Positions 1 to 64,000 of a stretch of 64,000 nucleotides of DNA are shown here, one piece after another. The notes below the pieces were generated by a model. The model saw only the letters and a list, made by a program, of their open reading frames with translations, was not told the DNA's origin and searched no databases. Within the stretch, counting starts at the first letter, position 1. Every line of letters starts with the position of its first letter. The DNA is taken from NCBI GenBank assembly GCA_938084715.1, contig CALKES010000003.1, positions 1 through 64,000 on the forward strand, in the 5' to 3' direction. The stretch is from Candidatus Bipolaricaulota bacterium (GTDB taxonomy: Bacteria; Bipolaricaulota; Bipolaricaulia; Bipolaricaulales; Bipolaricaulaceae). The position numbers were made by a program, and so were the translations under genes.

Positions 1-456
1 CGGGCGTTTCGGCCCGACCCGGTGGAGCGGGAGAAGGTCGAGGCGATCCTCGAGGCCGCCCGGTGGGCCCCCTCGGGCCGGAACACCCAGCCCTGGCGGT
101 TCGTCGTCGTGGAGTCCCCGGCCAAGCGGGCGGAGCTCGCCCGGCTCGTCCCCCAGCGGGACATGATCGCCCACGCCCCCCTCACCCTGGCGATCCTCCT
201 CGACCGGAAGGCGGGCTACGACGAGCTCAAGGACGCCCAAGGGATCGGGGCCTGCGCCCAAAACGTCCTCCTCGCCGCCCACGCCCTGGGCCTGGGGGCG
301 TGCTGGATCGGCCGGGCGCGGGACCGGGAGGTCGAGGCGCTCCTGGGGGCCAAGGAGGGGGAGGAGCTCATGATGCTCATCCCGATCGGCTACCCGGCGG
401 AGAACCCCGCGCCACGGGACCGGCGGCCCCTCGGGGAGCTCGTCCGGAGGATCTGA
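1..456 (+). CDS. nitroreductase family protein (5' end outside window)
   Basis: FMN-dependent nitroreductase fold. The reading frame is open to base 1, and the residues encoded before the GTG at 22 (RAFRPDP) match the usual N-terminal RSVRxFxPDPV motif of this family, so the true start lies upstream of the window and the GTG is internal. The motifs AARWAPSGRNTQPWRFVVV and, near the C terminus, IPIGYPAE are typical of the small (about 170 residue) nitroreductases that bind FMN as dimers. The natural substrate cannot be told from sequence. The stop codon overlaps the start of the next gene (TGATG), so the two are probably co-transcribed. Confidence 0.88.
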   Translation, partial: RAFRPDPVEREKVEAILEAARWAPSGRNTQPWRFVVVESPAKRAELARLVPQRDMIAHAPLTLAILLDRKAGYDELKDAQGIGACAQNVLLAAHALGLGACWIGRARDREVEALLGAKEGEELMMLIPIGYPAENPAPRDRRPLGELVRRI

Positions 457-731
457 TGCCCTACGCCCTGGCCGTCCTCGCCGCCCTTCTCCTGATCCCG
501 GCCCTGGGGTTGGGCCTCCTCACGGCCCTTCTCGTCCTTGGAGCCGGGCTCCTCGTTGCGCTGTGCGCCCTGGCCCTCGGGGCCACGGGGGCTCTCTTCG
601 AGTGGATCCTCGCCCTGACGGCGGTGGGGGTCACCTGGAGGGCCGTTCGCGCGGGTCGCCGCGCGTTCCGCCGGCTCCGGGAGGCCCTGGCTACCGTCGG
701 CCCGGGCACTGGGCGGCTACGCTCGGGCTGA
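456..731 (+). CDS. small two-helix membrane protein, unknown function
   Basis: A 91-residue protein starting at the ATG that overlaps the nitroreductase stop. Residues 3-35 are almost entirely Leu/Ala/Gly/Val and residues 38-58 are again hydrophobic, giving two likely membrane helices, followed by an Arg-rich tail (RAVRAGRRAFRRLREAL) that should face the cytoplasm. No family recognised. Its last 41 bases overlap the 3' end of the convergent PEP carboxykinase gene. The one-base coupling to the nitroreductase suggests translational coupling but says nothing about role. Confidence 0.6.
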   Translation: MPYALAVLAALLLIPALGLGLLTALLVLGAGLLVALCALALGATGALFEWILALTAVGVTWRAVRAGRRAFRRLREALATVGPGTGRLRSG

Positions 732-2331
732 TCTCCAGCCCCCCAAACGCCCGTCCGAACTCCCGGGCGAACTCCTCGGCGAGGGCGTCGGCCCGCCGCT
801 CGTAGGCCCCTGGGTCCCGCCACGTCCGCTGGGGCTGGAGGACCTCGGGGGGAACCCCTGGGCAGCTTAGGGGGACCCAGACCCGGAACCGAGGATCGAG
901 GACGAAGTCCACGCGGGAGAGCTCCCCGCCTAAGGCGGCGCGGACCATCCGCCGGGTGAGGCGGATGTCGATCCGCCTCCCCTCCCCATACGGCCCACCG
1001 GACCAGCCCGTGTTCACAAGCCACGCCTCGGTCCTGTGCCGCCCGAGGTACTCCCCGAGGAGGTCGACGTAGTCCTGGGGCCGGCGCGGCATGAACGGGG
1101 CCCCAAAGAACCGGGAGAACGTGGACCGGGGCTCGACGACCCCGGTCTCCGTCCCCGCGAGCTTGCTCGTGTACCCCATGAGGAACCAGAACTTGGCCTG
1201 ATCGGGCTCCAGGCGGGCCATGGGGGGGAGGACCCCGTTGGCGTCCGCCGTGAGGAGGAGGAGGGCCCGGGGGTGGCCGGCCCGGCCCCGGGGGTCGGCG
1301 TTGCGGATGAACGAGAGGGGGTAGCTCGCCCGGGAGTTCTCGGTCAGCCGCCGGTCGGAAAAGTCAAACCGCCCATCGGGGTAGATCATCGCGTTCTCCA
1401 CGATCGCCCCGTGGTCCAAGGGGGGGGCCTCGTGCATCACCGCCCCGTAGATGTCGGGCTCCTTGTCCGGGTGGAGGTCGATCATCTTCGCGTAGCAGCC
1501 CCACTCGAAGTTGAAGATCCCGTGGGGGCTCCAGCCGTGCTCGTCGTCCCCAAGGAGCGTCCGCTCCGGATCCGAGGAGAGGGAGGTCTTCCCCGTCCCG
1601 GAAAGCCCAAGGTACAGGGCCACGTCGCCCTCCGGGCCCACGCTCGCCGCCCCGTGGAGGGGGAGGATCCCCAGGGGGGGCAGAAGGAAGTTCATCACCG
1701 TGAACATGAGCTTCTTCACCGAGCCCAGGTACGCCGACCCGTGGACCACCCCCCGCCGGCGGGCGAAGTCCATCGCCACCGCGATCCCCGAGGGGGTACC
1801 CGTCTTGGGGTCCGGCCGGAGCCTCCCCGCGTACTTCCCCCGATCCAGCGCGTCGTAGGGGAGCACCAGGAGGGTAAACGGTTCGCTCCCGAACACCGAG
1901 CCCTCGATCCCCTCCGGGAGGGGGCGGAACATGTTGTCGGTGAACAGGGCGGTGAGGGCCCGGTCGGTGACGGTCCGAACGCGGAGGGCCCAAGCCGGAT
2001 CGGCCCCCAGGGCCCGCTCGGTCACGTAGAGGCGGCCTTTCTTGGCCAGCGCGGCCAGGGCGTCCTCCCAAAGAAGCGCGAACGTCTCCTCGGTCATCGG
2101 GTGGCAGTAGGGGGAGGTCCAGTCCACGTCCCCGTGGACCTCCGGGCGGTCCACGATGTAGGTGTCCTCGGGCCGACGCCCTGTCGACTCCGGCGGGGTC
2201 CAGGTGGCGAGGGCCCCTGAGGCGCTCACCACGGCTTCCCGGCGTGCCACCACCTCCGCGATCAGGTCCCGGCGGGAGGGGTTCACCAGGGCGCGGCCGA
2301 GGAGCCGCTCCAGGGCACGGTCAATGTCCAT
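691..2331 (-). CDS. pckA: phosphoenolpyruvate carboxykinase (ATP)
   Basis: Converts oxaloacetate and ATP to PEP, CO2 and ADP in gluconeogenesis (reversible in some anaerobes). The protein is 546 residues, normal for the ATP family. Residues 242-249 (GLSGTGKT) are the kinase-1a P-loop, followed by LLGDDEHGW around 259-267 (kinase-2, metal-binding aspartates), and RGVVHGSAYLGSVKK around 193-207 belongs to the substrate-binding region. The ATG at 2331 was chosen because GGGAGGA lies just upstream and the preceding in-frame residues are not conserved. The start lies inside the 3' end of the upstream MscS gene (11-base overlap), so the two form a minus-strand operon. With FBP aldolase/phosphatase elsewhere in the window it supports sugar synthesis from C3/C4 acids. 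Confidence 0.97.
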   Translation of the reverse strand: MDIDRALERLLGRALVNPSRRDLIAEVVARREAVVSASGALATWTPPESTGRRPEDTYIVDRPEVHGDVDWTSPYCHPMTEETFALLWEDALAALAKKGRLYVTERALGADPAWALRVRTVTDRALTALFTDNMFRPLPEGIEGSVFGSEPFTLLVLPYDALDRGKYAGRLRPDPKTGTPSGIAVAMDFARRRGVVHGSAYLGSVKKLMFTVMNFLLPPLGILPLHGAASVGPEGDVALYLGLSGTGKTSLSSDPERTLLGDDEHGWSPHGIFNFEWGCYAKMIDLHPDKEPDIYGAVMHEAPPLDHGAIVENAMIYPDGRFDFSDRRLTENSRASYPLSFIRNADPRGRAGHPRALLLLTADANGVLPPMARLEPDQAKFWFLMGYTSKLAGTETGVVEPRSTFSRFFGAPFMPRRPQDYVDLLGEYLGRHRTEAWLVNTGWSGGPYGEGRRIDIRLTRRMVRAALGGELSRVDFVLDPRFRVWVPLSCPGVPPEVLQPQRTWRDPGAYERRADALAEEFAREFGRAFGGLEISPSVAAQCPGRR

Positions 2332-3397
2332 CGCGGTCCTCCCTGGCGGGGGAAGTGTGCACCACCCACGTCGGGTAGGCGAGCTCAACCCCAAGCTCCC
2401 GTAGCTTTGCCACCAGCGCGAGGTGAATCGCCCCGTGGACCGCCCGCCAGGCGGAGTAGTCCGGGCTCAGGTAGTAGTAGACGACCTCGTAGACGACGCC
2501 GTGGTCCCCAAACTCCCGGACGGCCGCCCAGGCGAACCGGGTCAGGGCCTGGGCTTCCACAGCCTCGCGAGCGACCTCGGGGATCCGGGCAAGCTTCTCC
2601 AAGGGCGTGGAGAACGGAACTCGGAACGTGAACGCTGCCCGCCGCTCCGTCATCGGGCGGTAGTTCTGAATCACTGCACGCAGGAGCTCGGAGTTGGAGT
2701 ACACAAGCTGCTCCCCCGACAGGCTGCGCAGTCGGGTCGTCTTGAGCCCAATCCGCTCCACGGTTCCCATGTAGTCCCCCACCACGATGAAGTCCCCCAC
2801 GAGGAACGGCTTGTCGACCACGATGGCCATCGAGGCGAAGAGGTCCCCGAGGATGCTCTGAAGGGCAAGGGCCACGGCGATCCCCGCGATCCCCAGCCCC
2901 GTGACCAGGGCGGTGATGTTCACCCCGAGGTTGTCGAGGGCCAGAAGGAGGACGACGGTCCAGAGGGCGATCTTGACGATGACCCCCACCACGTTGAGCG
3001 TGGTGGCGGCCGCAGCGTCCCCCTCACGCCCCAGGTGATCCCGGATCTCTCGGTTGACCCAGTGGGTGACAAGGCGGTTACCCCAGATTGCGACCTGGAG
3101 GAGGAAGGAGACGATGGCGAGGATCTCGATCCCCCGGGTCGCCTGAGGAGGGAGTCGCAGGGCGAGGGACCCCGCAAGCAGGGCCACGGCGAGGAAGAAG
3201 AAGGCCTGCGTGCGCCGGACGAGGTCCCTCAGGAGTTGGACGAGCTCGCTTGGGGCACGGTCGATCCTGCGCTGAAGTTGGCGCAGGGCGAGCCACCGGA
3301 GGAGCAGGAGCAGGCCCAACGTCGCCCCCCCGACCCCCAGGGCCAGGAGCCAGACCCAGACGGGATTTGCCCCCACCACTTCGTCCAGAAGGTTCAT
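2321..3397 (-). CDS. MscS-family mechanosensitive ion channel
   Basis: A 358-residue small-conductance mechanosensitive channel, which opens under membrane tension to release solutes. Hydrophobic segments lie near residues 10-32, 53-78 and 85-105, followed by the pore-lining TM3, rich in Gly and Ala (VTGLGIAGIAVALALQS), and the beta-domain signature DKPFLVGDFIVVGDYMGTVERIG that defines the family. The C-terminal alpha/beta cage domain follows. The ATG at 3397 is chosen because the upstream residues are low-complexity; its Shine-Dalgarno is weak. It overlaps pckA by 11 bases. A housekeeping osmotic channel is likely. Confidence 0.93.
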   Translation of the reverse strand: MNLLDEVVGANPVWVWLLALGVGGATLGLLLLLRWLALRQLQRRIDRAPSELVQLLRDLVRRTQAFFFLAVALLAGSLALRLPPQATRGIEILAIVSFLLQVAIWGNRLVTHWVNREIRDHLGREGDAAAATTLNVVGVIVKIALWTVVLLLALDNLGVNITALVTGLGIAGIAVALALQSILGDLFASMAIVVDKPFLVGDFIVVGDYMGTVERIGLKTTRLRSLSGEQLVYSNSELLRAVIQNYRPMTERRAAFTFRVPFSTPLEKLARIPEVAREAVEAQALTRFAWAAVREFGDHGVVYEVVYYYLSPDYSAWRAVHGAIHLALVAKLRELGVELAYPTWVVHTSPAREDRDGH

Positions 3398-3531
3398 CGG
3401 ACGGGCATCCCCACCAGGACGGACTGGCCACGGACCCCGCGGTTCGCGGACGCACGACGAGAAGCCCCGAGCACCCCCGGAGGGTAAGTCCCCACCCGGG
3501 GCCTGGTCAAACCCAGGGCCCGACCTGCCTG

Positions 3532-3560
3532 CAGACAACCCCCATCGGCCGGGGTACACT
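3532..3560 (+). promoter_or_regulatory. candidate sigma-70 promoter of the ugp operon
   Basis: CAGACA at 3532-3537 and TACACT at 3555-3560 are separated by 17 bases. This is the best promoter seen in the 290-base divergent gap between mscS and ugpB (3398-3687), and would give a leader of about 120 bases. Nothing else recognisable was seen in the gap apart from the ugpB ribosome binding site. Confidence 0.4.
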
Positions 3561-3687
3561 CCGCACCGCCCCCCGCGGGGATCCGCCTCGGGGGACAGGG
3601 AGCTTCGGGAGGTGATCGAGCCGAAAGAACCAGGGCCAAGGAGCCGCCGAAGTCCGAAAGCATCCGAAATCCTAAGGAGGAACGAAG

Positions 3688-5010
3688 ATGAACTTGAAGA
3701 AGGTGATCGGAGTCGCGGTGGTTGCTTTGGGCCTCGTCCTTCCAGGGTTGGCCCAGAAGGTGGAGATCGAATTCTGGCACGCGGCCACCGGGGCCCTGGC
3801 TGCGGCCCTGACCGAGGTCGTCAACGGGTTCCACGCCGCCCAGGACCAGTACGTGGTCAACTTGGTCCACAAGGGGACCTACACGGAGACGATGTCGGCG
3901 GCGATCGCGGCGTTCCGCGCCGGCAAGCCCCCCCACGTGGTGATGATCTTCGAGGTGGGAACGGCAACGATGATGGCCGCCACCGGGGCGATCTACCCCG
4001 TCTACCAGCTCATGGCCGACACGGGGACCCCGTTCGACCCGGAGATCTACATCGCCCCCGTGAAGGGCTACTACAGCGACGCCGCGGGCCGGATGGTCTC
4101 CATGCCGTTCAACACCTCCACCGCGGTCCTGTGGTACAACAAGGACGCGTTCCGGGCCGCGGGGCTCGACCCGGACCGCCCGCCCCAGACCTGGGCCGAG
4201 GTCCGGGCGGCGGCGAAGGCGATCGTCGACGCCGGGGCCGCCAAGATCGGCCTGTCCTGTTCGTGGCTCACCTGGACCCAGTTTGAGCAGTTTGCCGCCC
4301 TCCACGACCTGCCGTTTGCCACCCGCACGAACGGGTTTGAGGGGATGGACGCGGTGCTCACCCTCGACCACCCCCTGTTCGTCCGCCACGTCCAGACCCT
4401 GGTGGACATGCAGCGGGAGGGGTCGTTCACCTACTCCGGCCGGGACTCCACCCCCGACGCCCTGTTCGGCTCCGGGGAGGCGGCGATGCTCATTGCCTCC
4501 TCGGCGCTGCTGGCTCGGGTCCGGCGGGAGGCCCAGTTCAAGTGGGGCCTCACCTACCTCCCCTACTACGACGACTTCATCCCCGAGCCCAAGAACTCGA
4601 TCATCGGGGGAGCGTCCCTGTGGGTGATGCGCAAGCCCGACGCCACCGCCGAGCAGTACCGGGGGGTGGCGGCGTTCTTCGCCTACCTGAGCCAGGCGGC
4701 CACCGATGCCCAGTGGCACATGACCACGGGCTACGTTCCCCTCACCTTCGGGGGGTACGAGGCGGCCAAGGCGGTCGGGTTCTACGACCAGAACCCTGGT
4801 CTGGACATCCCGATCCTCCAGCTGGCCCGCCCCAACCCCACCCCCAACACCCGGGGCCTGCGGTTGGGGAACCTCCCCGCCATCCGGGTCGTGATCTACG
4901 AGGAGGTGGAGAAGGCCCTCCAGGGGGGGCAGACCGCCCAGGCGGCCATCACCAACATCGTCCGGCGGGGGAACGCCATCCTCCGCGAGTTCGAGGCGAC
5001 CTACAAGTAG
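3688..5010 (+). CDS. ugpB: glycerol-3-phosphate-type ABC transporter, solute-binding protein
   Basis: A 440-residue extracytoplasmic binding protein of the UgpB branch of family-1 solute-binding proteins. Residues 1-22 form a signal peptide (Lys-Lys, hydrophobic core, cleavage near GLAQ). The start of the mature protein ([11 protein letters not shown]) and the later [16 protein letters not shown] motif are characteristic of UgpB rather than of maltose-binding proteins. AAGGAGGAACG precedes the ATG. It is the first gene of an operon with two permeases, a glycerophosphodiesterase, glycerol kinase and G3P dehydrogenase, which supports a G3P or glycerophosphodiester ligand. A perfect hairpin follows the stop codon, as is common after the binding-protein gene. 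Exact ligand inferred, not shown. Confidence 0.92.
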
Positions 5011-5018
5011 CGCGGAGC

Positions 5019-5047
5019 GGGGCCTGCGCCCCAGGGGCGCAGGCCCC
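5019..5047 (+). terminator. intra-operon hairpin between ugpB and ugpA
   Basis: A perfect 12-bp inverted repeat (arms 5019-5030 and 5036-5047, 5-base loop) starts nine bases after the ugpB stop. No T-run follows, so it is more likely a 3'-end stabilising or partial-termination hairpin than a full terminator. In many ABC operons such a structure raises binding-protein mRNA over permease mRNA. Confidence 0.7.
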
Positions 5048-5071
5048 GTCCCTGTTTCGGGAGGTGGTTCG

Positions 5072-5956
5072 GTGACCGGGTCGCCGGTGTTCAAGAACAA
5101 GCTCCTTCCCTACCTCCTCGTGGCCCCCCAGATCGCGGTCACGGGGGTGTTCTTCGTCTGGCCGGCCGCCCAGGCCATCCAGCAGGCGGTGTTGCGCTCC
5201 GACCCGTTCGGGCTCCGAACGCGGTTCGTCGGCCTGGAGAACTTCAAGGTCCTGTTTTCGGACCCCTACTACCTCGGGGCGATCCGGCTCTCGTTCCTGT
5301 TCGCCGCGGCGGTGACGTTGGTTGCGCTGTCGGTGGCGCTCCTTCTGGCGGTGATGGCCCACCGCCCGTTGCGGGGGGCACGGGTCTACAAGACGCTCCT
5401 CATCTGGCCCTACGCCCTGGCCCCGGCGATGGCGGCCGTCCTGTGGCTGTTTTTGTTTCAGCCCTCGATCGGGATCGTGGCCCGGGCCCTCCAGGGGGTG
5501 GGGATCGCCTGGAACTACACCTTGGACGGCGGGCAGGCGTTCTTCCTCGTGGTCCTGGCCTCGGTGTGGAAGCTCGTCAGCTACAACTTCATCTTCTTCC
5601 TGGCGGGGCTCCAGGCGATCCCCAAGTCCCTCCTCGAGGCAGCCCGGGTCGACGGGGCCTCGTCCCGGCGCGTCTTCTGGTCCGTCGTGTTCCCCCTGCT
5701 CACCCCCACCACGTTCTTCCTCCTCGTCATGAACACGGTGTACGCGTTCATCGATACGTTCGGGGTCATCGATGCGTTGACGAAGGGGGGACCGGGGAAG
5801 GCCACGGAGACCATGGTCTACAAGCTGTTCGTGGACGGGTACAAGAACTTCCAGATCAACAGCTCCGCCGCCCAGTCCGTGGTCCTGATGGCCCTCGTCA
5901 TCCTCCTCACCGCGGTCCAGTTCCGGTTCATCGAGCGGAGGGTCCACTATGCGTGA
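5072..5956 (+). CDS. ugpA: glycerol-3-phosphate-type ABC transporter, permease 1
   Basis: A 294-residue inner-membrane permease of the MalF/UgpA type with six predicted helices. The EAA motif that docks the ATPase is visible as [20 protein letters not shown] (about residues 188-207). The GTG at 5072 follows GGGAGGTGG. Its 3' end overlaps ugpE by 8 bases. It forms the heteromeric channel with UgpE; no ATPase gene is in the operon, and the MsmK/UgpC-like ATPase at 48037-49140 is the obvious candidate partner. Confidence 0.93.
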
Positions 5957-6794
5957 GCTCCGCCAGAACGGGTTCGCGCACCTCGTCCTCCTCGTGGGGA
6001 TCGGGATCCTCCTGTTCCCGCTGTACATGGCGTTCATCGGCTCAACCCACGACGCGGCGACGATCGGCCGGGGCCGGCTCCCCCTTACCCCGGGATCCCA
6101 CATGGTCGAGAACTACCTCCAGGCTTGGAACTACGGAACAGGGGAGCGGGTCGCGGGGACCCCGGTGCGGATCATGATGGCCAACTCCCTGGCCATGGCC
6201 CTCGCCATCGCCGTGGGGAAGATCGTCGTCTCGGTCCTCGCCGCCTACGCGGTGGTCTTCTTCCGGTTCCCGGGGCGGACCTTCTTCTTCTGGCTCATCT
6301 TCCTCACCCTCATGCTCCCCCTGGAGGTGCGGATCATCCCCAGCTACAAGGTGGCCTCGGACCTCGGGCTCCTTGACTCGTTCGCCGGGCTCATCCTCCC
6401 CCTGCTCGTCTCGGCCACGGGGACGCTGCTGTTCCGCCAGGTGTTCCTCACCGTCCCCCGGGAGCTCCTGGACGCGGCGAAGATCGATGGAGCGGGTCCG
6501 TTGCGGATCCTGGTCTCGGTCATCGTCCCGTTGAGCCGCCCCAGCCTCGCCGCCCTGTTCGTGATCCTGTTCGTGTACGGGTGGAACCAGTACCTGTGGC
6601 CGCTCCTCATCACCACCGATCCCAAGATGAACACGATCGTGATCGGGATCGTCAAGATGCTCGGGACCTCGGAGGCGATGATGGACTGGAACCTGGTCAT
6701 GGCGACCACGGTGATGGCCCTGGGGGTGCCCGTGGCGGTGGTCCTCCTCCTCCAGCGGTGGCTGGTGAAGGGCCTTGTGGAGACCGAGAAGTGA
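5949..6794 (+). CDS. ugpE: glycerol-3-phosphate-type ABC transporter, permease 2
   Basis: A 281-residue MalG/UgpE-type permease. The EAA loop reads [20 protein letters not shown] (about residues 176-195), and the C-terminal part contains the usual [13 protein letters not shown] motif of the sugar/G3P family. The start codon lies inside ugpA, indicating translational coupling. The hydrophilic loop near residues 33-62 is periplasmic by analogy with MalG. Partner of UgpA and UgpB. Confidence 0.93.
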
Positions 6795-6809
6795 GGAAGG
6801 GGGGAGCCG

Positions 6810-7706
6810 GTGGCGGGGAAGGTGAAGGCCGCCCTGGCCCTGGCGGTGGTAGGAACCGCTGCCCTCGCCTCGGGATGGGAACCCATGCCTAGGGTGCGGG
6901 TCCTGGCCCACCGTGGGGCCCGGTCGGTGGCCCCGGAGAACACCCTCGCCGCGGCCCGGGCCGCCGCCGAGCTCGGGGCCGACGGGTGGGAGTTCGACGT
7001 CCGCCGGACCCGGGACGGCCAGCTCGTCCTCCTCCACGACGAGACCCTCGTCCGGACGACGGACGCCCGGGACGCCTTCCCGGAGCGGGCCCCGTGGCGG
7101 GTGGCCGACTTCACCCTCGACGAGGTTCGCCAGCTCGATGCGGGATCCTGGTTTGTGCGCGAGGACCCGTTCGGGACGATCCGCTCCGGCGAGGTGTCGG
7201 CGGAGGCGGCCCAACGGTTCCCCGGAGAACAGGTGCCGACCCTGCGCGAGGCCCTCCTCCTCTCCCGGGAGCTAGGGTTGTGGGTCAACATCGAGCTCAA
7301 GGGCGTTCCGCTGGCCCCGCTTGCCCCGGAACGCCAGGCCACGGTGGAGGAGGTGGCCACCCTGATTCGGGAGCTCGGGATGGCTGAGGTGACCCTTGTC
7401 TCCTCCTTCGACCACGAGATGATCCGCTACCTCAAGGCGGTGGCCCCGGAGGTGCCGGGCGCGCTTCTCACGACGTTCCTCCCCCCCCAGGCGGTGGAGT
7501 ACGCCCGGGGGATGCGGGCCGACGCCGTCAACCCAAGCCTCGAGGCCTACACCCCGGACTGGGGCCGCCGGCTCCACGGGGCGGGCCTAGGGGTCTACGT
7601 GTGGACCGTCAACGACCCCGGGGCGCTGGACCGGCTCGCCGCCGACCCATCCGTCACGGGGATCATCACCGACTGGCCCCAGCGGCTGCTGGCCCTCCGC
7701 CGATGA
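6810..7706 (+). CDS. glycerophosphodiester phosphodiesterase, exported
   Basis: A 298-residue GDPD-family enzyme that hydrolyses glycerophosphodiesters to G3P and an alcohol. After an N-terminal hydrophobic segment (residues 5-21, likely signal peptide or anchor) comes the diagnostic LAHRGARSVAPENT motif with the catalytic His, then WEFDVRRTRDGQLVLLHD carrying the metal-binding Glu/Asp and the second His, and later NIELKG. The GTG start at 6810 follows a GGAAGGGGGGAG tract. Lying between the ugp permeases and the phosphatase, it probably produces G3P outside the membrane for uptake by Ugp, as UgpQ does inside enteric bacteria. Export is inferred from the N terminus only. Confidence 0.93.
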   Translation: MAGKVKAALALAVVGTAALASGWEPMPRVRVLAHRGARSVAPENTLAAARAAAELGADGWEFDVRRTRDGQLVLLHDETLVRTTDARDAFPERAPWRVADFTLDEVRQLDAGSWFVREDPFGTIRSGEVSAEAAQRFPGEQVPTLREALLLSRELGLWVNIELKGVPLAPLAPERQATVEEVATLIRELGMAEVTLVSSFDHEMIRYLKAVAPEVPGALLTTFLPPQAVEYARGMRADAVNPSLEAYTPDWGRRLHGAGLGVYVWTVNDPGALDRLAADPSVTGIITDWPQRLLALRR

Positions 7707-8503
7707 TCCGCGGCTACCTCCTCGACCTCGATGGCACGGTGTACCGGGGGGAGCGGCTTGTCCCCGGCGCCGATCGGGCGATCGCCACCCTTCGCGCCCG
7801 CGGGCGGAAGGTCCTGTTCCTATCCAACAAGCCCCTCGGCTCGCGCCGCACCTACGCCGACAAGCTCACCCGTCTGGGGATCCCGGCGAGCGAGGGGGAC
7901 GTGATCCACTCCTCGTACGTCCTCGCCCGGCACCTCGCCGGGCAGGCGCCCGGGGCGCGGGTGTTTGCCCTCGGTGAGCCGCCGCTCCTGGCGGAGTTGG
8001 CCCAAGCTGGGCTCCAGTTGACCGAGGATCCGTCGGAGATCCAGTGCGTCGTCGTCGCCTTCGATCGCACCCTCACCTACGCCAAGCTCAACACCGCGTT
8101 CCAGGCGCTGCGAAGGGGGGCCCGGTTCTACGCCACAAATCCTGACCGAACGTGCCCTGTCGATGGCGGTGAGATTCCCGACGCAGCGGGGGGGATCGCG
8201 TTTCTGGAAGCCACGACCGGCCGTCGGGTGGAGGAGGTGTTCGGCAAGCCCTCGCCCCGCATGGTGGCGGCGGCCCTCGCCGTCTTGGGCCTGCCCCCCG
8301 GGGAGTGTGCGCTGGTGGGGGATCGGTTGGAGACGGACATCCGGATGGCCCGGGAGAGCGGCCTGGTCGGGATCCTCACCCTGACCGGCGTCACCTCCCC
8401 CGAGGGGGCGCGGGAGGGTTCCCCCCGCCCCGACCACGTGATCGGAAGCCTGGCCGAGCTCCCCGACCTCGACCGGGAGCTGAACGAAGGAGGAAGACGA
8501 TGA
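7703..8503 (+). CDS. HAD-superfamily phosphatase, NagD / glycerol-phosphatase type
   Basis: A 266-residue HAD type IIA hydrolase. Motif I is LLDLDGTVYRG (residues 6-16, two catalytic Asp), motif II is LFLSNK, the lysine motif is GKPSPRM and motif IV is VGDRLETDI. This subgroup includes NagD, p-nitrophenylphosphatase and archaeal/eukaryotic glycerol-3-phosphate and phosphoglycolate phosphatases. The ATG overlaps the GDPD stop (ATGA), and its own stop overlaps the next start in the same way. Given the operon, glycerol-3-phosphate phosphatase is an attractive but unproven role; it would oppose the glycerol kinase encoded two genes later. Confidence 0.88.
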   Translation: MIRGYLLDLDGTVYRGERLVPGADRAIATLRARGRKVLFLSNKPLGSRRTYADKLTRLGIPASEGDVIHSSYVLARHLAGQAPGARVFALGEPPLLAELAQAGLQLTEDPSEIQCVVVAFDRTLTYAKLNTAFQALRRGARFYATNPDRTCPVDGGEIPDAAGGIAFLEATTGRRVEEVFGKPSPRMVAAALAVLGLPPGECALVGDRLETDIRMARESGLVGILTLTGVTSPEGAREGSPRPDHVIGSLAELPDLDRELNEGGRR

Positions 8504-9597
8504 CGGAAGACGCGGTGCGGGTTCCGGTGGAGAGGCTTCGGGCGTTTGCCCAGGCGGCGTTTGAGGGGGTCGGCGTGGCCCCCCCGGACGCGGCGATCGC
8601 CGCCGAGGTCCTCCTCGCCTCGGACCTCCGGGGGATCGAGTCCCACGGGGTGGGGCGGCTCAAGATGTACTACGACTGGATCAAGAAGGGGATCATCTCC
8701 CCCCGCGTTCGGTTCGAGGTCGTCCGGGAGGGCCCGACGACGGCAGTGGTGGACGCCCACACGAGCCTCGGGCACCCGGTTGCCCACCGGGCGATGGAGC
8801 TGGCGATCGCCAAGGCCCGGGCGTACGGGGTGGGAGCGGTGGCGGTGCGGAACTCGTCCCACTACGGGATCGCCGGGTACTACGCCCGGATGGCGGCCGA
8901 GGTGGGGATGATCGGGCTTGCGTTCACGAACGCCCGGCCCTCGGTGGCCCCCACGTTCGGGGTCGAGCCCATGCTCGGGACGAACCCCATCGCCTTTGCC
9001 TGCCCCACCGACGAGCCTTTCCCGTTCCTGTTCGACGCCGCCACCTCGATCACCCAGCGGGGGAAGATCGAGGTCCTGGCGCGGGAGGGGAAGCCGACCC
9101 CGGCGGGGTGGGTCGTGGACCGTTCGGGGAGGCTCGCCACCGACACCGCGGCGATTCTCCAGGGGATTCCCCGGGAGCTCTACGCCCTCCTCCCCCTGGG
9201 GGGGGCGGGGGAGGAGATGGGCGGGCACAAGGGGTACGGCCTGGCGACGATGGTGGAGATCCTGTGCGCCGGGCTGTCCTCGGGGGCGTTCCTGTGGGCC
9301 CTGTCCGGGATGGAGCGGGACGGGACCCCGCGGCCGCACCGGCTGGCCCACTTCTTCCTCGCCGTCGGGGTCGAGGCCTTCGTCCCGTTGGACGAGTTCA
9401 AGGGGACGGTGGGCGGGATCCTCCGCGAGCTCCGCGGGGCGGCCAAGGCTCCCGGGGCCGAGCGGATCTACACCGCGGGGGAGAAGGGGCACGCCCGCGA
9501 AGAGCGGATCCGCCGGGAGGGGGTCCCGCTCCCTCCCTCCCTCCAGAGGGAGCTCCGTCAGATCGGGGCGGAGCTGGGCCTCCCCGTCCCGTTCTAG
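8500..9597 (+). CDS. malate/L-lactate/ureidoglycolate dehydrogenase family (Ldh2) oxidoreductase
   Basis: A 365-residue NAD(P)-dependent 2-hydroxyacid dehydrogenase of the Ldh2/MdhL family, unrelated to classical MDH. Family hallmarks are SDLRGIESHGVGRL (residues 43-56, with the substrate-contacting Ser-His-Gly), VRNSSHYGIAGYYA, FTNARPSVAPTFG, MLGTNPIAFACP and the GGHKGYGLATMVEIL motif. The start overlaps the preceding stop (ATGA), with GGAGGAAG upstream. Substrate is unknown; members act on malate, lactate, ureidoglycolate or 2,3-diketogulonate. In this operon a C3 hydroxyacid is plausible. Confidence 0.9.
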   Translation: MTEDAVRVPVERLRAFAQAAFEGVGVAPPDAAIAAEVLLASDLRGIESHGVGRLKMYYDWIKKGIISPRVRFEVVREGPTTAVVDAHTSLGHPVAHRAMELAIAKARAYGVGAVAVRNSSHYGIAGYYARMAAEVGMIGLAFTNARPSVAPTFGVEPMLGTNPIAFACPTDEPFPFLFDAATSITQRGKIEVLAREGKPTPAGWVVDRSGRLATDTAAILQGIPRELYALLPLGGAGEEMGGHKGYGLATMVEILCAGLSSGAFLWALSGMERDGTPRPHRLAHFFLAVGVEAFVPLDEFKGTVGGILRELRGAAKAPGAERIYTAGEKGHAREERIRREGVPLPPSLQRELRQIGAELGLPVPF

Positions 9598-9601
9598 GGC
9601 C

Positions 9602-11059
9602 ATGGCCGTCGCCGCCCTCGATCTCGGGACCACCGGGGTCCGCTGCGCGGTCTACGGCCCCGAGGGGCGGGTCCTCGCCAGCGCCTACCGGGAGCTCCCC
9701 CTCCGCCACCCCCGGCCGGGCTGGGTGGAGGGGGACCCGGAGGGGATGGTCGCGGGGGCCCGGGCGGTGGCCGGGGAGGCGGTGGCCGGGGCCGGCCTCC
9801 GCTGGTCCGAGCTCTGGGCGGTGGGGATCACGAACCAGCGGGAGACGGTCCTCTTCTGGGACCGGCGGACCGGGGAGCCCCTCACCCCGGCGATCGTGTG
9901 GCAGGACCGGCGGACGGCCCCCCTCTGCGAGCGGCTCCGGGCGGAGGGGCACGAGGCCTTCGTCCGGACCAGGACCGGGCTCCCCTTGGACCCCTACTTC
10001 TCGGCGACGAAGCTGGCCTGGCTTCTTGGGCACGTCCCAGGGCTCCGGGCGAGGTCGGAGCGGGGGGAGGCGGTGTGGGGAACGGTGGACTCCTGGCTCC
10101 TGTTCCGCCTGGCCGGGGTCCACGCCACCGACGCCACCAACGCCTCCCGGACCCTCCTCCTCGACCTCCGGACCCGGGACTGGGACCCGGATCTCCTTCG
10201 ACTGTTCGGGATCCCGCCCGCCTCGGTCCCGGCGGTCCGGCCGAGCGTGGGGGAGTTCGGCTCCTGGGACGGGGTGCCGGTGACGGCGGTCCTCGGGGAC
10301 CAGCAGGCGGCCCTGTTCGGGCAGGGGGGGCTTGTCCCCGGGACGGCGAAGGTCACCTGGGGGACGGGGGCGTTCCTCCTCGTCCAGGTCGGCCCGTCCC
10401 CCATCCCCAGCCGGCACGGGCTTCTCGCCACGGTGGCCTGGACGGGGGAGGGGGAGGTTCACTACGCCCTCGAGGGGGCGGCGTTTGTCGCCGGAGCGGC
10501 GATCCAGTGGCTGCGGGAGGTCGGGGTCCTCCGGGAGGCGGGGGAGGCCGACCCCCTGGCCCGGTCCGTTCCCGACAACGAGGGGGTGTACTTCGTCCCC
10601 GCCCTGGCCGGCCTCGGGGCCCCCCACTGGGACCCCCACGCCCGGGGGACGATCGTCGGCCTCACCCGGGGGACGACCCGGGCCCACCTCGCCCGGGCCT
10701 CCCTCGAGGCGGTCGCCTACCAGACGGCGGACCTCGTCCGGGCGATGGAGGGGGACACGGGGCGGGCGTTCTCCGCCCTCCGGGCCGACGGGGGGGTGGC
10801 GCGGAGCGACTTCCTGTGCCAGTTCCAGGCCGACCTCCTCGGGATCCCGGTCTTCCGGCCGGGGGACCTCGAGACGACCTCCCGGGGGGCCGCCCTCGCC
10901 GCCGGGCTCGGCTCCGGCCTGTGGTCGGCCGAGGCGGTGCTCGACCGGATCGGGCGGGACGGGACGGAGTTCGCCCCTCGGGCTTCCCCCGGGGAGCGGG
11001 ACCGCTGGTGGGACGGGTGGCGCCGGGCCCTGGAGCGGGCCAAGGGCTGGGCCGGCTGA
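9602..11059 (+). CDS. glpK: glycerol kinase
   Basis: A 485-residue FGGY-family kinase that phosphorylates glycerol with ATP to sn-glycerol-3-phosphate. The N terminus LDLGTTGVRCAV is the phosphate-1 motif; GITNQRETVLFWDRRTGEPL and AIVWQDRRT are the strongly conserved glycerol-kinase motifs containing glycerol-contacting residues. LGDQQAALFGQ and the C-terminal LRADGGVARSDFLCQFQADLL complete the signature. The ATG lies 4 bases after the preceding stop, so initiation is probably by coupling because there is no clear Shine-Dalgarno. With GpsA it links free glycerol to DHAP. Confidence 0.95.
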   Translation: MAVAALDLGTTGVRCAVYGPEGRVLASAYRELPLRHPRPGWVEGDPEGMVAGARAVAGEAVAGAGLRWSELWAVGITNQRETVLFWDRRTGEPLTPAIVWQDRRTAPLCERLRAEGHEAFVRTRTGLPLDPYFSATKLAWLLGHVPGLRARSERGEAVWGTVDSWLLFRLAGVHATDATNASRTLLLDLRTRDWDPDLLRLFGIPPASVPAVRPSVGEFGSWDGVPVTAVLGDQQAALFGQGGLVPGTAKVTWGTGAFLLVQVGPSPIPSRHGLLATVAWTGEGEVHYALEGAAFVAGAAIQWLREVGVLREAGEADPLARSVPDNEGVYFVPALAGLGAPHWDPHARGTIVGLTRGTTRAHLARASLEAVAYQTADLVRAMEGDTGRAFSALRADGGVARSDFLCQFQADLLGIPVFRPGDLETTSRGAALAAGLGSGLWSAEAVLDRIGRDGTEFAPRASPGERDRWWDGWRRALERAKGWAG

Positions 11060-11100
11060 GCCCCCTTGCGGGAAGCGCCCCGCTGGGCGAGGCTCGCCCT

Positions 11101-12099
11101 GTGAAGGCCGCAGTCCTTGGGGGTGGGGGTTGGGGGACGGCGATCGCCCGCCTCCTCCACCGCAAGGGGGTGCCGACCGCCCTGTGGGTCCGCCGCCCGG
11201 AGCGGGCCGCGGAGATCGTTCGGGACCGGGAAAACCGCCGCTACCTCCCCGGCGTCCCGCTCCCGCCGGACCTCCCGATCACCTCCGACCTCCGGGAGGC
11301 CGTGGCGGGGGCCCAGGTCCTCCTGTTCGCCGTCCCGAGCTTCGCCCTGCGGGAGGTGGCCCGGGAGGTGAGGGGAGCCCTCGCCGGCCGCCCCCCCCTG
11401 GCCGCGGTCAGCCTCGCCAAGGGCCTGGAGCGGGACACCCTCCGCCCGATGACCGGGGTCCTCGGGGAGGAGCTCCCGGGGGTCTCCACCTTCGCCCTCT
11501 CCGGGCCCTCCCACGCCGAGGAGGTGGGCCGGGACGAGCCCACCGCGGTGGCCTTGGCCGGGAAGGACCTCGACCTTGGGGCCGAGCTCCAGCGGGCGTT
11601 GATGACGGACCGGTTCCGGGTCTACCTCACCGACGACGTGGGGGGGGTGGAGTACGGGGCGGCGATCAAGAACGTGATCGCCCTGGCCGCGGGGATCTCC
11701 GACGGGCTGGGGTTCGGGGACAACGCCAAGGCCGCCCTCGTCACCCGGGGCCTGGCGGAGACGGTCCGGCTCGCGGTGAGGCTCGGGTGCCGGCCGGAGA
11801 CCCTGTACGGGCTTTCCGGCCTGGGGGACCTCGTGGCCACCTGCACCTCCCGCCACAGCCGGAACCGGGCGGTGGGGGAGAGGATCGGCCGGGGGGAGAA
11901 GATCGAGGAGATCCTCGCCGGGATGGAGATGGTGGCCGAGGGGGTGCACGCCGCCCCCCTGGTCCGGGCCCTCGCCCGCGCCCACGGGGTGGAGGTCCCG
12001 ATCACCGAGGCCGTGTGCGCGATCCTCTACGAGGGCGCCTCGCCCCGGGGGAAACTGGACGAGCTCATGGCCCGCCCCCCGAAGGAGGAACGGGGGTGA
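11101..12099 (+). CDS. gpsA: NAD(P)-dependent glycerol-3-phosphate dehydrogenase
   Basis: A 332-residue GpsA that interconverts DHAP and G3P, feeding phospholipid synthesis or, in reverse, glycolysis. The Rossmann motif is GGGGWGTA (residues 7-14); the catalytic lysine region reads EYGAAIKNVIALAAG and the substrate site GFGDNAKAALVTRGLAE. Start GTG at 11101, 41 bases after glpK, is set by the conserved VKAAVLGGGGWG start of the fold. Last gene of the operon; its 3' end overlaps the convergent amidase gene by 35 bases. Confidence 0.96.
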   Translation: MKAAVLGGGGWGTAIARLLHRKGVPTALWVRRPERAAEIVRDRENRRYLPGVPLPPDLPITSDLREAVAGAQVLLFAVPSFALREVAREVRGALAGRPPLAAVSLAKGLERDTLRPMTGVLGEELPGVSTFALSGPSHAEEVGRDEPTAVALAGKDLDLGAELQRALMTDRFRVYLTDDVGGVEYGAAIKNVIALAAGISDGLGFGDNAKAALVTRGLAETVRLAVRLGCRPETLYGLSGLGDLVATCTSRHSRNRAVGERIGRGEKIEEILAGMEMVAEGVHAAPLVRALARAHGVEVPITEAVCAILYEGASPRGKLDELMARPPKEERG

Positions 12100-12682
12100 A
12101 CCGGATCCCGTCCGCGGAGCGGACGGCGACTCCCCGGTACAGGGCCGTCAGCTGGTGGAACGCGAGGCTGTACCCAAACGGGGTGAGGGCGCTCACCCCG
12201 TCCCCGGGGACCACGGGCCGGATCCCCCGGAGCGCCGCCCCCGCCGCCCCGTGGAGGACGCAGATGTTGGCCACGGTCCCCACCAGGACGAGGCTCTCCG
12301 TCCCCCAGCCCCCCAGGACCCGGGCAAGCTCGGTTCCGAAGAAGGGGTCGTAGGTCGTTTTGCGGATCCGGCGGTCGCCGGGGTGGGGGGCGAGCTCGGC
12401 CACCACCTCCGCCCCCCAGGTCCCGGCCACGCCGTGGGGGGGCCAGATCCGAAACTCCGGGTCGTCGGGTTCGTGCCAGTCTTGGGTGTAGACGACGGGC
12501 ACCCCCGCCGCCCGGGCCCGCCCCAGAAGCCGGGCGATCGCCTCCACCGTCCCCGCCGCGTCGGGGACCCGCAGGGCCCCCCGCTCGTGGACGAAGTCGT
12601 TCTGCATGTCCACCACCAGGACCGCCGCTCTCGAGGCGGGGAGCTCCACCCCGGCGGTCCACGGGATCTCGGGGATCTCCAT
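12065..12682 (-). CDS. isochorismatase-fold cysteine hydrolase, probable nicotinamidase
   Basis: A 205-residue cysteine hydrolase. The catalytic triad of the family is visible as Asp25 (VVDMQNDF), Lys107 (RIRKTTYDPF) and Cys140 (GTVANICVLHGA). Nicotinamidase is favoured because the gene starts one base before the stop of a nicotinate phosphoribosyltransferase gene, a classic NAD-salvage pairing. The metal-binding motif of PncA (DxHxxxH) is only partly matched by DWHEPDDPEF, so another amide substrate is possible. GGAGGTGGC precedes the ATG. Confidence 0.82.
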   Translation of the reverse strand: MEIPEIPWTAGVELPASRAAVLVVDMQNDFVHERGALRVPDAAGTVEAIARLLGRARAAGVPVVYTQDWHEPDDPEFRIWPPHGVAGTWGAEVVAELAPHPGDRRIRKTTYDPFFGTELARVLGGWGTESLVLVGTVANICVLHGAAGAALRGIRPVVPGDGVSALTPFGYSLAFHQLTALYRGVAVRSADGIRFTPVPPSGGGP

Positions 12683-13971
12683 CAGCCACCTCCTGGGGGG
12701 ATGATCGCCGGGGAGTAGGCCACCGGGTAGGGGGGCGCGGGGTCCGGGGTGAGGTCGGCGAGCTCAAGGGGAAGCCCAAACAACGCCTCCCGCACCTCCT
12801 CCCGCCGCCGGGGGAGGTCGAGAGGGGGCCGGAGCCGCTCCCCCCCGGCCATCACCCTCCGGAGAAGGGGGCGCCCCGGCCCGGGCTCGCCCAGGGGGGC
12901 CACGTAGTCCCGGTACCCCTCCCGCCACACCTGGGGCCGCCCGGGGAGGCTCACCTTCCCCGGGCTCGTCTTCATCCGCGGCCCCTTCTCGTCCTCGACG
13001 AGCTTGTACACCCCCCCGAGGGCGGGGAGGTCCCACGACACCCCGAGCCGGGTCCCGACCCCGTACCCCCAGGCGGCCCCGCCCCGGGCCCGGAACTCCC
13101 GGATCCTGTCCTCGTCCAGATCCCCGGAGACGAAGATCCGGACCCCGGGGAACCCCGCCCCGTCCAGGAGCGCCCGGGCCTCCCGGGACAGCGACGCCAG
13201 GTCGCCGGAGTCCAGGCGGACCCCGAACAGCTCCCGCCCCTCCTCCCGGAGCTCCCGGGCCACCTGGACCGCGTTCCGGGTCCCCTGGAGGGGGTCGTAG
13301 GTGTCCACGAGGAGGACGGGCTGGGGGTGGGCCCGGGCGAAGGCCCGGAACGCGGAGAGCTCGTCGGGGAAGCTCATCACGTAGGCGTGGGCCATCGTCC
13401 CAGCGAGGGGGATCCCGTACCTCTTTCCGGCCTCAACGTTGGAGGTGGCGTGGAACCCGGCGAGGAAGCTGGACCGGGCGGCGTGGAGGGCGGCCGCGGC
13501 CCCGTGGTCCCGCCGGGCGCTGAAGTCCACGAGCACCGCCTCCTCCCCCGCCGCGAGGACGATCCGGGCCGCCTTGGAGGCGACGAGGGTCGCGTAGTTG
13601 AGGAGGTTGAGGAGGAGGGTCTCCACGAGCTGGGCCTCGATCCGGGGGGCGGTGACGAGGAGGAGGGGCTCCCCGGGAAAGACGACCTCCCCCTCCTCCA
13701 CCGCCCACACCTCCCCCGTGAACCGAACCCCCTCCAGGTACCCCAAGAACTCCCGATCGAAGAGCCCCACGGTCTCGAGGTGGCCCAGGTCCTCGCCCCC
13801 GAACCGGAACGCCTCCAGGGCCCCCAGGAGCGGATCAAGCCCGGCGAAGACGAGGAACCGGCGGTGGGGGACGGGAGACCGGACGAAGTAGGCGAACGTC
13901 GCCTCCCCGGTCAGGCCCTCCCGGAGGTAGGACTGGGCCATCGTGAGCTCGTAGAGGTCCACCAGGGGCAT
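12682..13971 (-). CDS. pncB: nicotinate phosphoribosyltransferase
   Basis: A 429-residue enzyme that makes nicotinate mononucleotide from nicotinate and PRPP in NAD salvage. It begins with the family's typical DLYELTMAQSYL motif; later landmarks are SARRDHGAAAALHAAR, ATSNVEAGKRYGIPLAGTMAHAYV and the PRPP-site stretch VLLVDTYDP and GVRLDSGDL. The ATG at 13971 is assigned by this conserved N terminus; no Shine-Dalgarno is visible upstream. It is divergent from the hsp20 gene, sharing a 99-base intergenic region, and is coupled to the downstream amidase (TGATG). Confidence 0.93.
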   Translation of the reverse strand: MPLVDLYELTMAQSYLREGLTGEATFAYFVRSPVPHRRFLVFAGLDPLLGALEAFRFGGEDLGHLETVGLFDREFLGYLEGVRFTGEVWAVEEGEVVFPGEPLLLVTAPRIEAQLVETLLLNLLNYATLVASKAARIVLAAGEEAVLVDFSARRDHGAAAALHAARSSFLAGFHATSNVEAGKRYGIPLAGTMAHAYVMSFPDELSAFRAFARAHPQPVLLVDTYDPLQGTRNAVQVARELREEGRELFGVRLDSGDLASLSREARALLDGAGFPGVRIFVSGDLDEDRIREFRARGGAAWGYGVGTRLGVSWDLPALGGVYKLVEDEKGPRMKTSPGKVSLPGRPQVWREGYRDYVAPLGEPGPGRPLLRRVMAGGERLRPPLDLPRRREEVREALFGLPLELADLTPDPAPPYPVAYSPAIIPPGGG

Positions 13972-13998
13972 CGGGCCAATGGTACCCGCCGGGGGGAC

Positions 13999-14027
13999 TT
14001 GACAACCCTTCCCCCCCTCCCTACAAT
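13999..14027 (+). promoter_or_regulatory. near-consensus sigma-70 promoter of hsp20
   Basis: TTGACA at 13999-14004 (perfect -35), 17-base spacer, TACAAT at 14022-14027 (-10, one mismatch). Transcription should start near 14033-14035, at the left arm of the inverted repeat that precedes the ribosome binding site. It is the strongest promoter match I found in the window. Confidence 0.88.
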
Positions 14028-14031
14028 CCTG

Positions 14032-14052
14032 GCAGTCGACACTTTCGACTGC
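14032..14052 (+). promoter_or_regulatory. inverted repeat at the hsp20 transcription start / 5' leader
   Basis: Perfect 8-bp arms, GCAGTCGA at 14032-14039 and TCGACTGC at 14045-14052, with a 5-base loop. It lies between the -10 hexamer and the Shine-Dalgarno (AAAAGGAGGTGA at 14054-14065). It could be an operator overlapping +1 or a 5' RNA hairpin. It is not the CIRCE sequence bound by HrcA. Confidence 0.6.
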
Positions 14053-14070
14053 TAAAAGGAGGTGAGCTCG

Positions 14071-14520
14071 ATGGTGCGACTTCCGACCCTGTGGCGAGAA
14101 CCGTTCTCCCTCGCCTCCCGGATGGAGCGGATGATGGACGAGCTGTTCCGGGACTTCGGGACGTGGGCCGACCTCGAGGTCTTCCCGACCTTCGGCCGGT
14201 CCGACGTCTACGTGAAGGACAAGAAGCTCGTCATCGAGACCGAGCTCCCCGGGGCCACGAGGGACGACGTCCAGGTCAAGGTCGAGGGGGACCGCCTGGT
14301 GATCAGCGGGGAGATCCGGCGGTCCGAGGAGATCCGGGACGAGAACTACATCCGGATGGGACGCCGCTACGGCGCGTTCCGGCGGGTGTTCCCGCTTCCC
14401 GAGGACGTCGAGGACCGCAAGGGGATCAAGGCCCGGTTTGAGAACGGGGTCTTGATCGTCGAGGTTCCGCTCAAGCGGGCCCCCGAGACCGAGGGGACGT
14501 TCGAGGTGAAGGTGGAGTAG
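14071..14520 (+). CDS. Hsp20 family small heat-shock protein
   Basis: A 149-residue alpha-crystallin-domain chaperone that holds unfolding proteins. Residues 1-41 are the variable N-terminal arm (contains RMERMMDELFRDFG), and about 42-135 the alpha-crystallin domain (YVKDKKLVIETELPGATRDDV). The conserved end of the domain is the FENGVLIVEVPL motif (A-x-x-x-n-GVL), and a short tail follows. The ATG at 14071 is preferred over the in-frame GTG at 14062 because AAAGGAGGTG sits 5-8 bases upstream of it. A hairpin follows the stop. It heads a block of protein quality-control genes. Confidence 0.95.
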   Translation: MVRLPTLWREPFSLASRMERMMDELFRDFGTWADLEVFPTFGRSDVYVKDKKLVIETELPGATRDDVQVKVEGDRLVISGEIRRSEEIRDENYIRMGRRYGAFRRVFPLPEDVEDRKGIKARFENGVLIVEVPLKRAPETEGTFEVKVE

Positions 14521-14527
14521 CCTGGGG

Positions 14528-14553
14528 GGGGGGAGGGGGTGTACCCTCCCCCC
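14528..14553 (+). terminator. GC hairpin after hsp20
   Basis: Inverted repeat with 10-bp arms (14528-14537 and 14544-14553) starting 8 bases after the hsp20 stop, without a following T-run. Likely limits readthrough into the SDH protease gene or stabilises the hsp20 message. Confidence 0.6.
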
Positions 14554-14577
14554 ACACCATCCCGATGAGGAGGGACG

Positions 14578-15429
14578 ATGGGCGATATCCTGAACCTCTT
14601 GTTCTTCCTGTTTCTCCTCCAGGCCCTGATCCCGTTTGTGGGCCGCCGGATCCTCGACTTCCGGCGCTCGATCGCGATCCAGACCCTGGAGCGGAGGCGG
14701 GGGAGCCGAGTGGTGACCCTTATCCACCGCCAGGAGGCGGTGAGCTTCCTCGGGGTGCCCCTGGCCCGGTACATCGACATCGAGGATTCAGAGCAGGTCT
14801 TGCGGGCGATCCGGATGACCCCGCCTGAGATGCCCATCGACCTCGTCCTCCACACCCCGGGTGGCCTGACCCTGGCCGCGGAGCAGATCGCCTGCGCCCT
14901 CAAGCGCCACCCGGGCAAGGTCACGGTGTTCGTCCCCCACTACGCGATGAGCGGGGGGACCCTGATCGCGCTGGCCGCGGACGAGATCGTGATGGACCCC
15001 AACGCCGTCTTGGGTCCGGTGGACCCCCAGCTGGGGACGGCCCAGGGGTACGTCCCAGCGGCCTCGGTCCTCAAGGCCCTCGAGGAGCCGAACCCCAACC
15101 GCGACGACCAAACCCTGATCCTGGGGGACGTGGCCCGCAAGGCGATCGGGCAGGTCCACGAGACGGTGTACGCCCTCCTCCGGGACAAGCTCCCCGAGGA
15201 GAAGGCGCGGGAGGTGGCCCGGAACCTCTCCGAGGGGCGGTGGACCCACGACTACCCGATCACGGCCGAGGAGCTGCGGGGGATGGGGCTCCCGGTGAAG
15301 GAGGACATGCCGCGGGAGGTATACGAGCTCATGGACCTCTACCCCCAGGCGAGGCAGCGCCGGCCCGGGGTGGAGTTCATCCCCGTCCCCTACGCGCCTG
15401 GGCGGACCCCGGCGCGAGGAGGTGGATGA
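14578..15429 (+). CDS. SDH-family membrane-anchored serine protease (ClpP/crotonase fold)
   Basis: A 283-residue member of the serine dehydrogenase proteinase family (SDH_sah, also called DUF114), a ClpP-like fold found widely in archaea and thermophilic bacteria. Residues 5-24 form an N-terminal membrane anchor. VLHTPGGLTLAAEQIA (about 90-105) is the oxyanion-hole strand and HYAMSGGTLIALAADEI carries the nucleophile Ser125. NAVLGPVDPQLG follows, as in SppA and SDH proteins. ATG follows GAGGAGGGACG. Its stop overlaps the clpC start (ATGA), so it belongs with the chaperone/unfoldase genes and is probably a membrane protein quality-control protease. Confidence 0.9.
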   Translation: MGDILNLLFFLFLLQALIPFVGRRILDFRRSIAIQTLERRRGSRVVTLIHRQEAVSFLGVPLARYIDIEDSEQVLRAIRMTPPEMPIDLVLHTPGGLTLAAEQIACALKRHPGKVTVFVPHYAMSGGTLIALAADEIVMDPNAVLGPVDPQLGTAQGYVPAASVLKALEEPNPNRDDQTLILGDVARKAIGQVHETVYALLRDKLPEEKAREVARNLSEGRWTHDYPITAEELRGMGLPVKEDMPREVYELMDLYPQARQRRPGVEFIPVPYAPGRTPARGGG

Positions 15430-18062
15430 TGCCCCTGTGCGATGTGTGTCGGGTCCGCCCGGCCACGGTGACGGCCGAGGTGATCCAAGACGGGGAGCGG
15501 CGGATCCTCCACCTGTGCGAGCTCGACTACGCCCGGCTCCGGGAGGAGGAGTGGTTCTCCCCATGGGAATCCCTCCTCGGGGACTTCTTCCCTCCCCGGC
15601 GGCGACCGGACCGCGAGGCGCCGGACCTCGGGTCGTACCTGTCCGACGAGGGCCGGGAGCTCCTCCAGCGGGCGGCGCGGGTTGCCGTGGACTTCGGAAA
15701 GCGGGAGATGGACACCGAGCACCTCCTCTACGCCCTTACCGAGAGCGAAGCCGCACGCGAGTTCCTGCGCAAGGCGCAGCTCGACCCCCAGGACATCCGG
15801 GGGTACATCGACCACAACGCGCCCCGCGGAGTGCTGGGGGCCGAGCGGGGGGAGACGGTGCGGGTGGGGATGAGCCCCCGGGTGAAGGCGGTCCTCGAGC
15901 GGGCGTTCCACCGCTCGCGGGACCTCGGCCACTCCTACGTGGGCCCCGAGCACCTCCTCCTGGGGCTCCTGGAGGAGCCCGACGGCCTCGGGGGGGAGGT
16001 GCTCCGCCGGTTTGGCCTGACCCCGGACGCCCTCCAAGGGCAGCTGCGGAGGACCGCGGGCCGGGAGCCAGCCCGCGGGGCCAAGTCCGCGACCCCGATC
16101 CTGGACAAGCACTCGCGGGATCTGACCGCTCTTGCCCGGGAGGGGAAGCTCGACCCCGTGATCGGTCGGGCCAAGGAGATCGAGACCGTGATCGAGGTCC
16201 TCGCCCGGCGGAAGAAGAACAACCCGGTCCTCATCGGGGAACCGGGGGTCGGGAAGACGGCGATCGTGGAGGGCCTCGCCCAACGCATCGCCCGGGACGA
16301 GGTCCCGGAGGTCCTCCGGGGGAAGCGCCTGGTGGAGCTCAACGTGAACTCCCTCGTTGCCGGGACGAAGTACCGGGGGGAGTTCGAGGAGCGGGTGAAG
16401 GAGCTCCTCGACGAGATCCTTGCCCACCAGGACGAGCTCGTCCTGTTCATCGATGAGCTCCACACGATCGTCGGGGCCGGGCAGGCCGAGGGGGGCCTGG
16501 ACATCGCGAACACCTTGAAGCCGGCCCTGGCCCGGGGCGAGCTCCACCTCATCGGCGCCACAACCCTGAACGAGTACCAGAAGCACATCGAGAAGGACGC
16601 GGCCCTTGAGCGGCGGTTCCAGCCGGTGTTCATCGCCGAGCCGACCGTCGAGGGGACGGTGGCCATCCTCCGGGGCCTGCGGGACCGGTTCGAGGCCCAC
16701 CACAAGGTCCGGATCACCGACGAGGCGATCGTCGCCGCGGCCGAGCTCTCGGATCGGTACATCTCCGGCCGGTACCTCCCGGACAAGGCGATCGACCTCC
16801 TCGACCAGGCCGCGGCGCGGGTCCGGATCGCCACCACCTCCCGCCCGGCCACCGTCCAGGAACTCGAGGCGGAGATCGCGGCCCTTAAGCGTGAACAGGA
16901 CTACGCCACATCCCGCAAGCAGTTCGACCGGGCCAAGGAGATCGAGGCCTCGATCGCCGAGAAGGAGAGGGCCCTCGACCAGGCCACCGAGGAGTGGAGG
17001 AAGGGGTTGGCCTCGGGGACGCCCGAGGTCCGGGCCGAGCACGTGGCGGAGATCGTCTCCTCCCTCACCGGGATCCCGGTGGCCGACCTCACCGCCGAGG
17101 AGCGGGAACGGCTCCTCAAGCTCGAGGAGAAGCTCCACGAGCGGGTGGTGGGCCAGGAGGAGGCGGTGGCCGCGGTGGCCGCGGCGGTCCGCCTCTCCCG
17201 GGCCGGGCTCAAGGAGGGCCACCGCCCGATCGCCACGTTCCTCTTCCTCGGGCCAACCGGGGTCGGGAAGACCGAGCTCGCCAAGACCCTCGCCTGGGCC
17301 GTGTTCGGGGACGAGGACGCCGTCGTCCGGATCGACATGAGCGAGTACACGGAGCGGCACACCGCCTCCCGGCTCGTGGGCGCCCCGCCGGGGTACGTGG
17401 GCTACGAGGAGGGGGGCCAGCTCACGGAGCGGGTCCGCCGCCGGCCGTACTCGGTGGTCCTCCTCGACGAGATCGAGAAGGCCCACCCCGAGGTCCACAA
17501 CCTCCTTCTCCAGGTGTTCGACGACGGCCGCCTCACCGACGGCAAGGGTCGCGTCGTGGACTTCTCGAACACGATCCTCATCGCCACGAGCAACGTGGGG
17601 AGCGAGTTGATCCAGGCGAACCTCACGGCTCCGGAGGGGCGGCGCCTGGACTACAAGGCCCTCAAGGAGCGGCTGATGGACGTCCTGCGGGCCCACTTCC
17701 GGCCGGAGTTCCTGAACCGGATCGACGAGGTGATCGTGTTCCACGCCCTCACGAAGGACCACATCCGCGATATCGTCCTGCTCCAGCTCGAGCGGGTGCG
17801 GCGGGTGGCCCGGGGGCAGGGGGTGGAGCTCGAGTTCGAGGGGTCCCTCGTGGACCACCTGGCCGAGGTCGGCTACCGGCCGGAGTTCGGGGCCCGGGAG
17901 CTCAAGCGGAAGATCCGGTCCGAGGTGGAAAACCCCCTCGCCGCGGCCCTCCTCAAGGGGGAGATCCGGGAGGGGGACCGGGTCCGGGTCGCCTACGACC
18001 CCGCGGCGGGGGAGGTCCGGTTCACCGTGGCCAACGCTCCAACGGAGAAGACCGCTTCCTGA
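15426..18062 (+). CDS. clpC: ClpC-type AAA+ unfoldase with an N-terminal McsA-like zinc finger
   Basis: An 878-residue Hsp100 protein. Residues 3-35 resemble the first zinc finger of McsA: CDVC at 5-8 and HLCELD around 29-34, but the fourth Cys expected at 34 is Asp. Then come the Clp-N repeat domain (about 70-215), AAA1 with Walker A GEPGVGKT at 271-278, a short coiled-coil middle region (about 475-535; shorter than in ClpB, as in ClpC), and AAA2 with Walker A GPTGVGKT at 609-616, followed by the C-terminal D2-small domain. It feeds substrates to ClpP or another protease; no clpP is in the window. ATG at 15426 overlaps the protease stop and has AGGAGGTGG upstream. Confidence 0.93.
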
Positions 18063-18081
18063 GGACCCTTTCGGCCTCCCC

Positions 18082-18111
18082 TTGAACTCCCGGGGAGTCG
18101 GACGCTAGGAT
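18082..18111 (+). promoter_or_regulatory. candidate promoter of the large secreted protein gene
   Basis: TTGAAC at 18082-18087 and TAGGAT at 18106-18111 with an 18-base spacer, 20 bases after clpC. It would give a leader of about 70 bases ending in GGGGAAGGGGGGAA before the GTG at 18187. Confidence 0.5.
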
Positions 18112-18186
18112 CGGGGTCCAGGGGGGCGCCGGCGGGGGGCCGCGTTCCCCTTGGAACGACCGACACGAGAGGGGAAGGGGGGAACC

Positions 18187-20037
18187 GTGAAGCGCGCTTT
18201 GGTGCTAGCCGTCGCGGTGGCAGTGGGCGGCCTGGCCCAGGGGATATCCCTCACCGGGAAGTGGAACCTCACCTTCGAGCTTCTGCCCAACACCCGGATC
18301 TACAGCTCGGACATCACCCTGAACGTGGGGTTTGCCCCCGGCTGGCGGGTGGAGAGCGAGTCGAAGATGTACTCCGACATGGTCCTCCGCTACCAGAACT
18401 TCTACGTGAGCGGGAGCTTCGGGGAGTTTGGCGTGTGGGGGAAGATCTACTTCCACGCCCAGGAGCTCCGGTACCAGAAGGTCTGGCTCAACGCCGAGAT
18501 CCCCGTGGGGGGTGGGGCCTTCCGCTCCTCGTTCAACCACTGGGCGACCTCGGCCGACTACAGCTCCTCGGACCGGGCCATGTTCGGCCCTTGGCCGTGC
18601 GTACCCCCGGTCCTGGGGGTCTCCTGGGAGGACGCCTGGAAGTTCATGACCCGCGAGGTGCAGGTCACCGGGCCGGTGGCAAGCGCGAGCCGTTCAGGAA
18701 CAGGCCCTGTCTACATCAACGTCGGCCTCGCCTTCCCGGACCCTGATCGCTTCCAGATCTACATCCCCGCCGCCGACGTCCCGGCGTTCGAGGCCGTGTT
18801 TGGAACGGGCTTCTGGAACACGTGGAACGCGACCAAGCCCACCCTCTGCGTCAAGGGCACGATCAAGGGGTACCGCTACACCTCGGGCGGGCCCGGGGGC
18901 GGGGGGTACTCGGTGGCCGAGATCTCCCTCAGTTCGCCCGCGAACCTCTCCCTCGGAACCTGCCCCGGGATCATGGTCTCCCCGAACTGCCCCGGGACGA
19001 CGGTCAAGTGGTTCTACGCCACAAACTACGGTGGGCAGACCGTGTACGTCCAGGGCCCGGTGGCGAGCATCACGGGACCGGCCACCTACTACGGGTACGC
19101 GAACCACTACCGGGTGCGGATCGGTGGCGGTGCTACCGTGGGAAACCGGGTGGAGGTCATCATGCCCTACAACCCCGGGTGGTCCACCGCGGGCACTTCC
19201 TACTTTAACGAGGTGTGCGTCTACGGGACGATTTCGGTCATTGGAGGGGTCGCCGTGATCCTGCCCCCGGATCTCATCTCCACCTCGGGGAGCCCCTGCT
19301 GCAGCGGAGAGGAGGTCACCTACCTCACGACGTTCCTCAACTGGCGGTTCCGCTACACCCTCCCCCCGTGGACGGTCACCGTCGACTTCGGGGACTGCTG
19401 CACCGGGTTCGCCTTCCGCCAGCTCCTGGTGGCGGCAAGCGCCCTCCCCCTGTGCTGCGGGCTCACCTACGACCTCGCCCTATCGTTCACCAAGGCGGGC
19501 TTGGGCTCCCTCGCCTTCACCCTGAAGGGCCTCCCCCTCGTCTGCTGCGGGCTCACAGCCGACCTGTCCGTCTCGTTTGCCCCCGACCGGAAGTCGGTGA
19601 GCTTCGAACCCCGGTGGCCGCGGATCTCGGGTTGCCTCACCGTGTACGGCGACGCGGGATGGGCGGACAACGCCTGGACCGGAATCGCAATCTACGGGTG
19701 GCGGATCTACTGCTGGATCGGGGACGTCCTCCTCGAGGCGGGAACCGCCCTCGATCGGGCGAAGATGAACAGCGTGAGCCCCCTGAGCTTTCGGAGCGGG
19801 GAGTGGGAGTACGTGGGCCTCGCCTACAGGGGGTCCGGCTGCTGCGGGGGGGACCTGTGGTTCAACGCCGACTTCTGGTTCGGGGATGGTGCCTACCTTT
19901 TCGGCCTCCGCCGGACGCGGCTTGCCCTGGAGTTCCCCGCGGCCCCCGGCCTCACCCTGTTCACCCGGGGGATGATCGACCTCTCCCAGGCCTCCCCCTT
20001 GGAGTACTGGAACATCGGCTGGAAGCTGTCGTTCTAG
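18187..20037 (+). CDS. large secreted beta-rich protein with Cys-Cys pairs, possible outer-membrane protein
   Basis: A 616-residue protein of no family I recognise. Residues 1-18 are a signal peptide (KR, hydrophobic core, GLAQG). The rest is rich in Gly, aromatic and Thr/Ser residues with alternating patterns typical of beta strands. Five adjacent Cys-Cys pairs occur in the second half (SPCCSG, GDCCTG, PLCCGL, LVCCGL, SGCCGG), three of them beside similar strand repeats. The last residue is Phe, in WNIGWKLSF, the C-terminal signature used by the Bam machinery for outer-membrane barrels. Two central segments, GPVASASRSGTGPVYINV and GPVASITGPATYYG, look like internal repeats. Chosen GTG follows a GGGGAAGGGGGG tract. 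Barrel or surface-layer protein is an inference. Confidence 0.75.
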   Translation: MKRALVLAVAVAVGGLAQGISLTGKWNLTFELLPNTRIYSSDITLNVGFAPGWRVESESKMYSDMVLRYQNFYVSGSFGEFGVWGKIYFHAQELRYQKVWLNAEIPVGGGAFRSSFNHWATSADYSSSDRAMFGPWPCVPPVLGVSWEDAWKFMTREVQVTGPVASASRSGTGPVYINVGLAFPDPDRFQIYIPAADVPAFEAVFGTGFWNTWNATKPTLCVKGTIKGYRYTSGGPGGGGYSVAEISLSSPANLSLGTCPGIMVSPNCPGTTVKWFYATNYGGQTVYVQGPVASITGPATYYGYANHYRVRIGGGATVGNRVEVIMPYNPGWSTAGTSYFNEVCVYGTISVIGGVAVILPPDLISTSGSPCCSGEEVTYLTTFLNWRFRYTLPPWTVTVDFGDCCTGFAFRQLLVAASALPLCCGLTYDLALSFTKAGLGSLAFTLKGLPLVCCGLTADLSVSFAPDRKSVSFEPRWPRISGCLTVYGDAGWADNAWTGIAIYGWRIYCWIGDVLLEAGTALDRAKMNSVSPLSFRSGEWEYVGLAYRGSGCCGGDLWFNADFWFGDGAYLFGLRRTRLALEFPAAPGLTLFTRGMIDLSQASPLEYWNIGWKLSF

Positions 20038-20062
20038 GCTGGGGAGGGGCGGCCCCCGGCCC

Positions 20063-20719
20063 TCACCCTCCCCCCGGGGGGAGGTAGAGGAAGATCGCAA
20101 AATAGTGGCACATCCCCGCCGCGAGCACCATGAGGTGCCAGATCGCGTGGTTGAAGGGAAGACGCTTCCACGCGTAGAACACGATCCCCAGGGTGTAGAT
20201 GACCCCGCCGGCGAACAGGAGGACAAGGGCACCCACCGGGACGTGCTCCACCACCTGACGCGCCGCCACCACGATCAGCCAGCCCATCGCGACGTAGGTG
20301 GCCACGGACGCCTTGCGCAGCCGGCCGAGGAAGAGCGACTTGAACAGGACACCGGCGATGGCCATCCCCCAGACGACACCGAGGAGGGTCCACCCCAACG
20401 GGGTTGGGAGCCGAATCACGAGGAACGGGGTGTAGGTCCCGGCGATGAGGAGGTAGATCGAGGCGTGGTCGAGGACCCGGAAGGTGGCCTTGGCCCTCCG
20501 GTGGGTGAGGGCGTGGTAGAGGGTCGAGGCGAGGTGGGCCAGGACGAGGGTTGTCCCGTAGACGACGAGGCTTGCCAGCTGCCCGGCCGTAACGCCACGG
20601 AGGCCTGCCAGGACCGCCAGGGCAAGGAGTCCGGCCAGGCTCAGGGCGGTCGCCACTCCGTGGGTGAGGGCGTTCGCAATCTCCTCCCCCAGGGAGTACT
20701 CCGGGAGCTCGCCCCTCAC
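20063..20719 (-). CDS. hemolysin III family membrane protein (PAQR superfamily)
   Basis: A 218-residue protein with seven predicted membrane helices. The family motifs are THGVATALSLAG in TM1, LASTLYHALTHRRAKATFRVLDHASIYLLIAGTYTP (His and Asp residues that form the metal site in this superfamily), and FNHAIWHLMVLAAGMCHYFAI near the C terminus. The GTG at 20719 overlaps the stop of the DUF362 gene, so the two are coupled. Function in bacteria is unclear; PAQR relatives are membrane hydrolases or receptors. A GC-rich inverted repeat (20041-20048 with 20066-20073) near its 3' end may act as a terminator between this gene and the convergent secreted-protein gene. Confidence 0.9.
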   Translation of the reverse strand: MRGELPEYSLGEEIANALTHGVATALSLAGLLALAVLAGLRGVTAGQLASLVVYGTTLVLAHLASTLYHALTHRRAKATFRVLDHASIYLLIAGTYTPFLVIRLPTPLGWTLLGVVWGMAIAGVLFKSLFLGRLRKASVATYVAMGWLIVVAARQVVEHVPVGALVLLFAGGVIYTLGIVFYAWKRLPFNHAIWHLMVLAAGMCHYFAIFLYLPPGGG

Positions 20720-21882
20720 GGCCCCGCCCGGCGAGGCCGACGGAGGACGGGACGGAGGATCTGCCCGAGGGCGGAGCGGCGGAGGGCGATCGCCCCGTAC
20801 CGGCACGCCTCGTGGCAGCACATGCAGCGGATGCACGTCCGACGGTGGATCCTCGCCTTTCCCCCCACCACGGTGGCCGCCCCGGTGGGGCAGACCCGGG
20901 CGCACGCCCCGCAGCCCACGCACGCCCGCCGGACCACGGCCGGGCGGACCGCAAGCTGGGACGTGGCCCACCGGGTGAGAAACCGCGGGGCCCGGCCCAC
21001 GAGCTCCCCGGCCGGGAACGGAGGGAGCTCGAAGTCCCCTGCGACCAGGGATTCGAGGCGTTCCCCCACCACGTCAATCCCGGTCAGATCCCCGATTCCG
21101 ACCCCCCGGTCGTGGGCGTAGCGGGTCGTCCGCACCGCAAGGGGATCAAGGCCGATCAGGCGGCACGCCACGGCGTCCACAGCCACCCCGTCCCGCCCCG
21201 CGAGGATGATCCCAAGGGGCCGCGGCCTCCCGTTGGCCGGACCGGGCCCCTCCATGGCCACGACCCCGTCCATCACCGTGAGGGCTGGCCCAACTGCGGC
21301 GTACACGTCGACGAGAAGCTGGCCGAACGCCTCGGGGTCCTTGTACTCCCCGTGGTAGGCAACCCGCAGGCCCCCGGGGAGGAGGCCGTACAGGTTCTTC
21401 ACCGCCCCGGTGAACAGGGTCAAGGAGTGGGTCTTGAGCTTGGGAAGGTTCACCACGAGGTCGGCCTCGACGGCCTCCCGGGCAAGGTAGGTCTCCTTCA
21501 GCACAACCCCGCCCACGGAGACGCGGACGAACCCCGTCTCCCGGAGGTTCACCAGCCTCACCCCCAGGCCCGCGCATACCTCCCGGTACCCGGAGAGGGC
21601 ATAGGGGTCGTCAGCCGAGGGGTGGAGGTCATCCCCCACCGTGAGGTGGGGGGTGAGGTCCTTGAGCACGGCCAGAACCGCGGCAGCGAAGGTGGGGTGG
21701 GTGACGATGGCCCGCTCGGGGGGGGAGGGGGGGGAGAGGTGGTTCACCTTGACGAACACCCGCGCTCCACCGCGGAACAGGTCCCGGCCCCCGACCGCCT
21801 CCAGGGCCGTGGCCACCGCGTCCCGAAGCCCGGGGTCGCGGTAGTCCCCGGCCCTCCCCGCCCACACCCGGGCCCGGCTCAT
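20716..21882 (-). CDS. DUF362 protein with C-terminal 2[4Fe-4S] ferredoxin domain
   Basis: A 388-residue protein. Residues about 1-290 are the DUF362 domain (VFVKVNHLSPPSPPERAIVTHP, ADLVVNLPKLKTHSLTLFTGAVKNLYG), common in anaerobes. The C-terminal part holds two ferredoxin motifs, CVGCGACARVCP and CIRCMCCHEAC, each able to ligate a [4Fe-4S] cluster. DUF362 proteins are found beside redox enzymes but have no settled function. Gene lies 30 bases after the cyclic-nucleotide-binding protein and is coupled to the downstream HlyIII gene, so all four minus-strand genes from 24.7 to 20.1 kb may be one transcript. Confidence 0.9.
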   Translation of the reverse strand: MSRARVWAGRAGDYRDPGLRDAVATALEAVGGRDLFRGGARVFVKVNHLSPPSPPERAIVTHPTFAAAVLAVLKDLTPHLTVGDDLHPSADDPYALSGYREVCAGLGVRLVNLRETGFVRVSVGGVVLKETYLAREAVEADLVVNLPKLKTHSLTLFTGAVKNLYGLLPGGLRVAYHGEYKDPEAFGQLLVDVYAAVGPALTVMDGVVAMEGPGPANGRPRPLGIILAGRDGVAVDAVACRLIGLDPLAVRTTRYAHDRGVGIGDLTGIDVVGERLESLVAGDFELPPFPAGELVGRAPRFLTRWATSQLAVRPAVVRRACVGCGACARVCPTGAATVVGGKARIHRRTCIRCMCCHEACRYGAIALRRSALGQILRPVLRRPRRAGP

Positions 21883-21912
21883 CGGTCCCGACGCGAAGGC
21901 CTACCGCCCCCG

Positions 21913-22335
21913 CTACTCGGAGAGGGCCATGCTCGTCTGGCGCAGCCGCCGGGCGAGCTCGGCGATGATCTCGTGGGCCAGCTCGGGGTGGGTCTTGATG
22001 AGCGCCTTGATATCCCAACTGGCAAGGACAAGGCACCGGGTGGGAGTGGCGGCGACCACGTCCGCCGACCGCGGCTGGCCATCCAGCACGGCCATCTCCC
22101 CGAAGAACTGCCCCGCCCCCAAACGCGACAGGACCTTCTCCCCCTTCCGTACCTCCACCTGCCCATCGAGGACGAGGAAGAAACCCACCTTGCTCCGATC
22201 CCCCTCCCGCACGATGGGAGAGCCAGCGGGGAAGTTCGTCTCCTTGGCGGTCTTGGCCACCGCCACCAGGTGCTTCTCGCTCAGGGACGAAAACAGCGGG
22301 ACCTCTCTGAGCATTTCCGTCACAGCCTTGGACAT
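21913..22335 (-). CDS. stand-alone cyclic-nucleotide-binding domain protein
   Basis: A 140-residue protein made of a single CRP-type cNMP-binding domain without a DNA-binding helix-turn-helix. The phosphate-binding cassette reads FGEMAVLDGQPRSADVVA, with the Glu and Arg that contact ribose and cyclic phosphate in true receptors. The C-terminal helix continues to residue 140 (ELAHEIIAELARRLRQTSMAL). ACGAGGAGGAAAAGC precedes the ATG. It starts 70 bases downstream of an adenylate cyclase gene on the same strand, so it is probably the cAMP receptor for that enzyme. What it then regulates is not evident. Confidence 0.92.
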   Translation of the reverse strand: MSKAVTEMLREVPLFSSLSEKHLVAVAKTAKETNFPAGSPIVREGDRSKVGFFLVLDGQVEVRKGEKVLSRLGAGQFFGEMAVLDGQPRSADVVAATPTRCLVLASWDIKALIKTHPELAHEIIAELARRLRQTSMALSE

Positions 22336-22404
22336 TGCTTTTCCTCCTCGTCCTACAAGTTCGCCACCATCTTACCGGCGGGGGTCCCTCCCCACAACGG
22401 TTCC

Positions 22405-24696
22405 CTAGGGTCCCTCGCCCGGGGGGGGCGCGCCTTGGGGCTCTGCAGCCCCGGGGAAGCGCATCCGGGCCAGCAACCCGCGGAACCAAGGATCGTCGCG
22501 AACGCGGTCGAACCACGGGCTCACGTGGAGCAGGCGTAGCCCAGGGTCCCGGGCCTGGTACGAGCGCTCGAGCCACGCCATCCCCTCGGGAAGGTGCCCC
22601 AGGGCGAGGTGAACCGTGGCCACGGAGAAGGCGTGCCCCAGCCCGGAGTCGCCCCCTTCCAGGGCCCGCAGGTTCTCCTCGGCGGTCGTCGTCTCCCCCA
22701 TCCCCGCGTAGGCGAGGACCCGCAGGGCCTGGATCTCCACCCGGGCGCGGTCGTTGGGGAGAAGCCGCGCCTCGGCCTGGCGGAGGGCCTCCAACGCCCG
22801 GTCGTACTCCCCAAGCAAGGTGTGGACCTCGCCCAACGCGATAAGAGGGCCCACCCCCTCCGGGTCGAGGCGGAGGGTGTGGCGGAGTTGGGCCACGGCC
22901 TCCTCGTACTGGCGGGCGAGCACCAGGGCCCGGCCGTAGGTGTAGTTGGCGATCGGCGAATCCGGCTCCATCACCAGCACCTTCTGGAGGGCCTCCAGGG
23001 CCTCGTCGAACCGGCCGAGGTAGGCGAGGTGGAGGGCGAACGCCCGGCGCACCGCGCTGCTCGTGGGATCGAGGTCCAGGGCCTTCACCAGCTCCGCCTC
23101 CGCCTCCTCCCAGTTCCCGGCCGTCTGGAGGACCTCGGCCAGGGAGAGGTGGCCCTGGACGAAGTCCGCGGCCAGGGCCTGGGCCCGGCGGTGCTGCTCC
23201 AGGGCCTCGCCAAACCGCCCGGACTGCCAGAGGACCGCGGACAGGGCCATGTTGATCACCGGAGACAGGGGATCGAGGGCCAACGCCCGCTTCATCTCCA
23301 CCAGGGCCTCCGCGGTTTGGCCGAGGTCGGCCAGGAGGTTGGCGTACCACTGCCGGGCCGTGGCGTAGTTTGGGTTGAGGCTGATCGCCCGCTTGAACCG
23401 CGCCCGCGCCCCCTCGGCGTCGTGCTCAAACAACCACTCCACCAAGGCCAGCGAGGTGTGGGCCTCGGCGAGGTCGTCGTCGATCTCCAGGGCTTTCTGC
23501 GCGGCCTCCTTGGCCTTGGGAATGGCCTCGTGGAGGGGAACGTGGCCCTGGCTAGCCAATACACTGTAACAGTCAGCAATCCCGGCGTAGGCCAGGGCGT
23601 AGCCGGGGTCGAGGGTGATCACGTCCTGGAAGATCTCCAGCGCGTGCCGCACGGCCGCCTCGGAGCGCTGGTTCCAGAAGTGGCGGCCTTTGAGGTAGCG
23701 CATGTAGACGCCCACGTCGCGGGAAGCCTGAGCCTGGAGCTGGCGCTCCTCCACGGCGACGAGCTTGACCTCCAGTGCCTCCGCCACCCGACGGGCGATC
23801 TCGGTCTGAATCGCAAGCACATCTTCAAGGTCGCGATCGTAGGCTTCGGACCAGAGGTGTTCCTCGGTCGCGGTGTCCACGAGCTGGAGGTTGATCCGAA
23901 CGCGGCTCCCCACCTTCCGGACGCTTCCCTCCAGGACCGTCGCCACCCGCAGCTCCTGCCCGATCTCAGCGATCGATTTTTGGGTCCCCTTGTACTTCAT
24001 GACCGAGGTCTGGGCGATGACCCTCAGCCCGTGGATCTTGGACAGGGTGTAGATGAGCTCCTCGGTCATCCCGTCGGCGAAGAACGAGTCCTGGGGATCG
24101 GGGCTGATGTTCGTGAGGGGGAGGACCGCGATCCGGGTGCGCTCCGGTGGCCTTGGCCCCTCGGGGTGGGGCTGGGACCACGGGAACACGGCCCGGAACA
24201 CCTCCACCGGAACCCGCACGTTCTTCAAGGTCCGCTTCCCCATGCTGACCAGGGGCAGCTCCACCTTGTTCCACACCTGATCGTACGCCTGGGCAGACAA
24301 GCACACCCCCCCCGGCTCCGCCAGCGGGGCGATCCGGGCGGCGAGGTTCACCCCATCCCCGAAGAGATCCCCTTGGCGGTGAACCACGTCCCCCACGTGG
24401 ACCCCGATCCGGACCAGGATCTGCCGCTCCGGGGGCTGGGCCCCGTTCCGGCGGTGGAGGGCCTCCTGGATTGCCATGGCACACCGCGTGGCCTGAAGGG
24501 CGCTGGGGAACTCTACGAGGAACCCATCGCCCAGCCCCTTGACCACCCTCCCCCCGTGGTTGCCAAACAGCGGCTGGAGGAGCTGGTCATGCTCCTGAAG
24601 GAGCTGGAGGGCCAGGTCTTCGTCCCTCTGCCCAAGCAGGGTGTACCCGACGATGTCGGTGATGAGAATCGCGCTGAGACGACGTTCCTCCTCCAC
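22405..24696 (-). CDS. class III adenylate cyclase with TolB/FlgO-like and TPR domains
   Basis: A 763-residue protein. Residues 5-170 are a class III nucleotide cyclase domain with metal-binding Asp14 (TDIVGYT) and Asp57 (KGLGDGFLVEF), adenine-specifying Lys53, and the DGVNLAARI motif carrying the second purine Asp and the transition-state Asn/Arg; the full residue set predicts ATP, not GTP. Residues about 185-310 resemble the TolB/FlgO N-terminal domain (RIAVLPLTNISPDPQDSFFADGMTEELI). From about 320 onward are TPR repeats. This arrangement is common in soil and thermophilic bacteria. No membrane segment, so cytosolic. Start is GTG at 24696, assigned because the ERRLSAILITDIVGY N terminus is typical. 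Confidence 0.93.
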   Translation of the reverse strand: MEEERRLSAILITDIVGYTLLGQRDEDLALQLLQEHDQLLQPLFGNHGGRVVKGLGDGFLVEFPSALQATRCAMAIQEALHRRNGAQPPERQILVRIGVHVGDVVHRQGDLFGDGVNLAARIAPLAEPGGVCLSAQAYDQVWNKVELPLVSMGKRTLKNVRVPVEVFRAVFPWSQPHPEGPRPPERTRIAVLPLTNISPDPQDSFFADGMTEELIYTLSKIHGLRVIAQTSVMKYKGTQKSIAEIGQELRVATVLEGSVRKVGSRVRINLQLVDTATEEHLWSEAYDRDLEDVLAIQTEIARRVAEALEVKLVAVEERQLQAQASRDVGVYMRYLKGRHFWNQRSEAAVRHALEIFQDVITLDPGYALAYAGIADCYSVLASQGHVPLHEAIPKAKEAAQKALEIDDDLAEAHTSLALVEWLFEHDAEGARARFKRAISLNPNYATARQWYANLLADLGQTAEALVEMKRALALDPLSPVINMALSAVLWQSGRFGEALEQHRRAQALAADFVQGHLSLAEVLQTAGNWEEAEAELVKALDLDPTSSAVRRAFALHLAYLGRFDEALEALQKVLVMEPDSPIANYTYGRALVLARQYEEAVAQLRHTLRLDPEGVGPLIALGEVHTLLGEYDRALEALRQAEARLLPNDRARVEIQALRVLAYAGMGETTTAEENLRALEGGDSGLGHAFSVATVHLALGHLPEGMAWLERSYQARDPGLRLLHVSPWFDRVRDDPWFRGLLARMRFPGAAEPQGAPPPGEGP

Positions 24697-24719
24697 AGCT
24701 CCCGTGCCCCTCGCAGTCC

Positions 24720-24775
24720 ATTATACGGCCGAGGTTGCAAGAGCCACGCCAACCTGCTGCAGAGGACGCTACAAT
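24720..24775. promoter_or_regulatory. divergent -10 elements between cyclase and ABC exporter genes
   Basis: In the 108-base divergent gap, TATAAT reads on the minus strand (24725-24720, 24 bases before the cyclase GTG) and TACAAT on the plus strand (24770-24775, 30 bases before the ABC ATPase GTG). Neither has a good -35 at 16-18 bases. Confidence 0.45.
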
Positions 24776-24804
24776 CGGGCTCACGTGGTGAGGAGGAGGG
24801 ACGG

Positions 24805-25716
24805 GTGAAGGGTACCCCGGTTCTTGCGGTGCGGGAGTTGAGAAAGAACTACGGCCCGGTGTGCGCCGTCGCTGGGGTGTCGTTTTCCGTCGCCAAGGGC
24901 ACGGTCTTCACCTTGCTTGGCCCCAACGGGGCGGGGAAAACGACGACCTTGGAGATCCTGGAGGGGCTCCGGGAGGCGGACTCCGGGGAGATCGAACTCT
25001 TCGGGCAGACGGTGCGCCGGGTGACCCCGGAGATGAAGAACCGAATGGGCGTCCTCCTCCAGGAAGGGGGGTTCGAGCCCTACCTCCGGGTCCGGGAGGT
25101 CCTCAGCCTCTTCGCTGCGTTCTTCCAGCGGCCCCGCCCGGTGAAGGAGGTCCTGGCCGAGGTGGCCCTCGAGGACAAGGCCCGGGCGCTCGTAAAGAAC
25201 CTGTCGGGAGGACAGCGGCAACGCCTGGCGCTCGGGGTGGCCCTGATCAACGACCCCGAGCTCCTCTTCCTCGACGAGCCCACGACGGGCTTGGATCCCC
25301 AGGCCCGACGCAACGTGTGGGACGTGGTGGAACGGCTGAAGGGGGAGGGGAAGACGATCGTCCTCACCACCCACTACATGGAGGAGGCGGAAGCCCTGTC
25401 CGATGAGGTGTGCATCATGGACCACGGGCGGGTGATCGCCCACGGCAGCCCGCGGGACCTCACCGCGGGGCTTGGCCAGGACACGTTCATCGAGTTTGAG
25501 GCACCTGAGCTTCCCGCCGCCCTGGGGGACCTCCCCGGGGAGGTGCACCGGGATGGGACCCTGCTCACCCTCAAGACCGCAAACCTGGTCGCCTCCCTGG
25601 AGGGCCTCCTCTCCTGGTCCCGCAACCGAGGGATTGAGCTTCGGAACATGGTCGTCCGCCAGCCCAACCTCGAGGACGTCTTCCTCGCCCTCACCGGGCG
25701 GAGGCTCCGGGAGTGA
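24805..25716 (+). CDS. ABC-2 type exporter, ATP-binding protein
   Basis: A 303-residue ABC ATPase of the drug/polysaccharide exporter (CcmA/DrrA) type. Walker A is GPNGAGKT at residues 39-46, the signature is NLSGGQRQRLALG, Walker B is LLFLDEPTTGLDPQ, and the switch His lies in TTHYMEEAEALSD. The extra C-terminal domain typical of DrrA-like proteins runs to PNLEDVFLALTGRRLRE. GTG at 24805 follows AGGAGGAGGG; the frame extends far upstream but the conserved fold begins here. It is coupled to two permease genes by 4-base overlaps. Confidence 0.95.
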   Translation: MKGTPVLAVRELRKNYGPVCAVAGVSFSVAKGTVFTLLGPNGAGKTTTLEILEGLREADSGEIELFGQTVRRVTPEMKNRMGVLLQEGGFEPYLRVREVLSLFAAFFQRPRPVKEVLAEVALEDKARALVKNLSGGQRQRLALGVALINDPELLFLDEPTTGLDPQARRNVWDVVERLKGEGKTIVLTTHYMEEAEALSDEVCIMDHGRVIAHGSPRDLTAGLGQDTFIEFEAPELPAALGDLPGEVHRDGTLLTLKTANLVASLEGLLSWSRNRGIELRNMVVRQPNLEDVFLALTGRRLRE

Positions 25717-26903
25717 GGCAGGTCCTTCGGCTGGCGGGGCTTTCGTTTCTGGCCGCGTTGCGGGAGAAGGAAGTCCTGTTTTGGTTCATCGTGTTCCCGC
25801 TCCTCCTCCTGTCGATCCTTACCCTCGTGTTCGGCGAGCTTGGGCAAGAGGGAACGATGAACTTCAACGTGGCCCTAGTCAACGCCGACCAGGGGGAGTT
25901 TGCGCTCGCCGTGGAGGAGGTCCTTGCCTCCCTCTCCAACCCTGGCTCCCCGGGAAAGGAGCCCCTGTTCACCCTTGATCGGCCCTCGACCGGGGAGGAC
26001 CCCGAAGCGTTCATCGCCAGAAAGGGGGAGGAGGTCCGGCTGGGGAGGCTCGCTCTCCTCATCGTCATCCCCCCAGGGTTCACCTCCGCAACGACCACGG
26101 CCCTCTTGAGAAGAGAACCCCCAAGCCCCCTTGAGGTCTACGTGAACGAGTCCAACGCCGCCTCGGGAATGGCCGCCGACGTGGTGGACCAGGTCCTCGC
26201 CCGGCTCAACCGGGAGATCCTCGTCCTGTCCGGGGCCTACCGGCCCCAGGACTCCCTCGCGGTCAAGACGGAGTGGGTGGGGGACTCGGGCGCACCGGTC
26301 GCCTACGTGGACTTCCTCCTTCCCGGGATCGTCCTCATGGCGTTCTTCGTGGGGGGGCTGTTCAGCGTCCCGGGGACGATCCTCTTCGCGCGGGACATGA
26401 AGATCCTCCGCCGGTACTGGGTGACCCCGCTTGGGGTCCCGCAGTACCTCGCCGGGTTCTCCCTGGGCTACGGGACGATGTGCGTCCTCCAGTTCGCCCT
26501 CCTCGTCCTGGTGGGGCGCCTGGGGTTCGGGGCCACGGTGACGTTCGCCCGGCCCCTGGCCATCCTGTACCTCCTCCTGTCCGCCGTCACGTTCCTCGCC
26601 CTGGGGTTCCTCGTCGCCGCGCTGGCCAGGACCGCCCAGGGAGGGATGGCCCTCGCCAACATCCTCAACATGCCGACCCTCTTCCTCAGCAGCCTGTTTT
26701 TCCCCGTGGCCGGTCTACCCCTCTTTCTGAGGGCGATCCTTTTCGTGAACCCGCTCTCCTACCTCGGGGAGGGGCTCCGGTTTGCCGTGGGGACAGGCCA
26801 GCTCACGGTGCACCCCGCACTCACCGCCGCCGTGCCCCTTGGGTGGGTGGCCCTGTCCGTGGGGGTGGCGGCGCGACGGCTCAAGTGGGACGTGGCCCGA
26901 TGA
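25713..26903 (+). CDS. ABC-2 type exporter, permease subunit 1
   Basis: A 396-residue membrane protein: one N-terminal helix (about 20-40, VLFWFIVFPLLLLSILTLVFG), a long extracytoplasmic domain (about 45-190), then five helices. The layout matches YhgE/DrrB-like ABC-2 permeases (ABC2_membrane_3). GTG start overlaps the ATPase stop. It presumably pairs with the following permease to form a heterodimer. Substrate unknown; drugs, lipids or small peptides are typical. Confidence 0.9.
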   Translation: MRQVLRLAGLSFLAALREKEVLFWFIVFPLLLLSILTLVFGELGQEGTMNFNVALVNADQGEFALAVEEVLASLSNPGSPGKEPLFTLDRPSTGEDPEAFIARKGEEVRLGRLALLIVIPPGFTSATTTALLRREPPSPLEVYVNESNAASGMAADVVDQVLARLNREILVLSGAYRPQDSLAVKTEWVGDSGAPVAYVDFLLPGIVLMAFFVGGLFSVPGTILFARDMKILRRYWVTPLGVPQYLAGFSLGYGTMCVLQFALLVLVGRLGFGATVTFARPLAILYLLLSAVTFLALGFLVAALARTAQGGMALANILNMPTLFLSSLFFPVAGLPLFLRAILFVNPLSYLGEGLRFAVGTGQLTVHPALTAAVPLGWVALSVGVAARRLKWDVAR

Positions 26904-27964
26904 GGACCTTTGCAGCTCTTCTGCGCTCCCAGGCCCTCGTCTTCCTGAGGGACAAAGTCGCCCTCTTCTTTACCCTGCTCTTCCCCGTGGTGTTCATCCT
27001 CATCTTCGGGTTCGTGTGGGGTGGGACGGAGGGCCCGGGCAAGGTGACCCTCGGCCTCGTCCAGACCGGCGACGACGGGGGTCTGCTGAGCTCGGTTCTC
27101 GCTCAGCAGAAGGGGTTAGAGCTGCGCCGCTACGAGGCCCGGGCGGAGCTGGAGCAGGCCCTCCTCCGGCGTCGGGTGAGCCTGGGGTTGGTGTGGGACG
27201 GGCAGGTCCTCCGCTTTCTCCAGGACCCGACCCGGGTCCAGGAGGCGTACGCCCTCTCTGAGGTGGCCCGGGGGATTGCATCGGCGGCCGATCTCCGCCG
27301 CCAGGGCCTGGCTCCGGTCATCCTGGCCCAACGGGTGAACGTGGGGCGGGGCTCGGGCGGCTGGTTCGCCCTGGTCGTCCCGGGGATCATGGCCTTCTCC
27401 ATCCTGATCTCCGGCCTCCTGGCCGTGTCGGGGCGGATCACCCAGATGAAGGAGCGGGGGCTCCTCGATCGCCTCCTCGTGACCCCGATGTCCCCCCCAG
27501 CGCTCCTTGGGGCGATCGCCGGGGTACGGCTCGTGGTGGGGGTCGTCTCCACCGTGATCACGCTCGGAATCTCCGTGGTCCTGTTCCGGGTGCGGTTCCA
27601 GGTGAACTGGCCCCTCTACCTCCTCTTCGTCGTGGCGGCCACGGTGGGGGCGATGGGGCTGGGAACCCTGATCGCCCTCGTGGTGCGCCGCCCGGGGAGC
27701 GCAAGCACCGTGGCAAGCATCGTGGCCCAGGTCATGCTCTTCTTGTCCGGGGTCTACTTTCCGCTCGAGATCATGCCTTCCTTCCTGCGCACCCTGGGCC
27801 GGGCGTTTCCCCTCACGTACATGGTGGAGGGGATGCGCTACGTGACCGGCGTAGCCGATCTTGCGCCAGGGCAGTTTGCCCTCGTCACCGCCGGGTTCCT
27901 CCTCCTCGGGGTCGGCCTGCTGCCGGTGCTCGGCCGGTACGTGGTGCGGCCTGGCCGCCGCTAG
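26900..27964 (+). CDS. ABC-2 type exporter, permease subunit 2
   Basis: A 354-residue ABC-2 permease with the same plan: N-terminal helix (about 20-42), external domain, then five or six helices. ITQMKERGLLDRLLVTPMSP is the characteristic cytoplasmic coupling loop of this family, and the LSGVYFPLEIMPSFLRTLGRAFPLTYMVEGMR region is the usual final signature. The ATG overlaps the preceding stop (ATGA). Last gene of the three-gene exporter operon. Confidence 0.92.
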   Translation: MRTFAALLRSQALVFLRDKVALFFTLLFPVVFILIFGFVWGGTEGPGKVTLGLVQTGDDGGLLSSVLAQQKGLELRRYEARAELEQALLRRRVSLGLVWDGQVLRFLQDPTRVQEAYALSEVARGIASAADLRRQGLAPVILAQRVNVGRGSGGWFALVVPGIMAFSILISGLLAVSGRITQMKERGLLDRLLVTPMSPPALLGAIAGVRLVVGVVSTVITLGISVVLFRVRFQVNWPLYLLFVVAATVGAMGLGTLIALVVRRPGSASTVASIVAQVMLFLSGVYFPLEIMPSFLRTLGRAFPLTYMVEGMRYVTGVADLAPGQFALVTAGFLLLGVGLLPVLGRYVVRPGRR

Positions 27965-27994
27965 GCCGCCCAGGCCGGCCCCCCAGCTCCCCGA

Positions 27995-29441
27995 CTACGG
28001 GGTCCAGGTGGTCGAGAACCCGATCGTCTGCGCGGCCAGCCGGGCCCCGCCCGGGGCCAGGGAGACCACGAACCGGACCTCGTCGGAGGTGACCGGGGCG
28101 GCCCCCCGGTACTCCACAGCGAGGGCCACCGTCCCCGCTCCCGCGCTATCCAGACGCACGGGAGGAGAGACGAACCCCGGGAGCACAGCCCCGCCGCGGA
28201 GGACCTCCACCCAGATCCACAGTGGAAGGCCGGCGCTCCCGTCGTAGAAGTAGGTCACGCTCCCCGAGGCCCGACTCCCCAGCTGGCTCAACCCGTACCC
28301 CAGAAACCGGAACGCCCCGCTTGGGAGCGACGGCGGCTCCCCGAGGGCTGGGAGGATCGCGAGCTTGCCCACGAAGTTCCCCCCCTCGGCGGTGAACCAG
28401 ACCCTTCCCTCCCCGTCCAGGGCCAGGAACACCGGGCGGGAGTCGGCTGGGAGGGCGTAGAGGACGAGTTCGTTCGTCGCTGGAGAGAGACGGCCCAGGG
28501 CGTCGGCCTCCCGGTCCGTGAACCAGACGCCCCCCGCCTCATCGAGGATAAGGGCGACAGGCGGACGTCGGCCGTTGCCGGGTCAAGAACACCGATCGCG
28601 GGTCGGTGGGGGTCGGTGAACCAGACCCGACCATCCCCACCCACGGCCACCGCCAGGGCCGAGGTACCGGTCGGGAGAGGAGAACGGTGTTCGTCTCCGG
28701 ATCGAGGACCGAGAGGGGGGCCACCCCGTGGGTGAACCACACCCGGCCAGCGGGGGCCACGGCCACCCGCTCCAGGTACCGATCGGTGATCATGGACGCC
28801 CACTCCGTGAACGGCCCGCTTGTCTTCGGGACGAGGAGGGCAATCGGAGGGGGGAGCATCGGGTTCCCCGGGAAGTCCTCCGGGACGACCGCGGTCACCA
28901 CCGGGGTGACCTGCGTGGTCAGGGGGGTCACGGGCTGGGGCGGGGAGACGATGAGGGGCAGGGTCACCGCCACCGTAGCGGGGGAGAACCGGACAACCTT
29001 CTTCGCGTTCCGCTCGTTGAACCACAGGTTGACCCTCCCCGGGCCGGCGGGGGCGGCCACGAGGGCCTCAGGCCACGCCCCGGGCGTGGGAAGGGCCCAC
29101 TTCGCTCCCCCACCCACGAACACGAGGAGCTCGAGGGCGTTCTCCCGGCTCAGGGTGAAGTGGAGCGAGCTCCCATCCCCCATCACCAGCCCAAACGGCC
29201 CGTCCCCAACGTTTCGCTCACGAACCTCATTGGAAACAGGATCCAGCTGGCCAATCCGGTCGAGGCTGAACTCCGCGAAGTACACCAACCCATCCGTCCC
29301 CCCGCCGATCCCATACGGGAGAGCGTTCCCAGAGGGCAGCGGCCACCGGGTGAGCTCCGCCACCTGCCCGCCCGCGACGAGCGCGAGGGCGAGAAGTCCA
29401 GTAATCCACAGCAGAAGCACGCTGGGTCGGTTCAGGCCCAT
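27995..29441 (-). pseudogene. broken exported beta-propeller protein (virginiamycin-B-lyase / NHL-like)
   Basis: Three reading frames joined end to end encode one propeller: residues from the ATG at 29441 (signal peptide PSVLLLWITGLLALALVAG, then YGIGGGTDGLVYFAEF, GRVWFTHG) run in one frame to about 28680, then GGDGRVWFTDPHRPAIGVLD runs in a second frame to about 28560, and AGGVWFTDREADALGRL onward in a third to 27995. Both shifts go the same way, each equivalent to loss of one base. The repeated GxVWFTxxxxxxIGxLDP motifs are blades of a Vgb-like propeller. GGAGGGG precedes the ATG. Either a recent pseudogene or two sequencing errors. Confidence 0.8.
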
Positions 29442-29589
29442 CCCCTCCGCGCACCATAGATAGCCGATCATAGTCCTTCTCACCCCGGGGTGCTGGGCCG
29501 GGGTTGAACCCCGAGCCCCAGGTGTGGCACACACGGGTGAACCCCTGCTCCCGGGGAGGTCCGGGGCAAAGAGGAGGGACAGTCATTCG

Positions 29590-30093
29590 GTGGACGATCG
29601 GGAACTCGTGGCGCGGGTGGCCAGGGGGGACGGCGAGGCGTTTCGGGAGCTGTACGCCCGGTACGCGGACCGCGTCTTCCACTACGCCCTCACCGTCCTC
29701 CGGAACCGCCACCTCGCCGAGGAGGTGGCCCAGGAGACGATGGTTGCCGTGTGGAGGGGAGCCGGGAGGTACGAGGGGAGGTCCCAGGTCTCGACGTGGA
29801 TCTTCGGGATCGCCCGCCACCAGGCCTTCCACCTGCTTCGCGGGGAGGGGAAGTCGGCCCGGGAGCCGGAGGAGCGGGAGGAACCCGACCCCACGGCGGG
29901 GGCGGAGCTGGAGGTCCGGGTCCGGCGGGCCCTCGACGAGCTGCCCCCGGACCAGCGGGAGGTGGTGTTCCTCGCCTTCTACGCGGGGCTCTCCTACGCC
30001 GAGATCGCCCAGGTGCAGGCTGTGCCAGAGGGAACGGTGAAGTCGAGGATGTTCCACGCCAAGCGGAAGCTCGCCGAGGTGCTCCGGCCATGA
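29590..30093 (+). CDS. ECF-type RNA polymerase sigma factor
   Basis: A 167-residue group 4 sigma factor. Region 2 reads LYARYADRVFHYALTVLRNRHLAEEVAQETMVAVWRGAGRYEGRSQVSTWIFGIARH (conserved DLxQExFLxxW-like core) and region 4 VRRALDELPPDQREVVFLAFYAGLSYAEIAQVQAVPEGTVKSRMFHAKRKL, with the DNA-binding helix at its end. The GTG at 29590 is chosen because DDRELVARVARGDG is the usual N terminus; an open frame continues upstream to 29524 without family similarity. A zinc-finger anti-sigma gene overlaps the stop, so the pair is probably activated by an envelope or redox signal. Confidence 0.93.
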   Translation: MDDRELVARVARGDGEAFRELYARYADRVFHYALTVLRNRHLAEEVAQETMVAVWRGAGRYEGRSQVSTWIFGIARHQAFHLLRGEGKSAREPEEREEPDPTAGAELEVRVRRALDELPPDQREVVFLAFYAGLSYAEIAQVQAVPEGTVKSRMFHAKRKLAEVLRP

Positions 30094-30446
30094 CCTGCGA
30101 CCGAGCCCGAGAGCTCATCCCTCTCTACGCCGGGCGGTCCCTTTCTGATCTGGACCGCGGGGACCTCATCGCGCACGTGGTGGGCTGCGAGGCCTGCCAG
30201 GGGGAGCTCGTGGAGACGGTTCGCCTCGCCCACGAGCTGCGAGCGGCGTTCGCCCAGCTTCCCTCTCTGCCGAAGGGGACGTGGATTTCCGTCGTTGCGC
30301 GGACGCTGGGGACCACTCTCCTGCGGGTCGAACTGGGTTCAGAGGTAGCGGGGTTGAACCTTGCCGTGGGAACGACGAAGACCGGGGTTCCGATCCGGGG
30401 AAGCTTGTCCATCCTCGGGCGGGAAGTGCCGGTGCTGCGGATCTAG
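30090..30446 (+). CDS. zinc-finger anti-sigma factor-like protein
   Basis: A 118-residue protein that begins CDRARELIPLYAGRSLSD and carries HVVGCEAC, the H-x3-C-x2-C zinc motif (residues 29-36) of ZAS anti-sigma factors. There is no membrane helix; the C-terminal half (about 60-118) is a small soluble domain of unknown type (VELGSEVAGLNLAVGTTKTG). The ATG overlaps the sigma-factor stop (ATGA), the usual arrangement for a cognate pair. Cytosolic ZAS proteins often sense redox or zinc, but nothing here proves the signal. Confidence 0.85.
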   Translation: MTCDRARELIPLYAGRSLSDLDRGDLIAHVVGCEACQGELVETVRLAHELRAAFAQLPSLPKGTWISVVARTLGTTLLRVELGSEVAGLNLAVGTTKTGVPIRGSLSILGREVPVLRI

Positions 30447-30460
30447 ACAGGAGGTAGATG

Positions 30461-30760
30461 ATGAGCGAGGAAGAGAAGAAGGACAGAGGGGACGTCGAGG
30501 AGCTGCGCGAGGTCTTGAGCGTGCTGACGCAGCAGGTTCCGGGGCTCCTCAAGGGTCTGCGGGACGTGCTGTACTCCAAGGACGCGGCGGAGAACATGGC
30601 CGACGCGGTGGGCACGTTCTACAAGAAGCTCGTTGAGGCGGGGATCCCCAAGGAGGATGCGCTCGAGATGGCGCGGGGGTACATGATCAACCTCCGCGAG
30701 GTGTTCAAGGGGATCAACGTCGGGGAGAAGATCAACGCCTCAGGGAAGGGGGACGACTGA
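30461..30760 (+). CDS. small acidic helical protein, unknown
   Basis: A 99-residue, mostly helical, charged protein (N terminus SEEEKKDRGDVEELREVL; later KDAAENMADAVGTFYKKLVEAG and GIPKEDALEMARGYMINL). No family recognised. AGGAGG at 30449-30454 fits the ATG at 30461 better than the adjacent ATG at 30458. It follows the sigma/anti-sigma pair by 14 bases, so it may be a target of, or accessory to, that regulator. The helical, phasin-like composition gives no function. Confidence 0.75.
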   Translation: MSEEEKKDRGDVEELREVLSVLTQQVPGLLKGLRDVLYSKDAAENMADAVGTFYKKLVEAGIPKEDALEMARGYMINLREVFKGINVGEKINASGKGDD

Positions 30761-30795
30761 GGCGCGTCCAGCGCTGGATCGGGGCGGCGGGGGCG

Positions 30796-30999
30796 GTGTT
30801 CCGACTCCTCGCCGTCCTGATCGGGTTCGCCATCGGGTCCGCCTGGGTCCGACGTCGAGCGGCTGCCCTCTTCCGCCGCAGGCTGCGGGGGCTGGGCCTC
30901 CCCCGGGAGCTTGCCGAGACGCTCACCGAGGACTACCGGAGCGCGTTCCGCCTCTCCGACCTCGTCCGGGGACGAGGGCGGACCCGGGCCGCTCCCTGA
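30796..30999 (+). CDS. small single-helix membrane protein, unknown
   Basis: A 67-residue protein with one hydrophobic segment (FRLLAVLIGFAIGSAWV, residues 2-18) followed by an Arg-rich stretch and an acidic C-terminal helix (ELAETLTEDYRSAFRLSDL). Start uncertain: GTG at 30796 is the first standard codon, but the open frame reaches back to a CTG at 30757 overlapping the previous stop, which would add RRVQRWIGAAGAV and make a better Arg-then-helix N terminus. Likely co-transcribed with the preceding small gene. Confidence 0.6.
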   Translation: MFRLLAVLIGFAIGSAWVRRRAAALFRRRLRGLGLPRELAETLTEDYRSAFRLSDLVRGRGRTRAAP

Positions 31000-31014
31000 C
31001 CCCGCCCCCAGGGG

Positions 31015-31020
31015 TACAAT
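31015..31020 (+). promoter_or_regulatory. -10 element before the NYN-domain gene
   Basis: TACAAT in the context GGGGTACAAT, 50 bases before the ATG at 31071. No convincing -35 at the right spacing. Confidence 0.45.
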
Positions 31021-31070
31021 CCCCCTGCGCGGGGTCCTTCCCGGATCCGCGCAGGTGGTCGGTGGAAATC

Positions 31071-31898
31071 ATGAAGGCGCCACAGACGGCGGACACCGTC
31101 AACATGGCGGTGTTTCTGGACTTTGAAAACATCGCCCTCGGGGTGAAAGAGGCGAGCTACCCCGCGTTCGACATCGGGCTTGTCTTGGAACGGCTTCTCC
31201 TCAAGGGGAGCATCGTGGTGAAGAAGGCGTACTGCGACTGGGCCCGCTACAAGGAGTTCAAGGCCCGGATGCACGAGGCGGCGTTTGAGCTCATCGAAAT
31301 CCCCCACGTGAGCCAGTCGGGGAAGAACTCCGCCGACATCCGGATGGTCGTGGACGCCCTCGACCTCTGCTACACGAAGCCCCACGTGGACACGTTCGTC
31401 ATCGTGAGCGGCGACTCCGACTTCTCCCCCCTGGTGAGCAAGCTCCGGGAGAACAACCGGACCGTGATCGGGGTTGGGGTCAAGAAGTCGACCTCGGACC
31501 TCCTCATCGCCAACTGCGACGAGTTCATCTTCTACGACGACCTCGTGCGCTCGGCGCGCCAGGAGGCCAAGCCCCAGCCCAAGGCCTCTCCCAAGAAGAG
31601 GCCGGCGGCGAAGAAGGACGCGCCGCAGCTTCCCCCGGTCGACCCCAAGAAGCAGGAGGCCTGGAACCTCGTGGTGGAGACCTACAAGGCCCTCCTCAAA
31701 GAGCGAGGAGAGGGGGGGAACATCTGGGGCTCGATGATCAAGCAGACGATCAAGCGGCGGAACCCAGGGTTTGACGAGTCCTACCACGGGTTCAGCTCGT
31801 TTGGCCAGCTTCTCGAGGAGGCCGAGGCCCGGGGGATCCTCACCCTCGAGCGGGACGAGAAGTCCGGGGGCTACATCATCAAGGGCTGCCGCCTCTAG
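31071..31898 (+). CDS. NYN (PIN-like) nuclease domain protein with C-terminal OST-HTH/LOTUS domain
   Basis: A 275-residue LabA/DUF88-type protein. Residues 12-165 form the NYN domain, a metal-dependent RNase fold: first acidic motif FLDFENIA (Asp17, Asn20), SQSGKNSADIRMVVDALDL with the second, and VIVSGDSDFSPLVSKLRE with the third Asp set. A Lys/Pro/Ala-rich linker follows (about 166-190), then an OST-HTH/LOTUS domain (about 197-273; GGNIWGSMIKQTIKRRNPGFDESYHGFSSF), a putative RNA-binding winged helix. ATG at 31071 preferred over the in-frame GTG at 31062; GGTGGA is upstream of both. Probable RNA processing or decay role. Confidence 0.92.
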   Translation: MKAPQTADTVNMAVFLDFENIALGVKEASYPAFDIGLVLERLLLKGSIVVKKAYCDWARYKEFKARMHEAAFELIEIPHVSQSGKNSADIRMVVDALDLCYTKPHVDTFVIVSGDSDFSPLVSKLRENNRTVIGVGVKKSTSDLLIANCDEFIFYDDLVRSARQEAKPQPKASPKKRPAAKKDAPQLPPVDPKKQEAWNLVVETYKALLKERGEGGNIWGSMIKQTIKRRNPGFDESYHGFSSFGQLLEEAEARGILTLERDEKSGGYIIKGCRL

Positions 31899-32614
31899 CG
31901 GCCCAGGCGACCGGGGTCGAATGCCTCCTCGGGGAGGGGCGCCACGCGGATCCCGACAATGGTCAGGGTCGTCCGACTTCCCTCAACCAGGGCGTTTTCC
32001 ACCACCTGCTCCCGGACGTACAGGTCCCCGTCAAACCGGGCGTACTCGGTGAGGAGCACCCGGTAGAGGAGGATCCCCGTGGGGGCGAGGAGCCGGAGCT
32101 CCCGGGGAAGTTCCGTGGCCGGGTCCACCACCACGACCACAGCTTGGAAGGGAACCGCAGGCGACAGAGCCTGAAGTTCGAGAACCGTGGCCCCGCCCTC
32201 CTCCCGCTGGGAGACGATCCGGTAGTCGTCCGCGAACCGGATCCCGGAGAGCTGGCCCACGGGGGCGTCCCCGAACCCCACCTGGGCCCCGCTCGTCCGA
32301 AGGGGGGCGAAGAGCTCCGGCCCCCAGAAGAAGGTCCCGTCCGGGGTCACGAGAAACACCTGGCCCGCGAGGTCGGCGGGCCGGAGGAACTCGATCCGCA
32401 CGTAGTCTGCTCCCCCGATCTCCCGGAACGCGAGGAGGAGCTCCGCCTCCTCCACCTTCCCGTCCTCTTCCGACCGGACAAGGACCGTGAGCTGGCCCAC
32501 CGGAAGGTCGAGGAACCGCGCCCGGTCGAGGGCGAGGAGGAGCCCTCCCTCCTCGGCCCCGAGGGCCACAAGCCCAAAGACCGCGGTCCCCAAGATCACG
32601 ATCGCTTTGCGCAT
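31895..32614 (-). CDS. LolA-like outer-membrane lipoprotein-sorting protein
   Basis: A 239-residue exported protein. Residues 1-19 are a signal peptide (RKAIVILGTAVFGLVALGA). The rest fits the LolA-like family PF17131: a half-open beta barrel with motifs such as YVRIEFLRPADLAGQVFLVTPDGTFFWGPEL and a final VVENALVEGSRTTLTIVGIR. These proteins typically follow MacB/LolCDE-like ABC genes, as here: two FtsX-type permeases and a LolD-like ATPase lie directly upstream on the same strand. It probably accepts a lipoprotein or lipid from that transporter in the periplasm. Its last bases overlap the 3' end of the NYN gene by 4. Confidence 0.85.
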   Translation of the reverse strand: MRKAIVILGTAVFGLVALGAEEGGLLLALDRARFLDLPVGQLTVLVRSEEDGKVEEAELLLAFREIGGADYVRIEFLRPADLAGQVFLVTPDGTFFWGPELFAPLRTSGAQVGFGDAPVGQLSGIRFADDYRIVSQREEGGATVLELQALSPAVPFQAVVVVVDPATELPRELRLLAPTGILLYRVLLTEYARFDGDLYVREQVVENALVEGSRTTLTIVGIRVAPLPEEAFDPGRLGR

Positions 32615-32626
32615 GGCATGCCTCCT

Positions 32627-33838
32627 TTAGGTCGTTCGGAGCGCCTCCACCACGGGGAGGCGCGCCGTCTTCGCCGCCGGGTAGAGGCTCGAGAGGAACG
32701 TCGCCCCCAGGGCCACGAGAAACGGGAGGAGGACGGTGGACGGCCCCACGGAGACCCGGATCGGCTGGGGCATGTTCCCCCCTGGGGGGACAAACGACAG
32801 GCCCAGGGCGTTGAAGACGAGGGAGAGCGCCACCCCGGAGGCCACGCCCCCGAGGCCCCCGAGGGCCCCGATCACCACGCCCTCGGTCACGAACCCCCTG
32901 AACACCCGGCCCGGGGAGGCCCCCAGGGCCCGGATCGTCCCCACCTCCCGCGTCCGCTCCAAGAACGCGATCGTGAGGACCTCCAGCACGCTGAAGAAGA
33001 CGAGGACAAAGACAGCGAGGGTGGTGAACCCCGAGAACGCCCCCCAGAAGGTCTCGAGGGAGGAGTAAAAGGGGGTGAGTTCGTCCCATCGCCGGACAGC
33101 CAGCGGCAGGCCCGCGGCGGCGAGCTCCCCGGCGAGGGCGTCGGCCGCGGCAGGGGCCCGATCGAGGTCGTCGAGCCAGATCAGGATCCGCTCCACCCCG
33201 TCCGTGCGCAGCAGGCGCTGGGCGAATCCCAGGGGTACGAGCCCGATCCTCTCCTCGATCTGCCCGTCGGCGAGCCGCACCGTCCCGACCACGGTCACCG
33301 TGGCCGCGTTGAAGGTCCCGGAGACCGTGCCCGTGGCCACGTTGACCCGGTCCCCTGGGCCTACCCCCAGCCGCTCGGCGAGGCGGGCCCCCAGGACGAT
33401 CTCCCGGGCCGCGGGGTCGCCGAGGAACCGGCCCGAGGCGAGGACCCGGGCAAAGTCGTCCCCCCGGTCGGCGGGAACAACGCCCTGGGCGAGGAGAAAG
33501 GTGCTCCCCTCCGCGTCGCCGATCAGGCCCGCAAAGCGAACCTGGGGGGTGGCGCGGACAACCCCCGGGATTCCCCCCACGAGGTCCAGGGCCCGAGAGA
33601 GGTCCCCGGGGGAGATAAGCCCCTCCAGCCCCGATGCCCGGCCGTCCAGGACCCGCGGGTCCCCCACCTGAAGGGCCCCGAGCTCCATGGCGAGCGACCG
33701 CCGGGTGGCCTGGATCGCCTCCCCCACGAACCCCAGGACGAAGGAGAGGATCGTGAGACCCACCGCGATGACGAGCAAGCTGATCAGGGCCCGGCGGCGA
33801 TTGCGGAACACGTTCCGGACGGCGACCGTCAGGGTCAT
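32627..33838 (-). CDS. FtsX/LolC-type ABC permease 1
   Basis: A 403-residue permease with one N-terminal helix (RALISLLVIAVGLTILSFVLG), a periplasmic MacB-type core domain (about 45-270) and three C-terminal helices, the standard FtsX topology. FLERTREVGTIRALGASPGRVFRGFVTEG is the conserved coupling helix of LolC/E and MacB. It is paralogous to the neighbouring permease. Starts 10 bases after that gene ends. Likely half of a heterodimeric lipoprotein or lipid mechanotransporter. Confidence 0.93.
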   Translation of the reverse strand: MTLTVAVRNVFRNRRRALISLLVIAVGLTILSFVLGFVGEAIQATRRSLAMELGALQVGDPRVLDGRASGLEGLISPGDLSRALDLVGGIPGVVRATPQVRFAGLIGDAEGSTFLLAQGVVPADRGDDFARVLASGRFLGDPAAREIVLGARLAERLGVGPGDRVNVATGTVSGTFNAATVTVVGTVRLADGQIEERIGLVPLGFAQRLLRTDGVERILIWLDDLDRAPAAADALAGELAAAGLPLAVRRWDELTPFYSSLETFWGAFSGFTTLAVFVLVFFSVLEVLTIAFLERTREVGTIRALGASPGRVFRGFVTEGVVIGALGGLGGVASGVALSLVFNALGLSFVPPGGNMPQPIRVSVGPSTVLLPFLVALGATFLSSLYPAAKTARLPVVEALRTT

Positions 33839-33847
33839 CCTCTCCCC

Positions 33848-35056
33848 CTACACCGCCCGCAGGGCGTCGGCCACCGAGACCCTCGTCGCCTGGTAGGCGG
33901 GGAGGACCGCCGACAGGGCGGTGGAGAGGACGCTCACCGTCCAGGGGATCCCGACGACGGCGGGGGTGAGGTCCACGCCCAGGGCCACCGCCTCCACCGT
34001 CCCCGGGGGCTGCCACGGGATCCCCACGCCGTTGAAGAGGAGCGAAAGCCCTAGGCCGGCGAGGACCCCCACGCCCCCGCCCAAGAGGCCGAGCCACAGC
34101 CCCTCGGCCACGAACAGGCGGAACACCTCGTCCCGCCGCGTGCCCAGCGCCCGGATCGTCCCCACCTCCCGCGTCCGCTCCAAAAACGACAGGGTGAGGA
34201 TCTGGAGGACCACGAAGAACACGAGGACGAACACCGCCGCCACGAGGAACCCAAACAGGAGGTCGAAGAACGCCGAGAGCCCCCGGTAGAACGGGGAGAG
34301 GACGTCCCACGTCCGCACCTCGAGGGCGAGGCCTGCCGCGCGGAGTCGTGCCCCGATCGCCCGCGCCGCCGCCCAGGTCCGGCCCAGGCGGTCGAGCCGC
34401 ACCACGACCCGGTCCACCCCGTCTGTGGCAAGGAGCAGCTGGGCGAAGGCGAGGGGGACGAACACCTGGGCCCGCTCCACCTCCGCCGAGGAGAACCGGA
34501 AGATCCCCACAACCTCCAGGGGGCTCACGTTGAACGCCCCCGCCACGGTGGTCGCGGTGAGGTTCAGGAAGTCCCCCGGCCTGAGCCCGAGCTCCTCGGC
34601 GAGGGTCCTCCCCACGAGGACCGCCCCCACGTCGCCCGGCCGAAGGCCCCGACCCTCAACCACGAGGTCGTTGTAGTCCAAGACCCCGTTCTCGGGGACC
34701 ACCCCCACCGCCCGGACCACCGCCGTCGTCCGCCGCACGGCGAGGAGCCCCGACAGGGAGAGCTGGGCCGTGGTCCCCACCACTCCCCGCTCGGCCCGGA
34801 CGAGCTCCTCCACCTGGACCCGGCGGACGGGGTCGATGAGGTACGCAAACCCCTCGGCTCTCCCGTCGAGGAGATTCGGATCGGCGATCTGGAGGTTCCC
34901 AAACTGCTGAACCGTGGACTCCTGGATGAGGGCCCGCGAGCGCTCCACAAACCCCAACACGACGAGGGACAGGGCGCAGCCGAGGGCCACGATCCCCGCC
35001 GAGAGGAGGGTCCGGCGCCGGTTCCGGGACAGGTTACGCAGGGCGAGGCTCGCCAC
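33848..35056 (-). CDS. FtsX/LolE-type ABC permease 2
   Basis: A 402-residue protein with the same architecture: N-terminal helix (RTLLSAGIVALGCALSLVVLGF), periplasmic core, coupling helix FLERTREVGTIRALGTRRDEVFRLFVAEG and three C-terminal helices. GTG start at 35056 lies inside the 3' end of the ATPase gene (23-base overlap) and is preceded by GGAGGAGCGG. Partner of the following permease. Confidence 0.93.
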   Translation of the reverse strand: MASLALRNLSRNRRRTLLSAGIVALGCALSLVVLGFVERSRALIQESTVQQFGNLQIADPNLLDGRAEGFAYLIDPVRRVQVEELVRAERGVVGTTAQLSLSGLLAVRRTTAVVRAVGVVPENGVLDYNDLVVEGRGLRPGDVGAVLVGRTLAEELGLRPGDFLNLTATTVAGAFNVSPLEVVGIFRFSSAEVERAQVFVPLAFAQLLLATDGVDRVVVRLDRLGRTWAAARAIGARLRAAGLALEVRTWDVLSPFYRGLSAFFDLLFGFLVAAVFVLVFFVVLQILTLSFLERTREVGTIRALGTRRDEVFRLFVAEGLWLGLLGGGVGVLAGLGLSLLFNGVGIPWQPPGTVEAVALGVDLTPAVVGIPWTVSVLSTALSAVLPAYQATRVSVADALRAV

Positions 35057-35768
35057 GCCGCTCCTCCCCGACGATCCTCCCGTCCCGGATCGTAAGGACC
35101 CGCTCGGCGTAGGGGATCACCGCCGGGTCGTGGGTCACGACGACGAAGGTCACGCAGTGCTCCCCGTTGAGGCCCCGCAGGAGCTCCATGATCTGCGTTC
35201 CGGTGGCCGAGTCGAGGTTGGCCGTGGGCTCGTCGGCGAGGACGATCCGGGGCTGGGTGACGAGGGCCCGGGCCACGGCCACCCGTTGCCGCTGTCCCCC
35301 CGACAGCTCGTCCGGCCGCCGCCGGGCGAGGTCGGCCAAGCCCACCTCCGCAAGGACCTCCCGCACCCGCTCCCGCCGCTCCGCCCGGGGGGTCCTCGTG
35401 AGCAGAAGCGGGTACTCCACGTTCTCCGCTGCGGAGAGGACCGGGATCAGGTTGAACGTCTGGAACACAAGCCCGATCTTCTCCCGCCGGAGGGCGGCCA
35501 GGGCCCGCTCGGGGAGGGAGCCCGTGGGCTGCCCATCGAAGAGGACCTCCCCTTCGCTCGGCCGGTCGATGAGGGCCAGGAGGTTCAGGAGGGTGGACTT
35601 CCCGCTTCCCGACGGGCCGTTGACCACGGTGAAGTCGCCCTGAACGGCGGTGAAGTCCACCCGATCGAGGGCCCGCACCCGCTCCTTCCCCAGGGTGTAG
35701 AACTTGGTGAGGGCCCGGCCCTCGAGCACGGGAGCCCCCTTCACGTAGCAAAACGATCCCTGTCTCAT
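35034..35768 (-). CDS. LolD/MacB-type ABC transporter ATP-binding protein
   Basis: A 244-residue ATPase: Walker A NGPSGSGKST (about 50-59), Q-loop FQTFNLIPVLSAAENVEYPL, signature ELSGGQRQRVAVARAL, Walker B IVLADEPTANLDSATG, switch VTHDP. These are the exact motif variants of the LolD/MacB branch. The ATG at 35768 is favoured because a -10 hexamer lies 20 bases upstream; a GTG at 35744 is an alternative. First gene of a four-gene operon (ATPase, two FtsX permeases, LolA-like carrier) that implies an outer membrane. Confidence 0.93.
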   Translation of the reverse strand: MRQGSFCYVKGAPVLEGRALTKFYTLGKERVRALDRVDFTAVQGDFTVVNGPSGSGKSTLLNLLALIDRPSEGEVLFDGQPTGSLPERALAALRREKIGLVFQTFNLIPVLSAAENVEYPLLLTRTPRAERRERVREVLAEVGLADLARRRPDELSGGQRQRVAVARALVTQPRIVLADEPTANLDSATGTQIMELLRGLNGEHCVTFVVVTHDPAVIPYAERVLTIRDGRIVGEERRGEPRPA

Positions 35769-35787
35769 CTCGTCGCCACAGGGGGCG

Positions 35788-35793
35788 ATTGTA
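35788..35793 (-). promoter_or_regulatory. -10 element of the Lol-like operon
   Basis: TACAAT on the minus strand, 19 bases before the ATPase start codon; implies a leader of about 13 bases. No clear -35. Confidence 0.45.
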
Positions 35794-35867
35794 TCCACCG
35801 GGGCCCCGAGGGGGTTCGGATTCTCCTCGCTTGGAGTATGAGCTACACTCTGCTTCGGAGGTGGACG

Positions 35868-36071
35868 ATGCGGAGGTTCATCCTGCGGGCACACGACGAG
35901 GAGGTGGAGGCCGAGGCCCGCCGTCTTCTCGCGGCCCTGGACGTGGAGGACGTGGACGTGATTCGGGACGAGACGGTGGCCGAGGCATGGCTCGATGACC
36001 TGGAGGCCCGACGGACGATCTACGGGCTCGGGGAGATCCGGGCGTATCTCGAGCGGCTCATCCGTGGCTAG
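35868..36071 (+). CDS. small acidic protein upstream of AOR, unknown
   Basis: A 67-residue protein (core RAHDEEVEAEARRLLAALDVEDVDVIRDE, end YGLGEIRAYLERLIRG). No family recognised. CGGAGGTGG sits 4 bases before the ATG, and TACACT at 35844-35849 may be its -10. An in-frame ATG at 35838 would add ten residues but overlaps the likely promoter. It lies 30 bases before the AOR gene, which has its own -10, so a functional link to AOR is only suggested. Confidence 0.65.
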   Translation: MRRFILRAHDEEVEAEARRLLAALDVEDVDVIRDETVAEAWLDDLEARRTIYGLGEIRAYLERLIRG

Positions 36072-36075
36072 ACGC

Positions 36076-36081
36076 TATACT
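36076..36081 (+). promoter_or_regulatory. -10 element of the AOR gene
   Basis: TATACT in the context GACGCTATACT, 20 bases before the ATG at 36102; AAAGGGGG follows as ribosome binding site. No good -35. Confidence 0.5.
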
Positions 36082-36101
36082 CGGCGCCAAAGGGGGATAC
36101 G

Positions 36102-37985
36102 ATGAACGGTGTCGCGGGAAAGATCCTGACGGTGGACCTTTCGCGGGGGACGATCGGGCAGGAGAGGCTTCCCGATCGGGCGTACCGCCTGTTTCTCGGT
36201 GGATTTGGCCTCGGGGCGTACCTCGCTTGGGAGCGGATTCCCAAAGGGACCGATCCCCTAGGGGAGGGGAACGTGGTGTCCATGGTCCCGGGGCTTCTCC
36301 TGGGAAGTGGGATTTCCACGGCGTCGAAGACCACGTTCACCTTCCGCTCCCCCCTCACGGGGACGATCAACCGCTCGGTGGCCGGGGCGTGGGCGGGGGT
36401 GGCCCTGCGCAAGGCGGGCTGGGATGCCCTCGTTGTAGCGGGGGCGAGCAAGAAGCCCGTGGTCCTCGTGATTGAGGACGGGGCGGCCCGGCTCGAGGAC
36501 GCCTCGGACCTGTGGGGCCTGGACACCCGAGCCACACGGGCTTCCCTCCGGGAGCGGTATGGGGAGGGGTACCGGACAGTGGTGATCGGCCCGGCAGGGG
36601 AGGCCCGGTCCCTGATTTCCACCCTGGAGTGCGACGGCCGCCAGGCCGGCCGGGGCGGGGGAGGGGCCGTGTTCGGGGCCAAGAACCTCAAGGCGATCCT
36701 GGTCAAGGGCACCGGCCCGATCCCCGCCGCCCACCCCGAGAGGCTGAAGGAGATCATCGCCCGCTGGGCCCCGATCATCCGCGACCACCCCGTCACCAGG
36801 GACGACATGAAGTACGGAAGCGGGGAGTTCCTCGACTGGATGAACCGCCAGCCGGGGACGTTCCCGTCGAAGAACTGGCAATGGGGCTACTTCAAGAGCG
36901 CCTACGCCCAGGCCAAGGACGGGAAGATCGAACTCGACCCCTACTACTGGGCCCCGAAGTACGTTGCGCGGAACGTGGCCTGCCCGGGGTGCACCAAGCC
37001 CTGTGGGCAGCTGTTCCAGATCAAGGAGGGGAAGTACGCCGGGACGGAGGTGGATGGGCCGGAGTACGAGACCCTGTACTCCCTCGGGGGGTGCCCGGAG
37101 GTGGCCTCGATCGAGGCCGTGGCCAAGGCCAACGAGCTCTGCGACGTCCTGGGCCTGGACACGATCTCGGCCGGGGTGACCGTGGCCTGGGCGATGGAGG
37201 CCGTGGAGCGGGGGCTTCTTTCGAAGAAGGACCTCGACGGGATCGACCTCAAGTTCGGGGACGGGGACGCGATGATCGCCGTGTTGGAGAAGATGGGGAG
37301 GCGCGAGGGGAAGACCGGGGCCCTCCTTGCCGACGGGACGAGGGCCGCCTGCGAGCGGCTGGGCAAGGGAGCTTCGTTTGCGATCCACATCAAGGGGATG
37401 GAGCTCCCCGCCTACGACATCCGCGGCTCGAAGGGGGTGGCGCTGGCGTTCGCGGTGGCCTACCGCGGCGGGGACCACCTCACGGGCGGGGTGTACGGGC
37501 TGGAGTACGGCGGGTCGTGGTGGAAGCTCACCGCCGACCGCCACTCCCTCCACGGGAAAGGGTTCGAGGTGAAGCTCCTCGAGGACCTGATGGCCCTCTA
37601 CGACACCCTGGGCGTGTGCAAGTTCACCCGCCACATCTACTTCCTCGAGGCGTTCCCGGAGATGGTGGCCGCCCAGACGGGGCTGGAGCTCACGGCGGCG
37701 GAGCTCCTGTCGATCGGGGAGCGGGCGTACAACCTCGCCCGGGCGTTCAACGTCCGGGACGGGTTCTCCCGCAAGGACGACCACCTCCCGCCGCGGGTGA
37801 TGGAGCTCCCGATCCCCGAGGGGCCCTCCGCCGGGGACCGGGTGACCCTGGAGGAGCTCCAGGCCCTTCTCGACGACTACTACGAGGCCCGGGGGTGGAG
37901 CCGAGACGGGATCCCCCTCAAGGGGCGCCTGGCGTCCCTCGACCTCCCCGACGTCGCCGACGCCGTGGGAGCAGCCGGACCCTAG
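36102..37985 (+). CDS. aor: tungsten-containing aldehyde:ferredoxin oxidoreductase
   Basis: A 627-residue AOR-family enzyme that oxidises aldehydes to acids with reduction of ferredoxin, in the cytosol. The N-terminal domain begins GKILTVDLSRG and includes GGFGLGAYLAW; AGAWAGVALRKAGWDALVV and ECDGRQAGRGGGGAVFGAKNLKAI are pterin-binding stretches. The [4Fe-4S] ligands are CPGCTKPC (C-x2-C-x3-C, about residues 294-301) plus the distal Cys in TLGVCKF (about 506), as in Pyrococcus AOR. Length is normal. Needs tungstopterin; a MoaD-like carrier is encoded at 47.7 kb. Substrate range within the family cannot be assigned. Confidence 0.95.
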   Translation: MNGVAGKILTVDLSRGTIGQERLPDRAYRLFLGGFGLGAYLAWERIPKGTDPLGEGNVVSMVPGLLLGSGISTASKTTFTFRSPLTGTINRSVAGAWAGVALRKAGWDALVVAGASKKPVVLVIEDGAARLEDASDLWGLDTRATRASLRERYGEGYRTVVIGPAGEARSLISTLECDGRQAGRGGGGAVFGAKNLKAILVKGTGPIPAAHPERLKEIIARWAPIIRDHPVTRDDMKYGSGEFLDWMNRQPGTFPSKNWQWGYFKSAYAQAKDGKIELDPYYWAPKYVARNVACPGCTKPCGQLFQIKEGKYAGTEVDGPEYETLYSLGGCPEVASIEAVAKANELCDVLGLDTISAGVTVAWAMEAVERGLLSKKDLDGIDLKFGDGDAMIAVLEKMGRREGKTGALLADGTRAACERLGKGASFAIHIKGMELPAYDIRGSKGVALAFAVAYRGGDHLTGGVYGLEYGGSWWKLTADRHSLHGKGFEVKLLEDLMALYDTLGVCKFTRHIYFLEAFPEMVAAQTGLELTAAELLSIGERAYNLARAFNVRDGFSRKDDHLPPRVMELPIPEGPSAGDRVTLEELQALLDDYYEARGWSRDGIPLKGRLASLDLPDVADAVGAAGP

Positions 37986-38731
37986 ACACCCAACTTCCCC
38001 TGAGCTCGTGGAGCCCACGGGGAACGCAGACTGCCCAGTGAGTCACCCCGGCTGGGTCGCCGCTGTGCGGTCCTCAAGCCGCGCCCGTAGCTGCTCGCCC
38101 GTCTCCTCCCCAACATCCCCTCGTCCCCGACCACGAGGGTCGCGCCGGGCTTGGCCACCCGCACCATCTCCGCCAGCGCCCGGGCCCGGTCCCCGAACAG
38201 GTTCACCCCGCCAAAGTGGAGCACGGCGTCGAACGCCTCGTCCACGAACGGCAGGCTCACCGCGCCCCCCCGCACGAGGTGCACCGGACAGCCCACGGCG
38301 GCCGCTCGCTTCCGCGCCACGCCGAGCATGGCCGCCGACAGATCGAGCCCATACCGCTGGCCCTCCGCACCCACCCGGCGGGCGAGGAACGGGAGGTTGG
38401 CCCCCGTGCCGACCGAGACCTCGAGGACGCGCATCCCAGGCTAGAGGTCGAGCAGGTCCACGATCTTCCGCCGCTCCCGCGGCTCCCAGCACCCCAGGAG
38501 CAGACTGAGGAGGCGCACCAACCGGGCGTAGGAGCGGGCGTCCTTCTCCGTGTACTGGCGCTGGAAGGCGCGGTCGAGCGCGGACAAGGTCGCCTCGTCC
38601 AGGAGCCAAGGGATCCCGTCGACCACGGAGTAGCCCATCCCGCGGGGGCTCACGGGCCGTTGGCCCTCCGTCCGCAACCGCTCCCCGGACACGGGACAGC
38701 GCAGGAGGTTCGGAAGTTCGGGGTTATTCCT
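37982..38731 (-). pseudogene. decayed class I SAM-dependent methyltransferase
   Basis: Two pieces lie in the same frame, separated by one TAG at 38441-38443. The upstream piece (NNPELPNLLRCPVSG, VVDGIPWLLD, then RQYTEKDARSYARLVRLL, ending KIVDLLDL) runs to the stop. The downstream piece resumes at once with PGMRVLEVSVGTGANLPFLARRVG (SAM-binding motif I), GLDLSAAMLGVARKRA, GVNLFGDRARALAEMVRVAKPGATLVVGDEG. A single change, for example CAG to TAG, explains the break. After GDEGML the C terminus is not methyltransferase-like, suggesting a second frameshift near 38.1 kb. The frame opens upstream without an ATG. GTG at 38692 is the only ordinary start. Overlaps the AOR stop. Confidence 0.8.
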
Positions 38732-38764
38732 TCAGCCCGGTAGCGGCGGGGGACCGGCGAGAGC

Positions 38765-39670
38765 CTACAGGGGCAGGATGAACACAAGGACGTAGAGCCC
38801 CAGCGCCAACGGGGGGAGAACCCCCAACGCCTGGTGGTACAGGCGCACGGCCTGGGCCCTCCGGTCCTCCCGCTCCGCCCAGCGCAGGATCGCCACCCCG
38901 CTCAGGAGGATCAGCACGAGCACGATGTAGGTCGCGATCATCACCCGGTCGGCCAGGGTCAGGTACCCCACGGGCGGAATCGAGTTCGTCAGGTTCACGT
39001 GGAACATCACCGCCCCAAGAAGGGTCGAGATGTTGAGCGACAGCCGGGTCGTCACCTTGTCCGGGGCAAGGAGGAGCGAAAGAAACCCCACCAGGACCAT
39101 GCACGCCACCGGGAGAAACGACTTGATCACCGCGTTGAGGAACACCCGCTGGATCCGGAGGCCGAACACGTACCGGGAGAAGCTCTCCCCGTAGACGCCG
39201 TACTCGTGGGCCCGAACCGCCGCCTCCCACCCCACGAGCTTCCACCCCACCACGATCACGCTCGGGTCGACCCCGCTCAGGTCCTTGTCCAGCACGTACA
39301 CGAGGTCCTCCACCGTCCGGCGCTTGTCCTCGATCTCGACCGTGAGGAGGTGCTCGTCGAACGGGTACCGCCGGAGGTCGAGGTTCTGGGACAGGTTCGC
39401 CTGGATCCGGAAGAACTTCTCCGTCGGGGTGTCGATGAGCCGGTCCACGGTCGCCGCCCGGCCGTTCATGAACTCAAATTCGTCCATCGGCACCGGGCGG
39501 TCGGAGCGGAGGGAGAGGTAGAAGTCCACGGTGTAGGAACCGCTGGCGAGGTCGAACCTCCCGAGGTTGAGGATGTAGACCCCGACCCGCACCTCGGCCG
39601 GCCTGGCCAGGCCCGAGACGGGAAGGAGAAGGGCCAAGAGAGGGAGAACCCAACGCCCGCAGCTCCCCAT
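38765..39670 (-). CDS. prokaryotic pentameric ligand-gated ion channel (Cys-loop receptor superfamily)
   Basis: A 301-residue protein homologous to GLIC/ELIC-type channels. Residues 1-21 are a signal peptide. The extracellular beta-sandwich (about 22-195) has VGVYILNLGRFDLASGSYTVDFYLSLR at strand 1-2 and NLDLRRYPFDEHLLTVEIED, the YPFD turn of the Cys-loop (without the Cys pair, as in bacteria). Four helices follow. M2 (KVTTRLSLNISTLLGAVMFH) aligns on the STL motif with GLIC, and the M2-M3 loop has the conserved Pro (TNSIPPVGYLTLADRVM). At the -2' position, where GLIC has Glu, this protein has Thr, and Arg follows at 0'. Start ATG 39670 has a weak ribosome site. It follows fbp by 4 bases. Confidence 0.9.
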   Translation of the reverse strand: MGSCGRWVLPLLALLLPVSGLARPAEVRVGVYILNLGRFDLASGSYTVDFYLSLRSDRPVPMDEFEFMNGRAATVDRLIDTPTEKFFRIQANLSQNLDLRRYPFDEHLLTVEIEDKRRTVEDLVYVLDKDLSGVDPSVIVVGWKLVGWEAAVRAHEYGVYGESFSRYVFGLRIQRVFLNAVIKSFLPVACMVLVGFLSLLLAPDKVTTRLSLNISTLLGAVMFHVNLTNSIPPVGYLTLADRVMIATYIVLVLILLSGVAILRWAEREDRRAQAVRLYHQALGVLPPLALGLYVLVFILPL

Positions 39671-39674
39671 GGGC

Positions 39675-40787
39675 TTACAGGGTGCGGAACCGGTCCTCGA
39701 GCTCGGCAAGCGACTTCCGAAACGCGCTGTACTCGAGCTCGGTCATCGGGAGCATCGCCGCCCCCACGAACCCCTGCTCCCGGAGGGCGAGCCCCTTCTC
39801 CTGGGCCTTCAGCCGCACGGCGTCCCACACCGGGTTCCCAAACACGTCCACCCCCGCCGAGAGCTTCCCCTCCCGGTTCACCGAGTAGGCGACGCAGGCC
39901 ACCAGCGGAAGGCAGTACGGCCCGGTGACCGGGGTGTTGATCGGGACGGGCATGAGGGGCATGGTGTGGCTCCCCCGGGCCCCGCCGGCCACGTACGGGG
40001 CCACCCCGTACGGGCTCACCACCTCCTCGGGGGCCGGGAAGATCCCCTGGGTCCGGACGATCGCCACCGGGTCGTCCTTGCCCTTGTACTCCCCAGCGAT
40101 CGTGTGGAGCCGGTCGGTGGACACCGCCACCACCTGCTGGGACGGGTGGAGCCGGGAGTGGATCGCCTGGATTCCAAACCGGTTCTCGTCCCGGAGGAGG
40201 ATCGCCAGCTCCACGTGCTCCTCGGGGGAGACGAGGTCGAGGACCCGGTCCCCGTGGGGGTGCTCCATGTCGATCACCCGGAACGTGAACCCCTTCTTCA
40301 TCACCGGGAGCATGAGCCCGGCGTTGTAGAGCGGGCTTGTGAACACGGCCCACAGGGGGAAGTTGAACGCCCCCGGGCCGCACTTGTCGGCGGTGAAGAC
40401 GAGGAACGCCTCGGCCCTCCGCTCGGGGGCCGCCTCGTCGAACGTGATCTCCGCCGCGCCTGGCCCGGCCCCGCGGACGTTCCCGCTCGGGGCGTCCTTG
40501 AGGAGGTCCTGGCCAGCGGCGTAGAGCCCTTCCGCCCGGGCCACCTCGGTCGCCCCCCGGAACGCCTCCCAAGCCAGGTTGTGGACGTCCGGACAGGCGC
40601 TCCCATTCCGGTGGACCATGAGGAGGCACAGGTCGTCCCCGGTGAAGGTGACGGCGAAGTCGGTGAGGAGCCCCTTCCCGACGGCCTCCCCGAGGACCGC
40701 CCGCGCCGCCCCAACCATCCCCGCCGAGGGGCAGGTGTGCCCCCCGATGCTCCCCACGTCGGCCTTGATCGCGCTGATCGTGATCAT
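39675..40787 (-). CDS. fbp: fructose-1,6-bisphosphate aldolase/phosphatase (archaeal type)
   Basis: A 370-residue bifunctional FBPA/P (class V FBPase) that condenses DHAP and GAP and dephosphorylates the product, making gluconeogenesis one-way. Family motifs: ISAIKADVGSIGGHTCPS at the N terminus, FTGDDLCLLMVHR, FTADKCGPGAFNFPLW, DMEHPHGDRVLDL, and GVAPYVAGGARGSHTMPLMPV. This enzyme is nearly universal in archaea and found in deep-branching thermophilic bacteria; it is a heat-stable marker of autotrophic or gluconeogenic metabolism. It lies 12 bases after thrS on the same strand. Confidence 0.97.
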   Translation of the reverse strand: MITISAIKADVGSIGGHTCPSAGMVGAARAVLGEAVGKGLLTDFAVTFTGDDLCLLMVHRNGSACPDVHNLAWEAFRGATEVARAEGLYAAGQDLLKDAPSGNVRGAGPGAAEITFDEAAPERRAEAFLVFTADKCGPGAFNFPLWAVFTSPLYNAGLMLPVMKKGFTFRVIDMEHPHGDRVLDLVSPEEHVELAILLRDENRFGIQAIHSRLHPSQQVVAVSTDRLHTIAGEYKGKDDPVAIVRTQGIFPAPEEVVSPYGVAPYVAGGARGSHTMPLMPVPINTPVTGPYCLPLVACVAYSVNREGKLSAGVDVFGNPVWDAVRLKAQEKGLALREQGFVGAAMLPMTELEYSAFRKSLAELEDRFRTL

Positions 40788-40799
40788 CCCTACCCCCTC

Positions 40800-42722
40800 T
40801 CAAAGCTCGAGGCTTCGCTCCGCCACCCGGTGGCGGATCCGGTCGGCCACCGCCGCCACGGGGTGGGCTCCCAGGTCCTCCCCGGTCCGCAGCCGCAGCG
40901 CCACCACCCCCGCGGCTGCCTCCCGGGCCCCGCAGACGAGCATGTACGGGACCTTCTGGAGCTGCGCCTCGCGGATAAGCCAGCGGAGGGTCTTCCGCTC
41001 CTTCGTCCACGCCTCGGCCCGGATCCCTGCCCGCCGGAGCTCGGCCGCCACCCCCTCGGCGTAGGGGATCTCCCCCTCGGTCACGGGGAGGACCGCGGCC
41101 TGGACCGGGGCGAGCCAGGGGGGGAACGCCCCCCCGTAGTGCTCAATCAGGATCCCGAAGAACCGCTCCAAGGACCCCAGAAGCGCCCGGTGGACCATGT
41201 ACGGCCGGTGGGCCGCCCCGTCGTCCCCAATGTAGGCCATGTCGAACCGCTCCGGCTCGTTGAAGTCGAACTGGATCGTCGTGAGCTGCCAGGACCGCTT
41301 GAGGGAGTCGAGGACGTGGATGTCGATCTTGGGCCCGTAGAACACGGCCTCCCCCTCCATCCGGGTGTAGGAGAGGCCCTTCCCCTCCAGAGCCCGGACG
41401 AGGGACCGCTCCGCCTCGTCCCACATCCCGTCGCTTCCGATGTAGTGCTCCTTCCCCGCTGGATCCCGGACCGAGAGGGCGACCTTGAAGTCGCGGAACC
41501 CAAACGCCCCGAGGATGTGGAGGGTGAGGTCGAGGCACGCCGCGACCTCGTCCTCGATCTGGTCGGGGCGGCAGATGATGTGGGCGTCGTCCTGGGTGAA
41601 CCCCCGGACCCGGAGGAGGCCGTGGAGGACCCCGGATCGCTCGAACCGGTACACGGTCCCAAGCTCCGCGTACCGGATCGGGAGGTCGCGGTAGGACCGG
41701 GTACGGGTTTTGTAGATCGCGATGTGGAACGGGCAGTTCATCGGCTTGAGGTAGAACTCCTGGCCCTCCACCGCCATCGGGCTGTACATCCCCTCCCGGT
41801 AGAAGTCGAGGTGCCCGGAGGTCTCCCACAGGCGGGCCCGCCCGATGTGGGGGGTGTAGACGAGCTGGTAGCCGGCCTTGTAGTGCTCCTCCTTCCAGAA
41901 CGTCTCGATCTGGTGGCGGAGGGCGGCCCCCTTGGGGTGCCACAGGACGAGCCCCGCCCCCACGGTCTCGTTCTGGATCGAGAAGAGGTCGAGCTCGGGG
42001 CCCAACGTCCGGTGGTCCCGCTTCCGCGCCTCCTCCCGCCAGCGGAGGTGCTCGGCGAGGGCCTCCCCGGTCGGGAAGGCGGTCCCGTAGACTCGGGTGA
42101 GCATGTCGCGGGCGGCGTCGCCCCGCCAGTAGGCCCCAGCAAGGTCGAGGAGGGCGAAGTGGCGGACGAGGCCGGTGGAGGGGAGGTGGGGCCCCCGGCA
42201 GAGGTCGATGAACTCCCCCTGGCGGTAAAACGAGATCCTCTCGTCGGGGATCTCCCGGAGGAGCTCCAGCTTGTAGTCCTCGCCCCTCCCCCGCAGGAGG
42301 GCCTCCGCCTCCGCCCGGGGGAGCCAGACCCGCTCGATCGGGTGGTCCTCCCGGACGATCTTCTCCATCTCTTCTTGGATCCGGGGGAGGTCGTCCCGGG
42401 TCAGGGGCTCGGGGAAGCGGAAGTCGTAGTAGAAGCCGTCCTCGATCGCCGGGCCGATGGCGAGCTGGACCCCGGGGAAGAGGCGGGTCACGGCGTGGGC
42501 GAGGACGTGGGACGCCGTGTGCCGGAGGACCTCGAGGGCCGCCGGGTGGTCGAGGGGGACGACCTGGACCTCCCCTGAGGGCGGAAGGGGATCCCGGAGG
42601 TCCCGGAGCTCGCCGTCCACGAGGAGGGCGGCGCCCGTCTCCCCCCGTTCCCGAAGGACCGAGAGGAGGTCGCCCCGGTCGAGGTCGACCCCCTGGCCGC
42701 TCGGCAGCACCACGTGGACCAT
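40800..42722 (-). CDS. thrS: threonyl-tRNA synthetase
   Basis: A 640-residue class II synthetase. Domains: TGS (residues 1-60), editing domain with HTASHVLAHAV (about 67-77) and the later Cys/His editing site, catalytic core with LWHPKGAALRHQIE, the zinc-binding MNCPFHIAIYKT motif, RVRGFTQDDAHIIC (motif 2) and the C-terminal anticodon domain (AAVLPVTEGEIPYA). Full length. ATG at 42722 has GGAGGTGCGGG upstream. A promoter lies 30-60 bases upstream. First gene of thrS-fbp-ion channel. Confidence 0.97.
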   Translation of the reverse strand: MVHVVLPSGQGVDLDRGDLLSVLRERGETGAALLVDGELRDLRDPLPPSGEVQVVPLDHPAALEVLRHTASHVLAHAVTRLFPGVQLAIGPAIEDGFYYDFRFPEPLTRDDLPRIQEEMEKIVREDHPIERVWLPRAEAEALLRGRGEDYKLELLREIPDERISFYRQGEFIDLCRGPHLPSTGLVRHFALLDLAGAYWRGDAARDMLTRVYGTAFPTGEALAEHLRWREEARKRDHRTLGPELDLFSIQNETVGAGLVLWHPKGAALRHQIETFWKEEHYKAGYQLVYTPHIGRARLWETSGHLDFYREGMYSPMAVEGQEFYLKPMNCPFHIAIYKTRTRSYRDLPIRYAELGTVYRFERSGVLHGLLRVRGFTQDDAHIICRPDQIEDEVAACLDLTLHILGAFGFRDFKVALSVRDPAGKEHYIGSDGMWDEAERSLVRALEGKGLSYTRMEGEAVFYGPKIDIHVLDSLKRSWQLTTIQFDFNEPERFDMAYIGDDGAAHRPYMVHRALLGSLERFFGILIEHYGGAFPPWLAPVQAAVLPVTEGEIPYAEGVAAELRRAGIRAEAWTKERKTLRWLIREAQLQKVPYMLVCGAREAAAGVVALRLRTGEDLGAHPVAAVADRIRHRVAERSLEL

Positions 42723-42753
42723 CCCGCACCTCCGTGCGCTCAGGTTGTCTCGA

Positions 42754-42782
42754 ACCTTACCCTGTCCCGCGACGGGGGACAA
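42754..42782 (-). promoter_or_regulatory. candidate thrS promoter
   Basis: On the minus strand, TTGTCC (42782-42777) and TAAGGT (42759-42754) are separated by 17 bases; leader of about 25 bases including the ribosome site. A GTCCC/GGGAC inverted repeat fills the spacer. Match to consensus is moderate. Confidence 0.35.
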
Positions 42783-43096
42783 CGGGCCCACGGACCGCGG
42801 GCACCGCCCTTGGCCCAGCCGAGGGGCGGCCCCTCCCCACGCCGAAGGGCTCTCCCCCGGGTCTCCCTTCCGGGCGGTCCCTGATCCGGGCTCCCGAGCG
42901 CTGGCGGCAATGAACCCCACCGCCCGGAACCACCCCGATCCCCTCCCCGATGACGAGTCTGTCCAAGTCCCTCCGGCAAGCGAGGCTCGGTTGGGGTGCC
43001 CTGGCCTCTCTCGGCGGGGATCCACACCACCGCCCTGCCGTCAGCGGGATCGCCCCGCGGGTTTTCCCAGCGTGGCCCGGTGGCGTCCGCCCTCTC
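42783..43096. other. GC-rich gap between thrS promoter and hslV, nothing recognised
   Basis: About 310 bases between the thrS promoter region and the hslV stop. I see no reading frame with coding-like composition, no tRNA and no complete T-box. Several GGGCGGTG-like stretches recur on the minus strand. It may hold a terminator for dciA-hslV. Confidence 0.4.
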
Positions 43097-43636
43097 CTAC
43101 CAGGTGAGGGACTCCAGGGACACGCAGTCGTTCGTGTAGACATCGATCTCGGCCGCGATGCGGAGGGCCTCCCTGGCCACCTCAGGGAGGGGGAGCCGGG
43201 CGTGCCGGAGGAGGGCCTTCGCCGCGCTCACCGCGTACCCTCCCCCGGACCCGATTCCCACAAGGCCGTCATCGGGCTCGATCACGTCCCCCTCCCCCGT
43301 GACGAGGAACAGGCCTTCGGGGGACAGGGCCACGAGGGCCACCTCCACCCGCCGCAGGGCCCGATCCGTCCGCCACTCCCGGGCGAGCTCGACCCCCGCC
43401 TGGCGGAGGGACCCGCCCGCAGCGAGCTTGGCCTCGAGGCGCTCGAGGAGCGCCGTTCCGTCCGCGGTGCCCCCGGAGAAGCCGGCGAGGACCTTCCCCC
43501 CGTGGAGGCGGTGGATCTTCCGGGCCGACCGCTTCACCACCCGGCTTTCCATCGTCGCCTGACCGTCGCAGGCCATGACCGCGATCCGCCCCTCGGGGGA
43601 GTGAAGCGCCAACACCGTGCTCGCCACGATCGTCAT
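43097..43636 (-). CDS. hslV: HslV-type proteasome-like peptidase with Ser at the nucleophile position
   Basis: A 179-residue peptidase of family T1. MACDGQATMESRVVKRSARKIHRLHGGKVLAGFSGGTADGTALLERLEAKL is the canonical HslV core, with the fold's Asp/Lys region (CDGQAT, SARK), followed by AREWRTDRALRRVEVALV and GIGSGGGYAVSAAKALL. In HslV the mature chain usually begins Thr-Thr-(Ile/Val). Here the corresponding position after a five-residue leader (MTIVA) reads Ser-Thr-Val-Leu, so the nucleophile would be Ser6 unless processing occurs at Thr7 or Thr2. No hslU is nearby. It overlaps nothing and starts 9 bases after dciA. Confidence 0.88.
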   Translation of the reverse strand: MTIVASTVLALHSPEGRIAVMACDGQATMESRVVKRSARKIHRLHGGKVLAGFSGGTADGTALLERLEAKLAAGGSLRQAGVELAREWRTDRALRRVEVALVALSPEGLFLVTGEGDVIEPDDGLVGIGSGGGYAVSAAKALLRHARLPLPEVAREALRIAAEIDVYTNDCVSLESLTW

Positions 43637-43645
43637 CCCTGGAGT

Positions 43646-44182
43646 CTAGCCCCGCGCCTGGGCACGCTCCATACCGCAGCTTGGGCACCGCTCGACCTCG
43701 GAAAGGAGGGCGAGCTCGCACCGGGGGCAGCTCCAGCCGCCGGCGGCGAGGATCGCCCGGTCCCGGGCCTCGGCCCACGCCCACGCCTCCGCCACCGCCC
43801 GCCGCACGGGGGGCGGAATCGCCCTCGGGAGCCTCCGCCCCGCCCGGCGGACCTCCTCCCGGGAGGGAGGCCGGACCTCCAGAGGTTCCCTTCGATGGGA
43901 CCACGCCTCGATGTGGAACCGCAAGCCCGTCACCCCGCTTTGCGGGGCCCGACGCCGCAGCTCGGAGACGATCCGGCTCTCCAGGGCCCGGAGCTCGGCG
44001 GCTACGACGGGGCTCGGGACGGAGAGGTGGAGGACCCCTCGCTCCACGTACAGCGCCCGGGCGAGGGTACTCAGTCCCGTTTCCCCCCAGCGTAGAACGG
44101 CCTCTTGCTCTGTAAGCGCCTGAGGGGCTCCCCAACTCTGGGCGAGGTCCTCCAGCCACAGCCACGGGTCTCTTGTCTTCAT
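43646..44182 (-). CDS. dciA: DciA-like replicative helicase loader (DUF721) with C-terminal zinc ribbon
   Basis: A 178-residue protein. Residues about 9-90 match the DUF721/DciA domain (LAQSWGAPQALTEQEAVLRWGETG, VLHLSVPSPVVAAELRALESRIVSELRRR), which loads the replicative helicase in most bacteria lacking DnaC/DnaI. The C terminus adds CPRCELALLSEVERCPSCG, a C-x2-C...C-x2-C zinc ribbon not found in typical DciA. Position next to a candidate oriC and dnaA supports a replication role. The extension may be lineage-specific. Confidence 0.82.
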   Translation of the reverse strand: MKTRDPWLWLEDLAQSWGAPQALTEQEAVLRWGETGLSTLARALYVERGVLHLSVPSPVVAAELRALESRIVSELRRRAPQSGVTGLRFHIEAWSHRREPLEVRPPSREEVRRAGRRLPRAIPPPVRRAVAEAWAWAEARDRAILAAGGWSCPRCELALLSEVERCPSCGMERAQARG

Positions 44183-44432
44183 ACCCCTTGACCTTGTAGT
44201 AGGCCCATCCCCCCGTTTGGGGAAAAGGGGCTTCCGGGCGTCGGGGTCCGTCTCCCCCGCTGGGGATAGGCCTGGGGAAAACCTGGGGACGGGGGCGTTG
44301 GGGTCGGAACTGCGCTTGGGGAAAAGGTTCTTCTGGGGTTACCCCCATCCGTTTTCCCCGCTTCCGGGACGGTTGTCCACAGGAGGCGGGGGGCTTTTCC
44401 CCAAGGTCTTCCCCGCGCGCCTGTGGAAAACG
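44183..44432. other. oriC: candidate chromosomal origin (oriC) with clustered DnaA-box-like 9-mers
   Basis: The 250 bases between dciA and the 3' end of dnaA hold seven 9-mers close to the DnaA box. TGGGGAAAA (reverse TTTTCCCCA) occurs at 44218-44226, 44273-44281 and 44317-44325. TTTTCCCCG is at 44352-44360, TTGTCCACA at 44373-44381, TTTTCCCCA at 44395-44403 and TGTGGAAAA (reverse TTTTCCACA) at 44422-44430. A further TTTTCCCCA lies in the dnaA 5' coding region (45726-45734). The spacing and the neighbours dnaA and dciA make an origin likely. The AT-richest stretch is about 44185-44200, a possible unwinding element. Confidence 0.7.
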
Positions 44433-45758
44433 TCATGGCCCGTACTTTTTCTGGATCGCGGCGCGGAGGGCGTCGATCTCGCTTTGGAGGAGGGGGATTT
44501 GCCGAAGGAGCTCCTGCATTTTCTGGTAGGAGTGCATGATCGTGGTGTGGTCCCGGCCGCCAAAGGCGCGCCCCAGCGCGGGGAAAGAGGTCTCGGTGAG
44601 CTCCCTCGCGAGGTAGATCGCGATTTGGCGGGCGTGGACGATCTCCTTCTTGCGGGACGGGCTCTCGATCTCCGCCACAGGGATCCGGTAGGTCGCCGCC
44701 ACCTCCCGCTTGATCGCGTCCACGGTCAGCTTCCGGGACAGGTCCTCCTTCGGGAGGATCTCCTCGAACATCGCCGCCGTGACGGGCCCTTGGCAGAGCT
44801 CCGCGTGGGCCAGGGCCCGGATCAGGGCCCCCTCGAGGTCGCGGACGTTCGTGGTGATCCTCGTGGCAATGAGCTCCACCACCTCGTCGGGGACCTCCAA
44901 GCCCCGCCGACGGGCCTTCTCCCGGAGGATCGCGGCCCGCGTCTCGAAGTCCGGGGCCTGGATGTCGGCCACCAGCCCCCACCGGAACCGGGACACGAGC
45001 CTCTCCTGGAGCCCCTGGAGCTCGTCCGGGGGCCGGTCCGAGGAGAGGACGATCTGCTTTCCGTTCCCATACAGTTCGTTGAAGGTGTGGAAGAGCTCCT
45101 CTTGGGTCCCCTCCTTGTTCTTGAGGAAGTGGACGTCGTCGATGAGGAGGACGTCCACGGTCCGGTACTTGGCCCGGAACTGCTCTGTGGTGTTGGAGCC
45201 GATGGACTGGATGAGCTCGATCGCGAACCGCTCCGAGGTTGTGTAGACGACGGTGGTGTCCGCGGGGAGGGACAGGGTGCGGGCGGCGATGGCGTGGAGG
45301 AGGTGGGTCTTCCCCAGGCCCACGCTCCCGTAGATGAACAGGGGGTTGTAGGCCCGGGCCGGGGCCTCGGCCACCGCCTGGGCCGCCGCGAACGCCAGCT
45401 GCGAGTTCTTCCCCTGGACGAAGGTCTCGAACGTGTACTCGGGGTTCAGGGGGAGGGAGCCCTGGTAGCGGCGGTTGTAGGGGATTTCCGGGGTGGAAGA
45501 GGGCGTGCGGTCGACGACGAGGACCCGGAGCTCCAGGGGTCGGCCCGCCACCTCCTCCACCACCCGCTCCACGAGCGCCCGGTATCGGCGCTCGATCCCG
45601 CTCTTGGCGAGGACCGAAGGGACCTCGAGGACGAGGGTGTCCCCGTCCAGGACCCGGGCCTCGGCGTCGGAAAACCAGGCGGCGAAGTTGGCGGGGGGTA
45701 TTTCCTTGGCGAGGATGGCTTTCGCTTTTCCCCAGATGTCCCCCGCGCGTTCCGCCAT
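44433..45758 (-). CDS. dnaA: chromosomal replication initiator DnaA
   Basis: A 441-residue DnaA. Domain I is residues 1-80, a short domain II follows, and domain III (AAA+) starts NPEYTFETFVQGKNSQLAFAAA with Walker A YGSVGLGKTHLLHAI (about 142-156), Walker B VLLIDDVHFL, and sensor II in LVSRFRWGLVADIQAPDFETRAAIL. Domain IV ends in the DnaA-box-recognition helix ALGRAFGGRDHTTIMHSYQKM. ATG at 45758 has GCGGAGGCACGG upstream. Replication genes dnaN, recF and gyrB do not follow; instead oriC, dciA and hslV lie downstream. Confidence 0.98.
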   Translation of the reverse strand: MAERAGDIWGKAKAILAKEIPPANFAAWFSDAEARVLDGDTLVLEVPSVLAKSGIERRYRALVERVVEEVAGRPLELRVLVVDRTPSSTPEIPYNRRYQGSLPLNPEYTFETFVQGKNSQLAFAAAQAVAEAPARAYNPLFIYGSVGLGKTHLLHAIAARTLSLPADTTVVYTTSERFAIELIQSIGSNTTEQFRAKYRTVDVLLIDDVHFLKNKEGTQEELFHTFNELYGNGKQIVLSSDRPPDELQGLQERLVSRFRWGLVADIQAPDFETRAAILREKARRRGLEVPDEVVELIATRITTNVRDLEGALIRALAHAELCQGPVTAAMFEEILPKEDLSRKLTVDAIKREVAATYRIPVAEIESPSRKKEIVHARQIAIYLARELTETSFPALGRAFGGRDHTTIMHSYQKMQELLRQIPLLQSEIDALRAAIQKKYGP

Positions 45759-45801
45759 CCGTGCCTCCGCCCAACCTCGCCCGATGCGGGCTACGACTCC
45801 C

Positions 45802-45877
45802 TGGTGGCGAGGCCCAGAGTCGAACTGGGGACACCACGGTTTTCAGCCGTGTGCTCTACCACCTGAGCTACCTCGCC
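45802..45877 (-). tRNA. tRNA-Phe (GAA), CCA encoded
   Basis: Cloverleaf on the minus strand: acceptor GGCGAGG pairs with CCTCGCC; anticodon stem CACGG/CCGTG encloses loop CTGAAAA, so the anticodon is GAA. T-loop TTCGACT. Discriminator A followed by encoded CCA. Last of six tRNA genes transcribed from the same strand as dnaA. Confidence 0.97.
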
Positions 45878-45882
45878 GGGCC

Positions 45883-45961
45883 TGGCGGGGACGACGGGAT
45901 TTGAACCCGCGGTCTCCGGAGTGACAATCCGGTGTCCTAGTCCAGCCTAGACCACGTCCCC
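45883..45961 (-). tRNA. tRNA-Asp (GTC), CCA encoded
   Basis: Acceptor GGGGACG pairs with CGTCCCC; anticodon stem CCGGA/TCCGG with loop TTGTCAC gives anticodon GTC. T-loop TTCAAAT. Discriminator G and encoded CCA. Confidence 0.97.
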
Positions 45962-45971
45962 GTTTCTTGTG

Positions 45972-46043
45972 TGGGCGAGAGAGGGATCGAACCTCTGGCC
46001 TTCCGGATGTAAGCCGGATGCTCTCCCACTGAGCTACTCGCCC
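45972..46043 (-). tRNA. tRNA-Val (TAC), CCA not encoded
   Basis: Acceptor GGGCGAG pairs with CTCGCCC; anticodon stem TCCGG/CCGGA with loop CTTACAT gives anticodon TAC. T-loop TTCGATC. The bases after the discriminator A are CAC, so CCA must be added enzymatically. Confidence 0.96.
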
Positions 46044-46077
46044 GGGAGTGTACCTCCCATCGGCGGAGGTCGGCAAG

Positions 46078-46150
46078 TGTCCCCGGGGGGATTCGAACCC
46101 CCGTTTCCGGATTGAAAGCCCGGTATCCTAGACCGCTGGACGACGGGGAC
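46078..46150 (-). tRNA. tRNA-Glu (TTC), CCA not encoded
   Basis: Acceptor GTCCCCG pairs with CGGGGAC; anticodon stem CCGGG/TCCGG (one G-U pair) with loop CTTTCAA gives anticodon TTC. T-loop TTCGAAT. After discriminator A the genome reads CTT. Confidence 0.96.
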
Positions 46151-46158
46151 AGACCCTG

Positions 46159-46231
46159 TGGGTCGTGCAGGAATCGAACCTGCGACTCCCGGCTTAAAAG
46201 GCCGGTGCTCTACCGACTGAGCTAACGACCC
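46159..46231 (-). tRNA. tRNA-Lys (TTT), CCA not encoded
   Basis: Acceptor GGGTCGT pairs with ACGACCC; anticodon stem CCGGC/GCCGG with loop CTTTTAA gives anticodon TTT. T-loop TTCGATT. CCA is not encoded. Confidence 0.97.
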
Positions 46232-46240
46232 CCCGCGCGG

Positions 46241-46316
46241 TGGTGGGTCGTGGAGGATTCGAACCCCCGGCCCGCGGATTAAGAGTCCGCTGCTCTACCA
46301 GCTGAGCTAACGACCC
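46241..46316 (-). tRNA. tRNA-Lys (CTT), CCA encoded
   Basis: Acceptor GGGTCGT pairs with ACGACCC; anticodon stem GCGGA/TCCGC with loop CTCTTAA gives anticodon CTT. T-stem has one G-U pair. Discriminator A and encoded CCA. First gene of the cluster; shares acceptor and D-arm sequence with tRNA-Lys (TTT), consistent with duplication. Confidence 0.97.
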
Positions 46317-46374
46317 GTGAGGGGGCGACCGCCCGCGGTATGGTACGGGCGGTGGGGCCGCCCCGTCAAGGTGC

Positions 46375-46380
46375 TACAAT
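46375..46380 (+). promoter_or_regulatory. -10 element of rarA, implying a leaderless transcript
   Basis: TACAAT in GTGCTACAATGG, with only 8 bases before the ATG at 46389. Usual -10 to +1 spacing puts the transcript start at or within two bases of the start codon. No Shine-Dalgarno is present. Confidence 0.55.
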
Positions 46381-46388
46381 GGAAGCGA

Positions 46389-47684
46389 ATGGACGGCCTT
46401 TGGCAGGGCGCGGCGCCCCTCGCCGAGCGGCTCCGGCCCCGGGATCTCTCGGAGGTCGTCGGGCAGCGGCACCTCCTCGGGGAGAAGGGGCCCCTCCGGG
46501 CCCTCGTCGAAGGGGGCGTGGGGATCCCCCTCGTCTTCTGGGGCCCCCCGGGGACGGGGAAGACCACGGTGGGGCGGATCCTCGCCGCCCGGTGGGGGGC
46601 GGCGTTCGTCCCCCGCTCGGCGGCCCTGGCCACGGTGGCCGAGGTCCGGGCGGCCCTCGAGGCCTCGCGGGACAAGTGGCGCCGGACAGGGTCCCGGGAC
46701 CTCCTCTTCCTTGACGAGGTCCACCGCTGGAACCGGGCCCAGCAGGACGTCCTCCTCCCTTTCCTCGAGGAGGGGTCGGTCCTCTTCATCGGGGCGACGA
46801 CGGAGAACCCCTCCTTTGCCCTCCGCTCCGCCCTCCTCTCCCGGGCCCAGCTGTTCGTCTTCGATCCCCTCGCCCCCGACGACCTGCGGGCCCTCCTCCG
46901 GCGGGCCCTTGCGGACGAGCGGGGGTACGGGGGGAGGGTGACCCTGGAGCCCGCGGCTGAGGAGTTCCTGATCGGGTACGCCGACGGGGATGCCCGGCGG
47001 CTGCTGACGGCCCTCGAGACGGCCGTGGCCGCCCTGGGGTTCGGGGAGCTCTCCCGGGACGCGGTGGCCCAGGCGGTCGGGAAGAAGGCCCCCCGCTACG
47101 ACCGGGCGGGGGAGGAGCACTACAACCTGGTCTCCGCCCTCCACAAGGCGGTCCGGAACTCCGACGTGGACGGGGCGATCTACTGGCTCGTCCGGATGCT
47201 CGAGTCGGGGGAGGATCCGCGGTACCTCGCCCGGAGGCTCGTGCGGATGGCGAGCGAGGACATCGGACTCGCCGACCCCCAGGCCCTGCCCCTCGCCGTC
47301 TCCGCGGCCCAGGCCGTGGAGCTCGTGGGGCTGCCCGAGTGCGCCCTCGCCCTCCTCGAGGCCGCGGCCTACCTCGCCCTCGCCCCGAAGTCCAACGCCC
47401 TCTACCTCGCCCACCTTGAGGCCCAGCGGGACGTGGAGGAGACGATCGACGAGCCGGTGCCCCTCCACCTCCGGAACCCCGTCACGGACCTCATGAAGGA
47501 CGTGGGGTACGGGAAGGGCTACCGCTACGCCCACGACGAGCCCGGGGGGGTGGCCCCGATGCCGAGCCTCCCCGAGGGCCTCCGGGACCGGGAGTACTAC
47601 CGCCCCAAGGACGTCGGCTGGGAGGGGCGGATCCTCCGGAGGCTCCAGGCCCTGCGGGCCCTCATCCGGGGGAAGAAGGCCTAG
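46389..47684 (+). CDS. rarA: replication-associated recombination protein A (RarA/MgsA) AAA+ ATPase
   Basis: A 431-residue AAA+ ATPase related to clamp loaders and Holliday-junction helicases; acts at stalled forks. Walker A FWGPPGTGKTTVGRIL (about 49-64), Walker B LLFLDEVHRW, sensor 1 IGATTENPSF, then the C-terminal tetramerisation region (VSALHKAVRNSDVDGAIYWLVRMLESGEDPRYLARRLVRMASEDIGLADPQ). The N terminus LAERLRPRDLSEVVGQRHLLG is the family standard and fixes the ATG at 46389. No ribosome binding site; the -10 lies 8 bases upstream. Confidence 0.96.
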   Translation: MDGLWQGAAPLAERLRPRDLSEVVGQRHLLGEKGPLRALVEGGVGIPLVFWGPPGTGKTTVGRILAARWGAAFVPRSAALATVAEVRAALEASRDKWRRTGSRDLLFLDEVHRWNRAQQDVLLPFLEEGSVLFIGATTENPSFALRSALLSRAQLFVFDPLAPDDLRALLRRALADERGYGGRVTLEPAAEEFLIGYADGDARRLLTALETAVAALGFGELSRDAVAQAVGKKAPRYDRAGEEHYNLVSALHKAVRNSDVDGAIYWLVRMLESGEDPRYLARRLVRMASEDIGLADPQALPLAVSAAQAVELVGLPECALALLEAAAYLALAPKSNALYLAHLEAQRDVEETIDEPVPLHLRNPVTDLMKDVGYGKGYRYAHDEPGGVAPMPSLPEGLRDREYYRPKDVGWEGRILRRLQALRALIRGKKA

Positions 47685-47691
47685 ATCCGTC

Positions 47692-47697
47692 TATACT
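47692..47697 (+). promoter_or_regulatory. -10 element of moaD-like gene, implying a leaderless transcript
   Basis: TATACT in CGTCTATACTTCGG, 7 bases before the GTG at 47705 and 8 bases after the rarA stop. No Shine-Dalgarno precedes the GTG. Confidence 0.5.
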
Positions 47698-47704
47698 TCG
47701 GGGC

Positions 47705-47983
47705 GTGCGGGTAACGGTGAGGCTGTTTGGCGAGTTCCGGGCGGCCCTGGGGAGGGACGAGGTCCCCCTCGACCTCCCCGCGGGGGCGACGGCGGGCGAG
47801 GCCCTCCGGGCCCTCGCTAGCCTGCACCCGGCCCTGGATCCCCTCCTCTTCTCCCGGGGGGAGCTCCGGGATCACCTTCATGTCTTTGTGAACGGCCGGA
47901 ACGTGGCCCACCTCCAGGGCCTGGCGACCCCCCTCGCCCCCGGGGACGTCCTCACGTTCTTCTCCCCCCTGAGCGGGGGGTGA
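47705..47983 (+). CDS. MoaD/ThiS-family sulfur carrier protein
   Basis: A 92-residue ubiquitin-like protein beginning VTVRLFGEFRAALG and ending in the required Gly-Gly (FFSPLSGG), whose C-terminal thiocarboxylate donates sulfur to molybdopterin or other acceptors. HLHVFVNGRNVAHLQGL and TPLAPGDVLTFFSPL are typical of MoaD-like proteins. MoaD is preferred over ThiS by length and because the window encodes a pterin enzyme (AOR), but family members also serve tRNA thiolation and cysteine synthesis. GTG start. Confidence 0.88.
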   Translation: MRVTVRLFGEFRAALGRDEVPLDLPAGATAGEALRALASLHPALDPLLFSRGELRDHLHVFVNGRNVAHLQGLATPLAPGDVLTFFSPLSGG

Positions 47984-48036
47984 CCCGTTGCGGGGGGATC
48001 GGGAGAGGGCTAAGCTGGCACCACAGGAGGGCGAGG

Positions 48037-49140
48037 ATGGCGGAAGTTCGGCTGAAGGAGGTCACAAAGAAGTTCGGGAACTTCACGGCCGTGGACCGGG
48101 TCACCCTCGAGGTCCGCGACGGGGAGTTCGTGGTCCTGGTCGGCCCCTCGGGGTGCGGGAAGACGACGAGCCTGCGGATGGTGGCGGGCCTCGAGGAGGC
48201 CACAAGCGGGGACATCTTCATCGGCGACCGCCGGGTGAACGACGTTCCCCCCAAAGACCGGGACATCGCCATGGTCTTCCAGAACTACGCCCTCTACCCC
48301 CACATGGACGTCTACAACAACATGGCGTTTGGCCTCAAGCTTCGGAAAGTGCCCAAGAAGGAGATCGACCGCCGGGTCCGGGCCGCGGCCGAGCTCCTGG
48401 GAATCGCGGAGAAGCTCCGGGCCAAGCCCCGGGAGCTGTCGGGCGGGCAGCGGCAGCGGGTGGCCCTCGGGCGGGCGATTGTCCGCGATCCCAAGGTGTT
48501 CCTGTTCGACGAACCCCTCTCCAACCTCGACGCCAAGCTCCGGGTGCGGATGCGGGCGGAACTGGCGGAGCTCCACCTGCGCCTGAAGACGACCACGATC
48601 TACGTGACCCACGACCAGGTGGAGGCAATGACCCTCGGGCACCGGGTGGCGGTGATGAAGGACGGGGTCGTCATGCAGTACGACGACCCCCAGACGATCT
48701 ACGACCGGCCGGCGAACATGTTCGTGGCCGGGTTCATCGGCTCCCCGCCGATGAACTTCCTCGACGCCCGGATCACGAGCGAGGACGGCCGGCTCTACCT
48801 CCAGGGGAAGGGGTTCAAGCTCCTCGTCCCCGAGGCCCGGGCGACCCCGGCGGTGCGGGCGTACGTGGGCAAAGAGGTCGTGTTTGGGATCCGGCCCGAG
48901 GACATCCGGACCCCGGAGATGGTGCGGGCGGAGACGGCCGGGCGGGCGTTTGCCGCTCGGGTCCGGGTCCGGGAGCCCCTCGGGGACGAGCTCATCGTCT
49001 ACGCCGACTGCGCCGGGGACGAGATCGTGGCCAAGCTCGACCCCCACCTCTCGATCCAGCCCGGGCAGGACCTGACCCTGATCGCGATGACCGAGCGGCT
49101 CCACATCTTCGACCGGGAGACCGAGCAGGCCGTGGTGTAG
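48037..49140 (+). CDS. UgpC/MsmK-type ABC transporter ATP-binding protein
   Basis: A 367-residue ATPase of the carbohydrate/G3P importer family. Walker A GPSGCGKTTS (about 36-45), signature ELSGGQRQRVALGRAIVRDPKVFLFDEPLSNLDAKLR, switch VTHDQVEAMTLGHRVAVMKDG, then the MalK-like C-terminal regulatory OB domain (about 240-367; VFGIRPEDI, LSIQPGQDLTLIAMTERLHIFD). It is an orphan gene: no permease is near. Such ATPases serve several importers, and the ugp operon in this window lacks one. TAAGCT at 48011-48016 may be its -10; AGGAGGGCG precedes the ATG. Confidence 0.94.
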   Translation: MAEVRLKEVTKKFGNFTAVDRVTLEVRDGEFVVLVGPSGCGKTTSLRMVAGLEEATSGDIFIGDRRVNDVPPKDRDIAMVFQNYALYPHMDVYNNMAFGLKLRKVPKKEIDRRVRAAAELLGIAEKLRAKPRELSGGQRQRVALGRAIVRDPKVFLFDEPLSNLDAKLRVRMRAELAELHLRLKTTTIYVTHDQVEAMTLGHRVAVMKDGVVMQYDDPQTIYDRPANMFVAGFIGSPPMNFLDARITSEDGRLYLQGKGFKLLVPEARATPAVRAYVGKEVVFGIRPEDIRTPEMVRAETAGRAFAARVRVREPLGDELIVYADCAGDEIVAKLDPHLSIQPGQDLTLIAMTERLHIFDRETEQAVV

Positions 49141-49162
49141 ACCGCCCCCGCGGGGCGAGGCC

Positions 49163-49440
49163 GTGGCCCTCCGGCAGACCCACCTCAAGCAGGGTGAAGG
49201 ACCTTCCCCCGGACGCCGAAGTCGTCCTCGTCCTGCGGGGGAGGGGGAACGACGAGCTCGCCCCAAGCGTGGAGCTCTTCCGCGACTTCACCGAGGCCAA
49301 GAAGCGCTTCACCCCGGACTCCGGCTACCCCAGCCCCGTCCACTACGCGTGGGAGAAGAGCGAGTACGAGCGGCGGTTCCGGGCCCAGATCCTGGGGGAC
49401 CCCCAGGCCCGGTTCGGCCCTCGGGCGGAGATTCGAAGAG
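49163..49440 (+). pseudogene. small gene remnant, frameshifted, unknown family
   Basis: A GTG at 49163 opens ALRQTHLKQ, then the coding pattern jumps frame within CAGGGTGAAG near 49192 and continues as VKDLPPDAEVVLVLRGRGN, ELFRDFTEAKKRF, YPSPVHYAWEKSEYERRFRAQIL to about 49435. Third codon positions here are almost all G or C, as in real genes of this genome, so it was coding. It then runs into the 3' end of the convergent aminotransferase gene without a clear stop. One extra base would explain the break. No family assigned. Confidence 0.5.
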
Positions 49441-49451
49441 CTCTGGAGGGG

Positions 49452-50678
49452 CTACGCCTGCTGGGGGGAGCGAACGGCCGCGAGCTCCTCGGCCACCACC
49501 TGCCCCAGCCTCCGGATCCCCTCCTCAATCTGCTCCAAGGTGGCGCTGGAGAAGGAGAGGCGCATCGTGTTGTGGCCTCCCCCGTCCACGAAGAACGGGG
49601 CCCCGATCACGTAGGCCACCTTGTGCTCGATCGCCTTGAGGAGCATCCGCTCCGTGTCGATCTCCTCGGGGAGCGCGACCCACAGGAACAGCCCCCCCTC
49701 GGGCTTCGTCCAGCGGATCCCCTCCCCCTTGGGCATGTACCGCTCCAGGGCGGCGAGCATCGCGTCCCGCTTCACCCGGTAGTGGGCGCAGATCTTCTCC
49801 ATGTGCCCTTCGACGTCGTACTCCTGGAAAAAGCGGACCGCGAGCCGCTGGGTGAGGGACGAGGTGCAGAGGTCGGTGGCCTGCTTGAGGGTGACCACCT
49901 TCTCCACGATCTCTTTTGGGCCGGCCAGGGCCCCCAGCCGTAGCCCGGCGGCGAGGGTCTTGGAGAACGTGAACAGGACCACCACCCGGCCGTCCTCGTC
50001 CAGGGCCGCCAGGGGCGGGACGGGCTTGCCCACGTAGCGGAGCTTCCGGTAGGGCATGTCCTCGACCACCACGAGGTCCTCCCGCCGGGCGATCTCCAGG
50101 AGCCCCCGCCGCTTCTCCTCCGACCAGGTGATCCCCGAGGGGTTCTGGAAGTCGGGCACCTCGTAGATGAACTTCGGGGTGAGCCCAGCTCGGCGGGTCG
50201 CCCGGATCGCCTCCGCGAGCTTGCCGAGGTCCATCCCGTCCTCCTCGAGGGGCACCCCCACGAGCCGGGCCTGCATCGCCTGGAAGGCCTGGATCGCCCC
50301 GATGTAGGTGGGGAGCCCCACGAACACCACGTCGCCTGGGTCGAGGAACACCTTGGCGACGAGGTCGAGCCCTTGCTGGGAGGCGCTTGTGATCACGATC
50401 TGGTCTGGCGGGAATTTCATCCCGTCCTCGGCGAACCACCGGGAGAGGGGCTCCCGCAGGGGGAGCTTCCCCTCGGTGGTCGTGTACTGGAGGGTCTTCC
50501 CCGGGTTGTTGAGGATCTCGTCCGCGGCCACCCGGGCCAGGAACTCCCGGGGGAAGGTCGCCGGGTCCGGGAGTCCGCCCGCGAACGAGATGATGTTCGG
50601 CTGCTCCGTGAGCTTGAGGAGCTCCCGGATCACCGACCGCCGCGCCGACTTCGTCCGCTCCGCAAAGTGCGGGTTCAT
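49452..50678 (-). CDS. PLP-dependent aminotransferase, class I (2-aminoadipate/aromatic type)
   Basis: A 408-residue fold-type I aminotransferase of the LysN/MocR-related AAT branch. Landmarks: NIISFAGGLPDPATFPREFL near the N terminus, LQYTTTEGKLPLREPL, YEVPDFQNPSGITWSEEKR (PLP-contact Asn), VEDMPYRKLRYVG with the PLP-ring Asp, and LFTFSKTLAAGLRLGAL with the Schiff-base lysine. This branch transaminates 2-aminoadipate, aromatic or branched amino acids. GGGGGAG precedes the ATG at 50678. Precise substrate unresolved. Confidence 0.93.
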   Translation of the reverse strand: MNPHFAERTKSARRSVIRELLKLTEQPNIISFAGGLPDPATFPREFLARVAADEILNNPGKTLQYTTTEGKLPLREPLSRWFAEDGMKFPPDQIVITSASQQGLDLVAKVFLDPGDVVFVGLPTYIGAIQAFQAMQARLVGVPLEEDGMDLGKLAEAIRATRRAGLTPKFIYEVPDFQNPSGITWSEEKRRGLLEIARREDLVVVEDMPYRKLRYVGKPVPPLAALDEDGRVVVLFTFSKTLAAGLRLGALAGPKEIVEKVVTLKQATDLCTSSLTQRLAVRFFQEYDVEGHMEKICAHYRVKRDAMLAALERYMPKGEGIRWTKPEGGLFLWVALPEEIDTERMLLKAIEHKVAYVIGAPFFVDGGGHNTMRLSFSSATLEQIEEGIRRLGQVVAEELAAVRSPQQA

Positions 50679-50691
50679 CCGCTCCCCCCTT

Positions 50692-51276
50692 CTACTGCAC
50701 CAGCCGCACCAACAGGGGCACAAGTCCGTGGGCCACCGCCGTCCCCAGGATCGCCCCCCCCACGACGTCGAGCGGGAAGTGCTCCCGCAGGTACACCCGC
50801 GAAAGCCCAATCACCCCGGCCACGGTGTACAGGACGAGGACGTTGGGCCACCACGGGTAGAGCCGAAGGACCACGTAGGCCATGGCAAACGCCGCCGCGC
50901 TGTGGTTGGACGGAAACGAGGTACTCGTCAGGAACTGGTGGTGGAACCCCCGTCGGTGGAAGGCCGGCCGGGGCCGTCCCGTCAGGGCCTTGAGCCCCTG
51001 GGACAGGAACACGGCGACGATGATCACCCCAAGCCCGACCAGGACCGCCTGCTGGTCGGCCCGGTTGCCGAACAGGATGAGGGCCAGCGCCAGGGCCATC
51101 CAGAGGTAGCCGTACCCGAGGAAGGTCGCGGCCCGGAAGACGGCGTCGAGCCGGGCGAGCACCCGCGACGAGCTCACCGCCTCCATCCCCTCCTCGTCCC
51201 ACGCCCACACCCGGTCCGCAAGCCGGTCGAGGAGCTGGCCCAGGCGGCGGAGGCGGAGTCCCAGGGCAAGGGTCAT
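50692..51276 (-). CDS. PAP2-family membrane phosphatase
   Basis: A 194-residue membrane phosphatase of the PAP2/UppP-like superfamily with about five helices. The three phosphatase motifs are KALTGRPRP (K-x6-R-P), PSNHSAAAF (a PSGH variant with Asn) and SRVYLREHFPLDVV (S-R-x5-H-x3-D). Likely dephosphorylates undecaprenyl pyrophosphate or phosphatidic acid or phosphatidylglycerophosphate. The ATG overlaps the lysS stop (ATGA), so the two are translationally coupled. Confidence 0.92.
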   Translation of the reverse strand: MTLALGLRLRRLGQLLDRLADRVWAWDEEGMEAVSSSRVLARLDAVFRAATFLGYGYLWMALALALILFGNRADQQAVLVGLGVIIVAVFLSQGLKALTGRPRPAFHRRGFHHQFLTSTSFPSNHSAAAFAMAYVVLRLYPWWPNVLVLYTVAGVIGLSRVYLREHFPLDVVGGAILGTAVAHGLVPLLVRLVQ

Positions 51277-52739
51277 CGCAGGGGCGGGAACGCCAGCACC
51301 TCCCGGATCGAGGGGGCGTCGGCGAGGATCATGATCAGCCGATCGAGCCCAAAGCCGATCCCGGCCGCGGGCGGCATCCCCAGCTCGAGGTCCCGGAGGA
51401 ACGCCTCGTCCAGGGGCTGGGCCTCGGCGTCTCCCGCGGCCCGGAGGGCCTCCTGGCGGAGGAACCGCTCCCGCTGGTCGTCGGGGTCGTTGAGCTCGGA
51501 AAAGGCGTTGGCCACTTCCCGGCCGGCGATGTAGAGCTCAAACCGCTCCACGAGGTCCTCCCGCCCCCGCTTCCGCTTGGCCAGGGGCGAGGTGTCCAAG
51601 GGGAAGTCGAGCACGAACGTGGGGTTCCAGAGAGAATCCTGAACGCAGGTCTCGAGGAGGTGCTCGATCACCTTCCCTTTCGGACCCTGGCGGAGGGGGG
51701 CGGGGAGGGGTATCCCCTTCCGCTCGATTTCCGCGACGAGCTCTGGGAGGGGCCTTTCCACGTCGACCCCGCTCCGCGCGGCCACGAGCTCGAGCAGGGG
51801 GGCCCGCCTCCAGGGGCGGGAGAAGTCGAGCTCCCGGCCCTGGTAGGTGATCGTGAGGGATCCGGCCACGGCCCCGACGCAGGCGGTGACGAGTTCTTCA
51901 GCGAGCTCCATCGCCCGTTCGTAGTCCCCGTAGGCCTCGTAGGCCTCGAGGGCCGTGAACTCCGGGTTGTGCATTGCGGAGATCCCCTCGTTCCGGAAGT
52001 TGCGGCCGATCTCGTACACCTTCTCGAAGCCCCCGACGAGGAGCCGCTTGAGGTAGAGCTCGGGGGCGACGCGGAGGTAGAGGTCCCGCCCGAGCTCGTT
52101 GTGGTGGGTCACGAACGGCCGGGCGGTGGCCCCCCCGTAGACGGGCTGGAGGATCGGGGTCTCCACCTCGAGGAACCCCTGGGCGTCGAGGTAGCTGCGG
52201 CAGGCGCGGAGGACGAGGGCCCGGACCTCGACCGCCCGCCGGGCCGCCTCGTTGGAGATGAAATCCAGAGCCCGGTTCCGGTACCGGGTCTCCACGTCCC
52301 TGAGCCCGTGCCACTTCTCCGGAAGCGGGCGGAGCGACTTCGCAAGGATCGTGAACTCCCGGACGTCCACCGAGAGCTCCCCCGTTTTCGTCGTAAACAC
52401 CTCCCCGGAGGCGCCGACGATGTCCCCGAGGTCCAGGTCCACAAAGAGCTCGAACGCCTCCGCTCCCAAGCCGTCGGCGGAGGCGTAGAGCTGGAGGCGG
52501 CCCGCGCGATCCCGGAGGTCGGCGAACGCGGCCTTCCCCATCCGCCGGAGGGCGGTGATCCGGCCGGCCAACCGGACGACCGTTCCGGTTCGGCCGTGGG
52601 GGGGCAGGGCCCCGTGGGCGGCCCGGACGTCGGCCGTGGTGTGGGTGCGGGGGTAGCTGTAGGGGTACGGGCAGATCCCCCGCGCCCGCAGGCGGGCGAG
52701 CTTCTCCCTCCGGGAGGCGACGAGTTCGGCCTCAGCCAC
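51273..52739 (-). CDS. lysS: lysyl-tRNA synthetase (class II)
   Basis: A 488-residue class II LysRS: N-terminal OB anticodon domain (about 55-150; VRLAGRITALRRMGKAAFADLRDRAGRLQLY) and catalytic domain with motif 1 around VRALVLRACRSYLDAQGFLEVETPIL, motif 2 FRNEGISAMHNPEFTALEAYEAY and motif 3 GIGFGLDRLIMIL. Normal length. GTG start with GGGGAGGGGCGG upstream. Downstream genes PAP2 and aminotransferase are closely spaced. greA lies 42 bases upstream on the same strand. Confidence 0.97.
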   Translation of the reverse strand: MAEAELVASRREKLARLRARGICPYPYSYPRTHTTADVRAAHGALPPHGRTGTVVRLAGRITALRRMGKAAFADLRDRAGRLQLYASADGLGAEAFELFVDLDLGDIVGASGEVFTTKTGELSVDVREFTILAKSLRPLPEKWHGLRDVETRYRNRALDFISNEAARRAVEVRALVLRACRSYLDAQGFLEVETPILQPVYGGATARPFVTHHNELGRDLYLRVAPELYLKRLLVGGFEKVYEIGRNFRNEGISAMHNPEFTALEAYEAYGDYERAMELAEELVTACVGAVAGSLTITYQGRELDFSRPWRRAPLLELVAARSGVDVERPLPELVAEIERKGIPLPAPLRQGPKGKVIEHLLETCVQDSLWNPTFVLDFPLDTSPLAKRKRGREDLVERFELYIAGREVANAFSELNDPDDQRERFLRQEALRAAGDAEAQPLDEAFLRDLELGMPPAAGIGFGLDRLIMILADAPSIREVLAFPPLR

Positions 52740-52781
52740 CCGCCCCTCCCCGGTTTCGCCAGGCCACGCGCGGGGTCACGG

Positions 52782-53267
52782 CTAACGGCGTTCGATCCCG
52801 AGGATCTTGTACCGGATCTTCTTCCCCTCCGGGGCTTGGACGGTGATCGTCTTCCCCTTGCTGTAGGCCTGGAGGGCCTGGCCCACAGGGGAATCCACGC
52901 CGATCTTGTTCTCCAGGAGGTCGACCTCGGCCGGGGGGACGAGGGTGTAGGTCCCCACCTCCCCCGTCTCCACGTCCTCCAGGATCGCCCGGGACCCGAT
53001 CCCCACCTCGTCGGCCCGGAAGTCGTCCTCGGTCATCACCCGGGCCGACTCGAGGAGCTCCCGGAGGGCCCGGACCTCGGCCTCGATCATGTCCTGTTCC
53101 TGTTTGAGGTAGAGGTACTCCCGGTTTTCCCGGACGTCTCCTCCCCCGTGGTCCTTGGCCTCCTTGAGGCGCTCGGGGATCTCCTGGTACAGTCGGTACT
53201 CGAGCTGCTCCAGCTCAGCCTTCTTCTTCTTGTAGCCCTCTTTGGTGAGGAGGGTTTCCTTGGGCAT
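52782..53267 (-). CDS. greA: transcription elongation factor GreA
   Basis: A 161-residue GreA that rescues backtracked RNA polymerase. N-terminal coiled coil (residues 8-75: LLTKEGYKKKKAELEQLEYRL) with the acidic tip expected near residues 40-45 (KDHGGGDVRENREY, containing Asp and Glu), then the FKBP-like C-terminal domain ending VQAPEGKKIRYKILGIERR. Its start lies 53 bases inside the 3' end of rnpA on another frame, an unusual coupling. GGTGAGCC precedes the ATG. Confidence 0.95.
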   Translation of the reverse strand: MPKETLLTKEGYKKKKAELEQLEYRLYQEIPERLKEAKDHGGGDVRENREYLYLKQEQDMIEAEVRALRELLESARVMTEDDFRADEVGIGSRAILEDVETGEVGTYTLVPPAEVDLLENKIGVDSPVGQALQAYSKGKTITVQAPEGKKIRYKILGIERR

Positions 53268-53601
53268 GGCTCACCTCCCGAAATTCCTTCACAAAAAGCT
53301 CGCCGAGCTCCCCGGGGCGCAGGGCGGCCGCGGGGGGATGGGGAACGACCACGGTGTCGAGGTGGAGAAACTCCTCCTTGTGCCGGCGGAACCCCTCCCT
53401 CACTCCCCGCTTGACCCGGTTCCGGACGACCGCTCCCCCCAGGCGGCGCCCGGCGACCACGAGCAGCCGCGGGGTCGGGTCGTCCTTCCGCAGGATCCGA
53501 AACGTGAAGAGCGGTGATTCCAGACGCTGACCGTGGCGAAACACCTGGGCTATCTCCCGCCGCCGGCGGAGGCGGTGCTCCCGCCCGAAGGTGCACCCCA
53601 T
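53215..53601 (-). CDS. rnpA: ribonuclease P protein component
   Basis: A 128-residue RnpA, the protein cofactor that helps RNase P RNA cut tRNA leaders. FGREHRLRRRREIAQVFRHGQRL is the N-terminal signature and VVRNRVKRGVRE the RNR motif that contacts the RNA. The ATG at 53601 is set by the short N-terminal tail typical of the family; the upstream in-frame residues belong to the divergent pyk region. The C-terminal 17 residues are encoded by DNA shared with the start of greA. No rpmH (L34) gene is adjacent, which is unusual. Confidence 0.92.
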   Translation of the reverse strand: MGCTFGREHRLRRRREIAQVFRHGQRLESPLFTFRILRKDDPTPRLLVVAGRRLGGAVVRNRVKRGVREGFRRHKEEFLHLDTVVVPHPPAAALRPGELGELFVKEFREVSHAQGNPPHQRGLQEEEG

Positions 53602-53680
53602 GTCCAGACCAACGATACCCGCTTTCCGGCCCCCGCTCAACTGGTCGGAAGGGAGCGACCGGGCTAAGCTCCCGGCGGTC

Positions 53681-55060
53681 ATGAAGCGGACGAAGATTGT
53701 GGCCACCGTGGGCCCGAGCTCGGGCCGGGAGGAGGTCCTCGCCCCGATGATCGCCGCCGGGGCCGACGCCGTCCGGGTCAACAGCTCCTACGGGGACCAC
53801 GAGGACCACGCCGAGCTCGCTTCCCTCGCCCGCCGGGCAGCCCGGGATGTGGGGCAGGAGGTCGCCCTTCTCCTCGATACCCGCGGCCCCAAGGTCCGGG
53901 TGGGGCCCCTCCCCGAGCCCGTCCCCCTCCAGGCTGGCGAGGAGGTCGTCTTCGGGGAGGGGGGGATCCCCGTCGTCCCCCCCGAGGCCCTCGCCGGGCT
54001 ACCTCCCGGAACGCGGATCCTTCTTGCCGATGGAGCCCTCGAGGTCGTCGTCCTCGGGGAGGACCGGGGGGGCCTCCGCTGCCGGGTCGTCCGGGGAGGG
54101 ACCCTCGTCGCGGGGAAGGGGGTCAACGTCCCCGGGGCGGCGCTCTCCCTCTCCGCCCTCACCCCGTTTGACCGGGAGTCCCTGGCCCGCGCCCGGGAGA
54201 TGGGGTTCGACTTCGTCGCCCTGTCCTTTGTCCAGCGGCCGGAGGACGTGGCCGAGGCCCGGCGGATCCTCGGTTCCGGGGTCGGGATCGTGGCCAAGGT
54301 CGAGCGGGCCGAGGCCGTGCGGCGGATGGAGGAGCTCGTCGCCCTGGCCGACGGGGCGATGGTCGCCCGGGGCGACCTCGGGGTGGAGGTGGACCTGTAC
54401 CAAGTTCCCCTGGTCCAGAAGCGGCTCGTGGACCTCGCGAACTCCCGGGCCAAGCCCGTGGTGGTGGCAACCCAAATGCTCCGCTCGATGGTCGAGGCAC
54501 CGGTGCCCACCCGGGCCGAGGTTGCCGACGTGGCCAACGCCGTGTGGGACGGGGCCGATGCCCTCATGCTCTCCGAGGAGACGGCGATCGGGCGCTACCC
54601 CGTGGAGGCGGTGCGGGCGATGGCCCAGGCCGCGGGGGCCGCCGAGCGGGGCGAGGTCCCGATCCGCGTCCCAGGGCTCGCGCCGGACCTCGTGGGGGAG
54701 GTGTCGGCGGCCGTGGCCTCCGCTGCCTGCCGGATCGCCTCCGAGGTCGGGGCGAGGGCGATCGTCTGCGCCACGGTCTCCGGCTCGACCGCCCGGCTCG
54801 TGGCCGCCCACCGGCCGCGGATCCCGATCGTGGCCACCACGCCCGGCCCCGAGGTGGCCCGGCGGCTGGGGCTCGTCTGGGGCGTCCTCCCCCGGGTCAT
54901 CCCCCCGGTGGGGGACGTGGACGCGCTGATGGAGGCGTCCCTCGGGGCGGCGCGGGAGGCGGGGGCCCTCGCCCGGGGGGACCGGGCCGTGTTCACCGCC
55001 GGGCTCCCGTTCGGCGAGGCGGGGAGGACGAACCTCCTCCGGGTCCTCACCGTCCCCTAG
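53681..55060 (+). CDS. pyk: pyruvate kinase
   Basis: A 459-residue pyruvate kinase (PEP + ADP to pyruvate + ATP). The N terminus MKRTKIVATVGPSS is the family start. LLLDTRGPKVRVG and the metal/PEP site VAKVERAEAVRRMEELVALADGAMVARGDLGVEV are standard, as is the domain-C part (IVCATVSGSTARLVAAHRP). The usual NFSHG motif is NSSYGD here, a noticeable variation close to the active site. TAAGCT at 53665-53670 may be the -10, with ATG ten bases after it. It overlaps xseB by 4 bases at its 3' end. With pckA it can form a PEP-pyruvate cycle. Confidence 0.95.
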   Translation: MKRTKIVATVGPSSGREEVLAPMIAAGADAVRVNSSYGDHEDHAELASLARRAARDVGQEVALLLDTRGPKVRVGPLPEPVPLQAGEEVVFGEGGIPVVPPEALAGLPPGTRILLADGALEVVVLGEDRGGLRCRVVRGGTLVAGKGVNVPGAALSLSALTPFDRESLARAREMGFDFVALSFVQRPEDVAEARRILGSGVGIVAKVERAEAVRRMEELVALADGAMVARGDLGVEVDLYQVPLVQKRLVDLANSRAKPVVVATQMLRSMVEAPVPTRAEVADVANAVWDGADALMLSEETAIGRYPVEAVRAMAQAAGAAERGEVPIRVPGLAPDLVGEVSAAVASAACRIASEVGARAIVCATVSGSTARLVAAHRPRIPIVATTPGPEVARRLGLVWGVLPRVIPPVGDVDALMEASLGAAREAGALARGDRAVFTAGLPFGEAGRTNLLRVLTVP

Positions 55061-55305
55061 AACGGGGGTTCCTCCGGCGGGGGCGTCTCCTCGGGGGCGG
55101 CCTCCCGCTCGAGCCTCTCGGCGATCTCCCGGACCTGGACCTCGGCGGCGGTGATCTTCCGCCGGCACAGGGCGACGAGCTCGGCGGCCTCGGCCACGAG
55201 TCCGGAGAGCTCGTCGACGTCCACCTCCCCCTCCTCGATCGCCTGGAGGATCTCCTCCAGCCGCTGCACAGCCGCGCTGTAGCTTGGTTCCTTCTCCTCG
55301 GGCAT
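55057..55305 (-). CDS. xseB: exodeoxyribonuclease VII small subunit
   Basis: An 82-residue helical protein with the XseB core SYSAAVQRLEEILQAIEEGEVDVDELSGLVAEAAELV (about 8-45), a two-helix bundle, and an acidic Pro/Glu-rich tail (PEETPPPEEPPF). It follows xseA by 4 bases and is the small subunit that covers the large subunit's coiled coil. Convergent with pyk. Confidence 0.93.
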   Translation of the reverse strand: MPEEKEPSYSAAVQRLEEILQAIEEGEVDVDELSGLVAEAAELVALCRRKITAAEVQVREIAERLEREAAPEETPPPEEPPF

Positions 55306-55309
55306 CCCT

Positions 55310-56929
55310 TTACCCTCCTTGTTCCCCTTCCGAGCGAAGGAGGAGGATACCCCGGCGGAGGAGGGCCCGGAGGCGGGTTCCGGCCGGGGCCTGGCCCGCG
55401 TCGGTCACGACGCCTCCCCCCTCGATCCGGAGGATCGCGTACCCCCGCTCCACGACCCGCTGGGGGTCCAGGGCGTGAAGCCGCCGCCCCCGCTCCTCGA
55501 GCTCCTTCCGGGCCCGGCCGAGGTGGAGCCGGGCCTGGCGGGGAAGAGCTCCGGCGAGGAGGGCCAGGTGCTCCCCCTCCCGCCCAAGGTACCGTTCGGC
55601 CGCGGGGTGGAGGCCCCCTGCGAGCCGACCCACGCCCTCCCGGGCCCGGGCGAGACTTCCCCGGACCCCGCCTCGGAGCCGGGCGGCTCGGTGGAGGAGC
55701 TCCCTTCCCTCCCCCTCGATCCGCACCCGGACCGCCCGGGCGAGCCGCTCGGATCGCCGGCGGTGGGCCTCCCCTTCCCGCTGGATCCGGGCCGCCCCCT
55801 CGGCGACGACTTCCCGAAGTGCCCCCTCGACCCCCTCCAGGGCTTCCCGGACCCGGGCGACCACGCGCTGGGCGGCGGCGGTGGGGGTCTTCTCCCTCCA
55901 CCCCACCTCATCCAGGACGCACCGGTCCTCCTCGTGGCCGATCCCCACGACGACCGGGAGGGGGAACAGGGCCACCGCCCGCCCCAGGGCCTCGGAGTCA
56001 AACCAGGCGAGGTCCGTCCGGGACCCTCCCCCCCGGCAGATGAGGACGAGGTCGAACTCCCCAGCCCGCTCCCGGAAGTAGTCCAGGGCGTTGAGGACGG
56101 AGGCCTCCGTGGCCGGGCCCTGGACCCGCGCCCCGTGGACCGTCACGTCGAATGCGTACCCCGACTCGCGGAGCGTCCGCAGGACGTCGTGGTAGGCGTC
56201 GGACCCCAGGCTCGCGACAAGCCCGACCCGCAGAGGGAGCTTGGGGAACGGGAGGGACCGGTTCCGGTCGAGGATCCCCTCTCGAGCGAGCTTTCGGACG
56301 ATCTCCTCCCGCCGCCGGGCCACCTCCCCCAGGGTGTACAGGGGGTCGATCCCCTGGACGAGGACCCGGTACTGGCCCCACTCCGGGAAGAGGTCCACCC
56401 GGACGAGGACCCGCACGGTGATCTCGTCCTCGAGCTTGAACGGGTTCCCCGCCGCGTGGAGCTGGGCCTCGACGTTCCGCCGGTCCTCCGGGGCAAGGAC
56501 GGCCTCGACCTGGGCCACGGCCTTCCCCGAGGCATCCCGCTCCACGAGCTGGAACGAGGCCCAGGCCTTGTGGGCGCCCCGGTTGAACCCGCTCACCTCC
56601 CCCACGAGCCACAGGGGCGAGGGGAACGCCGCAAGGAGCGCGGTCCGCGCCCGGAGGTTGAGCTGGGAGACCGTGAGGTGGTCGGCTGGCCCCCGCCGAG
56701 CCTCGTAGAGCGCCGCAACCTCGGGGGCGAACGCGAACCCCTCGGCCTGGAGGAGCTCGACCACGAGGGCGACGTGCTCTCCGGGGACGGACCAGACCTT
56801 CTCCCCGTTATGCCAGGCCCGGCCCGGGAGGCCCTTGACGAGCTCCACGAGCCGCCCGTCGTAGGGGAAGGAGATCCGGAGCCGGCCGTCCGGGCCGAGG
56901 GACACCTTCCGCTCGGGGGGTTCGCCCAT
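55310..56929 (-). CDS. xseA: exodeoxyribonuclease VII large subunit with N-terminal HARP-like extension
   Basis: A 539-residue XseA that degrades single-stranded DNA processively. Residues about 10-80 (LRISFPYDGRLVELVKGLPG, HNGEKVWSVPGEH, VELLQAEGFAFAPEV) precede the family and resemble the HARP/SMARCAL1 annealing domain (FPYD...W...VWSVP). The XseA OB domain follows (HLTVSQLNLRARTALLAAF), then the catalytic domain with LICRGGGSRTDLAWFDSE and the C-terminal coiled coil ending VERGYAILR. ATG 56929 or GTG 56932 are both possible; TAGGGT on the minus strand (56943-56938) lies 8 bases before the ATG, so the message may be leaderless. Confidence 0.92.
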   Translation of the reverse strand: MGEPPERKVSLGPDGRLRISFPYDGRLVELVKGLPGRAWHNGEKVWSVPGEHVALVVELLQAEGFAFAPEVAALYEARRGPADHLTVSQLNLRARTALLAAFPSPLWLVGEVSGFNRGAHKAWASFQLVERDASGKAVAQVEAVLAPEDRRNVEAQLHAAGNPFKLEDEITVRVLVRVDLFPEWGQYRVLVQGIDPLYTLGEVARRREEIVRKLAREGILDRNRSLPFPKLPLRVGLVASLGSDAYHDVLRTLRESGYAFDVTVHGARVQGPATEASVLNALDYFRERAGEFDLVLICRGGGSRTDLAWFDSEALGRAVALFPLPVVVGIGHEEDRCVLDEVGWREKTPTAAAQRVVARVREALEGVEGALREVVAEGAARIQREGEAHRRRSERLARAVRVRIEGEGRELLHRAARLRGGVRGSLARAREGVGRLAGGLHPAAERYLGREGEHLALLAGALPRQARLHLGRARKELEERGRRLHALDPQRVVERGYAILRIEGGGVVTDAGQAPAGTRLRALLRRGILLLRSEGEQGG

Positions 56930-56983
56930 CACGCTTCACCCTAGCCCAGGCCGGGGGGGGAGGCAAGGGGGCCGAGGGGCGTC

Positions 56984-56989
56984 TATCAT
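56984..56989 (+). promoter_or_regulatory. -10 element of trxB, implying a leaderless transcript
   Basis: TATCAT in GCGTCTATCATCTCC, 8 bases before the ATG at 56998; the bases between are TCTCCCCCG, with no Shine-Dalgarno. The divergent xseA -10 lies 40 bases away. Confidence 0.5.
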
Positions 56990-56997
56990 CTCCCCCG

Positions 56998-57936
56998 ATG
57001 GAGACCTGGGACGTGGTCATCGTCGGGGGCGGGCCGGCGGGGCTCTCCGCCGCGATCTACGCGCCCCGGGCCGGGATGCGGACCCTCGTCCTCGAGCGGG
57101 CCCTCCCGGGCGGGCAGCTCCTCGAGACCCCGGCGATCGAGAACTACCCGGGGTTCGTCGAGCCGATCTCCGGCTTTGAGCTTGCGGACAAGATGCGGTC
57201 CCAGGCCGAGCGGCTTGGTGCCGAGTTCCGCACCGCCGAGGCCACGGCCCTGGTCCGGGCCGACGGCGTCTGGGAGGTCCGGGCGGGGGGCGACGTCTTC
57301 CGGGCCCGGGCGGTGATCGCCGCGACCGGGGCACGTCCCCGGGAGCTTCCCGCCCTGGGGGCGCAGGAGCACGTCGGCCGTGGGGTCTCCTACTGCGCGG
57401 TCTGCGACGGATTTTTCTTCCGGGACAAGGCCGTCCTCGTTGTGGGCGGGGGGGATGGGGCGTTCACCGAGGCCCTCCACCTCTCCCACCTCGCCCGGAG
57501 GGTGTACCTCGCGGTCCACCGGCCCCGGGGGGACCCGCAGGCCGTCCGGGCCAAGGCCGCGCTCCAGGAGAAGGTCTTCTCCGACCCCAGGATCGAGGTC
57601 CTGTGGGGGGTCGAGGTGGCCGAGGTCCGGGGGGAGCAGGGGGTCGAGTCCGTCCTCCTGCGGGACGTGACGAGTGGGGCCGAGCGCCCGCTCCCCGTGG
57701 ACGGGGTGTTCGTGAAGATCGGGTGGAAGCCGAACACGGACTGGCTCAAGGGGGCCGTCCCCCTGACCGACGCCGGCTACGTCCGGACGGACCCCCTCAT
57801 GCGGACCGAGGCCCCGGGCCTGTTCGCTGCCGGGGACGTCCGGGAGCCCGCGACGCGCCGGGCCCAGGCAGTGGTGGCCGCTTCCGAAGGGGCTTTGGCC
57901 GCCCTCTCCGCCGAGGGGTATAATCGCGCGTTTTGA
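56998..57936 (+). CDS. trxB: thioredoxin reductase
   Basis: A 312-residue flavoprotein disulfide reductase. FAD-binding motif VIVGGGPAGLSAAIYAPRAG (residues 6-25), then GGQLLETPAIENYPGF, the redox-active CAVC at about residues 137-140 (SYCAVCDGFFFRDK), the NAD(P)-site VVGGGDGAFTEALHLSHLA, and the C-terminal FAD motif APGLFAAGDVREPATRRAQAVVAASEGALAAL. Its last codons contain the promoter of the next gene. Supplies reducing power to thioredoxin. Confidence 0.94.
   Translation: METWDVVIVGGGPAGLSAAIYAPRAGMRTLVLERALPGGQLLETPAIENYPGFVEPISGFELADKMRSQAERLGAEFRTAEATALVRADGVWEVRAGGDVFRARAVIAATGARPRELPALGAQEHVGRGVSYCAVCDGFFFRDKAVLVVGGGDGAFTEALHLSHLARRVYLAVHRPRGDPQAVRAKAALQEKVFSDPRIEVLWGVEVAEVRGEQGVESVLLRDVTSGAERPLPVDGVFVKIGWKPNTDWLKGAVPLTDAGYVRTDPLMRTEAPGLFAAGDVREPATRRAQAVVAASEGALAALSAEGYNRAF
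57895..57924 (+). promoter_or_regulatory. candidate promoter of the acyl-CoA synthetase gene
   Basis: TTGGCC at 57895-57900 and TATAAT at 57919-57924 with an 18-base spacer, inside the 3' end of trxB. It would give a leader of about 35 bases carrying GGAGGAGGAAG. Confidence 0.6.
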
Positions 57937-57964
57937 ACCCTCTGTTTCTTGGAGGAGGAAGCTG

Positions 57965-59632
57965 ATGGCGACGCGGTTCAAGCGTCACATGACCATACCG
58001 GAGTTCTTCGCCCGTTCGGTGGAGCAGCACGGCCGGCGGGTGGCGGTGCGGATCCCCGTGTCCCGAGCGGGGATCCTTCAGTTTCAGGACGCGACCTACC
58101 GGGAGCTTGGGGAGTACTCGGGGAAGCTCGCCGCCTGGCTCGCCGGGGAGGGGATCGGGAAGGGAGATCGGGTCGCGATCCTCTCCAAGCCGTCCGTGGG
58201 GTGGGCGGTGGCGTTCTTCGCCATCGAGCGCCTCGGGGCGGTGGCGGTGCCCCTGGACGCCGGACTTCAGCCGGCTGAGGTGTCCCGGATCCTCCGGGAG
58301 TGCGAGGCCAAGCTCCTCTTCTGCGTCCCCCACCGGTACCACGAGTTCACCCCCCTCACCCGGGAGGTCCCGTCCCTTCGGGAGGTCCTCTCCGTGGACG
58401 CCGCCCTGGGGGCGGTGTCCCTGTGGGACGTTCTCCCCCAGCGGGAGGTCCCCGTCCCCGAGGTCCAGCTCGACTCCGAGGACCTCGCTGTGCTCATGTA
58501 CACCTCCGGGACGACGGACGACTCCAAGGGGGTCATGCTCTGCCACCGCAACCTCACCGCCAACATCGAGGCGTTCCTCAAGGTGATCGAGTTCACCCCC
58601 GGGGACAACGTGGTGACGATTGTCCCCTGGTACCACATCTACGGGCTCACGTGCACCCTGCTTGCCCCCCTGTGGGTGGGGGGGACGGTGACCTACACCG
58701 ATGACTACCGGAACCTCGTGGCGTTTGCCCGGCGGGTGGGGGTGACGGTGATGGTGGGGGTTCCCAAGCTCTACCACGCCCTGTGGCGGCGGATCCTGGA
58801 GAACGTGGAGGGGGACGCCCTGCGGCGGCTCCTCTACCGCTACTTCCCGCGGACCCTGGGGAAGTTCCTGAAGAACAAGCTCCTCGGGCCCCAGTTCCGG
58901 TTCTTCGTCTCCGGCGGGGCGCCGCTGGCGGCCGAGGTGGGGGCCGGGCTCCGGCGCCTGGGGCTGGGGATGATCGAGGGCTACGGCCTCACCGAGACCG
59001 CGCCCGTCCTCACGGTGAGCGACCCCTTCACCCCGGTTCCGGGGAACGTGGGCCGGCCGCTCCCCGGGGTGAAGGTGAAGATCGACAAGCCCGACATCGA
59101 GGGCTACGGGGAGGTCATCGCCTGGGGCCCCAACGTCATGCTCGGCTACTACAAGAACCCCGAGCGCACCGCCGAGGTCCTCACCCCCGACGGCTGGTTC
59201 CGAACCGGGGACATCGGGAAGATGGACGTCGAGGGGCGGCTGTTCCTCGCCGGCCGGAAGAAGAACCTCGTCGTCCTCGAGTCCGGGAAGAAGGTCCACC
59301 CCGAGGAGCTCGAGTGGGAGTTCTCCCGGATCCCGGAGGTCGAGGAGGTCCTGGTGTACGAGGACCGGAGCCGGGGCGAGCCCATGGTGGCGGCCATGGT
59401 CTACCCGAACTGGCAGGTCCTGAAGAAGGAAGGGATCGAGGACAAGGAGAAGGCGCGGACGCTCATCTGGGAGAGGATCCGCGAGGCCCAGCGGAACCTG
59501 GCCCAGTTCAAGCGGCTGCGGGACAAGGACTGCATCACGATTGTGGACCAGCCGTTCGAGAAGTCGACCAAACAGGACATCAAGCGCCACCTGTACGTGA
59601 GGCGATCGCCAAGCCAGATCGGGTCGCAGTAA
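57965..59632 (+). CDS. AMP-forming long-chain acyl-CoA synthetase
   Basis: A 555-residue adenylate-forming enzyme that activates a fatty acid via acyl-AMP to acyl-CoA. AMP-binding motif VLMYTSGTTDDSKGVMLCHRN (about 177-197), YGLTETAP (about 341-348), WFRTGDIGKMDVEGRLFLAGRKKNLVVLESGKKVHPEELEWEF (hinge and A10 regions), with the catalytic Lys in the last residues (FEKSTKQDIKRHLY). The close match to FadD-like AMP-ligases without a fused domain suggests long-chain acids. GGAGGAGGAAGCTG precedes the ATG. Substrate is inferred. Confidence 0.93.
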   Translation: MATRFKRHMTIPEFFARSVEQHGRRVAVRIPVSRAGILQFQDATYRELGEYSGKLAAWLAGEGIGKGDRVAILSKPSVGWAVAFFAIERLGAVAVPLDAGLQPAEVSRILRECEAKLLFCVPHRYHEFTPLTREVPSLREVLSVDAALGAVSLWDVLPQREVPVPEVQLDSEDLAVLMYTSGTTDDSKGVMLCHRNLTANIEAFLKVIEFTPGDNVVTIVPWYHIYGLTCTLLAPLWVGGTVTYTDDYRNLVAFARRVGVTVMVGVPKLYHALWRRILENVEGDALRRLLYRYFPRTLGKFLKNKLLGPQFRFFVSGGAPLAAEVGAGLRRLGLGMIEGYGLTETAPVLTVSDPFTPVPGNVGRPLPGVKVKIDKPDIEGYGEVIAWGPNVMLGYYKNPERTAEVLTPDGWFRTGDIGKMDVEGRLFLAGRKKNLVVLESGKKVHPEELEWEFSRIPEVEEVLVYEDRSRGEPMVAAMVYPNWQVLKKEGIEDKEKARTLIWERIREAQRNLAQFKRLRDKDCITIVDQPFEKSTKQDIKRHLYVRRSPSQIGSQ

Positions 59633-59734
59633 GGCAGACACGGGCCGTTCCTAGTGGACTCGGTCGGGGCAGTGCGGAGGGGGAGCCCGGCATGGGCTAT
59701 CCCCGGGGGGCTGCCAAGCCGGCCAAGGAGAGCG

Positions 59735-60210
59735 ATGAAGGTGGCGGTGTTCAACGGGAGCCCACGGGGACGAGCCAGCAACACCCACCGGATCGTCGCA
59801 CCGCTCCTCGACGGGGCCCGCTCGGCAGGGGCCGAGGTCGAGGAGGTGTTCTTGATCGAACACAACGTCCAGCATTGCCGGGGTTGCTTCCGCTGCTGGG
59901 GCGTTACCCCCGGGCGGTGCGTGCTGGACGACGACATGGCCGGACTCCTCGACCTGTATCTGGCATCCAGCTATGTGGGGCTGGCGTCACCCGTGTACGG
60001 GTGTACGTGACCGGGCTCCTCAAGAACTTCATGGATCGCCTGCTGCCCCTGGCGACGCCGCACATTCACCGGAGCGACGACGGGACGTTCTACCCCGAGG
60101 GGCGGGTGAAGCGATCGGTCCTGCCCGGGGCCAGGCGCCGTGGGAGTCCCCGGGCCCCGCACCGTGCGGGACGTCGGACGAGCGCTACCCCCGTCGCGCC
60201 CTCGCCCTGA
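59735..60210 (+). pseudogene. NADPH-dependent FMN reductase / flavodoxin-fold gene broken by an 8-bp tandem duplication
   Basis: From the ATG at 59735 the product starts MKVAVFNGSPRGRASNTHRI (phosphate-binding SPR motif) and continues HNVQHCRGCFRCWGVTPGRC to SSYVGLASPVYG, the typical SPVYxxxVTGLLKNFMDR junction of this family. At 59993-60008 the sequence GTGTACGG is repeated as GTGTACGT; removing one 8-base copy restores SPVYVTGLLKNFMDRLLPLATPHIHRS in one frame. The restored frame is lost again after GRVKR near 60115 and runs into the convergent serine hydrolase gene. So the gene is inactive and truncated. Confidence 0.85.
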
Positions 60211-61354
60211 GGATCCGGAAGATGGACCGGAGCGCGGCGCGGTGCCCGGGGCCGGCGAGCTGGTTTGCGGTACCGGTGAAGTAGAGATCGCGCCGCGGGT
60301 TGTACCAGGCGAACGCCGGGGTCTGGCCCCAGTACCCGAGGATCTCCCCGAACGGGAACAACGGCGCCAGGGTCCTCGGGATGTAGATCTTCTCCAAACC
60401 CAGCCCGTACAGGAAGGTTCCCGGACGGAGGAGGAGGTTCCACCGTTTGAGGTTCTCGATCTCCTCTCTCGGGAAGAACCTCCAGGAGAAGAACGCCTTC
60501 AGGAACCGCATGCACTCCGCGGCGGTGGACACGATGCCCCCTTCCGCGGTGACCGAGGCCAGGTACCGGGGAAGACGCACGGGTTGAGACGTGTAGTAGA
60601 GCTGGGCCGGGGTGGCGTCGCTTTCGTCCTGGAAGACGTAGGTGTCCCGCAGCTCCAGTTCGTCGAAGATGAACTCCTTGAAGACTTGGGCGATGGGCTT
60701 GCCCGTGGCCCGCTCGACGGTGGCCCCCAGGAGCTCGTAGTTCGTGTCCGAGTAGAGGGCGCGGCCCGCTTGTCCCGGGCGGAAGCGGGGCCCGAGGGCC
60801 CGCGCGGTGGCCAGGATGCGCTCCAGCGGCCAGGGCTCGTCCTTTCCGGCCAGCAGTCCCTCTGCGGCCGACCTCCCCGAGAGGGTCTTCCCGAAGAAGT
60901 AGTCCGGGAGCCCCGAGGTGTTGGACATGAGGTGGGCCACGGTGATCTCACCCGTGTGATCAACCCCCTTGAGGACGTGCAGCCCGGCAAGCGTCCCGTC
61001 GGGGAAGAAGTCGACGATCCGGTCCTCGAGGCGGAGTCTCTCCTCGGCGACGAGCCGCAGCACAACAGCGGTGACGTAGAGCTTGGTGACGCTGGCCAGG
61101 AAGTAGCGGTCGTCGACGCCCATCTCCCCGGCCGCGGCGGCGTAGGCGAGGGAGCCATCTCCGCTTTCCACGCGGAGCACGGTGCCCAACACGTTCTTCC
61201 CGTCGACCATGCGGCGCACGGTGTGCTGAACGAAGGCTGCATCGAGACTCGGGGCCGTCTTCTCCTCCTTCCGGTGGCGCTGCCCGACCGCTCCCCTGGT
61301 GCGGGGTGTCATCGGGCGCAGGTCGAGCGCCGGGGCTGCGGCGTTGCGGTCCAT
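60185..61354 (-). CDS. serine hydrolase, beta-lactamase class C / PBP4-like family
   Basis: A 389-residue SxxK hydrolase. The motifs are FLASVTKLYVTAVVLRL (nucleophile Ser-x-x-Lys), YSDTNYELLGATVERATG (the Tyr-x-x motif region), and a C-terminal third motif less clear. Typical early stretch: MVDGKNVLGTVLRVESGDGS. No signal peptide is evident, so it may be a cytosolic esterase-like member. Start uncertain: ATG 61354 overlaps a TACAAT (-10) on the same strand, so ATG 61312 may be the real one. Located amid decayed genes. Confidence 0.85.
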   Translation of the reverse strand: MDRNAAAPALDLRPMTPRTRGAVGQRHRKEEKTAPSLDAAFVQHTVRRMVDGKNVLGTVLRVESGDGSLAYAAAAGEMGVDDRYFLASVTKLYVTAVVLRLVAEERLRLEDRIVDFFPDGTLAGLHVLKGVDHTGEITVAHLMSNTSGLPDYFFGKTLSGRSAAEGLLAGKDEPWPLERILATARALGPRFRPGQAGRALYSDTNYELLGATVERATGKPIAQVFKEFIFDELELRDTYVFQDESDATPAQLYYTSQPVRLPRYLASVTAEGGIVSTAAECMRFLKAFFSWRFFPREEIENLKRWNLLLRPGTFLYGLGLEKIYIPRTLAPLFPFGEILGYWGQTPAFAWYNPRRDLYFTGTANQLAGPGHRAALRSIFRILRARARRG

Positions 61355-61442
61355 TGTACAGGGTTCGTGACGTCGGGTTTCATCGCCAATGGGACACCAA
61401 CGTTTCACCGACCCCTGGGGGGAAAATCTCGTCCACAGGGCT

Positions 61443-61735
61443 GAGGGCCTGAAGGAGTTCCACTTTGAAACGGTGGTTGCGGTAGATAGCTCCGACGTCT
61501 TCCGGCCCGGGGACGCCCAGGCCCTCCTCCTCGGGATCGACGACGACACCGGCCAGTTCAAGCACAAAGACGGGGGATCTCGCGCGCTGGGTGGGGGAAG
61601 GGGGTGAGCAGGTCCTGCGCCTGGCGTTGCCCGACTGTGGGATGCGGGGCGGCACGGCCGTGGCGTCAGCGCGCGGCCCTCTTCTCCGACCCGGAGGGGA
61701 AGATCCACGAGGTGTTCGCCGAGCTCCACGCGTAG
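61443..61735 (+). pseudogene. remnants of an unidentified coding sequence
   Basis: The gap between the serine hydrolase and the next gene holds two coding-like fragments in different frames. EGLKEFHFETVVAVDSSDVF and PGDAQALLLGIDDDTGQFKHKDG are encoded near 61443-61572, and LFSDPEGKIHEVFAELHA ends with TAG at 61733-61735, both with G/C-ending codons. The piece between them is scrambled. They look like the start and end of one decayed gene, but no family could be assigned; the last piece resembles the SDPEGK motif of peroxiredoxins only superficially. Confidence 0.4.
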
Positions 61736-61808
61736 CGCGGTTGTTCTCAGGCGGGGGCGAACGCCTTCCATCGTCGTTGGCGGGGCTGTGACGCATACTC
61801 GGGGGGAC

Positions 61809-62398
61809 ATGAAGGGGAACCGGATTGGGATGTGGATTGCGCTGGGGTTGGTCGCGGCTGGGGTTCTCCTCCTCCTCTACAACCTTGGCGTATTCGGCGA
61901 CCGGGGGGCGGGGCGGCCTTCCTCGTGGTGTTCGCCCGCGACCGGCGCCGGTGGTGGGCGGCGATTCCGGGGTGCACGCTCCTGGGGCTTTCCCTAGCGG
62001 CCTTGCTCGGTTCCGGGGCCGACGCGTGGAGTGGTCTTGCGTTTCTCGGCGCGATCGGGGTCGGGTTTGCCCGCGTCTACCTCGCGGACCGGGAGCAGTG
62101 GTGGGCGCTCCTCCCCGCCGGGGCCCTTCTCACCGTGGGGACTTTGTCCGCTCTCCCTCAGCGGGGGCGCGGTGGGACGCTGTTCCTGGGGCTCGCGGCC
62201 ACGTTCGCGGTCGTGGCCCTGGCGCCGACGCCGCGCGGGCGTCCTGGGTGGGCGTGGGTTCCCTCCGCCGGGCTGGCGGCGTTGGGGGTGCTCGTTCTTG
62301 CCGGCGTCGGGAACCCTGGCCGGTTCGTCGGGCCGGCGGCTCTGATCGTGGTCGGCCTCGTGATCCTCGCCGGTCAGCTGGCCCGCCGACGCCCCTGA
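61809..62398 (+). pseudogene. membrane protein gene with a frameshift in a G run
   Basis: From the ATG at 61809 the product starts KGNRIGMWIALGLVAAGVLLLLYNLGVFGDRG, then the frame is lost in a run of six G at 61903-61908. One added G in that run restores GGGAAFLVVFARDRRRWWAAIPGCTLLGLSLAALLG and the remaining membrane helices to the stop at 62398 (PAALIVVGLVILAGQLARRRP). About six hydrophobic segments in all, no known family. Could be a real mutation or a homopolymer sequencing error. Confidence 0.7.
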
Positions 62399-62499
62399 CC
62401 CCGGGACTCGCGCCAACCCGCGCCGGAGAATCTGGGGCCTGAACGGGCGGCAACACCCAACCGACTTGCGGCACCAGGTGGGACGGAGTAGACAGGGTT

Positions 62500-63321
62500 G
62501 TGCACTACCTACTGCTCGCCGTGGTGGGGTGTGGGGCCGGGGCGGTGGGGACGCTCATCGGGGCTGGGGGTGGGTTCGTCCTCGTCCCCCTTCTCCTCCT
62601 CCTCTACCCCGACGAGAGCGCGCTTGCGATCAGCAGCGTCTCCCTAGCCGTCGTCCTCCTCAACGCCGCGTCGGGCACCTGGGCCTACGCCAAGATGGGG
62701 CGCGTAGACTACCGGTCGGGCCTCCTGTTCGCCGCAGCCACGGTTCCCGGGGCGGTCGCCGGGGCGCTCACCGTGGACTACGTTCCCCGGCTTGCGTTCA
62801 ACGCGATCTTCGGGGTCCTGATGATGGCCGTGGCCGGGTACCTCCTGATTCAGCCCAGAGAGCGGACCCATTTGCGGGGGTCGGCGCGGGCGCCCCTGAC
62901 CGTGCGGACGGTGGTCGAGAAGGACGGGGCGACGTACACCTACGCCTACAACCCTCGCTGGGGCGTGGGGCTGAGCGCCGCGGTGGGGTACGTGTCGAGC
63001 TTGCTGGGGATCGGGGGCGGGATCATCCACGTCCCCGCCCTGGTGCGCCTGCTCCACTTCCCGGTCCCCATCGCCACGGCGACGTCGCAGTTCATCCTGG
63101 CGATCATGGCCCTCGTGGCCACGTTCGTGCACGTCGCCCGGGGCAACTTCTCCCCCGACGCCGCGGCCAGGGTGCTGGCGCTGGGGATGGGCACCGTCTT
63201 CGGTGCCCAGGGTGGCGCCCGGCTATCCCGGCGGATCCGCGGGGAGTGGCTCCTGCGGACCCTGGCCGTGGCCCTGGCCCTCGTGGGGATCCGCATCCTG
63301 GCGATGGTGGTCCGGAGCTGA
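62500..63321 (+). CDS. TauE/SafE-family membrane protein, sulfite or organosulfonate exporter type
   Basis: A 273-residue membrane protein with eight predicted helices. The two inverted repeats each contain the GxGGGF/GIGGGI hallmark (LIGAGGGFVLVPLLLLLYP near residues 22-40 and SSLLGIGGGIIHVPALVRLLHFPVPIATATSQFILA near 170-205). Substrates in the family are sulfite, sulfoacetate or other anions; unknown here. GTG start at 62500 has a weak GGAG site upstream. A short unstructured gap (62399-62499) precedes it. Confidence 0.9.
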   Translation: MHYLLLAVVGCGAGAVGTLIGAGGGFVLVPLLLLLYPDESALAISSVSLAVVLLNAASGTWAYAKMGRVDYRSGLLFAAATVPGAVAGALTVDYVPRLAFNAIFGVLMMAVAGYLLIQPRERTHLRGSARAPLTVRTVVEKDGATYTYAYNPRWGVGLSAAVGYVSSLLGIGGGIIHVPALVRLLHFPVPIATATSQFILAIMALVATFVHVARGNFSPDAAARVLALGMGTVFGAQGGARLSRRIRGEWLLRTLAVALALVGIRILAMVVRS

Positions 63322-63433
63322 GGCCACGGCCGGGGGCCGCCCCGTCGGGAACCACACCCGAGGGGCTTCCGGGGCGGCGGTGGACGCCCCCCGGTCCCCG
63401 GTGTACCGTTGCCCCGCTCCGAAGGAGGAGACG

Positions 63434-63481
63434 ATGAGCGAAACCCGGAGGTGCCTTTGGCTCGGCTCGCGCTCTAGCTAG
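63434..63481 (+). CDS. 15-residue leader peptide upstream of trpB2
   Basis: ATG preceded by GAAGGAGGAGACG, a strong ribosome binding site, encodes MSETRRCLWLGSRSS and stops with TAG. It contains one Trp codon (residue 9) and lies 118 bases before trpB2 in a 278-base gap (63322-63599) that has no other gene. The stop sits inside a small hairpin (63469-63473 with 63480-63484), followed by a pyrimidine-rich stretch. It may be a transcription-attenuation leader, but a single Trp codon is a weak sensor. Confidence 0.45.
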   Translation: MSETRRCLWLGSRSS

Positions 63482-63542
63482 CGCAGTCGGTTTCTCCCCT
63501 TCCCTTCTCTCCATTCCCCCCATCGAGTCCTGGTGGCGCCCC

Positions 63543-63586
63543 TCGAACTGAGTCGGCTTTAGCACTAGGAACCAAGATCAGTTCGA
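63543..63586 (+). repeat. 9-bp inverted repeat directly before the trpB2 ribosome site
   Basis: TCGAACTGA at 63543-63551 and TCAGTTCGA at 63578-63586 are perfect inverted copies, with a 26-base loop. The AAGGAGG of trpB2 follows immediately. It may form an RNA stem that affects ribosome access, or serve as a protein-binding operator. Confidence 0.6.
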
Positions 63587-63599
63587 AAGGAGGTTTTTC

Positions 63600-64000
63600 A
63601 TGAAGACGTGTGTTACGCTCCACCAGGAGGAGCTTCCGCGCGCTTGGTACAACGCCCTTTCCGACCTCGACCGGCCGTTGGATCCGCCCCTTGACCCGCG
63701 GACCGGGGAGCCAATCGCCCCCGAGGCCTTGGCCGCCCTCTTCCCCCGGGCGTGCCTCGAGCAGGAGGTGGCCACCGATCGGTTCATCCCGATTCCCGAA
63801 CCAGTGCAGGAAGCCTACCGCCGCTGGCGGCCCACGCCCCTCCGGCGGGCGGTGGCCCTGGAGCGGGCCCTTGGGACCCCAGCCCGGATCTACTTCAAGT
63901 ACGAGGGGGGAAGCCCTACGGGATCCCACAAGGCGAACACCGCCCTCGCCCAGGCCTACTACAACAGGGTCGAGGGGACGCGGCGCCTGGCGACCGAGAC
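63600..64000 (+). CDS. trpB: TrpB2-type tryptophan synthase beta chain (3' end outside window)
   Basis: First 133 residues of a PLP-dependent tryptophan synthase beta subunit of the TrpB2 subfamily, common in archaea and thermophiles, where it can work without TrpA. The N terminus has the TrpB2-specific stretch ([38 protein letters not shown]), then [39 protein letters not shown], in which the SHK lysine binds PLP. AAAGGAGG precedes the ATG at 63600. The gene runs off the window edge. Confidence 0.94.

What the first reader, a model, noticed from the sequence alone, without database searches (positions are those of the whole stretch)
38765..39670. Pentameric ligand-gated ion channel homologue next to central-carbon and tRNA synthetase genes
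Seen: signal peptide, beta-sandwich with a YPFD turn, four helices, and an M2 segment that aligns without gaps to GLIC from the STL motif to the M2-M3 proline. Where GLIC has Glu at -2', this channel has Thr, with Arg at 0', so cation selectivity is doubtful. Known: bacterial relatives such as GLIC, ELIC and DeCLIC are gated by protons, amines or calcium. Inferred: a heat-stable member from a deep lineage, with unknown ligand, would be a useful structural and evolutionary addition. Its 4-base spacing from fbp hints at a metabolite- or pH-linked role.
Basis: partly seen in the sequence, partly recalled or inferred. Interest (0 to 1): 0.78.

Follow-up and report, generated by a model that had tools for sequence, protein, structure and literature searches.

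The report
Minimal archaeal-type pentameric ion channel
A probably heat-loving bacterium carries a relative of animal nerve-receptor ion channels with an unusually stripped-down sensor domain, belonging to an apparently undescribed subfamily shared with tiny symbiotic archaea and a few other bacteria; the ligand it answers to is unknown.

Summary

It is not GLIC-like in its sensor. The extracellular domain lacks about 20 residues (beta3 and the loop-A hWxP segment), a shortness shared with many prokaryotic pLGICs, and also the strand-2 Trp called universally conserved in 2004. Trp loss marks one supported clade (0/40 members keep it; 50/56 other sampled pLGICs do): Bipolaricaulota, DPANN archaea, and scattered Myxococcota, Planctomycetota and Spirochaetota. 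All 18 archaeal members carry Cys-x(2-3)-Cys there; none of 22 bacterial ones do. GLIC's proton sensor E35 and E222, H235, E243, H277 are not conserved.

The fbp-linked role is not supported: only 2 of 12 genomes of the genus carry the channel, relatives keep thrS-fbp without it, and elsewhere its neighbours differ.

Most likely a stand-alone periplasm-sensing homopentamer with an anion-leaning or weakly selective pore; ligand unknown. New variant of a known kind.

The parts
38765..39670 (-). pLGIC subunit gene, 301 aa, stop codon included
39605..39670 (-). predicted signal peptide (about residues 1-22; cleavage site inferred by eye)
   Evidence: sequence MGSCGRWVLPLLALLLPVSGLA; low pLDDT for residues 1-20; hydrophobic N-termini in orthologues
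39146..39604 (-). short extracellular beta domain (residues 23-175) without the beta3/loop-A hWxP segment
39464..39475 (-). EFMN (residues 66-69) of the conserved EFMNGRA motif that follows the shortened turn
39356..39367 (-). YPFD 'Pro-loop' motif (residues 102-105)
39074..39142 (-). M1 helix (177-199) with conserved Pro187
38987..39064 (-). M2 pore helix (203-228): T-2', T-1', R0', S6', L9', H15'
38873..38956 (-). M3 helix (239-266)
38777..38869 (-). M4 helix (268-298)
39675..40787 (-). fbp (fructose-1,6-bisphosphate aldolase/phosphatase, PF01950) directly upstream; a neighbour, probably not functionally linked
36102..37985 (+). aldehyde:ferredoxin oxidoreductase gene, convergent; marks the syntenic block that lacks the channel in G004 and G012

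Best explanation
This is a stand-alone, inner-membrane homopentameric ligand-gated channel with a signal peptide, a minimal periplasm-facing sensor domain and a classical four-helix pore. Shown: homology, predicted subunit fold, conservation of the coupling residues (YPFD Asp105, pre-M1 Arg175, M1 Pro187, M2-M3 Pro232) and purifying selection. Inferred: five subunits assemble; a small polar or charged solute or ion binds at subunit interfaces near the strongly conserved charged residues (E66, R71, R88, D135, H155, Y157, E162); the signal passes through the Pro-loop and M2-M3 loop to open the L9' gate; with Arg at 0' and no acid at -1' or -2', the open pore passes anions or is only weakly selective. 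It belongs to a Trp-less, short-ECD clade shared with DPANN archaea, and the Bipolaricaulota form is most easily explained by transfer between domains, direction unresolved.
For: Family, PDB and profile hits; AF2 model pLDDT 90.4 and Foldseek GLIC TMq 0.83 at 2.7-2.9 A; all seven superfamily-wide conserved positions of PMC4795631 present; dN/dS 0.10-0.17 between close orthologues; 20-residue gap against GLIC at beta3/loop A; strand-2 Trp in 0/40 clade members and 50/56 others; clade support 100/97, and Bipolaricaulota with Micrarchaeota/Diapherotrites/Aenigmatarchaeota 95/93; accessory occurrence, with no channel at the same block in sister genomes; acidic -2' in 39/56 other sampled pLGICs but about 10/40 of this clade, and not here.
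Against: No pentamer model, contact analysis on coordinates, ligand test or electrophysiology was possible. PF02931 is below its cut-off. Selectivity prediction from pore letters is weak, and some clade members do carry D or E at -2' or -1'. The ligand-site residues are inferred from conservation alone. Single archaeal contigs from metagenome assemblies can be mis-binned, although the pattern rests on 18 archaeal loci.
Confidence: 0.75

Rival explanations
1. A GLIC-like proton-gated cation channel that happens to lie in Bipolaricaulota.
For: GLIC is the closest solved natural channel by sequence and fold.
Against: E26, D32, E35, E222, H235, E243 and H277, all reported to alter GLIC activation (PMC5760087), map to N, L, G, T, A, T and R; beta3 and loop A are absent; D122 alone is kept, as in almost all pLGICs.
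Confidence: 0.1
2. A metabolite sensor tied to gluconeogenesis, co-transcribed with fbp.
For: 4-base spacing to fbp on the same strand, with fbp also directly upstream in one sister genome, G013.
Against: Only 2 of 12 genus members have the channel; G004 and G012 have fbp followed by the AOR gene with about 25-30 bases between and no channel, and G005, G006, G007 and G009 have fbp followed by other genes; in sister genera the channel lies among other genes.
Confidence: 0.04
3. A modulatory or non-conducting subunit, or a solute receptor that signals through a partner protein rather than by ion flow.
For: PF02931 below cut-off and truncated sensor domain; related short-ECD proteins are fused to solute-binding domains.
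Against: The pore helix and gating residues are among the best-conserved parts; no partner gene is conserved nearby; only one pLGIC in the genome by PF02932.
Confidence: 0.09
4. A decaying, recently acquired gene without function.
For: Sporadic presence within the phylum.
Against: dN/dS about 0.1-0.17 between close orthologues, intact frames in six Bipolaricaulota genomes, M2 nearly invariant.
Confidence: 0.02

Closest known systems
GLIC (Gloeobacter violaceus proton-gated channel; e.g. PDB 3EAM)
   Same: Fold, Pro-loop YPFD, pre-M1 Arg, M1 and M2-M3 prolines, gapless M2 alignment
   Different: About 20 residues shorter (no beta3/loop-A hWxP), no strand-2 Trp, none of GLIC's proton-sensitive residues apart from the generic D122, Thr instead of Glu at -2', His instead of Asn at 15'
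Short-ECD prokaryotic pLGICs with strand-2 Trp (Planctomycetota, Myxococcota, Spirochaetota, Azospirillum here; the non-hWxP forms of Tasneem et al., PMC549065, appear to be this kind)
   Same: Same short beta2-to-beta4 spacing; no hWxP; some also have His at 15'
   Different: They keep the strand-2 Trp (FRWK) and mostly have an acid at -2'; several are fused to solute-binding domains
Animal Cys-loop receptors of the anionic type (GABAA, glycine)
   Same: Basic 0' residue without acid at -1'; fold; chimeras with their TM domain are the top PDB hits
   Different: No Cys-loop cysteines, no loop A, no long M3-M4 loop, T-T-R instead of P-A-R
ELIC, sTeLIC and DeCLIC (solved prokaryotic pLGICs)
   Same: Superfamily fold
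   Different: None ranked above GLIC in the searches here; DeCLIC additionally carries an N-terminal domain (PMC9897478 abstract). Not compared residue by residue here

Membership tests
pLGIC / Pro-loop receptor superfamily | Pro-loop [F/Y]PxD | tested here: met
   Y102-P103-F104-D105; P and D 40/40 in the clade
pLGIC / Pro-loop receptor superfamily | beta9 Trp, pre-M1 Arg, M1 Pro, M2-M3 Pro | tested here: met
   W143, R175, P187, P232
pLGIC / Pro-loop receptor superfamily | Four-TM channel domain (PF02932) | tested here: met
   28.8 bits vs cut-off 28.1; four helices in the model
pLGIC / Pro-loop receptor superfamily | Ligand-binding domain (PF02931) | tested here: inconclusive
   12.6 bits, below cut-off 26; 16/17 family members match at E<=1, best 6e-9; fold matches GLIC
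pLGIC / Pro-loop receptor superfamily | Pentameric assembly and ligand-gated current | not testable with these tools
   Monomer model only
GLIC-type proton-gated channel | Proton sensor E35 and the other proton-sensitive residues | tested here: not met
   E35 to G44; E26, D32, E222, H235, E243, H277 all replaced
GLIC-type / animal-type ligand-binding domain | hWxP loop-A motif | tested here: not met
   20-residue gap in the profile alignment
ART-LGIC as described in 2004 (PMC549065) | 'Universally conserved' Trp at the end of strand 2 | tested here: not met
   S56 here; 0/40 in the clade, 50/56 in other sampled pLGICs
Cys-loop receptor | Cysteine pair flanking the Pro-loop | tested here: not met
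   No cysteine in residues 23-175
Cation-selective pLGIC | Glu at -1' or -2' | tested here: not met
   T207, T208
Anion-selective animal pLGIC | Pro-Ala-Arg at -2'/-1'/0' | tested here: not met
   T-T-R; motif itself from general knowledge

The most novel reading that the evidence does not exclude
A previously undescribed pLGIC subfamily, centred on DPANN archaea and transferred between archaea and bacteria, in which loss of the strand-2 Trp and of beta3/loop A has replaced the classical aromatic ligand box by a charged site (with a Cys-x(2-3)-Cys element in archaea, possibly a metal or redox switch), so that it senses an ion or small acid rather than a neurotransmitter-like amine.
Probability: 0.3. 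Interest if true: 0.75.

Novelty: new variant of a known kind. Interest (0 to 1): 0.52.

Why it matters
It would give structural biologists a very small natural pLGIC, possibly heat-stable, with a minimal sensor domain. That bears on which parts of the extracellular domain are needed to couple ligand binding to gating and, since hWxP has been argued to be a derived trait, on what early pLGICs looked like. It places such channels in DPANN symbiotic archaea, a group not listed in the text of the 2016 inventory that I read and not found paired with ligand-gated channels in the library searched, and it suggests exchange of a signalling channel between archaea and bacteria.

Tried and rejected
Viral contigs and phage records: no relative. 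Plasmid records: nine distant relatives, mostly Azospirillum. fbp operon idea: rejected on synteny. Second pLGIC in the genome: none by PF02932. Reverse gyrase as a sign of hyperthermophily: no match over cut-off; the best is partial, 274 bits over model positions 706-1167. A PF02931 search of the own genome found nothing even though the channel is there, so that model cannot be used to claim absence. The G076 hit (L009) is 31% identical over 101 residues, with in-frame stops, and was set aside as chance. A first translation of the Azospirillum relative used the wrong frame and was redone. Literature: no paper in the library pairs DPANN with 'ligand-gated ion channel'; the one hit for Bipolaricaulota with 'ion channel' is an origin-of-life paper.

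Full report
OBSERVATION. The ORF 39670..38768 (minus strand, stop 38765-38767) encodes a 301-residue protein. It passes the curated cut-off of PF02932 (28.8 vs 28.1 bits) but not that of the ligand-binding model PF02931 (12.6 vs 26 bits). phmmer against PDB sequences gives a GLIC-GABAAR chimera at 6.6e-18 and wild-type GLIC at 1.5e-14. A profile of 17 relatives reaches 2e-30 and 2e-25. AlphaFold2 with that alignment gives pLDDT 90.4, pTM 0.78, eight main strands and four long helices. Foldseek finds GLIC structures at query TM about 0.80-0.83 and about 19-22% identity, GLIC chimeras included.

CONSERVED SIGNATURES. Jaiteh et al. (PMC4795631) list the few residues conserved across all pLGICs. 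All are present: Y102-P103-x-D105, W143, R175, P187, P232. Between close Bipolaricaulota orthologues dN/dS is 0.10-0.17, so the protein is kept by selection (simple NG86 count).

WHAT IS DIFFERENT. The profile alignment to GLIC has one large gap: about 20 GLIC residues ending in the Trp of IWIPE, i.e. beta3 and the start of the loop-A hWxP motif, have no counterpart, and the AF2 model shows only eight main strands. The same shortness is widespread: many Planctomycetota, Myxococcota and Spirochaetota pLGICs found here have it. Tasneem et al. (PMC549065) already noted that hWxP is restricted to some bacterial forms and animals, and argued it is derived. So the short domain alone is not new. What marks this group is loss of the strand-2 Trp that the same paper calls universally conserved. 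In the sample here it is absent from 40/40 members of the clade and present in 50/56 other sequences.

PHYLOGENY. A quick tree of 96 sequences and a careful tree of 45 recover the Trp-less group as one supported set (SH-aLRT 99; bootstrap/SH-aLRT 100/97). Bipolaricaulota are monophyletic (100/100) and group with Micrarchaeota, Diapherotrites and Aenigmatarchaeota (95/93). Leptospirales and one Planctomycetota sequence (L020) fall among Nanoarchaeota-phylum sequences. The strand-2 columns were not left out of the trees, and the direction of transfer is not resolved. All 18 archaeal members have Cys-x(2-3)-Cys where the Trp would be; none of the 22 bacterial members do. Organism names come from record titles; phylum labels of the other loci come from the phylum searched.

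PORE. M2 reads T-2' T-1' R0' ... S6' ... L9' ... H15' ... N20'. Arg at 0' is invariant in the clade and His at 15' is in 38/40, but a basic 0' is common superfamily-wide (79%). The absence of acid at -2'/-1' contrasts with 39/56 of the other sampled sequences having D or E at -2'. This leans against cation selectivity. It does not prove anion selectivity.

GATING. GLIC activation is altered by E26, D32, E35, D122, E222, H235, E243 and H277, with E35 a key proton sensor (PMC5760087). Only D122 is kept here, and it is kept in nearly all pLGICs. GLIC-type proton gating is therefore unlikely, though other proton-sensing schemes are not excluded. Conserved charged or polar residues of the extracellular domain (E66, N69, R71, R88, D135, H155, Y157, E162) suggest a polar or ionic ligand, but I had no coordinates to test whether they cluster, so this is inference.

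CONTEXT. The gene follows fbp by 4 bases, after thrS. Of 12 genomes in the genus only two carry the channel. In G004 and G012, fbp is followed by the convergent aldehyde:ferredoxin oxidoreductase gene about 25-30 bases away with no channel; in G005, G006, G007 and G009 other genes follow. In sister genera the neighbours are different. So the fbp adjacency is incidental and the gene is accessory: 9 of 100 genomes of the phylum set matched, one of them (L009) a chance hit. Thermophily: a six-protein IVYWREL estimate near 68 C, no reverse gyrase over cut-off; only weak support for heat stability.

VERDICT. A genuine pLGIC of a short-ECD, Trp-less subfamily; a new variant of a known kind. Membership in the superfamily is firm at the sequence and predicted-fold level. 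Pentamer formation, ligand and selectivity are untested.

Noticed in passing
L135:1-2487 (-), L139; by eye also L100: Spirochaetota (and probably Myxococcota) short-ECD pLGICs carry a C-terminal solute-binding domain (SBP_bac_5, PF00496, E about 1e-39) after M4; Tasneem et al. describe N-terminal fusions, so a C-terminal one may be unreported.
   Followed up: partly
L062, L040, L059: Planctomycetota pLGICs with an N-terminal solute-binding-like domain; the domain is confirmed for L062 (NMT1_3, PF16868, E 1e-24), by eye for the others.
   Followed up: partly
L142, L148: Spirochaetota pLGICs with what looks like an N-terminal type-I periplasmic binding domain (by eye only).
   Followed up: no
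L157:4001-4795 (+), Azospirillum brasilense Sp7 plasmid: A cultured bacterium carries an unannotated short-ECD, Trp-containing relative (32% identity), a practical laboratory handle.
   Followed up: partly
L014-L018, L035-L036, L115-L125: All 18 DPANN members have Cys-x(2-3)-Cys in the beta2-beta4 turn; none of the 22 bacterial members do.
   Followed up: partly
L037 / L057 (Planctomycetota G110): Two adjacent, divergent copies of the Trp-less channel, a possible heteromeric pair.
   Followed up: no
L073, L075-L076 (G009, G007): fbp copies with an in-frame TAG or split matches in these genomes, possibly assembly errors.
   Followed up: no
L014, about 6873-8524 (-): Two adjacent genes that look like SPFH/stomatin-type membrane proteins next to the Diapherotrites channel (by eye).
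   Followed up: no
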